Positions 1 to 47,648 of a DNA stretch of 47,648 bases are shown here, one piece after another. Origin of the DNA: an uncultured Oscillospiraceae bacterium (GTDB lineage: Bacteria; Bacillota; Clostridia; Oscillospirales; Ruminococcaceae); assembly GCA_949285935.1 (NCBI GenBank), contig CASEAH010000017.1, forward strand, positions 1 through 47,648. Direction: 5' to 3'. Each line of letters starts with the position of its first letter. Within the stretch, counting starts at the first letter, position 1. Position numbers and translations under genes: made by a program. The notes beneath the pieces are model-generated. The model made no database searches. It worked only from the letters and a program-made list of their open reading frames with translations, and was not told the origin of the DNA.

Positions 1-21
1 TTTTCCCTGTAAGGAAAAGCG

Positions 22-141
22 AGTCGGTGTTTATTACGATGAGGTCCCACCTGTTCCCATTCCGAACACAGTAGTTAAGCTCATCTGTGCCGAAGATACT
101 TGGCGGGAAGCTGCCTGGGAAAATAGGTCTTCGCCGACACC
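22..141 (+). rRNA. rrf: 5S ribosomal RNA
   Basis: The stretch has the typical 5S pattern: a 5' strand beginning GTCGGTGT that pairs with the 3' CGCCGACAC, the conserved CCGAACACAG loop near 62, and the GAAGATACTTGG segment near 93. It is presumably the last gene of an rRNA operon whose 16S and 23S lie left of the window. Ends are set by the pairing of the terminal helix and may be off by one or two bases. Confidence 0.93.
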
Positions 142-146
142 AAAGT

Positions 147-178
147 GGTCGCCTCAATAGGGGCGGCCCTTTTTTATT
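147..178 (+). terminator. Intrinsic terminator of the rRNA operon
   Basis: A GGTCGCC / GGCGGCC stem with a short loop is followed at once by a run of T (169-175). It lies six bases after the 5S gene, as expected for the end of an rRNA operon. Confidence 0.85.
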
Positions 179-179
179 G

Positions 180-393
180 TGCAACTTGAAAAAGGGCATC
201 ATCCAAGGTTAACATATGACTGAGCTATGGGAGAATATGTGTGTCGCAGCGGATGGTCTGCATCCGCTGCAGCAAGTGTCGGCAAAAATCTAAGTACCCA
301 GTGATCAATCTGCCTGAAGATGGCGGACAGAGATTGGAGACAGTAGACAGGAGAAAGGCTCCTTATGCTGCGGCAACAAAATTTGTTTACCCC
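180..393. other. Spacer between rRNA operon and thi promoter
   Basis: I see no gene here. The only structure is a perfect 10-bp hairpin at 246-270 (GCAGCGGATG, 5-base loop, CATCCGCTGC), which has no T-run after it. Its role is unknown. Confidence 0.5.
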
Positions 394-422
394 TTGCAAT
401 AGAAGGAAAGAGAAGCTATAAT
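394..422 (+). promoter_or_regulatory. Sigma-A-type promoter of the thi operon
   Basis: TTGCAA (394-399) and TATAAT (417-422) are separated by exactly 17 bases. Transcription would start near 429 and run into the TPP riboswitch about 55 bases later. Confidence 0.75.
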
Positions 423-482
423 AATCCAGGAACGACAGTTTTGTCCGGTTGAGGCTTCAACTTGAGGCAGGCTGCCGTCACA

Positions 483-576
483 GAAAACAGGGGAGCTCGC
501 TGTGCGCGGGCTGAGAGGAAGCCGCAAGGCTTCGACCCTCAACCTGATTTGGGTAATGCCAACGTAGGGAGTTCAT
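483..576 (+). promoter_or_regulatory. TPP riboswitch (THI element)
   Basis: The aptamer core is clear. It has GGGGAGCTC at 490, the invariant CTGAGA at 511-516, CAACCTGATTTGGGTAATGCC at about 540-560 (the pyrimidine and pyrophosphate sensing helices), and the closing CGTAGGGAGTTC. It binds thiamine pyrophosphate and is placed to control the thiW-thiC genes through the terminator at 591-626. Confidence 0.95.
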
Positions 577-590
577 ACAGAGACGTCTGC

Positions 591-626
591 ATGGGATGCG
601 CTACGTGGCGCATCCCATTTTGTTTT
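591..626 (+). terminator. Riboswitch-controlled terminator
   Basis: A perfect 10-bp stem (ATGGGATGCG, 8-base loop, CGCATCCCAT) is followed by TTTGTTTT. It sits directly downstream of the TPP aptamer and 29 bases before thiW. It is therefore the likely expression platform: TPP bound means termination. Confidence 0.88.
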
Positions 627-654
627 GCTCCCAGGAACAAAAGGAGAATGTGTC

Positions 655-1161
655 ATGAAAAAAAGCGAAATCAGAAAATTGGTATTGGCAGGAATCCTGA
701 TTGCTGTGGGAGTCGTTTGTTCCCCCCTCAGCTTCCCCGTGGGTGCCTCCAAATGCTTTCCGGTACAGCATATGGTCAACGTGCTGGCCGCGGTTTTCCT
801 GGGACCCTGGTATGGCGTAGGGATGGCTTTCGTCACCAGCCTGCTTCGGGTAAGCCTGGGAACCGGCACCCTGCTGGCTTTTCCCGGCAGCATGTGTGGG
901 GCTTTGCTGTGCGGCCTGGTATACCGTTATACCGGCAAACTGGCCCTCACCTATGTGGGCGAGGTTTTCGGGACTGCAGTGGTAGGCGGTTTGATGGCCT
1001 ATCCTGTGGCCACCCTGATCCTTGGCAAGGAAGCCGCCCTTTTTGCTTACGTGATCCCCTTTGGCGTCAGCACTTTGGGAGGAACCATTATCGCGGCGGT
1101 TTTTGTGGCAGCGCTGCGGCGCACCAAGGCTCTGGAAGGGCTTCAGAGCAGCCACAACTGA
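655..1161 (+). CDS. thiW: ECF-transporter S component ThiW (thiazole uptake)
   Basis: A 168-residue, very hydrophobic protein with about five membrane segments, matching the ThiW family. These are substrate-binding subunits of energy-coupling-factor transporters, linked by riboswitch context to uptake of hydroxyethylthiazole. The ATG at 655 is chosen because AAGGAG lies at 641-646; an upstream TTG at 625 has no such site. It is the first gene behind the TPP riboswitch. No ATPase or EcfT genes are here, so it probably uses a shared ECF module encoded elsewhere. Because thiG/S/H are absent from this locus and thiM is present, thiazole import fits the pathway. The family call is firm. The substrate is inferred. 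Confidence 0.88.
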   Translation: MKKSEIRKLVLAGILIAVGVVCSPLSFPVGASKCFPVQHMVNVLAAVFLGPWYGVGMAFVTSLLRVSLGTGTLLAFPGSMCGALLCGLVYRYTGKLALTYVGEVFGTAVVGGLMAYPVATLILGKEAALFAYVIPFGVSTLGGTIIAAVFVAALRRTKALEGLQSSHN

Positions 1162-1329
1162 ACGCCGGACACTGAAAAAGGAAAATTCAGGCGCTGGGCA
1201 GAACTGGCAGGCCCTGAGACAAGCCCCATGGATGTGGGGCAGGAATTTCAGAGGTTTTGGCCGGCAATTTTTCCCCCAACAGAGAAAAAAGCTGCACGGC
1301 GCCTGAAAGGTTATGATTTGTAAGATAGG

Positions 1330-1359
1330 TCAGGCGGATTTTAAAATCGGCCGCCTGAT
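1330..1359 (+). other. Hairpin in the thiW-thiC spacer
   Basis: TCAGGCGG (1330-1337) pairs with CCGCCTGA (1351-1358) around a 13-base AT-rich loop. There is no T-run after it, so it is more likely an mRNA processing or stability element than a terminator. thiC's ribosome binding site follows 22 bases later. Confidence 0.4.
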
Positions 1360-1391
1360 CTCAGAACAGCATGACAGACAGGAGGCAATCT

Positions 1392-2702
1392 ATGCAGACT
1401 TACACCACACAAATGGATGCGGCCCGCAAGGGGATCGTTACCCCGGAACTGGAAACGGTGGCCCGGAAAGAAAGAATGCCGGTGGAGCGGCTGATGGAAC
1501 TGGTGGCGGCAGGCCGGGCGGTCATCTGCGCCAACAAACGCCACCGCTGCCTGGACCCTCAGGGAGTAGGCAGCATGCTGCGCACCAAGGTCAATGTAAA
1601 CCTGGGAGTCTCCCGGGACTGCAAAGACTACGATATTGAGATGCAGAAGGTCCTCAGCGCCGTGGAACTGGGTGCCGACGCTATTATGGATCTTTCCAGC
1701 CATGGAAATACCCAGCCCTTCCGGCGCAAGCTGGTGGAGGAATGTCCGGTGATGATCGGCACAGTGCCGGTTTACGACAGCGTGATCCACTACCAGCGGG
1801 ATCTGGCCACCCTTACCGCCAAAGATTTTGTGGATGTGGTGCGGCTCCATGCCGAGGATGGGGTGGATTTTGTAACCCTCCACTGCGGCATCACCCGCAA
1901 GACCATCGAGCAGATCCGCCGTCACAAGCGGAAGATGAACATTGTCAGCCGGGGCGGCAGCCTGGTATTTGCATGGATGAGCATGACCGGGGAGGAGAAC
2001 CCCTTTTACCAGTATTATGATGAGATCCTGGAGATCTGCCGGGAGCATGATGTCACCATCTCGCTGGGAGACGCCTGTCGTCCCGGATGTTTGGCTGACG
2101 CCACCGATGTCTGCCAGATCGAGGAACTGGTGCGGCTGGGCGAACTGACCAAACGGGCCTGGGAGCGGGATGTCCAGGTGATGGTGGAAGGCCCCGGACA
2201 TGTGCCTCTGGACCAGGTAGCCGCCAATATGAAGGTGCAGGAAAGCATCTGCATGGGTGCGCCTTTTTATGTGCTGGGCCCCCTGGTAACCGATATCGCC
2301 CCCGGATACGACCATATCACCGGTGCCATCGGCGGCGCAGTGGCTGCCATGAACGGTGCGGCCTTCCTCTGCTATGTGACTCCGGCGGAGCATCTGGCCC
2401 TGCCCAATGTGGAAGATGTGCGGCAGGGGATCATCGCCTCCAAAATTGCGGCCCATGCAGCGGACATTGCCAAAGGGATCCCCGGAGCCCGGGAGCAGGA
2501 CGACCGGATGGCGGAAGCCCGGCGGAAGCTGGACTGGGAAGAGCAGTTTGCCTGTGCGCTGGATCCCAAAACCGCCAAAGCCATCCGGGACGCACGGCTG
2601 CCCGAGGACGATCACAGCGACACCTGCAGCATGTGCGGCAAATTCTGTGCGGTGCGCAGTATGAACAAGGCCCTGGCAGGGGAGTACATCGATATCCTGT
2701 AA
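1392..2702 (+). CDS. thiC: Phosphomethylpyrimidine synthase ThiC
   Basis: Radical-SAM enzyme converting aminoimidazole ribotide to HMP phosphate, the pyrimidine half of thiamine. At 436 residues it has the length of short ThiC forms lacking the long N-terminal extension. Recognisable blocks are the RTKVNVNLG segment, DLSSHG, the VEGPGHVP loop, and a C-terminal cysteine cluster for the [4Fe-4S] centre. The cluster reads CSMCGKFC, that is C-X2-C-X3-C, one residue shorter than the CX2CX4C of E. coli ThiC. The ATG at 1392 follows AGGAGG by seven bases; an in-frame ATG at 1371 precedes the site and is rejected. It is 230 bases after thiW and probably in the same riboswitch-controlled transcript. 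Confidence 0.96.
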
Positions 2703-3247
2703 TGTGGGACAACCCGGCCCCGGGCACCGGAAAACTTTTGGCCCTTCATTTACCGGACCAGCATTGACCATTCCAAAAAGGATCGTGACGCTGCCCGGGT
2801 CCGGAAGGACAGCGGGAGCGGAAGCCCCGGAAAAGCTCAGCGAAACAGCCAGAAGGCGGCTCTTTGTGATGGAGAGAGGCCCGGAGGGCTTCCGGGCGCC
2901 TCCGCTTTCCGGCGGACAGACGGATTCTGCAGCTTGGGAAAAGGGTCCCTGCCCTGCCGGTGCCCCGGGAAAGTGCAAATCGGCCAAACAAGACCAACCA
3001 TGAATGGCTGGAGAGGCATGAGGGTCAGCAGTACGCGGAGAACCAAGCGGCTTTCTCAAAAGCTTTCGCTGCGGTTACCGGGCTTTTTGCCCAAATTTTG
3101 GAGAAGTTTTTGTGGATGTATCTGAGGCAGCCCTATATGGACGCTTTGGGAGAATCAAAAAGTTGAGGCCAGTGGGGGAAGCCCCTGCCTGGGCTCAGGT
3201 TTTCAGACTTATTGCGTTGCGCCCCCGGAAAGTAAGGAGAAAAAGAA
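2703..3247. other. 545-base spacer between thiC and thiM
   Basis: I find no convincing gene, no second TPP aptamer and no clear terminator. A 68-codon open frame (2960-3166) lacks a good ribosome binding site and is not recognisable. The spacer is long for the middle of a biosynthetic locus. Confidence 0.45.
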
Positions 3248-4057
3248 ATGCTGGCAAACTATCTGCAACAGCTGAAGGACCAGGCCCCTCTGGTCCACTG
3301 CATCACCAATCCCGTGACCATGAACGACTGTGCCAATCTGCTGCTGGCCTGTGGGGCCAGCCCCATTATGGCGCAGGATGAGCATGAGACGGCGGAGATT
3401 GCCGCCCGGGCGGGGGCATTGGTCATCAATCTGGGAGTGCCGGATCCCGCCCGGCTGCGGGCATCCCTGCTGGCAGTGCGGGCCGCCGGTGAAAAAGGAA
3501 TTCCCGTGGTGCTGGATCCGGTGGGGGTAGGCGTTTCTCCTTACCGGATGGCGGCGGCCCGGGAATTGCTGGCCACAGGTGGGATCACCCTCATCCGGGG
3601 CAATCTGGCGGAGGTTTGTGCCTTGGTCCAAAGCCGGGCAGCGGCCCGGGGGGTGGATTCCCTGGAAAAACTGGAACCGGAAGGCCGCCGGCAGGTGGCG
3701 GAAGTTCTCTCCCGGGAAACGGGAGCGGCGGTGCTGCTGACCGGACCTGCCGATGTGGCGGCCCTGGAGGGGCGGACACTGACCATATGGGGCGGCGATC
3801 CCTGGATGGGCCGGATCACCGGCTGCGGCTGCATGCTGACAGCCTTGTGCGGCGCCTTCCTGGGGGCGGGGATCCCGCCGGTGGAGGCGGCCGCTTCCGC
3901 CTCGGCCATGATGGCCCTCTGCGGCCGGAAGGCGGCGGACCAGGCCCGGAAACAGGGGCTGGGGACAGGGAGCATGAGGACTTTTTTATTGGATGCGGCG
4001 TGTCTGATCACCCCGGAAGAGCTGGAAAAGGAGTCAAGATATGAAGATCACGGCTGA
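3248..4057 (+). CDS. thiM: Hydroxyethylthiazole kinase
   Basis: Ribokinase-fold kinase, 269 residues, phosphorylating hydroxyethylthiazole (HET) for use by ThiE. Family signatures are HCITNPVTMND near residue 17, the VLDPVGVG stretch, the LIRGN motif and the anion-hole GCGCMLTA motif near residue 195. GTAAGGAG lies nine to ten bases before the ATG. The 3' end overlaps thiE by 17 bases, so the two are translationally coupled. Together with ThiW this gives the cell a complete HET salvage route. Confidence 0.96.
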   Translation: MLANYLQQLKDQAPLVHCITNPVTMNDCANLLLACGASPIMAQDEHETAEIAARAGALVINLGVPDPARLRASLLAVRAAGEKGIPVVLDPVGVGVSPYRMAAARELLATGGITLIRGNLAEVCALVQSRAAARGVDSLEKLEPEGRRQVAEVLSRETGAAVLLTGPADVAALEGRTLTIWGGDPWMGRITGCGCMLTALCGAFLGAGIPPVEAAASASAMMALCGRKAADQARKQGLGTGSMRTFLLDAACLITPEELEKESRYEDHG

Positions 4058-4682
4058 GAATATGCAAATGTATCTGGTAACGGACCGGAGCTGGCTGAAA
4101 CCGGGTGAAACCCTGGCGGAGCAGGTGGAAACTGCCCTGGCGGCCGGAGCCACCTGCGTACAGCTGCGGGAAAAGCATACCCCCCGGGAGGAAGTTTTGG
4201 CTCTGGCCCGGGAACTCAAGCCGGTTTGCGCCCGGTATGGGGTGCCTTTCCTCATCAATGACGATCTGGAGATAGCCCGGGAGGTGGATGCCGACGGCGT
4301 CCATGTGGGCCAGGAGGACGCTGCCTGCCGGGAAGCCCGGCGGGTGCTGGGTTCCGACAAGATCATAGGGGTCAGCTGCCACACCCTGCAGGAGGCGCTG
4401 CAGGCGGTGGAGGATGGGGCGGATTATCTGGGGCTGGGGGCGGTATTCGCCACCGGCACCAAGGGAGACGCTACCGCCATGGACCATGAGGAGCTGCGCA
4501 GGATCTGTGCCGGGGTGTCCCTGCCCAAAGTAGCCATTGGCGGCATCAGCGAGAAGAATATTCTGGATCTTGCCGGCACCGGGGTGGACGGCGTAGCGGT
4601 GATTTCTGCCGTTTTTGCCTGTGAAGACAAGGCCGGGGCGGTGCGCCGTCTCCGGGAGCTGGCCGGGAGGCTGAAGGCATGA
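4041..4682 (+). CDS. thiE: Thiamine-phosphate synthase
   Basis: A 213-residue TIM-barrel enzyme joining HMP-pyrophosphate and HET-phosphate to thiamine monophosphate. Visible motifs are the VQLREK strand, the LINDD Mg-binding aspartates, DGVHVGQED, IGVSCH, and the phosphate-binding IGGIS near the C-terminus. AAAGGAG at 4028-4034 precedes the start inside the end of thiM. The next gene starts four bases before its stop. Confidence 0.96.
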   Translation: MKITAENMQMYLVTDRSWLKPGETLAEQVETALAAGATCVQLREKHTPREEVLALARELKPVCARYGVPFLINDDLEIAREVDADGVHVGQEDAACREARRVLGSDKIIGVSCHTLQEALQAVEDGADYLGLGAVFATGTKGDATAMDHEELRRICAGVSLPKVAIGGISEKNILDLAGTGVDGVAVISAVFACEDKAGAVRRLRELAGRLKA

Positions 4683-5329
4683 GGGTACAGTACGGGATTT
4701 TTGATCTGGATGGAACGCTGCTGGACTCCATGTATATCTGGGAGCACGCGGCAGACCGCTTCCTGGCCGCCCACGGTCGGCAGGCGCCTGAGGATCTTTT
4801 GGAGATCCTCAAACCCATGAGCCTGACGGAAACGGCGGAGTATCTGAACCAAACCTTTGGCCTGAATCAGACCACCCGGGAAACCATGGAGGAAATCAAG
4901 GCGGATGTGGCGGAGGAATATGACCTGCGGGCCCCGCTGAAGCCGGGGGTGGAAGCCTTTCTCCGGGAACTGCGGCGGCGGGGCGCCCGGCTGTGTGTGG
5001 CCACTGCCAGCGAGGAAGAGCATGTGGAAGCTGCTCTCCGCCGGGTGGGAATCCGCCGGTATTTTGAAGGGATCGTCACCTGTACCGGCGTGGGAGAAGG
5101 AAAGACCGGCCCCCGGGTTTTTCTGGAGGCGGCCCGTTTGATTGGAGCCCCGGAGCCGGGGGCGGCGGTGGTTTTTGAGGACGCGGCCCATGCGGCTGCC
5201 ACCGCCAAACGGGCAGGTTTCCAGGTGGTGGCGGTGGAAGATCCCTCCGCCGCAGCGGACCGGGACGAGCTGCGGCGGGTGTGTGATCTGTATTTGCCAA
5301 GCTTTTTGGAATGGGAGTGGGAAGAATGA
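4679..5329 (+). CDS. HAD-superfamily phosphatase in the thi operon
   Basis: A 216-residue HAD hydrolase of the beta-phosphoglucomutase/phosphatase subgroup. The nucleophile motif FDLDGTLLDS is at residues 8-17, a helical cap follows (about 20-85), then motif II (VATAS), a lysine in GEGKTGP, and motif IV VFEDA. It overlaps thiE and thiD by four bases each, so it is co-translated with thiamine genes. Known bacteria without ThiL use HAD phosphatases to turn thiamine monophosphate into thiamine, which a pyrophosphokinase then converts to TPP. I infer that role here. The sequence alone shows only a HAD phosphatase. Confidence 0.85.
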   Translation: MRVQYGIFDLDGTLLDSMYIWEHAADRFLAAHGRQAPEDLLEILKPMSLTETAEYLNQTFGLNQTTRETMEEIKADVAEEYDLRAPLKPGVEAFLRELRRRGARLCVATASEEEHVEAALRRVGIRRYFEGIVTCTGVGEGKTGPRVFLEAARLIGAPEPGAAVVFEDAAHAAATAKRAGFQVVAVEDPSAAADRDELRRVCDLYLPSFLEWEWEE

Positions 5330-6105
5330 AGAAAGTATTGACCATTGCGGGCAGCGACTGCAGCGGCGGCGCGGGGATCCAGGCGGACCTCAAGACCATG
5401 ACCGCCCACCGGGTATATGGCATGAGCGCCATTACCGCCCTCACCGCCCAGAACACCACCGGGGTTTACGGGATCCAGGAGAGCACGCCCCAGTTTCTGG
5501 AGCAGCAGCTGGACTGCGTTTTTACCGATATTTTTCCCGATGCGGTAAAGATCGGGATGGTAAGCAGCGCGGGACTGATCCAGGTGATCGCCCAAAAGCT
5601 CCGCTTTTATCAGGCACGGCATATTGTGGTGGATCCGGTGATGGTGGCCACCAGCGGCAGCCGTCTTCTTCGGGATGACGCAGCCCGGGCCCTCACCGAG
5701 GAGCTGATCCCGCTGGCAGAAGTGATCACTCCCAACCTGAGCGAAACGGAGGCCCTTTCAGGGCTGACGGTGACCACGCCGGAAGAAATGCTGGCGGCGG
5801 CGGAACAGCTGGGGCGGCGGTTTGGCGTGGCGGTACTGGTCAAGGGAGGACATCTTACCGATACGGCGGCAGACCTGCTGTGGCAGGAGGGAAAGACCCG
5901 GTGGTTTGAAACGGCCCGGATCGACAATCCCAACACCCATGGCACCGGCTGCACCCTGTCCAGCGCCATTGCCTGCAATCTCGCCAAAGGCCACAGTCTG
6001 GAGGATGCCGTGCGCCTGGCAAAAGAATATCTTACCGGTGCCCTCCGGGACGGTCTGGATCTGGGAAAGGGAAGAGGCCCTTTGAACCACTGCTACCGGC
6101 TGTGA
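5326..6105 (+). CDS. thiD: Hydroxymethylpyrimidine (phosphate) kinase ThiD
   Basis: A 259-residue ribokinase-fold enzyme making HMP-phosphate and HMP-pyrophosphate. It opens with TIAGSDCSGGAGIQADLK, which is diagnostic, followed by GVYGIQ, the DPVMVATSG block near residue 105, a VLVKGGH motif and NTHGTGCTLSSAIA near residue 206. The ATG at 5326 overlaps the HAD stop codon (ATGA). An in-frame start 15 bases upstream is less likely. It is the last gene of the locus, and termination probably occurs at the hairpin near 6293-6344. Confidence 0.95.
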   Translation: MKKVLTIAGSDCSGGAGIQADLKTMTAHRVYGMSAITALTAQNTTGVYGIQESTPQFLEQQLDCVFTDIFPDAVKIGMVSSAGLIQVIAQKLRFYQARHIVVDPVMVATSGSRLLRDDAARALTEELIPLAEVITPNLSETEALSGLTVTTPEEMLAAAEQLGRRFGVAVLVKGGHLTDTAADLLWQEGKTRWFETARIDNPNTHGTGCTLSSAIACNLAKGHSLEDAVRLAKEYLTGALRDGLDLGKGRGPLNHCYRL

Positions 6106-6257
6106 ATCTGAGATGCTTTCCCTGAATGGAAAGGCCGGATGCAGCTGAAGCGGATTTCCGACATTTTCTCCGCAAGAGGATTCCTGCCGAAGGCCTCCTG
6201 CTGCCCAAAAAGGGGGCTCCCTGCGGCAAGCCCATGGAGGAAGCAAAAAGAAAAAGA

Positions 6258-6403
6258 GGCTGCTGCAAAATAGTCCCGCTGAAAGATCATGCAAAAAACG
6301 GTCCCCAAAAGAAGCTGAACCGCTTCCTTTGAGGGCCGTTTTTTATGGTTTGTCTCTTATTGTCTGTGCAGATCGACCTGCATTTTGATTTTGCAGCAGT
6401 CCC
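6258..6403 (-). repeat. Intergenic repeat element with inverted ends, copy 1
   Basis: The 146-base unit is bounded by inverted repeats: GGCTGCTGCAAAAT at 6258-6271 and ATTTTGCAGCAGTC at 6388-6401, 13 of 14 matching. Inside it is a long hairpin. Read on the minus strand, both the GGGACTGCTGCAAAAT end and the hairpin recur with a few changes at 35367-35485. It lies directly downstream of the sigma-factor operon. It may be a small non-autonomous mobile element or a conserved structured RNA ending in a terminator. Confidence 0.65.
6293..6344. terminator. Bidirectional terminator inside repeat copy 1
   Basis: An A-run, a long imperfect stem (ACGGTCCCCAAA against TTTGAGGGCCGT, with an inner GAAGC/GCTTC helix) and a T-run make it work on either strand. 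It separates the thi locus (plus) from the sigma-factor operon (minus). Confidence 0.8.
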
Positions 6404-6478
6404 ATCATACTTTATTGGGACGGGCAAGGAAACTTCTTTGCCGACTGCGGCAAAAATGCAAAACGTGGCCGCACAGGT

Positions 6479-7165
6479 TCAGGGAACCGTCTCCATAATG
6501 TGCAGGGCCTCTTTTTCAGAGATCGGGCCTGAAAGGATATAGGTGTACTCGTTGTCAAACATGATAATCAGTACGTTGTGGAAGGTTTGCTTGATGGACA
6601 CATAGGCCTGACGGGGGCCGATCTGAGTCTCGTAAAAGATGCAATCCTCCGTGTCAAAGGCAGTGCTGCCTCCGGTAGGCATACAGCTGTAATGGACCAG
6701 GGTCCCATCCTCTCCTTCAAAGGTTGCCGACAGGAACCACTCCTCCGCCTGGAGGTCGGAAACCGTGTAGCCCTTGGGCAGCTCCCGGGGGAGCAGGCGC
6801 TGGGTGTCCTCGGGGATACCCTGGGCTCCCACATCCCCCTCAAAGGTAATGGAGGTATACTCGCTGGTCATTTTCATAAAATACTGGGCCAGCGGCTGAC
6901 GGACAGCCTCCACCTGGGTCACGGTGACCCCCAGGCCCAGACACACTGCCAGCAGGACCGAAGCAGCCCGGAGCAGGTGCTTCTTTTTGCCGCCCCGCTG
7001 CTGCGCCAGCATCCGGGCCATTTCCTGCTGGTACCGGGGAGAAAACACATGCTCCTCCTCCTGGTCGGAAGGAGTGAGCAGGTCCGCAAGATCGGCCGCT
7101 TGACTTTCCGCGGCCTCCAGAAACGCCTTGTCCAGCACCTCACAACCAAACAAGGGTTCATTCAT
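6479..7165 (-). CDS. Membrane protein with DUF4367-like domain, likely anti-sigma partner
   Basis: A 228-residue protein. A cytoplasmic N-terminal part of about 60 residues precedes one membrane helix (about 62-83, after KKK), then an outside domain of about 145 residues that resembles DUF4367. The start at 7165 has GGAGGAGAG before it and overlaps the sigma gene by eight bases. Genes of this shape directly after an ECF sigma factor commonly act as membrane anti-sigma or sensor proteins. I infer that here; there is no recognisable zinc anti-sigma motif. Confidence 0.75.
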   Translation of the reverse strand: MNEPLFGCEVLDKAFLEAAESQAADLADLLTPSDQEEEHVFSPRYQQEMARMLAQQRGGKKKHLLRAASVLLAVCLGLGVTVTQVEAVRQPLAQYFMKMTSEYTSITFEGDVGAQGIPEDTQRLLPRELPKGYTVSDLQAEEWFLSATFEGEDGTLVHYSCMPTGGSTAFDTEDCIFYETQIGPRQAYVSIKQTFHNVLIIMFDNEYTYILSGPISEKEALHIMETVP

Positions 7166-7715
7166 GGGACTCTCCTCCTTTCTTCAAGCGTTTAAGCAGC
7201 AGGCGCTTTCCCTGGAAGATCCTGGACGCCACAGCGGCCTCGGTCATGTCCAATAGCTGGGCGATCTCCTTGTTGCGATAGCCGTGGAAGTACCGCAGCA
7301 TCAGCACATCGGAGTACCGGGGGTCCAGCTGCCGGAAGGCTTCCTGGAGCTCCTGGCAGCTTTGCTGGGAGATGACCAGATCCTCAGGGGAATCCTCCTG
7401 CCTGGATGACGGAGAATATTCCAGATCATCCAGATACACCACGCTCTCCCGCCTGCGTTTGCGGTAGAGATCGATGGCAGTGTTCCTGACCAATATAACG
7501 ATAAAAGATTTGGTTTTATTGGAGGTAATTCCCTCCAACCTGGAAAATTCTTTTAAAATTTTTAAAAAAGTTTGCTGCACGGCGTCTTCGGCCAGACCTT
7601 CGTCCCGGAGGATGGCGTAAGCGATACGGTACATGGCGGACTGATAAGTCGTATACAATTCTTCAAAGCTTTCCTTTTGCGCAGCCGCCACGGCAAATTG
7701 CAGCATCCCTTTCAC
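7158..7715 (-). CDS. ECF-type RNA polymerase sigma factor
   Basis: A 185-residue sigma-70 family protein. Region 2 is at about residues 18-85 (YRIAYAILRD, GLAEDAVQQTFLKI, RNTAIDLYRKR) and region 4 at about 118-175, with the helix-turn-helix around GYRNKEIAQLLDMTEAAVAS. The GTG at 7715 and an ATG three codons later are both possible starts; GAAGGGA precedes them. It forms a two-gene operon with the overlapping membrane protein. The usual arrangement is that the partner holds the sigma factor until an envelope signal arrives. The signal is unknown. Confidence 0.9.
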   Translation of the reverse strand: MKGMLQFAVAAAQKESFEELYTTYQSAMYRIAYAILRDEGLAEDAVQQTFLKILKEFSRLEGITSNKTKSFIVILVRNTAIDLYRKRRRESVVYLDDLEYSPSSRQEDSPEDLVISQQSCQELQEAFRQLDPRYSDVLMLRYFHGYRNKEIAQLLDMTEAAVASRIFQGKRLLLKRLKKGGESHE

Positions 7716-7989
7716 TTCCCTTCGGACCCGATTACAGACTTAAAACCATTTTAGCACAAAGAAGGGAAAAGTCCAAGAACCTTCGCAAAAGATGGAAGAA
7801 ACTGCAATCCTTTGCAGAAAAGATGCGGTTTTTGCAGCCATTTCTCCCGCAGCAAAAAAAGAAAAACGGAGGTGAAAATCCCTGTTTGTTTTCGGCGGAA
7901 GGTCAAAAGCAAAGATGCTGCAACCTGCCCAGTTCCGAAAGATGAAAGTGGTGCTTTTGACGATATTGATTCAAAAATAAAAAGTATAC

Positions 7990-8063
7990 TTGCAACGCAT
8001 CATCAAACCTGATACAATATGTTGGGTTTGATCCCAAAATGATTATACAATATATGGTATAAT
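7990..8063 (+). promoter_or_regulatory. nrdJ promoter with two NrdR-like boxes
   Basis: TTGCAA (7990-7995) and TACAAT (8013-8018) are 17 bases apart. Two similar AT-rich boxes, ATACAATATGTTGGGT (8012-8027) and ATACAATATATGGTAT (8045-8060), lie 33 bases apart start to start, about three helical turns. That is the known spacing of paired NrdR boxes before ribonucleotide reductase genes. A TATAAT at 8058 overlaps the second box. NrdR control is inferred. Confidence 0.62.
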
Positions 8064-8126
8064 TTCTCTTTGTATGCAAAAAAGCGCAAAATAAGGAAAA
8101 ACAGGGATGTAAAAGGAGCGAGGCAA

Positions 8127-10448
8127 GTGAAGATCGGGAAAAACGCTGTGACCGTGCTGGAAAAGCGGTATTTGATTAAAGACGACCAGGGCAGGCCGGT
8201 GGAAAAAGTGGAGGACATGTTCCGCCGGGTAGCGGATACCATTGCCCAGGCTGACCGGAATTATGATGAAAAAGCGGACGTAAAGAAACTTTCCGACCGG
8301 TTCTATCAGATGATGACCGACCTGGAATTTTTGCCCAACTCTCCCACCCTGATGAATGCTGGACGGGACCTGGGGCAGCTGTCTGCCTGCTTTGTGCTGC
8401 CCATTGATGACAGCATGGAGGATATTTTTGAGACAGTCAAGCAGGCGGCCCTCATCCATAAATCCGGCGGCGGCACAGGCTTTTCCTTCTCCCGGCTGCG
8501 TCAGCAGGGCAGCACCGTCCGCACCACCGGCGGCGTGGCTTCCGGTCCCATCAGCTTTATGCGGGTGTTCAACATGGCCACCGAAGCGGTGAAGCAGGGC
8601 GGCACCCGCCGGGGCGCCAATATGGGCATCCTGCGCATCGACCACCCCGATATTCTTAAATTCATCGACTGCAAAAAAGACAACGCCGATATTACCAACT
8701 TCAATATTTCGGTGGGCATCACCGAGGAATTCATGCAGGCGGTGGAAGCCGGCCGGGATTACGCCCTCATTGATCCCAAAAACAAGCAGACCGTGGGCAA
8801 GCTGAACGCCCGGGAGGTTTTTGACAAGATCGTGGAGGCCGCCTGGCGCAACGGCGAGCCGGGGATCATCTTCCTGGACCGCCTGAACCGGGACAATGTG
8901 GTCCCCTCACAGGGTGAGATCGAAAGCACCAACCCCTGCGGCGAGCAGCCCCTGCTGCCCTACGAGTCCTGCAACCTGGGTTCCATCAACCTGGTAAATA
9001 TGCTTCGGAAAAAGGGCGACCGCTACGAAGTGGATTATGCCAAGCTGGAAGCCACCGTCACCGACGCCGTCCATTTCCTGGACAACGTCATCGACGTCAA
9101 CAAGTATCCCCTGGAGATCATTGCCCACACCACCCGCCAGACCCGGAAAATCGGCCTGGGAGTCATGGGCTATGCCGACATGCTGCTGAAAATGGGCCTG
9201 GGCTACGGTACCCCTGAGGCGGTGGAACTGGCCGAGCAGGTGATGGCCTTCATCACCGAAAAGGGCCGTCATGCTTCTCAGGAGCTGGCCAAGGTCCGGG
9301 GTGCCTTCCCCCTGTTTGGAGAGAGTATCTACAAGGACGGTCCCGCCCTGCGCAATGCCACCATCACCACCATCGCCCCCACCGGTACCCTGTCCATCAT
9401 TGCCGGATGCAGCTCCGGAGTGGAGCCGGTCTTTGCCTATGTTTACATCCGCAACGTGATGGATAACACCGAAATGGTAGAGGCCAATCCCATTCTGGAG
9501 GAAGCGCTGAAGGCCCGGGGGCTGTACAGCGCCGAGCTGATGCGGAAGATTGCCGCCGAAGGCACCCTGGCCCATCTGACGGAGATCCCCGATGACATGA
9601 AGCAGGTCTTCCTCTGCGCCCATGACATCACCCCCATCAGTCACATCAATACCCAGGCCGCCTTCCAGCGGCACACTGACAACGCCGTGTCCAAGACGGT
9701 CAACTTCTCTCACGACGCAACCCAGGATGACGTGCGGGAGGTGTACATGCTGGCTTACAAAGAGGGCTGCAAGGGCGTCACCATTTACCGGGACGGAAGC
9801 CGGGACGGTCAGGTGCTGAATATCGGCTCGGTAAAGCGGGGAGATGCTTCCCAGCAGCCGGAGGCCCAGGCCGCGGCAGTGCAGGCGGCGGCTCTGCAGA
9901 TCCCCCAGGCCCAGCCCGGGACCATTGTCCCCCGTCCCCGCCCGGAGATCACCTACGGTATGACCGAAAAAATGAAGATCGGCTGCGGAAACCTGTATGT
10001 CACCGTCAATTATGATGAGAACGGCATCTGCGAGGTCTTTACCTCTACCGGAAAAGCGGGTGGATGCCCCTCCCAGAGCGAGGCAACGGCCCGGTTGGTA
10101 TCCATTGCCCTGCGCTCGGGCATCAGCACCCAGGAGATTCTGGACCAGCTGAAGGGCATCCGCTGCCCCTCCACCATCCGCCAGCCGGGGATGAAGTGCA
10201 CCTCCTGCCCCGATGCCATTGCCAAGGTGGTGCGGAAGGTAGATACTTATATCAAGGAGGCCGGCAAGAACCGGGCGGCTGATGACCATACCCTGCGGCC
10301 CCTCAGTGTCGGTCTCGGAGGCAAAGCAGCGGAGGAATCCCCCGCCGCAGTCAAGCACGCCAAATTCTGCCCTGAGTGCGGCAGCGCCCTGGAGCATGAG
10401 GGCGGCTGCGTATCCTGCCGCAGCTGCGGTTACTCCAAGTGCGGCTGA
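8127..10448 (+). CDS. nrdJ: Vitamin B12-dependent (class II) ribonucleotide reductase
   Basis: A 773-residue adenosylcobalamin-dependent reductase making deoxyribonucleotides without oxygen or an iron partner. Visible features are the LPNSPTLMNAG substrate-site segment, the first redox cysteine in QLSACFVLP, the active-site loop ESTNPCGEQPLLPYESCNLGS with the thiyl cysteine, APTGTLS, and a C-terminal CTSC pair that re-reduces the enzyme. A zinc-ribbon tail (CPECG ... CRSCGYSKCG) ends the protein. I choose the GTG at 8127 because AAAAGGAG lies just before it; an ATG at 8070 lies upstream of that site. It is monocistronic and ends in a strong terminator. Confidence 0.95.
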   Translation: MKIGKNAVTVLEKRYLIKDDQGRPVEKVEDMFRRVADTIAQADRNYDEKADVKKLSDRFYQMMTDLEFLPNSPTLMNAGRDLGQLSACFVLPIDDSMEDIFETVKQAALIHKSGGGTGFSFSRLRQQGSTVRTTGGVASGPISFMRVFNMATEAVKQGGTRRGANMGILRIDHPDILKFIDCKKDNADITNFNISVGITEEFMQAVEAGRDYALIDPKNKQTVGKLNAREVFDKIVEAAWRNGEPGIIFLDRLNRDNVVPSQGEIESTNPCGEQPLLPYESCNLGSINLVNMLRKKGDRYEVDYAKLEATVTDAVHFLDNVIDVNKYPLEIIAHTTRQTRKIGLGVMGYADMLLKMGLGYGTPEAVELAEQVMAFITEKGRHASQELAKVRGAFPLFGESIYKDGPALRNATITTIAPTGTLSIIAGCSSGVEPVFAYVYIRNVMDNTEMVEANPILEEALKARGLYSAELMRKIAAEGTLAHLTEIPDDMKQVFLCAHDITPISHINTQAAFQRHTDNAVSKTVNFSHDATQDDVREVYMLAYKEGCKGVTIYRDGSRDGQVLNIGSVKRGDASQQPEAQAAAVQAAALQIPQAQPGTIVPRPRPEITYGMTEKMKIGCGNLYVTVNYDENGICEVFTSTGKAGGCPSQSEATARLVSIALRSGISTQEILDQLKGIRCPSTIRQPGMKCTSCPDAIAKVVRKVDTYIKEAGKNRAADDHTLRPLSVGLGGKAAEESPAAVKHAKFCPECGSALEHEGGCVSCRSCGYSKCG

Positions 10449-10487
10449 GAATGCTGGAACTTTTACACACAGCAGGTAATTGAGGCG

Positions 10488-10563
10488 GTTTGCAGCAAAA
10501 GTGCCCTGGAGTACGAGGGAAACTGTAGCGGTTCCTGCCGTGCCTGGGATGCGCGGGTATAAG
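10488..10563 (+). pseudogene. Decayed copy of the nrdJ 3' end
   Basis: Forty bases after nrdJ the sequence again encodes a tail like that of NrdJ. SALEYEGNCSGSCRAWDARV followed by a stop lines up with the true tail SALEHEGGCVSCRSCG. The DNA run GTGCCCTGGAGTACGAGGG is close to GCGCCCTGGAGCATGAGGG at 10385. Most zinc ligands are lost. It looks like an old partial tandem duplication or a remnant of a second tail module. Confidence 0.5.
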
Positions 10564-10614
10564 CAGCACTGCTAAGCGTGTCTAAAAGGTTTATATGTAA
10601 CCAGGAATGTTGAT

Positions 10615-10652
10615 AAAAGCGCCCTGAACCCAAACCGGTTCAGGGCGCTTTT
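10615..10652 (+). terminator. Terminator of nrdJ
   Basis: AAAAGCGCCCTGAACC pairs perfectly with GGTTCAGGGCGCTTTT around a six-base loop. The A-run and T-run make it potentially bidirectional. Confidence 0.9.
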
Positions 10653-11106
10653 GACAGCTTTGGGAAAAAAGACAAAGACGACACACAAGGCAGTGTCCCT
10701 TCCCGATCCGCAGGGAGGTAGGACAGTAATATCTCTTTTGGAGATAGAGTGGCCTTTTGTTGAGATTTAGGGCAAGGGGTGCAGGCTTTCACTCAGAGTG
10801 CATATAAAGAACAGAATAAAGTTGAAAATATAATCGTGGAGTAAACGATTGCAGGTGAAAAGATGAAAAATATCAAATTTGACAAATAACATATTATACA
10901 CTAAAATAAATACATATTACAGTATGTACCAGAGGAGTTGATGCAGTTCGGTAACGCTTGATATTACAAAATCGGTAATATAAGCAGTACGCGGAAAAGT
11001 CAGATAGAACATAATTGAATAAAAAATCAGTTGTTTGCAACATGGTTTTTTGTTATATAAATTATGTTTTATGTCACTTATTCCGCATGTACTTAATTTG
11101 TTTTAA
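10653..11106. other. AT-rich spacer, no gene seen
   Basis: Composition shifts sharply towards A+T from about 10800 on, unlike the flanking genes. No open frame with a ribosome binding site is visible. It belongs with the low-GC methyltransferase that follows and probably entered with it. Confidence 0.5.
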
Positions 11107-11138
11107 GGCTGTGGGAAGATACTCACAGCTTTTTGTTT
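11107..11138 (+). terminator. Hairpin with T-run before the methyltransferase
   Basis: GCTGTG (11108-11113) pairs with CACAGC (11124-11129) and is followed by TTTTTGTTTT. It lies 40 bases before the methyltransferase start. It may be a plain terminator or an attenuator in that gene's leader. Confidence 0.6.
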
Positions 11139-11177
11139 TGCCTCTATAATCTCAAATGGAAAATCGGGAGGATGCTT

Positions 11178-12016
11178 ATGTTTCACACGCTGATGAACAT
11201 GATGAGAAAACCCTTGCTTTACGAAAAAGGTACAGTGGGACTATGGACAGATGAGTATATCTCAAAGAACATGTTGGAAGCCCACTTAAATCCCAATTCA
11301 GATTCGGCAACACGGAGAGTTTCTACTGTACGGGAAATAGTTGAATGGATTGCTTCGATTGCCCCTGCGAGGCAATACCCCCAATTACTGGATTTAGGCT
11401 GTGGACCTGGCATTTATGCAGAAGAATTTTATAGAGTTGGTTATTCAGTATCAGGAATGGATTTTTCACAACGTTCTATTAGTTATGCGAAAAATTCAGC
11501 ATATAAAAAAGTTTGCCTATAACCTATTACTTAAAAAATTATCTTGAGATGGATTTTACCTCTAATTTTGATCTTATTACACTTATTTATTATGATTTTG
11601 GCGTTCTTTCAACAAAAGAAAGAGAAGTGCTTCTGAAAAAGATATATATTGCATTAAAACCGGGTGGACTTCTAATTTTTGATGTACTTACACCACAATA
11701 TTTTTTAAATCAAAGGGAATATAAAAGCTGGGAATACAGGGAAAAGGGGTTTTTCTGCGGTGAGCCGCATTTATGTCTGAAATCATTTTACAGATATGAT
11801 CAGGAAAATACCGTATTAGATCAACACATTATTGTTACAGAACAGAACATCAAAGTCATAAATAATTTTCAACATACTTTTACGAAAAAAGAAATTATAT
11901 GTGCCCTAAAAGCGCAGGGGTTCGGCATCAAAGGTTTTTATGGCAATATGTTGGGAAGGGATTACAGCGATAATGGGAAAGAAATGTGTATGGTTGCACA
12001 AAAAGAAGAGATATAA
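11178..12016 (+). pseudogene. SAM-dependent methyltransferase, frameshifted
   Basis: Class I methyltransferase. Motif I (LLDLGCGPGIYAEEF) and MDFSQRSISYAK are in the first frame, which stops at 11520-11522. From about 11513 the next frame continues with YYLKNYLEMDF, DLITLIYYDFGVLS and the ALKPGGLLIFDVLTP motif to 12016. Adding one base next to the A-run at 11505-11510 would join both parts into 279 residues, a normal family length. The start at 11178 follows GGGAGG by six bases. The gene is much richer in A+T than its neighbours, so recent transfer is likely. The break may be real decay or a homopolymer sequencing error. The methyl acceptor is unknown. Confidence 0.82.
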
Positions 12017-12130
12017 GTCGTACTAAGATTACAGAAAATTATGAGTTTCAAACTTATCAAATTGAAGGGATAGAATTCACCGGTGCAACCCTGTCAATAT
12101 AAAAATGAAGTGGAGCAAGTAGGTTCATAA

Positions 12131-12164
12131 AATAAAAAGACCTCCGGAACAATACCGAAGGTCT
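12131..12164 (-). terminator. Minus-strand terminator-like hairpin
   Basis: On the minus strand AGACCTTCGG pairs with CCGGAGGTCT and is followed by TTTTTATTTT. It lies 94 bases beyond the terminator of the tRNA genes, so it may be a backup terminator or the end of an unrecognised short transcript. Confidence 0.65.
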
Positions 12165-12257
12165 GAGGGAAGAAAACTCCCTGGAAGCCGTTTGGGTATG
12201 GGGACACATCAAAAAATATTCAAAAGAAGCGCATCGTATGGGCGGGCGCCTGCATTT

Positions 12258-12299
12258 GCAAAAAAGAAAAGTCTGAATGCAGTAACATTCAGACTTTTC
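12258..12299 (-). terminator. Terminator of the tRNA operon
   Basis: Directly after tRNA-Tyr on the minus strand AAAAGTCTGAATG pairs with CATTCAGACTTTT, followed by CTTTTTTGC. Confidence 0.88.
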
Positions 12300-12385
12300 T
12301 GGTGGGAGCGGATGGATTCGAACCATCGTAGCTGAAAAGCAACAGATTTACAGTCTGCCCCCTTTGGCCGCTCGGGAACACTCCC
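12300..12385 (-). tRNA. tRNA-Tyr (anticodon GTA)
   Basis: An 86-base tRNA including an encoded CCA. The acceptor stem GGGAGTG/CGCTCCC is complete, the anticodon loop is CTGTAAA, a long variable arm is present as in bacterial tRNA-Tyr, and the T loop reads GGTTCGAATCC. Second gene of a two-tRNA transcript. Confidence 0.96.
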
Positions 12386-12426
12386 ATATCAACTTGTCCG
12401 CGGTACTGTTCTGCTGTCGCTGGAGA

Positions 12427-12502
12427 TGGAGCTGGTGGACGGATTCGAACCCCCGACCTGCTGATTACAAATCAGCTGCTCTACCGGCTGAGCTACACCA
12501 GC
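12427..12502 (-). tRNA. tRNA-Thr (anticodon TGT)
   Basis: A 76-base tRNA with acceptor GCTGGTG/CACCAGC, D arm AGCTCAGCCGGTAGAGC, anticodon loop TTTGTAA, T loop GGGTTCGAATCC and an encoded CCA. First gene of the pair, 41 bases before tRNA-Tyr. Confidence 0.96.
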
Positions 12503-12521
12503 ACAACAATACTGCCTGAAT

Positions 12522-12550
12522 AATATACCACGTCCCGGAGAAAATGTCAA
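12522..12550 (-). promoter_or_regulatory. Promoter of the tRNA pair
   Basis: On the minus strand a perfect TTGACA (12550-12545) and TATATT (12527-12522) are 17 bases apart. Transcription would start some 13 bases before tRNA-Thr. Confidence 0.88.
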
Positions 12551-12766
12551 CACCCCGGACGGAAAAGTTTTTTCCAAAAGAAAAAAATTTTGACTGCCCG
12601 GCCCCAGGGTATTTTGCTGGTGAAATGCATGCCAGACCCGATTCTCCTGCATAAGGAAAAGAAAATCGTCAGACTCAATGGGAATTTACGGGAAAGGCCC
12701 CAAAAAAGCCGTCAAAAGTATGAAAAAATCATGAACGCACTGTGACATATTGATGCAATTCTCCGC

Positions 12767-12795
12767 TTGCGCCTCCTGCAGGCCCTGGCTATAAT
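12767..12795 (+). promoter_or_regulatory. Promoter of the purine permease gene
   Basis: TTGCGC (12767-12772) and TATAAT (12790-12795) are separated by 17 bases, about 135 bases before the start codon. I see no purine riboswitch core in the leader. Confidence 0.65.
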
Positions 12796-12930
12796 AAGTA
12801 AGGAAAACGTCAAAAAACGTCGCGGCGGGCGGCTCAGGATGCTGCGCACTGGCAGACAAAGTTTTCTTCCCCGGGGGAGGCAGGCTCCCGCCGCAGCTGA
12901 TTTCAGAGAACCATAGGAGGACAACAATTC

Positions 12931-14244
12931 ATGGAAAGCCTGTTTAAACTCAAAGAACACGGCACAACTGTCAGAACCGAGGTCATTGCGGGCATCACCA
13001 CATTCTTTGCCATGGCCGACATCATCTTCGTCAATCCCAACTACCTGTCCCAGACCGGCATGGACCAGACGGCTGTTATGGTGGCCACCTGTGTCTCCGC
13101 CGCCATCGGCTGCTTCCTCACCGCTTTCCTGGCCAATGTCCCCTTTGCCCAGGCACCCGGCATGGGACTGAATACCTTCTTCACCTTTACTCTTTGCTTC
13201 ACTATGGGCTATACCTGGCAGCAGGCCCTGACGGTGGTCCTCATTTCCGGCCTCCTTTTCCTGGCCGTGACCATCTCCCCCCTCCGCTCCAAAATCATTG
13301 CTTCCATCCCCAGCTTCCTCAAAAGCGCCATCTCTGCCGGTATCGGCCTCTTTATCGCTTTTGTGGGTCTCTTCAACGCAGGCATCATCCAGGCCTTCGG
13401 CCCTGAGGGCGGCAGCTACACCGATATGGGCCCCATCACCCACGGTGCTCCCCTGCTGGCCATTATCGGTCTGATCATTACCACCATCCTGGTGGTGTAC
13501 AAGGTGAAGGCGGCTATCTTTGTAGGTATCATCGTCACTACCATTATCGCCTTCCCCATGGGCCTTACCGCTCTTCCCGAGACCTTCACCATGGCCCACA
13601 TCGGCAACATTTCCATGACTCTGTTCCAGTTTGACTTCAATATCACCGGCGTGGGCATTATTTCTTTCTGCACCGCTGTGGTCACCTTTGCCATTGTGGA
13701 TATGTTCGACACGGTGGGTACCCTGATCGGTACTGCGGGCAACGCCGGAATGCTGGACAAGGACGGCAACCTCCCTCATGGCGACCGGGCCCTGATCGCT
13801 GACGCTCTTGCCACCTGCGTGGGCGCCTGCCTGGGTACCTCCACCGTCACCACCTATGTGGAATCCTCCACCGGCATCCAGGAGGGCGGCCGTACCGGAC
13901 TTACCGCCGCTGTCACCGGTGTGCTCTTCCTGCTCAGTGTGCTGCTGGCCCCTGTGGCGGGCATCATTCCCGGAGCTGCTACGGCTCCCGCCCTTATCAT
14001 TGTTGGCGTTTATATGCTGGCAGGCGCTGCCAAGATCCAGTGGAACGACTTTGAAGTGGCTCTTCCCGCCTTCCTGACTATCGCCATGATGCCTTTTGCC
14101 TACAGCATCGCCGACGGCATCGGCTTTGGCTTTATCTCCTACACCATTATCAAGGTGGCCCGTGGCAAGGCCAAGGAAGTTCCTCTCCTGATGTATGCCC
14201 TTTCCGCTCTCTTTGCGGTCATGTATATCCTTCTCTTCTGGTAA
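12931..14244 (+). CDS. NCS2/AzgA-type purine permease
   Basis: A 437-residue membrane protein with 12 or more hydrophobic segments. Signatures of the AzgA branch (guanine/hypoxanthine permeases such as PbuG) are GITTFFAMADIIFVNP near residue 24, AQAPGMGLNTFF near residue 73, and the substrate-site stretches DMFDTVGTLIGTAG and CVGACLGTSTVTTYVESS. The strong site ATAGGAGGACAAC precedes the ATG. It is a single gene with its own promoter. Adenine, guanine or hypoxanthine are the likely substrates from family knowledge; which one cannot be read here. Confidence 0.9.
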   Translation: MESLFKLKEHGTTVRTEVIAGITTFFAMADIIFVNPNYLSQTGMDQTAVMVATCVSAAIGCFLTAFLANVPFAQAPGMGLNTFFTFTLCFTMGYTWQQALTVVLISGLLFLAVTISPLRSKIIASIPSFLKSAISAGIGLFIAFVGLFNAGIIQAFGPEGGSYTDMGPITHGAPLLAIIGLIITTILVVYKVKAAIFVGIIVTTIIAFPMGLTALPETFTMAHIGNISMTLFQFDFNITGVGIISFCTAVVTFAIVDMFDTVGTLIGTAGNAGMLDKDGNLPHGDRALIADALATCVGACLGTSTVTTYVESSTGIQEGGRTGLTAAVTGVLFLLSVLLAPVAGIIPGAATAPALIIVGVYMLAGAAKIQWNDFEVALPAFLTIAMMPFAYSIADGIGFGFISYTIIKVARGKAKEVPLLMYALSALFAVMYILLFW

Positions 14245-14310
14245 AGAGAGTATCTTTCTGTTACAATGGCCGCCCGGAAAAACCGGTGATGCGGCTTATG
14301 CAAGCCCTTT

Positions 14311-14336
14311 ATGGGGCCGCCGGCCGGCGGCCCCAT
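14311..14336 (+). terminator. Perfect 26-base palindrome after the permease
   Basis: ATGGGGCCGCCGG is followed by its exact complement. It forms a very stable hairpin 67 bases after the permease stop, but only a mixed T-rich run (TGTTCTTG) follows, so termination is uncertain. Confidence 0.45.
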
Positions 14337-14631
14337 GTTCTTGATCAGGAGCGTCCCGCGCCGGAAGAATGGCGACGAGGCGCTCCTGTTATATTCCCCC
14401 TCTGAGGCAGTGCATTTTCGCCTGTCCGGCTTTTGCAGGCTTGGTCTTATAAAAGAGAAAAGAGCTTTCCGCATTTTGTGGATCACTGCGCCAGGGATTT
14501 GCCCGGGAGGGCGGACATACCGTTGCAGCGGGGAATAAGCTGTAAACGAATATCAGCTGCGACAATATCTATTCCCGCCTTTTGGAATGTGGATTCCCCA
14601 AACCTCAGCCCACAGCCGCCTTTCCAAAGAG

Positions 14632-14669
14632 AAAATGGCTCCCGTTGTAACGGAGAGCCATTTTATTTT
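14632..14669. terminator. Bidirectional terminator-like hairpin
   Basis: AAAATGGCTC and GAGCCATTTT form the outer stem, with CGTT/AACG inside, followed by TATTTTG. It lies between the plus-strand permease and the minus-strand resistance operon and could stop transcripts from either side. Confidence 0.75.
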
Positions 14670-14741
14670 GCATATCCTTTGAAGCAAGGCTCCTGTTTCC
14701 ATTCCCCAGGGGAGAGAAGGAAACTTCCCCTTAAGAGCGGC

Positions 14742-14781
14742 AATATAAAAGCGGCTCCGCGTCGTAAGACGTGGGGCCGCT
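14742..14781 (-). terminator. Terminator of the MATE-CAT operon
   Basis: On the minus strand AGCGGCCCCACGTC pairs with GACGCGGAGCCGCT (two wobbles) around TTAC and is followed by TTTATATT. It lies 41 bases after the acetyltransferase stop. Confidence 0.8.
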
Positions 14782-14822
14782 GCTTGTTGGCTGTTACGCA
14801 GGGGAAAAAGAATGATGACAGC

Positions 14823-15461
14823 TTATGCTTGTCCGGGAAAACGGTCCAGAAGCGCCTGGAGATCTTCCAGAAAACGGCATACATGGAAACCGTCGCAGAC
14901 CGCATGATGGACCTGCACTGCCAGGGGCAGGAGAGTGCGCTCTCCCTCCACGGAAAACCGCCCCATGGTAAAAATGGGGATGAGATAATCAAAATCCTTT
15001 TTGAGATTCAGATTAAAGCCGGTAAAGGAAGCCCAGGGAATCATGGAAACGGGGAAAACATTGGGTGGGGTACCGGGCTTGCCCTCCAAGGCTGGGCAGC
15101 TGCCGTATCGATCCAGATCCTCCCGGTATCGGGCCGCAAAAGCGGGATAATCGGGGGTGTATTCTGTCCACAAATTGGAGAAAGTCTCCCGTTCCGGGTG
15201 AAAGACCGTATAACTGGGATGCATCACGGAAAAAACGCCCGGACGCCCCTGGCTGTCCAGAGCCATGCGGAATTCCCGACGGCTGTTCACCACAGTGGCC
15301 AGGGCGTAAAGCATGGCGGGATAGAGGGATTCCTTTTGCTGCCGCAGCCGGGTTATATCCACCCGGGTGGTCATACTGTAGGTACAGGGCACATGAGAAA
15401 GATAATGCTCATAGTGCTCCCGTCGCTGCCAGCCGTCCAGGCTGATGGGTTCAAATTCCAT
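14823..15461 (-). CDS. Type A chloramphenicol O-acetyltransferase
   Basis: A 212-residue protein of normal CAT length. The catalytic signature HHAVCDGFH is at residues 185-193 (base His186, structural Asp190), and the usual RREHYEHY start and PSYTVFHPE segment are present. The trimeric cytoplasmic enzyme acetylates chloramphenicol with acetyl-CoA. GAGGAGAAA precedes the start. It follows a MATE pump by 45 bases on the same strand, so both are probably one drug-defence operon under the leader at 16910-16996. Some CAT-like proteins act on other substrates, so activity on chloramphenicol is likely but not certain. Confidence 0.9.
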   Translation of the reverse strand: MEFEPISLDGWQRREHYEHYLSHVPCTYSMTTRVDITRLRQQKESLYPAMLYALATVVNSRREFRMALDSQGRPGVFSVMHPSYTVFHPERETFSNLWTEYTPDYPAFAARYREDLDRYGSCPALEGKPGTPPNVFPVSMIPWASFTGFNLNLKKDFDYLIPIFTMGRFSVEGERTLLPLAVQVHHAVCDGFHVCRFLEDLQALLDRFPGQA

Positions 15462-15506
15462 AACAATTTCTCCTCAAGCCGATTTTTTGCCTTACCGGAG
15501 GGGCAT

Positions 15507-16865
15507 TCACCGCACCACGGCCTTCTGCCGCCAACGTCCCCTGAAATATGCCCAGGAAGTGAGGATCAGACCCAAAGTCCAGCCAATGGCGTAGCAGAAG
15601 AACATATTATCCCGGCCGAAAAGCCGATCCATGAGATAGGCGGCAGGAATTCTGGCCAGCCACAGGGAAATGAGGTTGGCCACCATGGGGATCAGCATCT
15701 CTCCGGCTCCCCGCATTACTGCGTTAAGGGTAAACATAATGGCCAGCAGGTAGTAAAAGGGGAGAAGCCGGTGAAGATAGGCCACACCGGCGGCGATGAC
15801 AGCAGGTTCGGAGCTGAACATCCGCATGAGGGTGGCGGACATGGGAAACAGGAAAATACCGGCGGCGGTGCTGACGCCGCAGGAGAGAATCAGTGTGGCA
15901 CGGGTGCCGGTTCGTACCCTGTCCAGGCGGCCGGCTCCGATGTTCTGTCCCACATAGGTGGTGGCGGCGGTGGCAAAGCTCTGGATGGGCATAAAGCCGA
16001 AGGTGTCCAGCTTGTTGGCGCCGTTGAAGCCAGCTATAAAGTCGGAGCCGTAGCTGTTGACCAGGGACTGCATCACCATCACCCCAACGGAAAAAAGGGC
16101 CTGCTGGATGCCGGCGGGGACGCCCAGACGGATCACTTGGAAGAACAGGGATTTATCAAAGCGGAAGCGGCGCAGGCTGATATGGATGACCGGATACTTA
16201 CGGTTGATGTAAAAGATGCCGAACAGCCAGGAGGAGGCCTGGGCAATGATGGTGGCGATGGCCACGCCCGCCACACCCAGACCAAAGGTGATGACAAAGA
16301 CCAGGTCCAGAACAATGTTGATGCCGCAGGCAATGGCCAAAAACAGCAGGGGGGTACGGCTATCCCCCAGGCCCTGGAGAATTCCCGCGTTGACATTGTA
16401 GCCCAGGTTACCGATAATTCCGCCAAAAATGATCAGGATATAGGTCAGGGCCATGTCGTAGGTATCCTCAGGGACGTTCATCATCCGCAGCAGCGGGCCG
16501 GCGATGAGCAGACCCAGGACCGTCAGAGGAATGGCGCCTACGATCAGGGAGGTGTAGACGGTGTCCACAGTGCCCCGGACATGTTCCAGATCCCCGGCGC
16601 CGTAATACTGGGCTACCATGATGGTAGCGCCCAGCCCGAGGCCCATGAAAAGGGAAGAAAGCATAAAGATCATGGGAAATCCGGTGCCCACGGCGGCCAG
16701 AGCGGTTTTGCCCACATAGTTGCCCACCACGACGCTGTCCACCATGTTGTAAAGCTGCTGAAAAATGTTGCCCACCAGCAGAGGCAGGGAAAAGAACAGG
16801 ATCAGCTTGATGGGGCTGCCGGTGGTCATATCCGTCATACCGGGCTGGGTTTTCTTCTCTTCCAT
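15507..16865 (-). CDS. MATE-family multidrug efflux transporter
   Basis: A 452-residue protein with about 12 membrane helices and the MATE two-fold repeat. Signatures include LVGNIFQQLYNMVDSVVVGNYVG near residue 30, GLGLGATIMVAQYYGAGD, NAGILQGLGDSRTPL in the first half, and FNGANKLDTFGFMPIQSFATAATTYVGQN in the second. It exchanges Na+ or H+ for drugs. The ATG at 16865 has GGAGAGG before it. It is first in the operon with the acetyltransferase, behind a leader with a terminator hairpin. Confidence 0.93.
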   Translation of the reverse strand: MEEKKTQPGMTDMTTGSPIKLILFFSLPLLVGNIFQQLYNMVDSVVVGNYVGKTALAAVGTGFPMIFMLSSLFMGLGLGATIMVAQYYGAGDLEHVRGTVDTVYTSLIVGAIPLTVLGLLIAGPLLRMMNVPEDTYDMALTYILIIFGGIIGNLGYNVNAGILQGLGDSRTPLLFLAIACGINIVLDLVFVITFGLGVAGVAIATIIAQASSWLFGIFYINRKYPVIHISLRRFRFDKSLFFQVIRLGVPAGIQQALFSVGVMVMQSLVNSYGSDFIAGFNGANKLDTFGFMPIQSFATAATTYVGQNIGAGRLDRVRTGTRATLILSCGVSTAAGIFLFPMSATLMRMFSSEPAVIAAGVAYLHRLLPFYYLLAIMFTLNAVMRGAGEMLIPMVANLISLWLARIPAAYLMDRLFGRDNMFFCYAIGWTLGLILTSWAYFRGRWRQKAVVR

Positions 16866-16909
16866 GGGACACCTCTCCTTTTCTTTACTCCGGGTCTTTT
16901 ACCGCCGGT

Positions 16910-16945
16910 AAAAAAGCCCCTGGTCAGGATACCTGACCCAAGGCG
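16910..16945 (-). promoter_or_regulatory. Attenuator-like hairpin in the MATE-CAT leader
   Basis: On the minus strand GGTCAGG-TAT-CCTGACC, flanked by further pairing, is followed by TTTTTT. It lies between the promoter and the MATE start (16865). Just downstream GACCC (minus strand, 16896-16892 region) could pair with GGGTC of the hairpin's first arm, giving an alternative fold. Read-through would therefore be needed for expression, which suggests regulation by attenuation. Confidence 0.6.
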
Positions 16946-16967
16946 GCAAGGAAAAAACTGTAACTTC

Positions 16968-16996
16968 ATTCTAACTGATTTGGCTGCGCTTCGCAA
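16968..16996 (-). promoter_or_regulatory. Promoter of the MATE-CAT operon
   Basis: On the minus strand TTGCGA (16996-16991) and TAGAAT (16973-16968) are 17 bases apart. The start point near 16961 gives a leader of about 95 bases. Confidence 0.7.
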
Positions 16997-17037
16997 GAGG
17001 GGACGGCGTCCGCAGGACCCGCAGCAGGGGGAGTGCC

Positions 17038-17066
17038 TTGCATTGTCTGCCGCCAGTTGCTACAAT
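17038..17066 (+). promoter_or_regulatory. Divergent promoter facing the BrkB-family gene
   Basis: TTGCAT (17038-17043) and TACAAT (17061-17066) are 17 bases apart. It is back to back with the MATE promoter, 42 bases away. The next gene starts only at 17642, so its leader would be about 570 bases. Confidence 0.6.
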
Positions 17067-17641
17067 GAAAGCACCGCTTTTGCCGCCGGAATGACAGGAT
17101 CTTTTATGGGCAGAGCGCATCAGGAGAGAAGGCGTTTGCATATAGGCGCAGGGCTGATGAAAAACGCAGCCGCTTATTCCCAGGCACAGTACTCATGCAG
17201 GGATACAGACCTGCTGGCGCAGAGAGAAACGTATTGCCGCGGCAGAGAAAGATCTGCCTCACCCGGCAATGGCGCAGCGCGGAAAGCAGGAACAGATGGA
17301 ACCTTCCCTGAGCCGCTTCGGGAAGGCGGATTCCCCGGGGATACCATCCGGGCCGGCGGGGTGTCCACCCGGGAAAATGGACGCGAGGCTCCGGAGTGTT
17401 TTGCGCCCCGGGGGGAAAACGGCGCTCCTGACTTTTGCTGCCGTACTCCGGACGGGGAAAGAAACACAGCCCCCCACGGCGTTAAGACCCAGGGTGCGTC
17501 TGTCCTTCAGAAATATAAAAAGGAATGCCCCCGTCCATGTCGGGAATGCCGGTACAGAAGCGGGCTTGTCCGTTGCCTCAGAATCCCTTGAGGCAAAAGG
17601 CCTTTCCAGGTTGGAAATCAAAAGGAAAGAAGGGAAACCTC
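17067..17641. other. 575-base stretch without a recognisable gene
   Basis: It lies between a good plus-strand promoter and the BrkB-family gene. Open frames here have no ribosome binding sites and no familiar motifs, and I see no T-run terminator. It could be a long leader or hold an unrecognised RNA. Confidence 0.4.
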
Positions 17642-18550
17642 ATGAAAGAACTGCAAAAAAAACTGGCCCGGGCCGGTGCACGGTACATGGCCTTTGCGGA
17701 CCGGCATCCCTTGCTGGCCCTGGCCCGGGAACTGGTACAGCGGTATTTTGACCATGAGGTGGGGCGGTCGGCAGCTGCGCTGGCTTATTACCTGATCTTT
17801 TCCTTCTTTCCTTTTATTATTTTTGTCAGCATGCTGCTGGGCTTTCTCCGCCTCCCGCAGCTGACCATGACTCCCCAGCTGGGCCGCCTCATTCCCGACG
17901 AGGTCCTGGAGATCGTCAATCTGTTCCTGGCCCATGTAACGGAAATGCGGTCCAGCACCGCCCTGTTTTTTGGCCTGTTTTTCACGGTGTTCTTTTGCAT
18001 GCGGGCGGTGGATGCCCTGATGGAATCGGTACATCAGGCCTATGCGGTTGGGGAACCGCGGGGGCCGGTGGCCCATCAGCTGGCGGTTTTTTTCTTTACC
18101 ATCTTTTTAATGTTTTCCATTTTTGCCTCTCTGCTCCTTATTACCATGGGGCAGAGGCTGCTCACCTTTCTGGCACGGTTTTTCCCCATCAGCGGCGGGG
18201 CGATCCAGTCCTGGAATGTTCTTCGTTTTATCATCCTGGGGGCCATCCTTTTTCTTGTCCTGACTCTGCTGTACGGCGTCTCCCTCAAATCCCGGCCATC
18301 CCTGCGCCAGGTCTGCCCCGGAGCGGTGCTGTCCATGATCGGCTGGCTCCTTTTTTCCGCCGGTTTTTCCTTTTATGTAGAGAATCTGGGCCGGTACTCG
18401 GTGCTGTATGGCTCCATTGGCGCGGTGATCGTGCTGCTGCTGTGGCTTTACCTCAGCGCCACCATGCTGATTATGGGAGCGGAATTTAATGCTGCCCTGG
18501 ATCAAAAGCGGGGCTTTTCCCGCAAATCTTCCGGCGCAACCGCCGGTTGA
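17642..18550 (+). CDS. YihY/BrkB-family inner-membrane protein
   Basis: A 302-residue protein with six membrane segments and the family motif ALAYYLIFSFFPFIIF near residue 48, a LYGVSLKSRPSLRQVCPGA loop, and YGSIGAVIVLLLWLYLSATMLIMGAEFNAAL at the end. The family was long mislabelled ribonuclease BN; its true function is unsettled. The start at 17642 follows AAGAAGGGA. Its stop lies 75 bases before the next gene, which has its own promoter. Confidence 0.88.
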   Translation: MKELQKKLARAGARYMAFADRHPLLALARELVQRYFDHEVGRSAAALAYYLIFSFFPFIIFVSMLLGFLRLPQLTMTPQLGRLIPDEVLEIVNLFLAHVTEMRSSTALFFGLFFTVFFCMRAVDALMESVHQAYAVGEPRGPVAHQLAVFFFTIFLMFSIFASLLLITMGQRLLTFLARFFPISGGAIQSWNVLRFIILGAILFLVLTLLYGVSLKSRPSLRQVCPGAVLSMIGWLLFSAGFSFYVENLGRYSVLYGSIGAVIVLLLWLYLSATMLIMGAEFNAALDQKRGFSRKSSGATAG

Positions 18551-18567
18551 CAAAAAGAAACGCCGGG

Positions 18568-18595
18568 TTGGTGTTCCGGGAAAGAAAAGTATGGT
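18568..18595 (+). promoter_or_regulatory. Possible promoter of the HTH regulator
   Basis: TTGGTG (18568-18573) and TATGGT (18590-18595) are 16 bases apart, 30 bases before the start codon. A perfect TTGACA at 18547 overlaps the previous stop but lacks a -10 at the right distance. Confidence 0.45.
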
Positions 18596-18624
18596 ACCAT
18601 AGCGGCCAAAAGGAGGCCAGTTTT

Positions 18625-19794
18625 ATGGAGATTTCAAAAACGATCCAGCAGCTGCGCAAGGGGGCGGGGCTGTCTCAGGAGGCGCTGGCAGAGCAGCTGG
18701 GGCTTTCCCGTCAGGCGGTATCCAAATGGGAATCGGGAGCGGCCATCCCATCGCTGGAAAATCTGATAGAGCTTTCCCGTATTTTCGGCGTTCCGGCAGG
18801 GACCCTGCTCCAGCCGGAGGATGCGGGGGAGGCCGCAGCCCCCTGCGGCAGTGGGGAAACCTTGCCTCTGGAGGGCGTACGGGAGCTTTTGGCCCAAATG
18901 GAAGCCCGAAGTGCCGCCATCCGCCGCCGCAGGAGCCGGGTAATGCTGGGAGGCGCCTGCCTTTGTGCCATGGTGCTGGCGGCGGGCTTTTTATACCTGA
19001 ATGGGCAGGTAGCCGGCCTGCGCCAGCAGCTGCAAAGCCTGGACGGACGAGTGAACGGCATGGGCAGCGAGGTGGCGGACCGGGTGGAAAGCGTTGCCGC
19101 AGGACTGCGGGAGCAGTTCCGTGAGCAGGAAAACCTGACGGCGGATTACGACTGGCGGGTGGTGGATTATGACTATGAATCCGGACAGGCCACCCTGGAA
19201 ATAAGCGCCCTGCCCAAAACCGATCAGCCGGAACTGTCGGCGTCCTTTACCCTGTCGGGAGGAGCCGGTGAGCCGGTCACGGCCCCGGCATCCCGTGAAG
19301 CGGGAGGACGCTTTTCTGCCCGGGTCACGCTGAAGCCGGCGGATGAGATGAAGCTGTCTGTCAGCTTTGAAACCCCCGACGGACAAACGAACCACCAGCT
19401 GCTGGAAATCCTGTATGGCCTGGAGAGCCGGTACCAGATGACGGCAACGGTGGCGTTTGAGGGAAAAATACAGCGCCAGCCCGGCCAGCTGCTGCTGGAG
19501 GGCCGCGCGGCGGTGCAGGTGACTGCGGCTTCGGGAGACCAGGAATCTTCCTGGGTCAACTGGCCGGTACGGGGTGAGCTCCAGGTTTGGTCGGGGAATC
19601 AAGTGATCTACCGGGAAACCATAGAGGCGGAGGACTCTTTCTTTTCTCCAGATTCCCCGGCTGAGATTTTTGGCCCCGTTACCTTCTATATTCCGTTGGA
19701 AGGTATCTCCGTCGAGGAAAAATCATCGGAACTGAGGACTGTGTGGGTGGATAATTTCGGCAGAGAGCATACCGCCCGATTTCCTTTGTCCTGA
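18625..19794 (+). CDS. Membrane-anchored XRE-type transcriptional regulator
   Basis: A 389-residue protein. Residues 1-62 are an XRE helix-turn-helix (LSQEALAEQLGLSRQAVSKW, ESGAAIPSLENLIELSRIF). A linker of about 40 residues, one membrane helix (about 106-126), a short coiled coil (about 128-165) and an outside domain of about 220 residues rich in beta-strand sequence follow. This order makes it a one-component sensor: DNA binding inside, signal reception outside. AAAAGGAGG precedes the ATG. The ligand and target genes are unknown; it may control its own gene or the BrkB-family gene upstream. Confidence 0.82.
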   Translation: MEISKTIQQLRKGAGLSQEALAEQLGLSRQAVSKWESGAAIPSLENLIELSRIFGVPAGTLLQPEDAGEAAAPCGSGETLPLEGVRELLAQMEARSAAIRRRRSRVMLGGACLCAMVLAAGFLYLNGQVAGLRQQLQSLDGRVNGMGSEVADRVESVAAGLREQFREQENLTADYDWRVVDYDYESGQATLEISALPKTDQPELSASFTLSGGAGEPVTAPASREAGGRFSARVTLKPADEMKLSVSFETPDGQTNHQLLEILYGLESRYQMTATVAFEGKIQRQPGQLLLEGRAAVQVTAASGDQESSWVNWPVRGELQVWSGNQVIYRETIEAEDSFFSPDSPAEIFGPVTFYIPLEGISVEEKSSELRTVWVDNFGREHTARFPLS

Positions 19795-19872
19795 GATACC
19801 GCCGGCCGCTTTCCCGGTTCCTTAAAAAACGCCCTGCACATCCGGCCTGGGCAATGATAAAATATTGGCGGC

Positions 19873-19908
19873 TCCGGGCCTCCCATTTGAGGGAGGTCCG
19901 GATTTTTT
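19873..19908 (+). terminator. Terminator after the HTH regulator
   Basis: TCCGGGCCTCCC pairs with GGGAGGTCCGGA (one wobble) around a six-base loop, followed by TTTTTT. Confidence 0.88.
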
Positions 19909-20532
19909 GTTGTAACCCCCAATTACTGGCTGTGCCGGTGGTTCAAAAAGCTTTGGCCATGTCTCAAAATAAATCCGACCAAGGGGAGGAACTGTTACCA
20001 AACCAATCACGCAGAGAGCGAAAAATGGGACGAACTGAAAGAGAAGCACCCCACCGCTGTTTTTTAGCAGAGATGCTCCATGCAATAGAAGTACAAATTT
20101 GTGAGCCGTCTGGCAAAAGGCCAGGCCCAGGGGGCTTATGCAAGCCAACGGCAGGGCTGGTGGCTATGGTTATGATGGTGCGGAAATAAAGCCGGCGGTT
20201 TTGCCGAAAGAAATAAAAAACACGGCCTTTTTGCAAAGAGCAACAACTATCAGCAGGCGTTGATAAAAGGATGGGGCTGGCTGCCGTTTGCTGCCCGGCA
20301 GCTGCGATGCGCCGGATCCACAAGCTCGGATTCCCCGGCCGCCCCGGAGACAGACCGGTGCTATGCCCTTTTCATCTAAGAACATAAGTCGCAGACTGTT
20401 GATGGCTCATCCGGAAGGGGCGGGGCTTTTGCCGGGCGGCTCCATGTTACTCCCGGGTATCGGGATCCTTTTGCTCACAGGGAGAGGGGAGCCGTTGGCA
20501 GCAGGCGGCGCATCGGGCGCGCCCGGCAGAAA
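19909..20532. other. Spacer without a recognisable gene
   Basis: No open frame here has both a ribosome binding site and a familiar product, on either strand. No promoter or strong hairpin stands out. Confidence 0.4.
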
Positions 20533-20661
20533 TCAGCGCCAGGCTGTCCCCAGCTGTACCAGATAAGCGGCCAGCCAGTTCAGTTCTTCATCGGAAAGAT
20601 GCCGGGCCAGTGCAGCCGCGGCCGCGCCTGCCGCAGCGGGAATCAAATGAAAAGGAATCAT
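20533..20661 (-). CDS. 42-residue protein resembling DUF6774
   Basis: A small ORF with a strong GGGGGAGGTGAT site seven to eight bases before its ATG at 20661. The product begins MIPFHLIPAAAG, has an alanine-rich helix, and ends LSDEELNWLAAYLVQLGTAWR. That C-terminal pattern (L-S-x-x-E-L-x-x-L-A-A-x-x-x-Q-L-G) resembles DUF6774, small proteins common in Oscillospiraceae whose function is unknown. The good start site and biased amino-acid pattern argue that it is real. Confidence 0.65.
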   Translation of the reverse strand: MIPFHLIPAAAGAAAAALARHLSDEELNWLAAYLVQLGTAWR

Positions 20662-21122
20662 TGCAGAATCACCTCCCCCCAGCCTATGCCGCCCGGCAGC
20701 CGGCGGTTCCCCGAAAAAAGCGGGAAGGAAAGCCATATTTCGGGAACCCATCTCCCCAAAGGCTGGGAAAGATCCGCCTTGCTTTGCGGCTTTGAACCGG
20801 ACAAAACAAACTTCCTGCCGCAGCAGCGCAGGCTCCGCCCACATCAGGAGAGAAGGCGGCGAGCCGACAGGAAGGCTGCGGCGTCGGCATCAAGGCGGCG
20901 CTGCAGGCCGAACCCTGACTCCGGCGGAGCAGTATTGGGCAAAAGATATTTTCCGAAGCTGCGGCAGGATCATCGGGAAAGCATCTGTGTGTGATTTTAC
21001 ATAAATTTGGCAGAAGTATGATTTTATGACCCGCAGCCTGCGGCGTACAATAATAAAGAATGCGAAGCGGCATTCCGGTTGGATGCTGTCTGCGCACATT
21101 CCAGAGAAAAGGAAAGGGTTTC
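20662..21122. other. 461-base spacer upstream of ppx
   Basis: It holds the upstream regions of the minus-strand small gene and of ppx. I see no further gene. Confidence 0.4.
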
Positions 21123-22028
21123 ATGAAATTTGCCATTACAGATCTGGGGTCCAACACCGTGCGGATGTCCGTATACGACATTGACCAGGAGGGCCGGTTC
21201 AAGCTGCTTTTTTCGGAAAAACGGATGGCCGGTCTGGCCAGCTACATGGATCACGGAGCCCTCTCGGCCGAGGGGATAGGAGAGGCCTGCCGGGTGCTGG
21301 AAAGCTTCCAGTGGCTGCTGGAACAGTTCAATATGTCGCAGATGCACGTTTTTGCCACCGCGTCCCTGCGGAATATCCGCAACACCCGCCAGGCAGTGGA
21401 AAAGATCCGGAAAGCCACAGGGCTGGCGGTGGATGTCCTGTCGGGGGAGGACGAGGCCACGCTGGACTATTACGGTGCCATGCTGGACAGCGGGATCCGG
21501 GAGGGAGCCATGTTTGATATCGGCGGGGGCAGTACCGAGATCGTTGGCGTGTCGGAAGGCAAAGTCTCCAGTGCCCAAAGCTTTCCGGTGGGTTCGCTGA
21601 ACCTGTTTAACCGCTTTGTCACGGAGCTGTGGCCTGCCGGCGGCGAAATGGATGCCATGAAGGATTTTATCCGGAGCAGCCTGGCCCAGGTGGAGCTGCC
21701 CGAAGGAGGGGCGGAACAGGTGTGCGGCATCGGAGGCACAGCCCGGGCGGTACTGAAAATCGCCAACGCCTACCTGGACAGGGATCGGGACTGCCGGACC
21801 CTTACCATGGGCCAGCTGCAGGAAACGGCGGTCATGCTGGCCGCCCGGGGCGGACAGGCCCGGAAGCTGATCCTTAAGCACTGCCCTGACCGTGTGCATA
21901 CCATCCTGCCGGGGATGCTTTTGATGACCAGTGTGTGCGGGGCCCTGTGCCGGGGCGGGGTATATATCAGCAAGTATGGCGTAAGGGAGGGGTATCTGTG
22001 CCGCAAGCTGCTGCGTCCTGGGATCTGA
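21123..22028 (+). CDS. ppx: Ppx/GppA-family exopolyphosphatase
   Basis: A 301-residue ASKHA-fold phosphatase. The N-terminal ITDLGSNTVRMSVYD (phosphate loop), ATASLRNIRN near residue 78, VLSGEDEATLDYYG near residue 107 and the second phosphate loop FDIGGGSTEIV near residue 131 are all present. It hydrolyses polyphosphate, or pppGpp in the GppA branch, and is about the length of the short two-domain form. The ATG follows GAAAAGGAAAGG. The gene for polyphosphate kinase starts inside its 3' end, so synthesis and breakdown of polyphosphate are encoded together. Confidence 0.92.
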   Translation: MKFAITDLGSNTVRMSVYDIDQEGRFKLLFSEKRMAGLASYMDHGALSAEGIGEACRVLESFQWLLEQFNMSQMHVFATASLRNIRNTRQAVEKIRKATGLAVDVLSGEDEATLDYYGAMLDSGIREGAMFDIGGGSTEIVGVSEGKVSSAQSFPVGSLNLFNRFVTELWPAGGEMDAMKDFIRSSLAQVELPEGGAEQVCGIGGTARAVLKIANAYLDRDRDCRTLTMGQLQETAVMLAARGGQARKLILKHCPDRVHTILPGMLLMTSVCGALCRGGVYISKYGVREGYLCRKLLRPGI

Positions 22029-24190
22029 GCTATACCCAGAACAGGGAACTGAGCTGGCTCAAATTTGATGCCCGGGTGCTGGAGGAGGCTGCCGACCCCC
22101 AAGTCCCTCTGCTGGAGCGGCTGCGGTTCGTCTCCATCTTTACCAGCAATCTGGATGAATTTTTTATGGTGCGGGTGGGGAGCCTGCTGGACCTGGACGC
22201 CGTGGTCCCGGAGAAACGGGACAACAAAAGCGGATGGACCTCCCGCCAGCAGCTGGAAATGATTTATGAGACCGTGCGGCCCCTCATCCGCCGCCGGGAC
22301 AGCGTCTGGGCGGAAATCATGACCCGGCTCCGGGAAGCGGGAGTGGAGGATGTGCCCTACCAGTCTCTCTCCAAAGAAGAGAAGCAGTATGTACTGGGGT
22401 ACTACAAGGACAGGATCTTTCCCCTTCTTTCCCCTCAGATCATCGACCGCAACCATCCTTTTCCTCATCTCAAAAACAAGGCCCTTTACGCTGCCGCCCT
22501 GCTTCAAAGCCGGGAGCGGAAGCTGCTGGGGATCGTGGGGGTTCCGGATACGGTGCCGCCTGTTCTGTTTTTCCCCGGTCAGCAATCCCGGTTTATCCGC
22601 ACCGAAGAGATCCTTCTGGCCCAGCTGAAAAAGATTTTCCGTATCTACCGCCTGGAAGAACAGTGTGTTGTGGCCGTTACCCGCAACGCCGATATAAACT
22701 ACAACGACGGCCAGATGGATGACGACGAAAACTCTCAGGACTTCCGCAGCCACATGGTGCAGCTCCTGCGGCAGCGGGAGCGCCTGGCGCCGGTACGGAT
22801 GGAGATTCAGGGGGAGGCCCCCCGGCTGGCCGAATTGCTGGCGGGGATGCTGCGGCTGACCCGGCAGCAGGTCTACAGCTGCGTTTGCCCCCTGAATCTG
22901 AGCTATGCCTATCGCCTGTCCGGCTGCGACCCCCGGCTGTACCATTCGCCCCACACGCCCCTCTGGCCGGCCTATCTTTCCCGGGAAATATCCATGTGGT
23001 CTCAGATCTGCCAGCGGGATGTGCTTCTCTTTTATCCTTACCACAGCATGCAGCCCTTTCTGACCCTGCTGCGGGAGGCGGCCGAAGATCCCCGGGTGCT
23101 TTCGGTACAGATGACCATCTACCGCCTGGCAGGCAATTCCATGGTGGTCAAGCATCTGTGCGCCGCCGCGGAAAACGGCAAGGAAGTAACGGTGCTGGTG
23201 GAGCTGCGGGCCCGGTTTGACGAGCGCAACAATATCCAGTGGGCCCGGGAACTGGAGGAAGCCGGCTGCCGGGTGCTGTACGGCGCGGAGGATTATAAAT
23301 GCCATTCCAAGATCTGTCTCATCACCCGTCAGGAAAAGAACGGCCGCCTGAGCCATATCACCCAGATCGGCACCGGAAACTACAATGAAAAGACCGCCCG
23401 TCTTTATACCGATTTCAGCATCATGACCGCATCTCCGGAGGTGGCGGAGGACGCGGCGGCCTTTTTTCGGAATATGCTGATCGGAGACCTGTCCGCCGGC
23501 TACCGAAAGCTGCTGGTAGCGCCTTCCACCATGAAAGAGACCCTGATGCGGCTGATGGAAGGAGAAATTGCCCGGGGCCGCCGCGGGCACATCATAATCA
23601 AGGTCAATTCCATCACCGAGCGGGAGCTGATTGACAAGCTCTCCCGGGCCTCCCAGGCAGGGGTGCGGGTGGAACTGATCGTCCGGGGGATCTGCTGTCT
23701 GGTGCCGGGAGTTCCGGGAAAGACCGATAATATCACCGTTACCAGCATTGTGGGGCGGTTCCTGGAGCATTCCCGGGTGTATTCCTTCGGAGACGGAGAA
23801 CTGCGGCAGATCTATATTTCTTCAGCGGACATTATGACCCGGAACCAGACCCGGCGGGTGGAAATCGCCCTGCCGGTAGAAAGCCCGGAACTGCGCCGCT
23901 GGTTGTCGGAATACCTGGAGGTGCTCCTCAGCGACAACGTCAAAGCCCGGCGTCTGCTGCCCAGCGGAGACTACATTGCCCTGGCGCCCCAGGGAGAAGC
24001 CTTGTCCTCCCAGGAATACTTTTTAAAAAATCCTCCCGATCTGCAGCCCACCCTGTTGCCCAAAAGGACCCTTTGGTCGGAAATGCACAGAGCATGGGGG
24101 CAGGCCCGAAGCGCCCTGAGAGCAGCACCTTTGCCCGGAAGGCAGGGAGGCCGTCCGTCCGCCCAGCAACAGCTGCCCCGCTCTTTGTAA
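21998..24190 (+). CDS. ppk1: Polyphosphate kinase 1
   Basis: A 730-residue enzyme polymerising the gamma-phosphate of ATP into polyphosphate. Recognised parts are the N-terminal NRELSWLKFDARVLEEA, the SIFTSNLDEFFMVRVG core, SVQMTIYRLA, RFDERNN, the autophosphorylated histidine in YKCHSKI (His436), THITQIGTGNYNEKTA-type loop near residue 453 and YTDFS. The GTG at 21998 is chosen because GGGAGGGG lies just before it; this makes a 31-base overlap with ppx. The C-terminal 45 residues are low in complexity and arginine/proline-rich. Confidence 0.96.
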   Translation: MPQAAASWDLSYTQNRELSWLKFDARVLEEAADPQVPLLERLRFVSIFTSNLDEFFMVRVGSLLDLDAVVPEKRDNKSGWTSRQQLEMIYETVRPLIRRRDSVWAEIMTRLREAGVEDVPYQSLSKEEKQYVLGYYKDRIFPLLSPQIIDRNHPFPHLKNKALYAAALLQSRERKLLGIVGVPDTVPPVLFFPGQQSRFIRTEEILLAQLKKIFRIYRLEEQCVVAVTRNADINYNDGQMDDDENSQDFRSHMVQLLRQRERLAPVRMEIQGEAPRLAELLAGMLRLTRQQVYSCVCPLNLSYAYRLSGCDPRLYHSPHTPLWPAYLSREISMWSQICQRDVLLFYPYHSMQPFLTLLREAAEDPRVLSVQMTIYRLAGNSMVVKHLCAAAENGKEVTVLVELRARFDERNNIQWARELEEAGCRVLYGAEDYKCHSKICLITRQEKNGRLSHITQIGTGNYNEKTARLYTDFSIMTASPEVAEDAAAFFRNMLIGDLSAGYRKLLVAPSTMKETLMRLMEGEIARGRRGHIIIKVNSITERELIDKLSRASQAGVRVELIVRGICCLVPGVPGKTDNITVTSIVGRFLEHSRVYSFGDGELRQIYISSADIMTRNQTRRVEIALPVESPELRRWLSEYLEVLLSDNVKARRLLPSGDYIALAPQGEALSSQEYFLKNPPDLQPTLLPKRTLWSEMHRAWGQARSALRAAPLPGRQGGRPSAQQQLPRSL

Positions 24191-24629
24191 AGAAGACCGG
24201 CAGCGGCAGACCATCTTATGGAGCAAAAAGGGCGGTATGGGCCTGGATGCCGGTATTCTTGCGGAAAGAAATGAAAAATAGTATACTTAATTATAGAAAA
24301 GGAAAACCGGGGACGGGGAGGCGGCAGGGAACAATTTACCGCGTCCTTGGGGGACCTTGCCCCTTCGGGATGGGGATGGCGAGGGAAGAAAAGGAACCTG
24401 TGCCGCCGGACTATGGGGCAGGGGGTATCCCTCTCCCAAAGCAAAGACCGCTCCCCGGGGCGGTGACTCCAGGACAACGCTGGAAATGGTGCTTCACCCC
24501 GCCGCTCTGATCCCCCGCAAACCCGCATGAATCCGGCGATTTCCCAAGTGTCCCGGTTCACCGGATTTCCCTGGTACTAATGAAGTACTAATGACAGACA
24601 ATTCCCGCATCTGCGGTGAATTTATAGAT
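24191..24629. other. Spacer downstream of ppk1
   Basis: I see no gene. It contains a short direct repeat (GTACTAATGA at 24571 and again 11 bases later) and no clear terminator for ppk1. Confidence 0.4.
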
Positions 24630-24705
24630 GCAGACGTATCGAAGTGGCCGTAACGAGAACAACTCGAAATCGCTTTTGGCAGTTCGGGCCGGGCTGTGGA
24701 CAGTT
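24630..24705 (+). pseudogene. tRNA-Ser-like fragment
   Basis: GCAGACGTATCGAAGTGGCC, then GTAACGAG and the loop CTCGAAA (anticodon CGA), matches the acceptor, D arm and anticodon loop of a clostridial tRNA-Ser. The following part resembles a variable arm and reaches GTGG, where the T arm should begin. No GGTTCGAATCC or matching CGTCTGC follows; instead the next gene's ribosome binding site begins. The anticodon stem is also mispaired. It is therefore at best a decayed tRNA. Confidence 0.5.
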
Positions 24706-24726
24706 ACGCTTTCAAGGAGGTTTACC

Positions 24727-24981
24727 ATGAAACAGTTGTTTGACTATGCCAATGGATACATCCGCCGATGCGACTGGAAGGATATTGCTTTGCTCAAGCT
24801 GTGTCTGGCGGCTATGGGGGTCATGGTAGGCCTGCAGGTGCCGCCCCGCAGGCGCAAAAGCGTGCTGGCGGGAGCGGCAGTGGTGTTCTGCCTGACCTAT
24901 GTGCCGCTTATGACCGGATTTTTGAGCGCCATAGCGGGCATGCGAGCAGAGAAAAGCAGGGGAACGCTTACCGGGAGATAA
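24727..24981 (+). CDS. Small two-helix membrane protein
   Basis: An 84-residue protein that starts MKQLFDYANGYIRRCDWKD and has two hydrophobic segments (about 22-38 and 46-68) with a PPRRRKS turn. It matches a small clostridial family often labelled 'permease of phosphate ABC transporter', a name without functional proof. TCAAGGAGG lies just before the ATG. It precedes alkD by 99 bases on the same strand. Confidence 0.75.
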   Translation: MKQLFDYANGYIRRCDWKDIALLKLCLAAMGVMVGLQVPPRRRKSVLAGAAVVFCLTYVPLMTGFLSAIAGMRAEKSRGTLTGR

Positions 24982-25080
24982 AAGGGAAAAACATCCGGCT
25001 CCGGTGGGGGGGAAGCGTTGTTTTTTCCCGGTCCGAGCCGGGGAAACGGCCGGAGGGAAGGGCAGAAAGAGGTATCTTCC

Positions 25081-25776
25081 ATGAATTGTGAGACAGAAGA
25101 AATCCGAAGCCGTCTGCTGGCGCTGGAAGATGCCGGCTACCGAAGCTTCCAGTGCGGACTGATGCCCACTGTGGACCCCAACCGGGTCATCGGAGTGCGG
25201 ATGCCGCTGCTGCGGCAGCTGGCCGGGGAGATTTCCCGCTCCCCAAATCGGGAACAATTCCTGAAAGACCTGCCCCACCGGTACTATGAGGAAGACAATC
25301 TTCATGGGCTGGTGATCTGCCGGATACGGGACTACAGCCAAACCGTAGCGGAGCTGGAACGTTTCCTGCCCCAGGTGGACAACTGGGCCACCTGCGATCT
25401 CCTCAGCCCTGCGGCTTTCCGCCAACATCCCCAACCGCTGCCGGAGCAGATTTGCAGCTGGCTGGGAGCGTCCCACCCTTACACGGTGCGGTTCGGCCTG
25501 GGAATGCTGCTGAAGTTTTATCTGGACGAGGCCTTTGAGCCCCGGTATCTGGAATGGGCCGCCCGGGTGGACAGCCGGGAATACTATGTGCAGATGATGG
25601 TGGCCTGGTATTTTGCAACCGCTCTGGCCAAGGTATACCAGGAGGCGCTTCCCTACCTGGAGGTGGGCCGCCTGGAACCGTGGGTGCGCAGGAAAGCCAT
25701 TCAGAAGGCACTGGAAAGCCGCAGGATTCCTCCCGCCCATAAGGAGCACCTGCGGAAGCTGCGGGAAGAAGGATGA
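25081..25776 (+). CDS. AlkD-like DNA alkylation repair protein
   Basis: A 231-residue, helix-rich HEAT-like repeat protein. The stretches GVRMPLLRQLAGEI near residue 37, YYEEDNLHGLVI near residue 65, VDNWATCDLL near residue 100 and YYVQMMVAWYFATALA near residue 165 follow the AlkD family, which cuts out positively charged alkylated bases. AAAGAGG precedes the ATG at 25081. The aspartate of the VDNWATCD motif corresponds to the known active-site region. Confidence 0.9.
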   Translation: MNCETEEIRSRLLALEDAGYRSFQCGLMPTVDPNRVIGVRMPLLRQLAGEISRSPNREQFLKDLPHRYYEEDNLHGLVICRIRDYSQTVAELERFLPQVDNWATCDLLSPAAFRQHPQPLPEQICSWLGASHPYTVRFGLGMLLKFYLDEAFEPRYLEWAARVDSREYYVQMMVAWYFATALAKVYQEALPYLEVGRLEPWVRRKAIQKALESRRIPPAHKEHLRKLREEG

Positions 25777-25888
25777 GAAGAGGCGTTTTGCCTGGCTCCA
25801 GGGCGGGATCTCCGCCTTTCGGCCGGAAAAGCACCGGAAGATAGAATTCCCCGGGAAGGGCTATAAAAAGTTTTGTGAAAACATCGGG

Positions 25889-25935
25889 TAAAACCGGCGC
25901 TTTCAGGCTGAAACGGCTTGGACAGCGCCGGTTTT
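25889..25935. terminator. Terminator after alkD
   Basis: AAAACCGGCGCT pairs with AGCGCCGGTTTT over a loop of about 24 bases that can itself fold (AGGCTG..CGGCTT), and a T-run follows. The flanking A-run could let it act on both strands. Confidence 0.78.
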
Positions 25936-26347
25936 TGGGCTTACTCCGCATTTGATTTTTTCATCCGCAAGTGTGGGAATCTCTTTTGGAAAAATAAAGA
26001 ACGGAACCGGATAAAAAATTTGCGCTTTGAGCCTTGTAGAAATTTGGATGCTGCAAAGCTTTTGCACAGTCCAAACCAACCGGGTCCGCAAAAGGCTTTT
26101 ACAGGGGATTCGGTGATAAAGCATACGGGAAAATGCAGAAAATCTGCTGGGTCAGCAGGTTCCCGGCGGAACAGGTCTCTGGCGGGATGCGGCAAGAACC
26201 CGGCCGTCCGCCCATCATCGCGGGCTGATGAGAACTCTGATGGTTTGTCGATTTTCTTTGCGGGGACGGCCGTGACGAATGCAGGATACCAGTAAAGCGC
26301 TTTTCTTATGGCAGGGGGAAGAAAAAATTGAAAAAGGCTGACAAACA
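25936..26347. other. Spacer between alkD and the first symporter
   Basis: No gene is recognised. CGGCCGTCC (26201 region) and GGACGGCCG (26265 region) form a 9-bp inverted repeat about 55 bases apart, of unknown meaning. Confidence 0.4.
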
Positions 26348-26390
26348 CTACCGGGCGGGAGGCCTGCTGAAGCAGCCTCCCGCCCGGTAG
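26348..26390 (-). terminator. Terminator of the first symporter gene
   Basis: A perfect 16-bp stem (CTACCGGGCGGGAGGC / GCCTCCCGCCCGGTAG) around an 11-base loop begins 44 bases after the stop. On the minus strand only TGTTTG follows, so the T-run is weak, but the stem is very strong. Confidence 0.7.
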
Positions 26391-26433
26391 CGAAAGCGAT
26401 ATGCAAGATGTGAGTGAGAGTTATCAGAGAAAG

Positions 26434-27753
26434 TTATACATGAGCGGTCTTTTTCTTCCGGAAGAGGATGGTACCCACCACGCAGGTCATCATCAGACCG
26501 ACGCTGGCAATGTAGACGGGAACACGGTCGCCTACCAGCACCATGGCCGCCGCAAAGGGCATGATGATGAAGTTCCAGAAGAACACGGCATTGTAAACGC
26601 CCACAGCCTCAAAGATGCAGGACTGGTTGTTGGGGTCTACCGCACGGACCAGCGCAAAGCCCTGAGGGTTGGAGCCGGTGCACATACCGTATACCATAAG
26701 GGCTTTCTCGAACCACTGAGGATGGCCGATCTTCTTCATCCAGATGAAGACGAAAACCATGGTGAGGCCGCAGAAGACAAAGGCATGGAGGAACAGGGGC
26801 ATAAAGAAATTGGTAACGATATCCAGCTGAATGGTGGCGCAGGCAGAAACCAGGATCATTTCCAGAGTGAAGTTGCTGATCTGGTTGACGGTCTCCTTAT
26901 CCACATAGCGGTCCAGCTTGACCATCTTGAGGAGAGGCCATATGATGAGGCCGCCGATGAGGCCGTAGAGCATAGCGCCCACGTTGGACAGGAAGGGGAT
27001 AAAGACGATCAGGCCCTTGAAGATGAGTTCGCCCAGTTTGTAACCAACCGCCAGGAAGGCCAGCTGGAAGGCAATGCCGGAAACGTTGGTGGAGTTAACG
27101 GTGGTTTTGCCCAGGGATTCTCTCTTGTCCTCAGGCAGGGTGCCGCGGTAGAAGTACTTGGGCTGGCTGGAAAGGTCCTTGGTAAAGGTGGTCCAGCCAT
27201 GGCGGGCGCCGTAGTTGGCCATGATCATGCCGGGGATAATGGCCCAGAGAACACCCAGAGTGGCCAGCACCATGCCGATGCTGGTAGCGCCCAGAGCACC
27301 GTTGGGGTCGATGATCTCAGAAACTACGGGCACGTTGCCGTGGGAGCCGAAGAAAGCGGCCACGCCCAGCAGGCCCCAGCCATCGGGCAGTCCGGGCCAG
27401 ATGCCGCAGAACACGTCGCCCAGCATCAGGCCGAACATCATCTGGAAACCGAACATGGTCATATTGGCAAAGGTGAAGTCCAGATGCTCATAAATCCGCT
27501 TGGCGGTAACGGTGATGCCGATGGGTACACAGGCCATCATGATGCGCATGCCGTAGGAAGTGATATCGGAGAAAATGGCGGTGGGGATCTCGATCAGTCC
27601 CAGCACCTGCTGGCCCAGAATAAGGCCCAGGAAGCCGCCGATTACGCTGGCGGGGAGCAGCAGCTTCTGGAATGCCGGAACCAGCTCACGGATGATAACG
27701 CCTGCCATCAGCAGTAAGCCGAACATAATAAGCGCGTTAAATAATTCTGCCAT
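26434..27753 (-). CDS. GltS-like sodium/carboxylate symporter, paralogue 1
   Basis: A 439-residue protein with ten or more membrane segments resembling the ESS (GltS) sodium/glutamate symporters. Two inverted halves carry the glycine/histidine-rich hairpins typical of the fold: FFGSHGNVPVVSEIIDP in the first half and GMCTGSNPQGFALVRAVDP in the second. The ATG at 27753 has AGGAGGAGG before it; longer upstream frames are rejected. It is about two-thirds identical by eye to the paralogue at 28401. The substrate need not be glutamate. It lies beside a LysR gene and hydrolase-fold genes, suggesting uptake of a specific carboxylate. Confidence 0.8.
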   Translation of the reverse strand: MAELFNALIMFGLLLMAGVIIRELVPAFQKLLLPASVIGGFLGLILGQQVLGLIEIPTAIFSDITSYGMRIMMACVPIGITVTAKRIYEHLDFTFANMTMFGFQMMFGLMLGDVFCGIWPGLPDGWGLLGVAAFFGSHGNVPVVSEIIDPNGALGATSIGMVLATLGVLWAIIPGMIMANYGARHGWTTFTKDLSSQPKYFYRGTLPEDKRESLGKTTVNSTNVSGIAFQLAFLAVGYKLGELIFKGLIVFIPFLSNVGAMLYGLIGGLIIWPLLKMVKLDRYVDKETVNQISNFTLEMILVSACATIQLDIVTNFFMPLFLHAFVFCGLTMVFVFIWMKKIGHPQWFEKALMVYGMCTGSNPQGFALVRAVDPNNQSCIFEAVGVYNAVFFWNFIIMPFAAAMVLVGDRVPVYIASVGLMMTCVVGTILFRKKKTAHV

Positions 27754-28284
27754 AAATACTTTTCCTCCTCCTACTCTTGAGTCAGATCGAAAGCGGCGAG
27801 CCATTTTGGAACAGGCACGCGGCGGGGCTGCCGGGAACAGAATTTTTCCACAAATTTCCGTTCTCCGGATGATACTCTTTGCGGCTCCGGACAGCGCCTT
27901 CTGTCCCAAGCCTGTGGGATGGACGACCGGCAGGAAAAACAATGGCTGCAAACGCGTCCGGTGCGGGAAAGGTTATTCCCGCCATTTGCTGCATATGTTT
28001 TTCATACCGCCTCCACCCAATTTGGCAAGCTTCCCTCCTTCGTCTGTAAGTAAATATTGTCCAGCGGGAGACGAACCGCCGTCTCCTTCGCCGGGAAACC
28101 ATGGTAAATACCTTCCGCCTTTTCTCCAGGACTCCTTTGCGCTTTTGCCGCTTATGGAGCCATTTGAGACGGGAAAAAGGCACGGATGGATTGTCATTTT
28201 TTGGACAACTGGCAATGTTTATAAAATATTCATTTGGGCGTTGGCTATTTTAGGTTGATTTCATGGTACAACAAAACTACCCAT
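27754..28284. other. 530-base upstream region of symporter 1
   Basis: No gene is seen. An AT-rich segment (28215-28235, TTATAAAATATTCA) resembles one upstream of symporter 2 (ATATAAAATATTTCAA at 30113-30129). Both lie 400-470 bases before their genes, so these may be promoter or operator regions with long leaders. Confidence 0.4.
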
Positions 28285-28331
28285 TTTAAAAATACAAAAA
28301 ATGGAGGGTATCAATAATAAAAAAGATATGA
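28285..28331. repeat. 47-base repeat, copy 1
   Basis: It begins TTTAAAAATACAAAAA and ends AAAAAAGATATGA. It matches 30179-30225 at about 41 of 47 positions. Both copies abut a minus-strand terminator. Confidence 0.7.
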
Positions 28332-28334
28332 CAT

Positions 28335-28370
28335 AAAAAAGACCGCCCCAGGAAAAACATCCTGAGGCGG
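28335..28370 (-). terminator. Terminator of the second symporter gene
   Basis: On the minus strand CCGCCTCAGGA pairs with TCCTGGGGCGG (one wobble) and is followed by TCTTTTTT. Confidence 0.87.
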
Positions 28371-28400
28371 AAAATGAGAGCAGACATCATCAGCCGGGAT

Positions 28401-29717
28401 TTATACTTTTACAGCTTTTTTCCTGCGGAACAGGAAGGTCCCCACAACGCTGGTGCACATCAGCCCGGCGCCGATGACGTAAATGGGGATTTGGTTGACG
28501 TTGACCATCAAAGCCGCGAAGGGAAGGATGATCATATTCCAGAAGAACACCGCGTTATAAACGCCCAAAGCCTCAAAGATACAGGACTGGTTGTTGGGGT
28601 CCACCGCCCGCACCAGTGCGAAGCCCTGGGGGTTGGAGCCGGTGCACATGCCGTAAGCCATCAAAGCTTTTTCGAACCACTGGGGGTGTCCGATCTTCTT
28701 CATCCAGCCAAAAGTAAACAGTGCCGCCAGGCCGCAGAAGATAAAGGCGTGGAGGAACAGAGGCAGGAAAAACTTGCTGACGATATCCAGCTGCACGGTG
28801 GAGCAGGCTCCCACCAGGATCATTTCCAGGGTAAAATTGCTGATCTGGGTGATGGTTTCCTTATCCACAAATTTGTCGATCTTCAGCCGCTTCATGACCG
28901 GCCAGAGGATCAGACCGCCGATGAGGCCGTACAGCATGGCGCTCACGTTGGCCAGGAAGGGGACGGCCATGGCAAAAAGACCAAAGAGCATCTGACCGAA
29001 TTTGTAGCAGACCGCCAGGATACCCAGCTGCAGGGCGATGCCGGTGACGTTGCTGGGGTTGACGGTGGTTTTGCCCATGCTTTCCCGTTTTTCTTCAGGC
29101 AGGGTTCCCCGGTAGAAGTATTTGGGCTGACTGGCCAGATCATGGGTAAAAGCGGCCCAGCCATGGCGTACCCCGTAGTTGGCGATAATCATACCGGGAA
29201 TAATGGCGAAAAGCACGCCCAGGGTAGCCAGCACCATGCCCATGCTTTGCGCCCCCATGGCTCCCGTGGGGTCGATCACCTCGGAGACGATGGGAATATT
29301 TCCGTGGGAGCCAAAGTAGGCGGCCACGCCCATCAGGCCCCGGCCCTGGGGAAGCTCAGGCCAGATATTGCAGAAAAGCGCTCCCAGCAAAACACCAAAG
29401 ACCATTTGGGAGCCGTATAAGGTCATGTTTGTGAAGGTGAAATCCAGGTGCTCATAAATGCGCTTGGCGGAGATGCTGACGCCAATGGGGACACAGGCCA
29501 TCATGATACGCATGCCAAAAGAAGTGACATCTGTGAAGATAGCGGTGGGGATCTCAATGAGCCCCAGAACCTGTTGGCCCAGGATCAGACCCAGGAAGCC
29601 GCCGATCAGGCTGGCGGGGAAAAGCAGTTTCTGCAGCGGTGGGACCAATTCACGGATGACAACACCCGCGATGAGCAGCAGCCCAAACAAAATCAATGCG
29701 TCAAAATATTCTGCCAT
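28401..29717 (-). CDS. GltS-like sodium/carboxylate symporter, paralogue 2
   Basis: A 438-residue membrane protein with the same landmarks as its neighbour: YFGSHGNIPIVSEVIDP, the shared cytoplasmic loop PKYFYRGTLPEEKRESMGK, and GMCTGSNPQGFALVRAVDP. The ATG at 29717 follows AAAGGAGG; earlier in-frame starts lack a site. Each paralogue has its own terminator and a long upstream region, so they are separate transcripts, perhaps expressed under different conditions. It sits between the first symporter and the LysR gene. Confidence 0.8.
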   Translation of the reverse strand: MAEYFDALILFGLLLIAGVVIRELVPPLQKLLFPASLIGGFLGLILGQQVLGLIEIPTAIFTDVTSFGMRIMMACVPIGVSISAKRIYEHLDFTFTNMTLYGSQMVFGVLLGALFCNIWPELPQGRGLMGVAAYFGSHGNIPIVSEVIDPTGAMGAQSMGMVLATLGVLFAIIPGMIIANYGVRHGWAAFTHDLASQPKYFYRGTLPEEKRESMGKTTVNPSNVTGIALQLGILAVCYKFGQMLFGLFAMAVPFLANVSAMLYGLIGGLILWPVMKRLKIDKFVDKETITQISNFTLEMILVGACSTVQLDIVSKFFLPLFLHAFIFCGLAALFTFGWMKKIGHPQWFEKALMAYGMCTGSNPQGFALVRAVDPNNQSCIFEALGVYNAVFFWNMIILPFAALMVNVNQIPIYVIGAGLMCTSVVGTFLFRRKKAVKV

Positions 29718-30178
29718 GATCTTTTCCTCCTTTTGTTCCCGATTTACACCTGAAATTTTGAGGATGCGGATAAAATTCCAGCCCTGCTGAGATGTTTCGG
29801 ACCCCGGCAGCTCTTTGTATCCGCAAAGTCTGCACCCTGCTTGACCAAGGGTGTTTGCGCAGCGGGATATCAAGCGCCTTTTTGGCTCACGCGGCCGTAT
29901 CCTTCAGAAAAATTTTGTCCTGGCAGTATCGTCCCCCTTTCGGTCCTTTGCACAAAACCCTTGTTGGGCCCACCGCCTTCTTGTGTCCTTGGAGGAAGGG
30001 AAGATCTCCTGCAGGCTCTGCACCAACACACCTTGAGAAGAAGTTATGAGGAAATTTGCGGCGGCCTTTTGGGTTTTTAGCAAAAATAAAAAGCAATTGT
30101 AATTATTGAAAATATATAAAATATTTCAACAAAATAATATAATTTTTATTTAATTTATGGCATAGCAATCAGGCTTGG
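29718..30178. other. Upstream region of symporter 2 with an inverted repeat
   Basis: No gene is seen. TTGAAA-N12-TTTCAA (30106-30129) is an AT-rich dyad of the general kind bound by LysR-type regulators, and the LysR gene ends just beyond. The dyad is about 390 bases from the symporter start. Confidence 0.4.
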
Positions 30179-30225
30179 TTTAAAAATACAAAAAGCGGTG
30201 GAAATCAATAACAAAAAAGATATGA
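30179..30225. repeat. 47-base repeat, copy 2
   Basis: Second copy of the element at 28285-28331, here adjoining the lysR terminator. Confidence 0.7.
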
Positions 30226-30258
30226 AAAAGCGCCTGCCCCGAATTTCCGGGCAGGCGC
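30225..30258 (-). terminator. Terminator of the LysR gene
   Basis: On the minus strand GCGCCTGCCC pairs with GGGCAGGCGC and is followed by TTTTT. Confidence 0.88.
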
Positions 30259-30274
30259 AGGAGAAAAGAAGCCG

Positions 30275-31177
30275 TCAGGGATTGGCGGAAGTATAAAATT
30301 TTTGGCTCTTCAGAGTTTCCACAAAATTCTGGGCAGCAGTGGAAAGGGTCCGGCCCTGGAGCATGGCAAAGTAACGCTGGTTGTTCATATCCTCTCCCCG
30401 GATGGGGTGATAGATCATACCATTGCTTTCCATGGCGTCCGCATAAATGGCCAGAATGGCTACCATGTTGCCGCATTCCGCCAACTGAAAGGTGGCGTGG
30501 CGGGAATCGCTGATGGCCTTGATTAACGGGACGAAGCCCACCCCGTTGCAGAATTCCTCAATGTAGCGGTAGAGGCTGCGGGGGGCGCTGAGGGGGATCC
30601 CCTCCAGCTCGGAAAGGTCCACCGGTTCGCCGGGAGCCTTATCGGCCAGGAAGGGGCTGTCCGGGGTATGGCAGGCATACAGGTGGCTGTTCAGAGTAGC
30701 CACGATCCGGAATTTGGGAGGCAGCCGCTTGGGTGAGGAGACGGCCGCCAGCTCCACGATCCCCGACTCCAATTCCTCCAGAATCTGGTCGGTATTTTTT
30801 TCATGCAAAGAGATCATCACATCCGGGTACCGACGGTAATGGTCCAAAAGAATTTTGCGGAAGGAAGGATCCGGCATAAAGAGGGAAATGCCCAACCGCA
30901 GCGTAGCGGCGTCGCCGTTGGAAAGGTTGGAAATTTCGATCCCCATGTTTTCTTCGATCTGCAGGATGCTCCGGGCCGACCGGTAAAAGACCTTTCCGGC
31001 ATCGGTAAGCTCCACCGAGCGGGGATAACGGATAAAGAGGGGCACGCCCACTTCCTCTTCCATCCGCTTGATCTGGTTGGTAAGAGCCGGTTGAGCGATC
31101 AGCAGTTCTTTTGCCGCGCCGGTGATGCTTCGGCACTCGGCCACAGCCACAAAATTTCGGTATTGTGTAGTAGTCAT
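30275..31177 (-). CDS. LysR-family transcriptional regulator
   Basis: A 300-residue regulator. The winged helix-turn-helix fills residues 1-60 (SITGAAKELLIAQPALTNQIKRMEEEVG, then LFIRYPRSVELTDAG). A linker helix and an effector domain (about 90-295) follow. The ATG at 31177 follows GGAGG; an upstream in-frame start at 31258 is rejected because it overlaps the -35 box. It is divergent from the M24-fold gene and follows symporter 2's region, the classic position for a local activator. Its effector is probably the substrate or a product of this cluster. Confidence 0.92.
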   Translation of the reverse strand: MTTTQYRNFVAVAECRSITGAAKELLIAQPALTNQIKRMEEEVGVPLFIRYPRSVELTDAGKVFYRSARSILQIEENMGIEISNLSNGDAATLRLGISLFMPDPSFRKILLDHYRRYPDVMISLHEKNTDQILEELESGIVELAAVSSPKRLPPKFRIVATLNSHLYACHTPDSPFLADKAPGEPVDLSELEGIPLSAPRSLYRYIEEFCNGVGFVPLIKAISDSRHATFQLAECGNMVAILAIYADAMESNGMIYHPIRGEDMNNQRYFAMLQGRTLSTAAQNFVETLKSQKFYTSANP

Positions 31178-31229
31178 TCCAACCTCCATATATTTTTTGT
31201 TATGGATTCCTCCTGAATTTTGTATTTTA

Positions 31230-31258
31230 ATTATACCGGCATTTCGTGTATCCTTCAA
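31230..31258 (-). promoter_or_regulatory. Promoter of the LysR gene
   Basis: On the minus strand TTGAAG (31258-31253) and TATAAT (31235-31230) are 17 bases apart. A weaker plus-strand pair (TTCAAG 31254, CATAAA 31278, 18 bases) overlaps it and could serve the divergent gene. Confidence 0.75.
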
Positions 31259-31419
31259 GTAGGGGATATGAAAAATCCATAAAATTTAGCATCCCCACGG
31301 TTTTAACCTATGCCATTTGTACAAAGCGCAAAACGGATCATTGGGAGCAGCCGGTTCCGGGCTCCCCTGCCCGGGGCGAAAGCACCCTGAAAATAATACT
31401 TACAAGGAGTGTGCGGAGT

Positions 31420-32820
31420 ATGTCATTCATGGATTGTGAGAAACTGCTGGAGGGCTTTAAGCCCAGTTTTGAATTTGTGCCTCCCAAGGCCATCCCTGAA
31501 GAAGAGTACCGTGCCAGAATCGAGCATGTCCGCCGTGAGGCTGTGGTGGCGGAGCATGACGTCACTCTGGTCAATGCCAACGGCATCCTCAACTATCATT
31601 CCACCAACCGGTACCTGCGGTACCTGTGCGACTGGAACCGGGAAGGTATCCTGATCATCCCCTCCGACAGCAGCAAGGGCCTGCGGCTCTTCTCCTTCTA
31701 CACCCAGGCTGTTATCCTGCCTCCTTCCTGGGGCGAAGCCATTGGCGTGGAGAAGATCTATCAGGTAGGCGCGCTGGGCCGGGAATACTCGGGCCGTCCC
31801 GCTGATTCCGGCTCCAAGCTCATTGAGGGCGTTGTCAAGGCCCTGACCGAGATGGGATATTCCACCGCCAGCATCGGCCTCATCGGCGACGGCACCTCCG
31901 GCAAGCACTGGGCGGCTCTGAAAGAAGCCCTGCCCAAAGCTCAGTTCAAGGATGAGACCCATATCATCCTGGATATGCAGCGGCTGCGCACCAAGGCCGA
32001 GGTGGACCAGATCCGTGCTTCGGTGCAGCTGATGGAGATCGGCTTTGAGGCTGCCTGCCATGTCTGCAAGCCCGGCGTTACCGACTGGGAACTGTACGCC
32101 GCCTTCAGCTTTGCTCAGCTGGCCCGCGGCGGCGAGAATGCCGACGGCTACCAGATCGGCGTCAACAAGTGGGGCACCCACTGCGGCAAGGCCTACGGCC
32201 ATATTGTGGAGCCCGGCGATCTGATCAACTTCTATGTTTCCGGCATTTCCTACCGGGGCTATACCGGCCAGATGTCCCGTATGATCGCTGTGGGTGATAT
32301 CACCGACAAGCAGGAAGAGGCTCTGGAAGTGTGCACCGAGTCCCTGCGCCGCGCCGAAAAGGTCATCCGTCCCGGCGCCCGGGTCTGCGATATCCACAAA
32401 GCCGGCTTTGAGCCCTTTATCGAGCACGGCCTGCTGAAGGACGACGTCACCGCCACCATGCCCTACAACTGGGCTCCCAACGACGACCTTTCCGCCATGG
32501 AGATTCCCCAGCAGTACATCCCCGACGAGGGCCTGGAGCGTTACGGCCTGAAGCTCAACCACATTTATCCCCCTGTGGGCGGCCCCCACAACCCCAACCT
32601 GGGACATGGCGTGGGCATGCACGGCAACCCCGACAAGTTCAACGTCACCTCCCACAACACCGATATCTGCCAGCCCGGCCTGGCCTTTGTGCTGCATCCC
32701 CAGTGGCTGGTTCCCATGGAATGCGGCGCCAATATCGGCAACTGCTATGTGGTCACCGAGGACGGTTACGAGAACCTGTCCTGCCATACTCCCATCGAGA
32801 CCATCCGCATCAAGGCCTGA
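31420..32820 (+). CDS. M24 'pita-bread' fold protein lacking most metal ligands
   Basis: A 466-residue protein with a creatinase-type N-terminal domain (about 25-200) and a C-terminal M24 domain (about 205-466). The fold is marked by LDMQRLRTKAEVDQIRAS, the GDLINFYVSG strand, LGHGVGMHGNP and a final VVTEDGYENLS. Compared with M24 peptidases, the ligand positions read Asn270 (for Asp), Gln284 (Asp), His396 (conserved His), His426 (Glu) and Gly440 (Glu). Four of five metal ligands are gone. M24 members without metal exist, creatinase being the known enzyme, but creatinase keeps different acidic residues. ATG at 31420 follows AAGGAG. It probably heads the operon with the next genes. Function unknown. 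Confidence 0.85.
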   Translation: MSFMDCEKLLEGFKPSFEFVPPKAIPEEEYRARIEHVRREAVVAEHDVTLVNANGILNYHSTNRYLRYLCDWNREGILIIPSDSSKGLRLFSFYTQAVILPPSWGEAIGVEKIYQVGALGREYSGRPADSGSKLIEGVVKALTEMGYSTASIGLIGDGTSGKHWAALKEALPKAQFKDETHIILDMQRLRTKAEVDQIRASVQLMEIGFEAACHVCKPGVTDWELYAAFSFAQLARGGENADGYQIGVNKWGTHCGKAYGHIVEPGDLINFYVSGISYRGYTGQMSRMIAVGDITDKQEEALEVCTESLRRAEKVIRPGARVCDIHKAGFEPFIEHGLLKDDVTATMPYNWAPNDDLSAMEIPQQYIPDEGLERYGLKLNHIYPPVGGPHNPNLGHGVGMHGNPDKFNVTSHNTDICQPGLAFVLHPQWLVPMECGANIGNCYVVTEDGYENLSCHTPIETIRIKA

Positions 32821-32842
32821 TTTGCGGCAGGTCGGCTTTGCA

Positions 32843-32877
32843 GGGCGTTTCCGGGGTGCCCCGCCCCGGAAACGCCC
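32843..32877 (+). other. Strong hairpin between the M24-fold and amidohydrolase genes
   Basis: GGGCGTTTCCGGGG pairs perfectly with CCCCGGAAACGCCC around a seven-base loop. No T-run follows, so it is likely an mRNA stability or processing element that could lower or separate expression of the two genes. Confidence 0.6.
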
Positions 32878-32961
32878 GCCCTCCCACCACCGCCGGCAGC
32901 AAGCCGGCAGCGGCCCGGACCTTTCGGGATCCGGCTCCCCTGACAAAGGAGAACTGGCGTT

Positions 32962-34200
32962 ATGAATAAAACCGTACTTACCAACTGTACCCTCCTGGAC
33001 GGATCGGCCGGTATGACTCCCCGGAGCAACATGTCTGTTGTTCTGGAGGGAGATACCATCCTTTCCGTTGAGGAGGGTTGTCCGTCTTTGGAGGAAGTCA
33101 ACCTTTTTGACCTCCAGGGACATTACCTTATGCCGGGTCTGGTGAACCTCCACGCCTGCCTGGCCCAAAAGGGCAGGGGAGGAAGAGGCAGCCATGGCCC
33201 CGGCCGGCTGATGATGAGCAACCCGGCTACCCGCGCCCTGGTGCGGCTCCGCAGCGCCGAAAGCTCCCGGATCGCCATGATGAGCGGCGTCACCACCCTG
33301 GTGTCGGCAGACAGTCCCGGAGGGATCGACTCCCTGGTGCGGGACTGGATCAATATCGCCCATGTGGACGGTCCCCGGATCGTGGCCACCAACCTTCCGG
33401 TGGTCCCCGGGGGAGGGCCTTCCGCCAGGTGGCCGTCCCAGGCGGCAGAGGGCCCGGAACAGGCTGCCCGGTGTGTGGAGACCCTCTGCGCCGGCAGTCC
33501 CGATCTGATCCGGGTGCTGGCCACTGACGGAAGCGCAGCTCTGGACGGGGAAACTCTCCGGGCCTGCTGCGAGACTGCCCACCGGCAGAACCGCCGGGTC
33601 ATGGTGTGGGCCGACACCCCCCAAAGCGTACGGACCGCGCTGGAAAGCGGCGCGGACCTGATCCAGCATGGAGCAGAACTGGATGATGCGGCTCTGGACC
33701 TGTTCCGGAAAAAGGGTGCGGCCCTGGTCTGCGGCCTTTCTTCCCTGATCCCCGGGTCGGAGGAGCGCCGGAACCCCATGGGCCCCGCCTTCCGCCCGGA
33801 GCAAAAGGCAGAACGGGAGGAGATGGCCCGGTGTATCCGCCAGGCCCTGGAGGCGGGAATCCCCGTGGGGCTGGGCAGCGGCGCGGGAGCGGCGTATGCG
33901 CCCCACTATGACATGTGGAGGGAGCTCTGGTGGTTTTCCCGCATGGCCGGCGTGGATGCGGCCTTTGCCCTCCATACCGCTACGGCTGTCAATGCGGAGA
34001 TTGCGGGACTGGGAGAAGTGACCGGAACGGTGGAAGCGGGAAAATGCGCCGACCTGCTGGTGACCGACCGGAATCCTCTGGAGGACCTTTCGGCACTACG
34101 GCAGCCCACCATGGTGGTGGTCCGGGGAGCAGTCATGAATCCCCGGCAGTTTAAGGACAAACGGACAGAACAGATCCTGGACGGCCTCATGGCCCCCTGA
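32962..34200 (+). CDS. Amidohydrolase-fold protein with degenerate metal site
   Basis: A 412-residue protein of the imidazolonepropionase-like amidohydrolase group: MPGLVNLHACL near residue 57, SGVTTL near 108, a TIM-barrel core, and the C-terminal TGTVEAGKCADLLVTDRNPLED. Ligand positions, aligned by eye to typical members, read His64 and Cys66 (for HxH), Arg184 (for the Lys), Trp216 and Asp218 (for the HxH strand), His236 (kept) and Gly307 (for the catalytic Asp). A binuclear metal site looks impossible. AAAGGAGAA precedes the ATG. The upstream neighbour shows the same kind of loss, so the two may act together as binding proteins or by another chemistry. Confidence 0.85.
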   Translation: MNKTVLTNCTLLDGSAGMTPRSNMSVVLEGDTILSVEEGCPSLEEVNLFDLQGHYLMPGLVNLHACLAQKGRGGRGSHGPGRLMMSNPATRALVRLRSAESSRIAMMSGVTTLVSADSPGGIDSLVRDWINIAHVDGPRIVATNLPVVPGGGPSARWPSQAAEGPEQAARCVETLCAGSPDLIRVLATDGSAALDGETLRACCETAHRQNRRVMVWADTPQSVRTALESGADLIQHGAELDDAALDLFRKKGAALVCGLSSLIPGSEERRNPMGPAFRPEQKAEREEMARCIRQALEAGIPVGLGSGAGAAYAPHYDMWRELWWFSRMAGVDAAFALHTATAVNAEIAGLGEVTGTVEAGKCADLLVTDRNPLEDLSALRQPTMVVVRGAVMNPRQFKDKRTEQILDGLMAP

Positions 34201-34232
34201 AAGAACGGAAAGAAGCAGAGGGAGAGGAGAAG

Positions 34233-34802
34233 ATGAAGAAGATGCTCACCCGGGAACGGCTGATGGAGGTGCTTCCGGAACTGGCCCAGGTAGAAAACCC
34301 CCAATGGCGGGAAGCCTGCGCCGCCATCTGGCAGGAAGCGGCAGACGCCAGCGGATGGGAAGATATTCTGGACGCTCCCAATGCCCCCGATCTGCCGGGA
34401 GACTCCCTGGTGTCCCATACCCGCAGCGTTTTAAAGGGGGCCTTTGCCCTGGCGGATATTGTGGAAGCCGGCCGGGGGATCCCTGTGGACCGGGACAAGC
34501 TCCGGGTCATCTGTCTGCTTCATGATGTATGCAAGGCCGTTGAGCTGGAACCGGGGGAGCAAGGCCCCCGGAAAAGCCGTTTGGGACAGAACTTCCCCCA
34601 TGGGTTTTTCAGCGGATATTATTGTATGAAATACGGCTTGCCGGAGGACATTACGGCGGCGGTGGTGGCCCACAGCCAGTTTGTAAAAAACACGCCCTCC
34701 AGTATTGAAGGGGTCCTTCAGTTTTATGCGGATCTGGCAGATGCGGACGCCGGACGCTGGGCTCATGGGTTGCCTTTGCTCATTCAATACTGTAAAATAT
34801 AG
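34233..34802 (+). CDS. HD-domain phosphohydrolase-like protein
   Basis: A 189-residue protein with an intact HD site: His62 (SHTRSV), His97-Asp98 (CLLHDVCKA), histidines at 123 (NFPHGFF) and 147 (VVAHSQF) and an aspartate near 170. HD proteins hydrolyse phosphate esters or nucleotides using one or two metals. GGGAGAGGAG precedes the ATG, 32 bases after the amidohydrolase-fold gene, so it is in the same operon. In this locus it is the only hydrolase with a complete site. The substrate is unknown. Confidence 0.85.
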   Translation: MKKMLTRERLMEVLPELAQVENPQWREACAAIWQEAADASGWEDILDAPNAPDLPGDSLVSHTRSVLKGAFALADIVEAGRGIPVDRDKLRVICLLHDVCKAVELEPGEQGPRKSRLGQNFPHGFFSGYYCMKYGLPEDITAAVVAHSQFVKNTPSSIEGVLQFYADLADADAGRWAHGLPLLIQYCKI

Positions 34803-35052
34803 GGCAGATCTCCGGTACGGAGCCGAAACCGGAAGGAACCAGAGTTTCCCGGGTGCGGCCCGGGAGAATGAAAGAGAAAAGACTGTACGGCTGCTGGCTG
34901 TGCAGGGCCTTTGGGTATCAGCACAAGACCTTCCTGCCCGGACGGAACATGGCGCGCCGTGATTCTGCCTGCGTTGGGAAGGCGGTCCCAGAGGACCGGG
35001 AGTTTTGATCAGGGCGGGAGGCCCCCCACCGCCCGAAAGGAGAGAGAACGGG

Positions 35053-35322
35053 ATGCGGTACTATCAGGAATTTATGCGTGCGTGCAAAACCACAGCGGTG
35101 GTAATTTTTGTCCTGGCCATGATCAAAGTGGTGATCCCCACTGTGCTGACCGGCAGTTCCCCGGTGGACCCTGTGGCGTTTTTTTTCAGCACAGCGGCCA
35201 CAACCGTGGTATGTATTGCATTTTTTACCCTCACCAATATTTACAGCACCAAACGGCGGGCACAGCGGGAGGCTGCCATGAAAGGTCAGGCGTCCCGGAC
35301 CTCCGGAAAAAAGGAACTGTAA
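35053..35322 (+). CDS. Small membrane protein, two predicted helices
   Basis: An 89-residue protein with hydrophobic segments at about 13-33 and 42-67 and a basic C-terminal tail. AAAGGAGAGAG lies before the ATG at 35053. I do not recognise the family. It is 250 bases after the HD gene on the same strand and ends at repeat element copy 2, which carries a terminator. Confidence 0.65.
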   Translation: MRYYQEFMRACKTTAVVIFVLAMIKVVIPTVLTGSSPVDPVAFFFSTAATTVVCIAFFTLTNIYSTKRRAQREAAMKGQASRTSGKKEL

Positions 35323-35366
35323 AAGCTTCTGCTCATGCCCATTCCGGGACAGGCGGATATAAAAAT

Positions 35367-35485
35367 GGGACTGCTGCAAAATGAAAATGCAATAGCAGCC
35401 GGTACCCCAAATTAAAAGCCAACAACGAAAATCGGCCTCAAAAGGAGCGGTTCTGCTTCCTTTGGAGACCGATTTTTTGCATGAT
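35367..35485 (+). repeat. Intergenic repeat element, copy 2, with terminator
   Basis: It begins GGGACTGCTGCAAAAT (35367-35382), as the minus strand does at 6403-6388. A similar hairpin follows at 35431-35473 (outer ATCGG/CCGAT, inner GGAGC/GCTTC) and the shared end TTTTTTGCATGAT. The inverted end seen in copy 1 is not clear here. It lies directly after the small membrane protein, as copy 1 lies after the sigma operon, so both act as terminators in the same orientation. Confidence 0.68.
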
Positions 35486-35801
35486 AAGCATAGACCACAG
35501 CCAGCCGTTATGCAAAAGCTGCGTGACAGATGCGCTTTGCTGAAAAAAGATTGCCCGTCTACAAGCGGCGTGGCAGACAAAGCCAGTGGGAAGCGATTGA
35601 AAGACCTTGGCAGCCCTTGGAGAAGTTTGCCGGCAATACCCTTCCAGAACTTTCTCAGCCCTCTGGATTTGCGGGAACCTGACCTTTGAAAATTAAAAAA
35701 TGGGGGCAAAAGCCAAAAAGTTCTCTGGGGATTTCCCAATGGGAAAATCGGGGTATGAAATGTCTTTCGCTTCAAGGCACAGGCATCGTCGGAATCAGGG
35801 G
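35486..35801. other. Spacer downstream of repeat copy 2
   Basis: No gene is recognised. GATTTCCC/GGGAAAATC near 35732-35751 can fold but has no T-run. Confidence 0.35.
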
Positions 35802-36053
35802 CTATTCGATTTTCTGTCCGCAGTGGGGGCAGTACGGAGTAAAAACTCCCCGGAAAGGAAGAAGACGGCGGCAATGAGGACAGCGGAGGGTGACCAGGCC
35901 AAAGAGGATGCCGCCGCCCCCAATGGCGGCTCCCAGCAGAAACAGGGGAGACAGCGGCTCCAGCCCAAAGACAAGCATGCCAATTACGGCAATAATCAGT
36001 CCAACGATTAAAAGGCCAAACATCAGCCACCTGCAAATATTGGGATTGACCAT
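35802..36053 (-). CDS. Small membrane protein with C-terminal zinc ribbon
   Basis: An 83-residue protein with two hydrophobic segments (about 9-31 and 36-54) and a C-terminal CPHC...CPHC pair (LRCPHCRRLL, TPYCPHCGQ) that should bind one zinc ion. GAGGAGG precedes the ATG at 36053. Such 'membrane plus zinc ribbon' proteins are common in clostridia; the function is unknown. Confidence 0.78.
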   Translation of the reverse strand: MVNPNICRWLMFGLLIVGLIIAVIGMLVFGLEPLSPLFLLGAAIGGGGILFGLVTLRCPHCRRLLPFRGVFTPYCPHCGQKIE

Positions 36054-36123
36054 GGAATCGCCTCCTCATTCCCTGGTAAGGACCTGCTGCAATGTTTGTC
36101 TATATTTTATCATATATAAAAGC

Positions 36124-36179
36124 AAAAGAAAAGCGCCGCCCCGGAAAGGTCCTTTGCGGAAAAGGCATCCGGGACGGCG
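36124..36179 (-). terminator. Terminator of the second MATE gene
   Basis: On the minus strand CGCCGTCCCGGA pairs with TCCGGGGCGGCG (one wobble) over a 22-base loop and is followed by CTTTTCTTTTGC. Confidence 0.78.
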
Positions 36180-36226
36180 TGATTTTTGAGAATACAGAAG
36201 CTGCCAAAAGGGGAAGACAGAAAAAA

Positions 36227-37576
36227 TCAAAGTTGTTTTTCTTTCCGCTGCAGATACAGGAAAAAGAAGAAGCAGAGGAGGAGGCTCACCATGCCCGAAA
36301 TGGGGACGGCCAGGCTGATGAGGAACATTCCTGTCTGAGGCAGGCGGCTGAGGAAATAGGACAGGGGGATCCGGACAAAAAAGGAAGCGAACAGCCCCTG
36401 GAGCATGACGAAGGTGGTGTGCTCCCGACCGTTGAAATATCCCAGGAAGCAGAAGGTGAGAGGGATCATGAGATACTCAAAGGAGCACCCCTTCAGATAT
36501 TCGTCGGTGGCGGCAATGACAGCGGCATCGCTGGAGAAAAGGGAGGCCAAAAATCCTCCGGCCAGGAAGGTAAGCAGGAACATCCCCACACCGAACACAA
36601 AGGAAAGCCCCTGGGCGATCCAAAGGGAACGCACGGCCCGCTGGGGCTGATTGGCGCCCATGTTCTGCGCAACAAAGGCCGAAAGGGCAGACATAAACGC
36701 AGTAGGCACGATGGAAAGGAAGATAAACAGCTTTTCTGCAATGCCGATACTGGCGGAGGCCACCAAACCCAGCGCGTTGACAATGCTGGTGATGATGAGG
36801 AAGGAGACGCTTACCAGAAAATCCTGGAGGGCAATGGGGGACCCAATGCGGAGGATCTGCCAGACACTGCGGGTGGAGCGGAAGCTTTCCCGGGTGACCA
36901 AGAAGGGCAGAGGATTGCAGTGGATGTAGGCCACAGAAAAGAGGACGCTGAGAGCCTGGGCAATGACGGTGGCCAAAGCGGCGCCGGAGGCAGCCATATT
37001 CAGCCCTCCCACCAGCACCAGATCCAGCACCACATTGACGATGCAGGCGATGAGGACAAAAAGGAAGGGGGAACGGGAATTCCCCACCCCGCGGAAGATG
37101 CCGCTGATGGCATTATAGGCTGTGATGAAAACCATGCCGCCGGCGCAGATACGCAGGTACCGCACCGTTTCGGGGACGGCCTCGGGGGGGACGTTCATCA
37201 CCATGGCAAGCTGGGGGGCAAAAGCCACCATGGTCACTGTCAGCACCAGCGCCACCACGGAAAAGAGGCGGATCTGCCCCGCAACAACATTTCCGGCGGC
37301 GGAAGGGTCTTCTGCTCCCATATATTTACCCACCAGCACCGTTACGCCCATGGTCAGGCCGGTGATAATGACCGTGGCGGTCTGCATCACCTGGCTGCCG
37401 GTGGCCACAGCAGACACGCTGGCAGTAGGAGAAAAACGTCCCACCACCGCCAGGTCCACACCGCCGTAAAGAGCCTGAAGCAGCAGGGAAAGCATCAGGG
37501 GCAGGGCAAAACGTACAAGGGGGGAGAGAATGGGGCCGGAGAGAAAGGGGTTTCGGGGGAAAGAACTGCTGGTCAT
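36227..37576 (-). CDS. Second MATE-family efflux transporter
   Basis: A 449-residue, 12-helix transporter of the MATE family (GGVDLAVVGRFSPTASVSAVATGSQ near residue 37, GVTVLVGKYMGAED, NAISGIFRGVGNSRSP, SAFVAQNMGANQPQRA). It is clearly different from the pump at 15507. The start follows AGGAGATTTG by about six bases. It is a single gene with a promoter overlapped by a palindrome, suggesting local repression, perhaps by a MarR- or TetR-type regulator encoded elsewhere. Confidence 0.92.
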   Translation of the reverse strand: MTSSSFPRNPFLSGPILSPLVRFALPLMLSLLLQALYGGVDLAVVGRFSPTASVSAVATGSQVMQTATVIITGLTMGVTVLVGKYMGAEDPSAAGNVVAGQIRLFSVVALVLTVTMVAFAPQLAMVMNVPPEAVPETVRYLRICAGGMVFITAYNAISGIFRGVGNSRSPFLFVLIACIVNVVLDLVLVGGLNMAASGAALATVIAQALSVLFSVAYIHCNPLPFLVTRESFRSTRSVWQILRIGSPIALQDFLVSVSFLIITSIVNALGLVASASIGIAEKLFIFLSIVPTAFMSALSAFVAQNMGANQPQRAVRSLWIAQGLSFVFGVGMFLLTFLAGGFLASLFSSDAAVIAATDEYLKGCSFEYLMIPLTFCFLGYFNGREHTTFVMLQGLFASFFVRIPLSYFLSRLPQTGMFLISLAVPISGMVSLLLCFFFFLYLQRKEKQL

Positions 37577-37673
37577 GTCATCAAATCTCCTGTTTTGGAT
37601 TGCAAAATAAAATCGCCAACAAGCGGGAGCCTGTCAGCGATGCCGTACTAAAATCAAACGCACGCACAATTAA

Positions 37674-37707
37674 CATATAGCATATGGTATATGCAGCATA
37701 AAGTCAA
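37674..37707 (-). promoter_or_regulatory. Promoter and operator-like palindrome of the second MATE gene
   Basis: On the minus strand TTGACT (37707-37702) and TATGCT (37684-37679) are 17 bases apart. The 20-base imperfect palindrome CATATAGCATATGGTATATG (37674-37693) covers the -10 box. A repressor bound there would block the promoter. Confidence 0.65.
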
Positions 37708-37734
37708 GATGTTTTTACAGGAGACAGTTTCTGC

Positions 37735-37858
37735 TGACAGGTTGACGCCGCCAGACAGATCCGGACCGGGGCCAAACAACCTGTCACCTGGTCAAAAAAT
37801 TCCGCCGGACACCCCCAAGCTTACAAAACTGTCCCAAAGAGCGCCATGCTCTTTTTTC
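37735..37858 (+). ncRNA. Candidate small structured RNA
   Basis: A 10-bp inverted repeat (TGACAGGTTG at 37735-37744, CAACCTGTCA at 37777-37786) encloses a GC-rich loop. About 50 bases later AAAGAGC-GCCAT-GCTCTTT with TTTT (37836-37858) forms a terminator. No protein gene is in between. It is divergent from the second MATE gene. No strong plus-strand promoter was found, so this is tentative. Confidence 0.3.
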
Positions 37859-38104
37859 TCTCAAAAGAAGGCGGCAGCCTTTCCAAAAGGGTTCTTATGG
37901 GGGAAAGGCTTGCAGCAGTGCTTTTGGGGGCCCGGCTTGGGCGAAACAGGAACAACGCCCGGGCGGCTGACATGCATTCCGGCTGATCTCCCGGTGGGAA
38001 AAGCTGGAAATGCGTGTTGATTTCCGGGATTCCCAAGCTCTTTAGCGTCGACCCTCCGGCTGGTTTCAGCCGCTATACCCGCGGATTTCCCGGGAAAGGA
38101 AAAA

Positions 38105-38500
38105 TCACCGCTTGCTTTGAGAAAAATCGTAGGCCTCCATGATCCAGTCCAGAAGCTGCTGATCGATTTGTTCGGCCCGTTCCACTATTACATGGTGCGT
38201 CCACCGATTAGGATAGGGCTCCACCGCCACGGCGATGCGGGGAGAGTCCAGTTTTCGGGCCAAACCAAAGGTGACAAGCAAAAACTGCTCCGGCCAGTCC
38301 TTTTTCCTGCGCCCGGGCAGAGAAACAGCGGCAAACAGATGCCGGCCGTAAAAGCTGATCTGGCTTTTCTGCACCTTTACAGAAGCCAGAGGCAGGGCGG
38401 CTTCCAACCGGTCAAACAGCGTCTCATACAGGGAAAGCTCCCTATCTTTGCCGTCAAAGAAAAACAAAAGATCCTGAGAGTAATGGGCGGGAAGATCCAT
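38105..38500 (-). CDS. DUF5655-like protein
   Basis: A 131-residue soluble protein resembling DUF5655 (FFDGKDRELSLYETLFDRLEAALP at the start, VQKSQISFYGRHLFAAVSLP in the middle, WTHHVIVERAEQIDQQLLDWIMEAY at the end). The function of the family is unknown. AAGGAGG lies ten bases before the ATG at 38500. It is followed on the right by a strong bidirectional hairpin. Confidence 0.72.
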   Translation of the reverse strand: MDLPAHYSQDLLFFFDGKDRELSLYETLFDRLEAALPLASVKVQKSQISFYGRHLFAAVSLPGRRKKDWPEQFLLVTFGLARKLDSPRIAVAVEPYPNRWTHHVIVERAEQIDQQLLDWIMEAYDFSQSKR

Positions 38501-38567
38501 ATCACAGCGCCTCCTTATACCTTATATAATAACACGGTTGCACGTTTCGAGAAAACAAAATTATTAT

Positions 38568-38622
38568 AGCTGCTGGAGGATGCCGCCCACCTATCGGGCG
38601 GCATCCTCCAGCAGCTTTTTTA
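38568..38622. terminator. 21-bp perfect hairpin overlapping the Nudix gene's end
   Basis: AGCTGCTGGAGGATGCCGCC (38568-38587, plus one more pair) matches its exact complement at 38596-38616 around a seven-base loop. TTTTTT follows on the plus strand. One arm encodes the last residues (LLEDAAR) and the stop of the Nudix gene. It can stop transcription on both strands. Confidence 0.82.
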
Positions 38623-39034
38623 AAATGGCATCGTCAGCGGGGCAAAAAGAATACAGAGGGATCTCTTCTGCTCGGATCCACCGGATATCCGCATGCTCCA
38701 GCTTCTGAGGGCATCCCTCCCGGATCCGTGCGTTAAAAAGGGTCAGGTGGACCGTCAGGTCGGGATAGGTATGAGTCACCTCCATAAATACTTCCCCCAC
38801 ATCTAAGGCTACCGCCAGTTCTTCCCGGCACTCCCGCATGAGGGCCTGTACCTTTGTTTCTCCAGGCTCCACCTTGCCGCCTACAAATTCCCACAACAGT
38901 CCCCGGGCCTTGTGAGCGGGCCGCTGGCAAATCAGGAACCGCTCTCCGTCCCAAATCAGCGCCGCCACCACCTGTGTGGCGGCTGGCTCTCCCATATTAA
39001 CATTTTGGTTTTGGCTGTTTTTGGTTTCTGTCAT
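38591..39034 (-). CDS. Nudix hydrolase (MutT-like)
   Basis: A 147-residue Nudix protein. The box is at about residues 53-75 (GKVEPGETKVQALMRECREE, then LAV); the conserved Gly near its end is Ala. The WEFVGGK lead-in, the short length and a LPLY-type C-terminus fit the 8-oxo-dGTP/CTP pyrophosphohydrolase group that cleans the nucleotide pool. The ATG at 39034 has a GGGGGGAAGGGA stretch some 10 bases before it; an internal ATG at 38995 is possible. Confidence 0.88.
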   Translation of the reverse strand: MTETKNSQNQNVNMGEPAATQVVAALIWDGERFLICQRPAHKARGLLWEFVGGKVEPGETKVQALMRECREELAVALDVGEVFMEVTHTYPDLTVHLTLFNARIREGCPQKLEHADIRWIRAEEIPLYSFCPADDAILKKLLEDAAR

Positions 39035-39147
39035 AATTCTTGGATCCCTTCCCCCCTGATAAATTTTAAAATATATGAAATCCGGCCGCACGCGTGTTAT
39101 GAGAGGCGGCCGGTACAACCTTCCCCCCAAAAGACCTGAAGGCAGGG

Positions 39148-39540
39148 ATATGCTTCCTCTGCTCCGGTGGGTATGGGAAAGCGAAGGGAACACCCCGAAA
39201 AGGCACCTGTTTTGTTCCATAGCTTTGAAATATGGAAGCTGCCACAGGCAGCCACGGCAGAACAGGCAGCTTTGCCGGGAACCCGCCGGAGTCTAAAAAA
39301 CAAAAAGGGGAATACGCTCCTCTGCCCCGGCGGGTATGGGAAAGCAAACAAAAGACCCTGAAAAGGCTCCTGCTTTGTTCCATGGCTTTGAAATATGAAT
39401 GCTGCCACAGCACAGGCAGCCATGGCAGAGCAGACAACTTTGCCGGGAACCCGCCAGAGCCCCAAAAGAGCAAAAAGTCAAATGTGCTTACCTGATCCGG
39501 CGGGCGCAGAAAAGCAGAGGGGAATCGCCCGGAAACCTTC
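39148..39540. repeat. Tandem repeat of a 164/170-base unit
   Basis: Unit 1 (39148-39311) and unit 2 (39312-39481) share long stretches such as GGGTATGGGAAAGC, TTTGTTCCAT, GCTTTGAAATATG and TTTGCCGGGAACCCGCC. A partial third unit starts at 39482. The units differ by point changes and small gaps and keep no open frame in common, so they look non-coding. On the minus strand they lie upstream of the Nudix gene. Confidence 0.8.
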
Positions 39541-39783
39541 TCGCTTTTCCCATGGCCAGCAAAGAAAAAGGGGGATAATTCTGCCGGCTATGGGGGTCAG
39601 TATAAAAAGAAGGCTTGTCCTTGCCATTTTTGGGACCTATCTCCTGAGAGGGGTATATTGTCCCGAAGACGGAACAGGCTGTTTCCGGGCTACCATCTTT
39701 TGTAGGTTATCGGAACATCTTACCGCTTTATGAGAATTCTATCCAGGGAGGGATCGTCATTCCTCCGGATTCCCCGCACTGAG
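39541..39783. other. Spacer between the tandem repeat and the rhodanese gene
   Basis: I see no gene and no terminator-like hairpin here. Confidence 0.35.
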
Positions 39784-40473
39784 TCAGGACTCCACGTCGT
39801 AGGGCCAGTCCCGGATGCCGCCAAACTCATACACCTGGGTATAGCCGAGATCTGCCAGAGCCTGAGAGGCAGTCTTGCTCCGGTTCCCGCTGCGGCAGTA
39901 GACCAGGATCATCACATCCTGATGGGGAAGGACCGCCGCGGCCGAATCGGCGTCGATCTCGCCCACCGGCAGCAGCACCGCCCCGGGAATATGCTCCTGC
40001 TCATACTCGCTTTGTTCCCGTACGTCCAGGATCACGGCGTCGGGATTCTCCTCCATCCGTTCCTTGGCCTCCTGGGGGGTAATGGAGGTATAGGAGTTAT
40101 CCTGGGCTTCGGACTCTGTTTCGCCTTCCTCCGGCTGCGATGAGCGGCTGAGCAGCACAATGGCGTATACGGTATGGATCTGGGCGGGATAGGATTCCGC
40201 AATGGCTCCGTCGTAGTAAACCGCCACTTCGTCTCCCACATAAAAATGGGTTACGCTGTCCTTGTTCTCCACATTCAGGGAAACGGAAATCAAATCGCTG
40301 CTGGCTGCGGCTTCTTCCCCGGGATTGACCCGGATGGTAATGGACTCTTCTGAAACGGATTCCACAACCCCCTTGACACATGGCTCGTTTTGTATGATAT
40401 CATCCATATCTCTCCCGCAGGCGGGGAGGATGGCCATAGCCGCCAAGAGAATCATCCATGGCAAAAACTTCAT
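39784..40473 (-). CDS. Lipoprotein with DUF3221-like and rhodanese domains
   Basis: A 229-residue lipoprotein. A signal peptide with lipobox LPAC (Cys19) is followed by a DUF3221-like beta domain (about 30-105, ending YYDGAIAESYPAQ as in Bacillus YobA) and a rhodanese domain (about 130-229). The rhodanese active loop is CRSGNRS with Cys193, and DVREQSEYEQEHIPGA is typical. It would sit on the outer face of the membrane and may handle sulfur or act as a redox/persulfide sensor. GGAAGGA precedes the ATG at 40473. The combination of these two domains in one lipoprotein is uncommon. Confidence 0.86.
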   Translation of the reverse strand: MKFLPWMILLAAMAILPACGRDMDDIIQNEPCVKGVVESVSEESITIRVNPGEEAAASSDLISVSLNVENKDSVTHFYVGDEVAVYYDGAIAESYPAQIHTVYAIVLLSRSSQPEEGETESEAQDNSYTSITPQEAKERMEENPDAVILDVREQSEYEQEHIPGAVLLPVGEIDADSAAAVLPHQDVMILVYCRSGNRSKTASQALADLGYTQVYEFGGIRDWPYDVES

Positions 40474-41502
40474 GAGAACACGTCCTTCCAAATGTACGAT
40501 TGTAATGCTCCCCTGCCTTTTTGGCCGGGAAGAAGGGGGCAAGGGGGGATTTTTGTCTCTTTCAAAAAATAACGGATGCAGGGCCCGGGGCATGTCCTGC
40601 CTGAGGAGAAAAATTGCCGCTGCATGAGCGTCCCCAAACGCCCGGAGCCATCTCCTCAGGATCCGGCATGGCAGCCCCACCACCAATATGGCACAGGGAG
40701 CCGGCCTTTCAGAGGGATTTTATCCGGCCTGACCCCGGAGAAGCGCCCCACAGGAGACTGTAAAATTTTGCGCCAAAATGCGGGCGTTATGAGCGGGGAA
40801 GGGACGGCCATGGCAACAGAAAGACCAAAGAGGCGGAAAAGGGAGCCACTCTCAGAAAGAAACCTCCAAATAAGCCCCAAGCTGTGACCTGGTCCATTAC
40901 AGAAAGGTTTTTCTCCTGCGGCAGCATTTTCCTGCCGCTTTTGTGTCCGATCCGGCTCTTCCGGGAGAACATGTCCCGGAGAGCGCTTCCCCAATCAGGC
41001 CAGACCGCCACCATCCTTTTCCCGGCTAAAATCCGTTGGCTGGCCGAAAGAGAGCGCCAAAGGAATTTGAAAGAAAAAGCAGCGGCGGGAACCTTTGAAA
41101 ACCCTGCCGGAGAACGTCTGCAGGGCATCGCTTCTGTCCGGTGTTAGAAGTGCCTTGATTGTATCATATCCCCATGCCCGGCGCAAGGCAGGAATAAAAC
41201 GGTGGAGAGCCTGACTTTACCTTTCCCAAAATCCAAAACAAAGGATCAGGCTCCGGCTCGGTGGGGAAACAAGTTCTGCAAAAGCTTTCTGCCGGCGAAG
41301 CCGGGAAAGGGGACTGAAAAACGCAAAACTGCTCTTTTTCTCCCCATTCCGTAAAACAGATGCCCCTCAGGTGGGCAAGTCATGAGTGCTGCCCCTTTGG
41401 ACAAAAGGTAGATGGTCTCGTCTGCCGCTATAAAGGTTCAGGACAAAAGCTTTTATACTCCCCACCGAGGAAAAAGTTTTTTCAAAATTCCACAGCAAAG
41501 AG
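40474..41502. other. 1.03-kb region without a recognisable gene
   Basis: This is the longest gene-free stretch. Open frames on both strands lack ribosome binding sites and familiar motifs. A plus-strand hairpin with T-run (GCGGCAG/CTGCCGC then TTTTG, 40920-40942) could end a transcript. It may hold decayed sequence. Confidence 0.4.
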
Positions 41503-41539
41503 GCCCGGAAGCCCCCGCAGAAAGCGGGAACTTCCGGGC
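41503..41539 (-). terminator. Hairpin after the Cys-rich gene
   Basis: A 16-bp stem (GCCCGGAAGTTCCCGC on the minus strand against GCGGGGGCTTCCGGGC) lies 67 bases after the stop. The T-run is weak (CTCTTTG). Confidence 0.55.
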
Positions 41540-41605
41540 TGTTGTTTATACCGTTTGCCGGAAAAGACGGGAATTGTTCCCCCGGCTTACCGGTAAAAAC
41601 GGAAA

Positions 41606-41968
41606 TCACACCTCGGGCACGATGGGTTCAGGAAGAGGAGGAAGCTTTTCGCAGCTGGTGCAGATGTCGTCCTCTGAGGCGCCGTTGCAGCTGACAAAGC
41701 TGTCGCCCACCGTAGCTACCGCACCAAACTCAACAGGAACTGCCACGCAGATATCCTGGGTGATGGTAAAAAAGCAGGAGCCATTTTTGGTGCCGCCGCA
41801 AACCTCACGGCCGGGAGTGATTACAGGACTGCCGCAGCATTTGGTGGTAGTGGCTCCGGCCTGGGCAAAGGGGGTAACGGTTACCGGAACGCAGATGGAG
41901 GCAGACTGATATCCCACGGCGGGGCAGGTTTAGGTTTCGTTGAGGACTTCGGCATTTACATTGACCAT
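41606..41968 (-). pseudogene. Cys-rich protein gene interrupted by an in-frame TAA
   Basis: From the ATG at 41968, which has AAAGGAG at the right distance, the frame reads MVNVNAEVLNET, then TAA (41932-41930), then TCPAVGYQSASICVPVTV and on to 41606. Without the stop the product would be 120 residues with about ten cysteines (CCGSP, CGGTKNGSCFF, DICTSC). I recall related clostridial proteins with Tyr at the stop position, which would need only a TAT/TAC to TAA change. No good start lies after the stop (GTG at 41917 has no site). Function unknown; the cysteine pattern suggests a cross-linked surface or spore-layer protein. Confidence 0.75.
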
Positions 41969-42496
41969 TGGAGGTTCTCCTTTCTGGGGCCGGGCGTTTC
42001 AGTGAAACAGCGCCCCTCAGGAGACTCGCTTCCCGGAAAACGGAGAAAACGGGAAATACAAAAAGAGGCAAGCCCCTGAGCCGCTGGCGTTTGCCCGGAC
42101 CGTTTGTATGCTATGCACGGCACTGCGTCGGGGTTCCGCCGGGGCGGAAAAATACGACAGGGTATCCCACCGGGAGAGGGGATAGGGAAAGACTGGCAGG
42201 AGCGCGGGAAAAGCACGGCAAGATCCTGAAAACGCAGTTCCATATTTATTCTGGTGCCCGAATGAACCGGATGGCCGTACAATGACGGTGGGGAACGGCT
42301 CTTGTATGGTCCGCTCTCAAATTCAAAACAGAGGAAGGCGGAAATCGCCGGAGCTTTCAGACCCCGAAATCCATAAGCGGCCGGGGCTGATGAGAAGTTC
42401 CGCGCCCCAAAGGGGAGGAAGGCTGCCTGCCGGAACATCCCGGGCTGCCCGTGCATAAAATGACATGGGAATACTACCCAGAAGGAGGTAACACAG
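41969..42496. other. Divergent region between Cys-rich and VWA genes
   Basis: The 528 bases carry the ribosome binding sites of both genes at the edges and no gene. A clear sigma-A promoter is not visible on either strand. GTGCATAAAAT at 42451 vaguely resembles a sporulation -10 element, but I cannot support it further. Confidence 0.4.
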
Positions 42497-43929
42497 ATGG
42501 GTGTTACAAATTCCAATAAAGTTATCGATACCGACCGGATCGCCTGTGACGGGTCCCTGAAGGTGAACCTGGCCCTCACTGCCGCTCCGGACATTGTTTC
42601 CAATCCTACGGGTCCCTGAAGGTGACCCTGGCCCTCACTGCCGCTCCGGACATTGTTTCCAATCCTACCGATATCGTTCTGGTGCTGGACCGCTCCGGCA
42701 GCATGGCGGGGACGCCGCTGGCCAGTATGAAGACCGGCGCCAAAACCTTTATCGACATCATTGACGAAGCCACCGACAGCGCTCAGGACGGCCAGATCGG
42801 ATCGGGAAGCCGTATGGCAGTGGTAAGCTTTTCCGATACCGCCGTGGCCAACACACAGCTGATCACCTCGGTGGATGCGCTGAAAAACGCCGTGGACGGG
42901 CTGACAGCAGGAGGCAGCACCAACCATGCCGATGCCTTTGCCAAGGCGGCGCAGCTGTTTGATCCACCCTCAGGCAATGCCAAGGTGATCGTCCTGTTCA
43001 CCGACGGCAATACCACCGCCGGGGCGCCCCCGGCTCCCGTTGCAGCCGCTGCCCGCGCCCAGGGCATCATTATTTACTGCATCGGCCTGGTAGGCTCCGA
43101 CGGTCTGGACGTCAACGCCCTCAACAACTGGGCCACCGACCCGGACGCCTCCCATGTGGCGGTAACCCCCGATGCCGCTGATCTGGAAGAACTGTTTGCG
43201 GAGCTGGCGGCCAATATTTCCAAGCCGGGGGCCACCGATATTGCCATCGATGAGATGGTGACGCCCGACTTTGTCATTACCAGCATCCAGTCTCCCACCA
43301 AGGGTTCTGCCTCTATGCTGGATGCCCGTTCCCTGCGGTGGAACATTCCGCAGCTGGGGGTGAATGCCAGCGAAAGCGCGGCCCTGGAATTCTTTATCCG
43401 GCATGTGGGCGTCGATTCCGGCACCAAGCCGGTGAACCAGTCCATCACCTATTCGGATGCCGAAGGGAATGTGGTTTCCTTCCCCGATCCCAAGGTGGCG
43501 GTGGAGTGCAGCGTTGTGGTCCATCCTGAACCCTGCCCGGTCCCGGTGGACCTTACCGTGGACGGCTGCGCCGATTCCGTGCTGGTGGATCTGGGGGACA
43601 CCTATCTGGAATCCCAGGGACGGATCCTCCAGCTGGATGTCACCATCAAAGACGTCTGCCCGGGGAAACGGGTGGCCCTGGCGGTGATCCTTACCGAAGT
43701 GGATCAGGATGGAATGGAATACCGGCGGGGAATGAAAGCCATGACCATTCCGGCACACAGCTTCCCGGAATGCCGGGACGTGCTGGTCAAGTGCGTCAAG
43801 TTTGTGGTGCCGGAGGACCTGAACCCATCGGGCGGCCCCATGTGCAGCCCCCGGAACTTCAAGGCCCGCCTCATCGCCCACAATATTGATACCGATTACC
43901 GCTGCTGCGAAGCGGCCATTACCCTTTAA
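42497..43929 (+). pseudogene. VWA-domain protein gene frameshifted by a 59-bp duplication
   Basis: The ATG at 42497 follows AAGGAGG. The frame reads MGVTNSNKVIDTDRIACDGS and ends at a TGA (42617-42619) caused by a tandem duplication of 59 bases. Removing one copy restores a 457-residue protein. Its VWA domain has a complete MIDAS metal site (LDRSGSM, GGSTNHADA, LFTDGN) over about residues 40-230. A beta domain and a Cys-rich C-terminal region (CPVPVDLTVDGC, CPGKR, CCEA) follow. No signal peptide is visible. As it stands, only a fragment could start from GTG 42622, which has no site. The divergent Cys-rich gene may be its partner. Confidence 0.8.
42551..42668 (+). repeat. 59-bp tandem duplication inside the VWA gene
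   Basis: Copies 42551-42609 and 42610-42668 are identical except for one base (GGTGAACC versus GGTGACCC). 59 is not a multiple of three, so the duplication breaks the frame. Confidence 0.95.
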
Positions 43930-43934
43930 ACTCA

Positions 43935-43969
43935 ACCGCCGTCTCCTCCTTTTGGGAGGGGGCGGCGGT
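43935..43969 (+). terminator. Hairpin after the VWA gene
   Basis: ACCGCCGTCTCCTCC pairs, with a few wobbles, with GGGAGGGGGCGGCGGT around TTTT, five bases after the stop. There is no T-run, so termination is uncertain. Confidence 0.4.
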
Positions 43970-44090
43970 ACTGTATGGCCTTCCGCCAGGGGTACCTCTG
44001 GGTATGCCGTCCCTTTGGGGATAAAATCCTCCTCTCCGGCCACAATACAGGACAGAAAAAGCTGCCCACAGGGCGGAACAGGAGGAGATC

Positions 44091-45524
44091 ATGGAATCCA
44101 TTTGGAGCAAAACATGCAGGCTGGAAGAACGGGAGGCACTTTCACAGGATCTGGACACCCAGGTGGCGGTAATAGGCGCGGGAATGGCGGGGATCCTGAC
44201 AGCTGCCGCTCTGGCGGAAGAGGGGATCCGGGTAACGGTGGTGGAAGCGGACCGCATTGCCGGAGGGCAGACGCGGAATACCACCGCCAAGATCACGGTC
44301 CAGCATGGGATGATTTTTCAAAGACTGATCCGTACTTTGGGGGAGGAAAAAGCCCGGCAGTACGCTCGGGCCAACCTGGCGGCGGCAGAAAAATACCGGG
44401 CGCTCATAAACGCCCGGGGGATCGACTGCGATTTTGAGGAGTGTGATTCCTATGTTTACGGGGATTGCCGGGAGGACCTGGAAGCAGAGACCCGGGCCGC
44501 CGCGGAACTGGGGTTGCCTGCCTCCTTTACGGAGCACCTGCCGCTTCCTTTCCCCGCCGCGGGCGCGGTGCGCTTTACAGGACAGGCCCAGTTCCATCCC
44601 CTTAAATTCATCCGGGCCATGTCGGAGGGACTGACCATCTGCGAGCACACCCCGGTCCTGCGGATTGAGGAAGACCGGCTGGTCACTCCCGGCGGAACCA
44701 TTCGGGCGGAGCAGGTGGTGTTTGCCTGCCATTTCCCTTTTGTAAATTTTCCGGGAGTGTATTTTGCCAAAATGCACCAGGAGCGTTCCTATGTTCTGGC
44801 TCTGGAGGGGGCGCCCCGGGTGGAGGGAATGTGGATCGGAGCAGGGGAGGGGGGATACTCCCTGCGCAGTTGGGGAAACCTGCTGCTGCTGGGGGGCGAA
44901 GGCCATCGCACAGGAGAAAACCGTGAGGGAGGGCGGTACCAGCGGTTGAGGGAGAAGGCGCGGGAGTGGTTCCCTCAAAGCCAGGAGGCCGCCTGCTGGT
45001 CGGCCCAGGACTGCATTCCTCCTGATGGAGTGCCTTATATCGGACGCTATGCCCCCACCCGTCCCCAGTGGTATGTGGCCACCGGCTTTCAAAAATGGGG
45101 GATGACCACCTCCATGGTCTCCGCCCTGACGCTGCGGGACCTGATCTGCGGACGGCAAAACTCCTGGGCCACGGTTTTTGATCCGGCAAGGCTGGAGGCG
45201 GAAACGGTCTCCGGCATGGCGGCTCAGGGCGGACAGGCGGTAAAAGGGCTGGCCAAACGCTTCCTCCAGATCCCTTCTGAGGCAGCGTCGGAGATCCCGC
45301 CGGGCCATGGGGGGATCGTGGCGCTCAATGGAGAAAAGGTGGGGGTTTACAAGGAAGAGGACGGAACCCTGTATCCAGTGGATATTCGCTGCCCCCATCT
45401 GGGCTGCCAGCTGGAATGGAACCCCGATGAAAAAAGCTGGGACTGCCCCTGCCATGGCTCCCGGTTTGACCGCTGGGGACAGGTGATCTCCGGCCCTGCC
45501 CAGGAGGGAATCCAGCTGAAATAA
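44091..45524 (+). CDS. FAD-dependent oxidoreductase with C-terminal Rieske domain
   Basis: A 477-residue protein. A DAO-type FAD domain has the dinucleotide motif VIGAGMAG near residue 27 and a GGQTRNTTAK segment. A C-terminal Rieske [2Fe-2S] domain (about 395-477) keeps all ligands: Cys434-His436 in CPHLGC and Cys452-His455 in CPCHGS. This is the domain order of the YhfW group. It should pass electrons from an amine or thiol-type substrate via FAD to the iron-sulfur centre, in the cytoplasm. GGAGGAG precedes the ATG. It stands alone on the plus strand, convergent with an EFR1 ferrodoxin gene that could be its electron partner. Substrate unknown. Confidence 0.9.
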   Translation: MESIWSKTCRLEEREALSQDLDTQVAVIGAGMAGILTAAALAEEGIRVTVVEADRIAGGQTRNTTAKITVQHGMIFQRLIRTLGEEKARQYARANLAAAEKYRALINARGIDCDFEECDSYVYGDCREDLEAETRAAAELGLPASFTEHLPLPFPAAGAVRFTGQAQFHPLKFIRAMSEGLTICEHTPVLRIEEDRLVTPGGTIRAEQVVFACHFPFVNFPGVYFAKMHQERSYVLALEGAPRVEGMWIGAGEGGYSLRSWGNLLLLGGEGHRTGENREGGRYQRLREKAREWFPQSQEAACWSAQDCIPPDGVPYIGRYAPTRPQWYVATGFQKWGMTTSMVSALTLRDLICGRQNSWATVFDPARLEAETVSGMAAQGGQAVKGLAKRFLQIPSEAASEIPPGHGGIVALNGEKVGVYKEEDGTLYPVDIRCPHLGCQLEWNPDEKSWDCPCHGSRFDRWGQVISGPAQEGIQLK

Positions 45525-45600
45525 TGGGAAAAGAGGGTTTTGTCCCGGGAAATCCCCCGGTAAAACATGGGGGAAATGGACTCCGACTTCCGGCCGAACA

Positions 45601-46356
45601 TCAGCCCCGGTATTCAGGGCACTGGTACCGGGGCTTCCCGCGGCTGGCGGAGCCATACTCAATGGCTTCCACCGGACAGCTGCAGATGCAGGCCATGCAG
45701 TGGGTGCAGCGATTGCCCCAGACAGGCTTGCCGCCCTCAAGACGGATGTTCCCCAAAGGACAGGCTTTTTCACATCTGCCGCAGGAGATACAGGCAGAGG
45801 AGACGGTAAAAGGCTTTGCTTTCACATTGAACCGATAAAACAGGCGGTTGACGGGTCCAGATTTTATCCTGTCCAGAGGGCTGATTTTTTGCCGGGGGAA
45901 TTCCTGCCCTTCCCGGATACAGGAAGCGCACCGGTCAAGAGAGGGACGGGCGGCGGCAATGATGGCCAAAGCTTCAGCCTGTTGGGGGGCGCTGAACAGG
46001 GCAATATAATTTTCCGGCATAACAATGGGAAAAGTGCCCCGGTATAAGAATCCTTTGTCCTGACACAGGTCCTGATTGTAAAGAGAGGCAGCGCCTGCAT
46101 CGCTGCCGCAGGTCATAACGAAATAGGCGTCTCTGCTGCCGGCAAAGCTGCCGCTGCGGATAAAATCCATAAACACATGAGGCAGCTGCCAGCTATAGGT
46201 TGGCGCGACAAATACCCAGGGGGTCAGGGAAACCAACTCCGCTCCGATTCCTTCACGGATAAAGGAAAAAGCGTCCGTACAGGAATCCTGCAGCAAATCC
46301 GACAGCATCCGGGCGCAGCAGCGGCTGTTTCCCGTGCCGGTAAAATAGACGATCAT
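45601..46356 (-). CDS. EFR1-family ferrodoxin (flavodoxin plus two [4Fe-4S])
   Basis: A 251-residue protein. The N-terminal flavodoxin-like domain binds FMN through FTGTGNSR at residues 5-12, with PTYSWQLP and TCGSDAG loops. The C-terminal part has two complete [4Fe-4S] motifs, CISCGRCEKACP and CTHCMACICSCP. Such fused electron carriers are frequent in clostridia. Two ATGs lie close together; the second (46356) is seven bases after AAGGAG and is preferred over 46362. It converges on the FAD-Rieske gene with 76 bases between. Confidence 0.92.
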   Translation of the reverse strand: MIVYFTGTGNSRCCARMLSDLLQDSCTDAFSFIREGIGAELVSLTPWVFVAPTYSWQLPHVFMDFIRSGSFAGSRDAYFVMTCGSDAGAASLYNQDLCQDKGFLYRGTFPIVMPENYIALFSAPQQAEALAIIAAARPSLDRCASCIREGQEFPRQKISPLDRIKSGPVNRLFYRFNVKAKPFTVSSACISCGRCEKACPLGNIRLEGGKPVWGNRCTHCMACICSCPVEAIEYGSASRGKPRYQCPEYRG

Positions 46357-46362
46357 TTTCAT

Positions 46363-46659
46363 TCTCCTTCCCGGATGCAGGCTTGGCAGACGGGCTGTGG
46401 CTGAAAAGAAGCGGCGGAACGTAAAGGCGGTCCTTCAGGGGACGGTTGGTGGGGGAGGGGGAGACCTTGCTGGAGTGTGCCGCAGAACTTTGTTCGCCAA
46501 AACAAAGGGACGTCTTGCTTCAAGGCTGTCACCGGGTTTTTGATTTCAGTATAACAGATTTTTCAGCGACGGGAAAAGAAAAAAGGCGGAAAGCCCAATA
46601 GGAAGAAAGTTAGCCGGAAACGGTTAGAACAGACTGCCGTAAAAAAGTATAATAACAGC
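46363..46659. other. Spacer upstream of the EFR1 gene
   Basis: No gene is recognised. A minus-strand TATACT (46555 region) may be the -10 of the EFR1 promoter, with a poor -35 (TTTCCC) 17 bases before it. Confidence 0.35.
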
Positions 46660-46688
46660 TTGTACACGAAAACGCTTGAAAATATACA
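46660..46688 (+). promoter_or_regulatory. Good promoter not followed by a gene
   Basis: TTGTAC (46660-46665) and TATACA (46683-46688) are 17 bases apart. The predicted start point falls inside the hairpin that follows. Confidence 0.5.
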
Positions 46689-46689
46689 G

Positions 46690-46735
46690 CCGATGCCTTT
46701 TAAAGCCGGAATGGCTCTGAAAAGGCATCGGTTTT
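46690..46735 (+). terminator. Strong hairpin with T-run
   Basis: CCGATGCCTTTT pairs perfectly with AAAAGGCATCGG, with an inner AGCC/GGCT helix, then TTTTGCA. The two-tier shape and the TTTTGCA end recall the hairpins of the repeat elements at 6293 and 35431, but the sequence differs. Confidence 0.8.
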
Positions 46736-47384
46736 GCAGTTGTTGGCTTCAGTCAAAATGCTTTTGGACCATCCGGAGTATAAAAATGCAGGGTAAAGAG
46801 CAAAAAGCATTTGCCGGCTATGGAACGCTTTCTGTGGAAGTATGGAGGGTGTGGATTACGGGGCCCCGTTGAGAAAACATGGAAAAAGCGGGCCTTTACA
46901 GAGCTTGTCTCCATGCTGGCCTGAACCATAGGCCCTGAAGAAAGGCAATTGCAAACGGCTCCCAATCCGGTTGGAAAAGGAAAAAAGTATTTGCGAATAT
47001 CCTCCCAGGTCAGAGGTGATTTTATGACCTCCCTTTGATACCCAAATGGGGCGATGCAGGTAATCCCAGTCAGGTCCGGGGCCGGGCAGGAAGGATCACG
47101 GAAATTTTTAAGCGCCCTTTTTCAATCTTCCTCTTCTCAGTCAGCCACCTTTTTAGGAAAACCATCTCTCATGGGATTGGGTTCCTCGCTTTTGTCGGAG
47201 CCCCAAAAACATCTGTCTTTTGCAATAAATGTGCATGGTGCACTGGAAAGACCCTTTTTTATGTTTATTCAGTTGATGTGCGGAAAAATATAAAGGATTA
47301 TAATTTAAAAAATTACAAATTTAAGTGGAAATATATATAAAAAAATCAAATTAAAGGAAAAAATTGTAGAGGAGGCCGAAACCT
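46736..47384. other. Region upstream of the last gene
   Basis: No gene is recognised. The last 120 bases are AT-rich (many TATA-like runs near 47290-47345), probably the promoter region of the amidohydrolase; I cannot fix one promoter among them. Confidence 0.4.
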
Positions 47385-47648
47385 TTGAAAAAACTGATCA
47401 AAAACGGAACGGTTCTGCTGGGCAAGGAGCTGAAGGCGGTCAAGACAGATCTGCTTATCGATGGGAACAACATCGCAGAGGTGGGACCGGACCTGCACTG
47501 TCAGGACGCGGAGGTGATCGACGCCCGGGATATGCTTATCATGCCGGGACTGTGCAACGCGCATCTGCATTCGGATGAGAACATTTTCAAAGGGATGACG
47601 GATAACCTGCCTCTGGAGCTCTGGATGCTGTATACCTATCCCACGCTG
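47385..47648 (+). CDS. Amidohydrolase (ATZ/TRZ-like), cut by the window edge
   Basis: The first 88 residues of an amidohydrolase, beginning at TTG 47385 after AGAGGAGG (47368-47375). It continues beyond the window. It shows the N-terminal beta domain, MLIMPGLCNAHLHSDENIFK with an intact HxH pair, and GMTDNLPLELWM, which resembles the ATZ/TRZ deaminase group (HxHxxE..KG, then DNLPL). The family acts on heterocyclic amines, S-adenosylhomocysteine, guanine or similar compounds. Unlike the amidohydrolase-fold protein at 32962, its first metal motif is complete. Confidence 0.85.
   Translation, partial: MKKLIKNGTVLLGKELKAVKTDLLIDGNNIAEVGPDLHCQDAEVIDARDMLIMPGLCNAHLHSDENIFKGMTDNLPLELWMLYTYPTL

Follow-up and report, generated by a model that had tools for sequence, protein, structure and literature searches.

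The M24 (pita-bread) fold protein and the amidohydrolase-fold protein encoded side by side in the window, i.e., the whole stretch of 47,648 nucleotides that was analysed, have both lost metal ligands, and the two losses look different in age and mostly like separate events. Judged by its residues, the altered M24 site is an old, selected active site, and the amidohydrolase-fold protein seems to be a companion of the M24 protein that was retired more recently. The best explanation, to which we assign a probability of about 0.45, is that the M24 protein is a working enzyme of its clade, a hydrolase of a ureide- or amidine-like compound resembling creatinase and the ectoine hydrolase DoeA, and that the amidohydrolase-fold protein is a derivative without metal catalysis.

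The features of the locus are collected in Table 1. The reading frames of both genes are open, a purine-rich ribosome-binding-like motif precedes each start, and dN is below dS in the comparison of the window with its relative at locus L016, which bears out the claim of a preliminary description of this DNA that neither gene is decaying; the positions and the + strand given there for the two genes were confirmed as well. The HD-domain protein has a copy with 62% identity at the L016 locus. The three genes of the locus gave no match to the PADLOC anti-phage defence profiles at E 0.001.

Table 1. Genes and motifs around the M24 and amidohydrolase genes, in window coordinates.
Feature	Position	Strand	Basis or remark
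M24 (pita-bread) fold protein, 466 aa	31420..32820	+	sequence, Pfam PF00557
AAGGAG ribosome-binding-like (Shine-Dalgarno-like) motif, 10 bases 5' of M24 start	31404..31409	+	sequence
Amidohydrolase-fold protein, 412 aa	32962..34200	+	sequence, Pfam PF01979
AAAGGAGA ribosome-binding-like (Shine-Dalgarno-like) motif 5' of amidohydrolase start	32945..32952	+	sequence
HD-domain protein, 189 aa; starts 32 bases past amidohydrolase stop	34233..34802	+	
LysR-type regulator, divergent from M24 gene	30275..31258	-	
GltS-like polytopic transporter, divergent	28401..29873	-	homologues at 6/6 related non-plasmid M24 loci
GltS-like transporter, second copy	26434..27951	-	

The pita-bread domain of the M24 protein is present by sequence profile, with 97.2 bits against Pfam PF00557 (cut-off 23). 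Its metal-ligand columns were mapped with a HMMER profile from seven sequences aligned to the Pyrococcus furiosus prolidase 1pv9, residues being counted by eye along the printed alignment. Residues D209, D220, H284, E313 and E327 of 1pv9, which we take to be its metal ligands, fall opposite Tyr272, Gln284, His396, His426 and Gly440 of the M24 protein. The same D/D/H/E/E pattern is reported for E. coli PepQ. In MAFFT alignments at three settings, Tyr272, Gln284 and Gly440 stand opposite the D, D and E ligands of three M24 proteins from the same genome (L001, L002 and L004), and the column of His396 or His426 slipped for L002 or L004 under some settings. All four own-genome M24 proteins (L001-L004) carry D, D, E and E at the columns of Tyr272, Gln284, His426 and Gly440, and H, H, Y and a gap at that of His396. 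The five-ligand set D/D/H/E/E is missing from the M24 protein, Y/Q/H/H/G being found instead in each of the 16 sequences described below, and it is from these ligand residues that we infer the loss of metal.

In the preliminary description, Asn270, Gln284, His426 and Gly440 had been taken as the residues replacing ligands, with His396 as the sole survivor. The profile alignment to 1pv9 agrees on the last three replacements and on His396 but moves the first, since Asn270 lies two residues off and Tyr272 occupies the Asp column; despite this error the conclusion that the standard M24 ligands are lost stands, four of the five being replaced.

A single scan of a species-genome collection, which uses peptide seeds and has only close relatives within reach, returned six relatives of the M24 protein with 64-81% identity, from one MAG labelled Fretibacterium (presumably Synergistota), one MAG labelled Clostridium, two Lachnospiraceae and two Oceanobacillus. 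Plasmid records held 61 further matches at E <= 1e-40, of which the best 60 are 51-56% identical, in Rhizobium, Agrobacterium, Neorhizobium, Allorhizobium, Shinella and one Roseateles-labelled record; below this plasmid clade, identity falls to 20-29% among the matches listed. Plasmid records in which these genes are annotated mostly call the product 'Xaa-Pro peptidase family protein', a label contradicted by the M24 active site. Among the matches listed from the open-access literature, neither the clade nor a link between M24 proteins and allantoin was described, which leaves the absence of such a description unproven.

The window protein, the six genome relatives and nine of the 61 plasmid relatives (51-56% identical) make up the set of 16 sequences, in which 138 of 466 positions are invariant; His254, Cys255, Lys257, His261, Asn270, Tyr272, Gln284, His396, His426 and Gly440 are identical in all 16. 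The check proposed beforehand, namely whether the M24 substitutions are conserved in other genomes, was thereby answered in favour of conservation. As some of the 16 rows are closely related, the independent events are fewer than 16. The NG86 comparison of the M24 genes gave dN 0.14 and dS 0.86 for the window versus L016 and no usable dS for the window versus L015. The identity of the ligand-site residues in 16/16 sequences, together with these values, argues that the M24 changes are not due to chance. The gene itself is rare, occurring in 1 of 197 genomes of the window's own family, 1 of 391 of the class and 1 of 299 of the family of L018, each time the starting genome; this rarity, along with the existence of 23 genomes that have a ureidoglycine aminohydrolase and lack the M24 gene, runs against the best explanation.

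Structure prediction, another of the proposed checks, was carried out for single models with AlphaFold, but at mean pLDDT values of 53.9 (7-sequence run, M24) and 45.5 (2-sequence run) the confidence is too low for geometry, and side chains and interfaces are unusable. These models bear on a rather unlikely alternative, in which the M24 clade is not metal-free and holds a single-ion site formed by Tyr272, Gln284, His396 and His426, perhaps with His254. All these residues are invariant in 16/16 sequences, His426 replaces a ligand Glu and the ligand His396 is retained; the M24 model is, however, too poor for geometry, and DoeA provides a ligand-free precedent. We know of no M24 precedent for a Tyr/Gln/His/His metal site.

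Around the column of the catalytic His, the M24 protein reads Thr-His254-Cys255-Gly. Three MAFFT runs and hhalign set His254 opposite the catalytic-His column of L001, and the HMMER profile alignment puts Cys255, rather than His254, on that column. His254, which stands at that column in most of the alignments, would be the proton shuttle in the mechanism considered below, against which the HMMER placement of Cys255 counts.

Importer genes are found near the M24 gene at 16 of 16 loci, as a GltS-like transporter gene at all seven window and genome loci and as ABC importer genes at all nine plasmid loci. The transporter homologues of L015, L016 and L019 pass Pfam Glt_symporter weakly (29-43 bits, cut-off 26), the L018 copy gave no match to Glt_symporter, and neither of the two window copies had a relevant match in Pfam or, at E 0.001, any in NCBIfam. 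The L020 transporter is a clear GltS (366 bits), to which the GltS-like transporters align with 95% in hhalign; the GltS label of the window transporters derives from this alignment and from the Glt_symporter matches of L015, L016 and L019. A carrier of the GltS type would suit an acidic substrate, e.g., a ureido acid.

The other neighbours vary. A flavin reductase family gene lies directly 3' of the M24 gene at six of the nine plasmid loci, and the remaining three differ: L021 has an amidase, L026 has proC and L027 has a sugar-type ABC operon. The L021 amidase has allophanate hydrolase as its best NCBIfam match, far under the cut-off (126 of 487 bits), and the L027 locus also holds an NMT1-like gene and a gene of the Asp/Glu/hydantoin racemase family. 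Amino-acid ABC genes are likewise among the plasmid-locus neighbours, and an arginase-family gene is found at the L020 locus. The flavin reductase, proC and amino-acid ABC genes at the plasmid loci give no plain pointer to allantoin, which speaks against a reading of the clade in terms of allantoin.

The genome loci include allantoin-pathway genes. The L018 cluster encodes two allantoinases (400 and 422 bits, NCBIfam cut-off 358), a ureidoglycine aminohydrolase (330 bits, cut-off 200) and AllH and PucR Pfam domains above cut-off, and an allantoinase and a ureidoglycine aminohydrolase are likewise present at L016 and L017. Ureidoglycine aminohydrolase (TIGR03214) is above cut-off in 7/7 M24-bearing genomes tested (the window's genome and those of L015-L020). 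It occurs in 7 of 197 genomes of the window's own family, own genome included, and the L018 family has it in 18 of 299, L018 genome included, giving a background of 23 in 494 sampled genomes without the M24 gene (Fisher p 1.4e-9, or 3.9e-7 with the seven M24-bearing genomes counted as five lineages). This background was drawn from two families, the own and that of L018, and is not matched to L015, L016, L019 and L020; nor does the comparison take in the plasmid hosts. The narrowness of the background tells against the best explanation. In control genomes the enzyme was found in 1 of 14, and allantoinase was above cut-off in all seven M24-bearing genomes versus 2 of 14 controls. The M24 and ureidoglycine aminohydrolase genes share one cluster in three of the seven genomes (L016-L018), the latter lying beyond the examined M24 flanks in the other four. 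Across the seven genomes tested the association is strong when whole genomes are compared, but it is patchy when single loci are, and it is because of this association with allantoin-pathway genes that a ureide-like substrate class is suggested for the M24 protein.

The M24 protein was also considered as a substitute for the allantoate amidohydrolase AllC. AllC-like matches covering most of the profile are present in 6/7 M24-bearing genomes, with 240-751 bits against a cut-off of 598 and two above it; the match in genome G583 has an in-frame stop, and the window's own genome gave no AllC match at E 0.001. Of the 23 genomes found to have ureidoglycine aminohydrolase but to lack an M24 match, 15 were compared (6/6 in the window's family, 9/17 in the other family): 12 of the 15 have an AllC-like match of 259-306 bits, none above cut-off, and the three without a comparable match all belong to the window's family. 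AllC absence is therefore not linked to the M24 gene, and AllC replacement is rejected as a general rule.

The preliminary description had offered substrate binding, sensing or a metal-free reaction as in creatinase as possible roles, and the last is the best-supported reading of the M24 protein on the evidence of its residues, given the altered site in 16/16 sequences and the DoeA precedent. It is quite unlikely that the protein instead binds or senses the imported compound and has no enzymatic activity. The loss of the catalytic metal ligands and the regulators nearby would fit such a role, for which an Ebp1 homologue, described as an M24 pseudoenzyme (PMC3888471), offers a precedent, but the many invariant polar residues (His254, Cys255, Lys257, His261, Gln284) resemble an active pocket, and importers and catabolic genes are the neighbours.

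For the creatinase- and DoeA-like reading, the dinuclear metal site would have been replaced by a Tyr/Gln/His/His/Gly pocket. The nearby transporter would import a small ureide- or amidine-like compound, the M24 protein, presumably cytosolic, would cut a C-N bond of this compound in the manner of creatinase or DoeA, and the product might feed allantoin (purine) breakdown, or the reaction might run beside it. The fold by sequence, the lost ligands, their conservation, the genes around the M24 gene and the co-occurrence across genomes are observed; the enzymatic nature of the protein, its freedom from metal, its location, the class of its substrate and the part played by His254 are deduced. A broader formulation, somewhat improbable in our view, is that the clade forms a new enzyme family of purine-ureide catabolism under three phylum labels, its dinuclear carboxylate site having been rebuilt into an invariant Tyr/Gln/His/His pocket beside a His-Cys pair, so as to give either a new mononuclear metal site or a metal-free (possibly Cys/His-based) C-N hydrolase.

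The amidohydrolase-fold protein matches Pfam PF01979 with 54.4 bits (cut-off 25). Its six ligand and carbamate-lysine columns read H/C/R/W/H/G, so that four are lost (Cys66, Arg184, Trp216, Gly307) and His64 and His236 are kept. The counterpart at L016, 49% identical, reads K/C/R/Y/H/G, with five columns lost, position 64 included; columns 66, 184, 216 and 307 are altered in both copies. All eight relatives compared (25-40% identity, from seven own-family genomes) have H/H/K/H/H/D with the six columns intact. The placement of Cys66, Arg184, Trp216 and Gly307 at ligand or catalytic positions in the preliminary description is thus corroborated, as 8/8 relatives have His, Lys, His and Asp there. 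Asp218, also counted at that time, is indeed present but is left out of the ligand count because the relatives carry Glu or His at that column. As to whether the losses recur in other genomes, they are shared by the L016 copy, but the eight relatives keep all six columns. At E 1e-30, 8 of 197 own-family genomes match this protein, and the seven besides the own genome hold the intact relatives; at E 1e-50, the family of the L016 genome has a match in 1 of 87, the L016 genome alone.

Over 385 codons, the NG86 comparison of the amidohydrolase genes of the window and L016 gave dN 0.50 and dS 2.03, the latter near saturation, and changes of 0.41, 0.31 and 0.65 at codon positions 1, 2 and 3. With fewer changes at positions 1 and 2 than at position 3, the gene looks like a maintained one. 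Going by the lost columns, the window protein is probably non-catalytic, and our preferred reading is that it descends from an enzyme retired not long ago and now plays an auxiliary part. That it catalyses a metal-free reaction through Cys66, Asp218 or His236 is very unlikely: these residues and Arg184 are common to both copies despite 49% identity, but there are two sequences only, neither the carbamate lysine nor the catalytic Asp is left, and His64 is not kept in both.

The two folds losing metal chemistry side by side had been taken as a sign of a joint role, and a search of other genomes for the gene pair had been proposed. The pair was found at 2 of 16 M24 loci, with the HD gene there too (flanks 8-10 kb); at the other 14, no relative of this amidohydrolase lies within the 8-10 kb flanks, and the M24 site is altered there. 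A general joint role is therefore unsupported. Since no relative of the amidohydrolase was found in these flanks at 14/16 M24 loci and its ligand loss is seen only here and at L016, the losses look different in age and mostly separate. The preliminary description was right about ligand loss in both proteins, save for the misplaced Asn270, and its interpretation is supported for the lost ligands, the lack of decay and the creatinase-like reading, but not for the general joint role.

Inactive dihydroorotases serve aspartate transcarbamoylase as partners, and the degenerate amidohydrolase might similarly serve the M24 or HD protein as a subunit or scaffold. This is unlikely; the gene is open and constrained, and in two genomes it keeps the company of the same M24 and HD genes, but the lack of a relative in the examined flanks of the 14 other loci indicates that the M24 protein has no general need of the amidohydrolase next door. 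In the preferred reading, the amidohydrolase would have arisen more recently in a limited lineage, would no longer perform metal catalysis and would be retained for a non-catalytic or auxiliary role with the HD protein.

If the clade does hydrolyse ureides, the use of allantoin by bacteria would gain an unassigned step or a side entry, and the clade would join creatinase and DoeA as examples of a metallopeptidase fold that has lost its metal ligands and taken on a catabolic function.

Creatinase is an M24-fold enzyme with a metal-free reaction, and the M24 protein resembles it, by sequence, in combining this fold with an incomplete set of metal ligands. Creatinase (creatine amidinohydrolase; 1chm, 1kp0, 7yto), which hydrolyses a small guanidino compound, has the same fold by sequence search and took ranks 1-4 in the Foldseek search with the low-confidence M24 model, at ~18% identity. 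One creatinase reportedly retained >80% activity in EDTA (PMC7568399).

The ectoine hydrolase DoeA/EutD (6twj, 6twk) is likewise an M24-fold protein whose ligand columns are lost, it is encoded, like the M24 gene, within an import-plus-catabolism cluster, and its hhalign probability versus the M24 clade is 98%. The five columns differ, with Glu/Pro/Tyr/Met/Thr in DoeA and Tyr/Gln/His/His/Gly in the M24 clade, and the M24 protein is below cut-off for the ectoine hydrolase profiles NF038259 (66 of 575 bits) and TIGR02993 (35.7 of 613). As DoeA lacks the ligands and yet has substrate- and product-bound structures (6twk and 6yo9, by structure titles), the M24 fold can work without metal ligands.

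Prolidase and aminopeptidase P (M24B) share the fold and are the best sequence matches among solved structures, but differ from the M24 clade, in which four of the five metal ligands are replaced in 16/16 sequences; the profile of the Caulobacter-type Xaa-Pro dipeptidase (NF051886) scored 111.6 of 500 bits, below cut-off. The DMSP lyase DddP also has the M24 fold and is a catabolic enzyme with its metal ligands kept (PMC4108388); its profile NF043017 scored 18.8 of 600 bits on the M24 protein, below cut-off. For the amidohydrolase-fold protein, the best solved relative is 2p9b ('possible prolidase'; E 7e-45, residues 5-399 of 412); in an alignment read by eye, the HxH, His and Asp of 2p9b face HxC, Trp and Gly of the window protein.

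NMT1/THI5-like proteins are encoded near the M24 gene at L015, L017 and L018, loci from other genomes, and at the plasmid loci L026 and L027, and the Pfam scan covered four of these six proteins. Judged by eye, their N-termini carry no obvious signal peptide, which suggests that they are perhaps cytosolic rather than periplasmic.

Features at the M24 loci and in the window
Feature	Location	Strand	Remark
NMT1/THI5-like	L015:5666-6604
NMT1/THI5-like	L017:6971-7903
NMT1/THI5-like	L018:6973-7905
NMT1/THI5-like (two)	L026:7021-7935, 7954-8874
NMT1/THI5-like	L027:14670-15587
Unlisted ORF	L024:12044-12526	+	just after flavin reductase gene
Xanthine/uracil permease family	window 12931-14244	+
GltS-like transporter copy	window 26434-27951	-
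GltS-like transporter copy	window 28401-29873	-
Putative amidohydrolase	window 47415-47648	+	cut by window end; 78 residues

The window bearing the M24 gene also encodes a xanthine/uracil permease family member and two adjoining GltS-like copies, both too divergent for Pfam and NCBIfam models. At its end, what looks like another amidohydrolase gene runs off the sequence; this partial ORF scores under Pfam cut-offs and retains an intact N-terminal His-x-His motif.

In the window's own genome (G000, 2.4 Mb assembly), the profile search returned no match to allantoate amidohydrolase (AllC), and six allantoinase-model matches lie above cut-off, on contigs C70, C81, C29 and C83. The unlisted ORF of L024 shares 33% identity over 126 aa with the ureidoglycine aminohydrolase of L016, an M24 locus from another genome.
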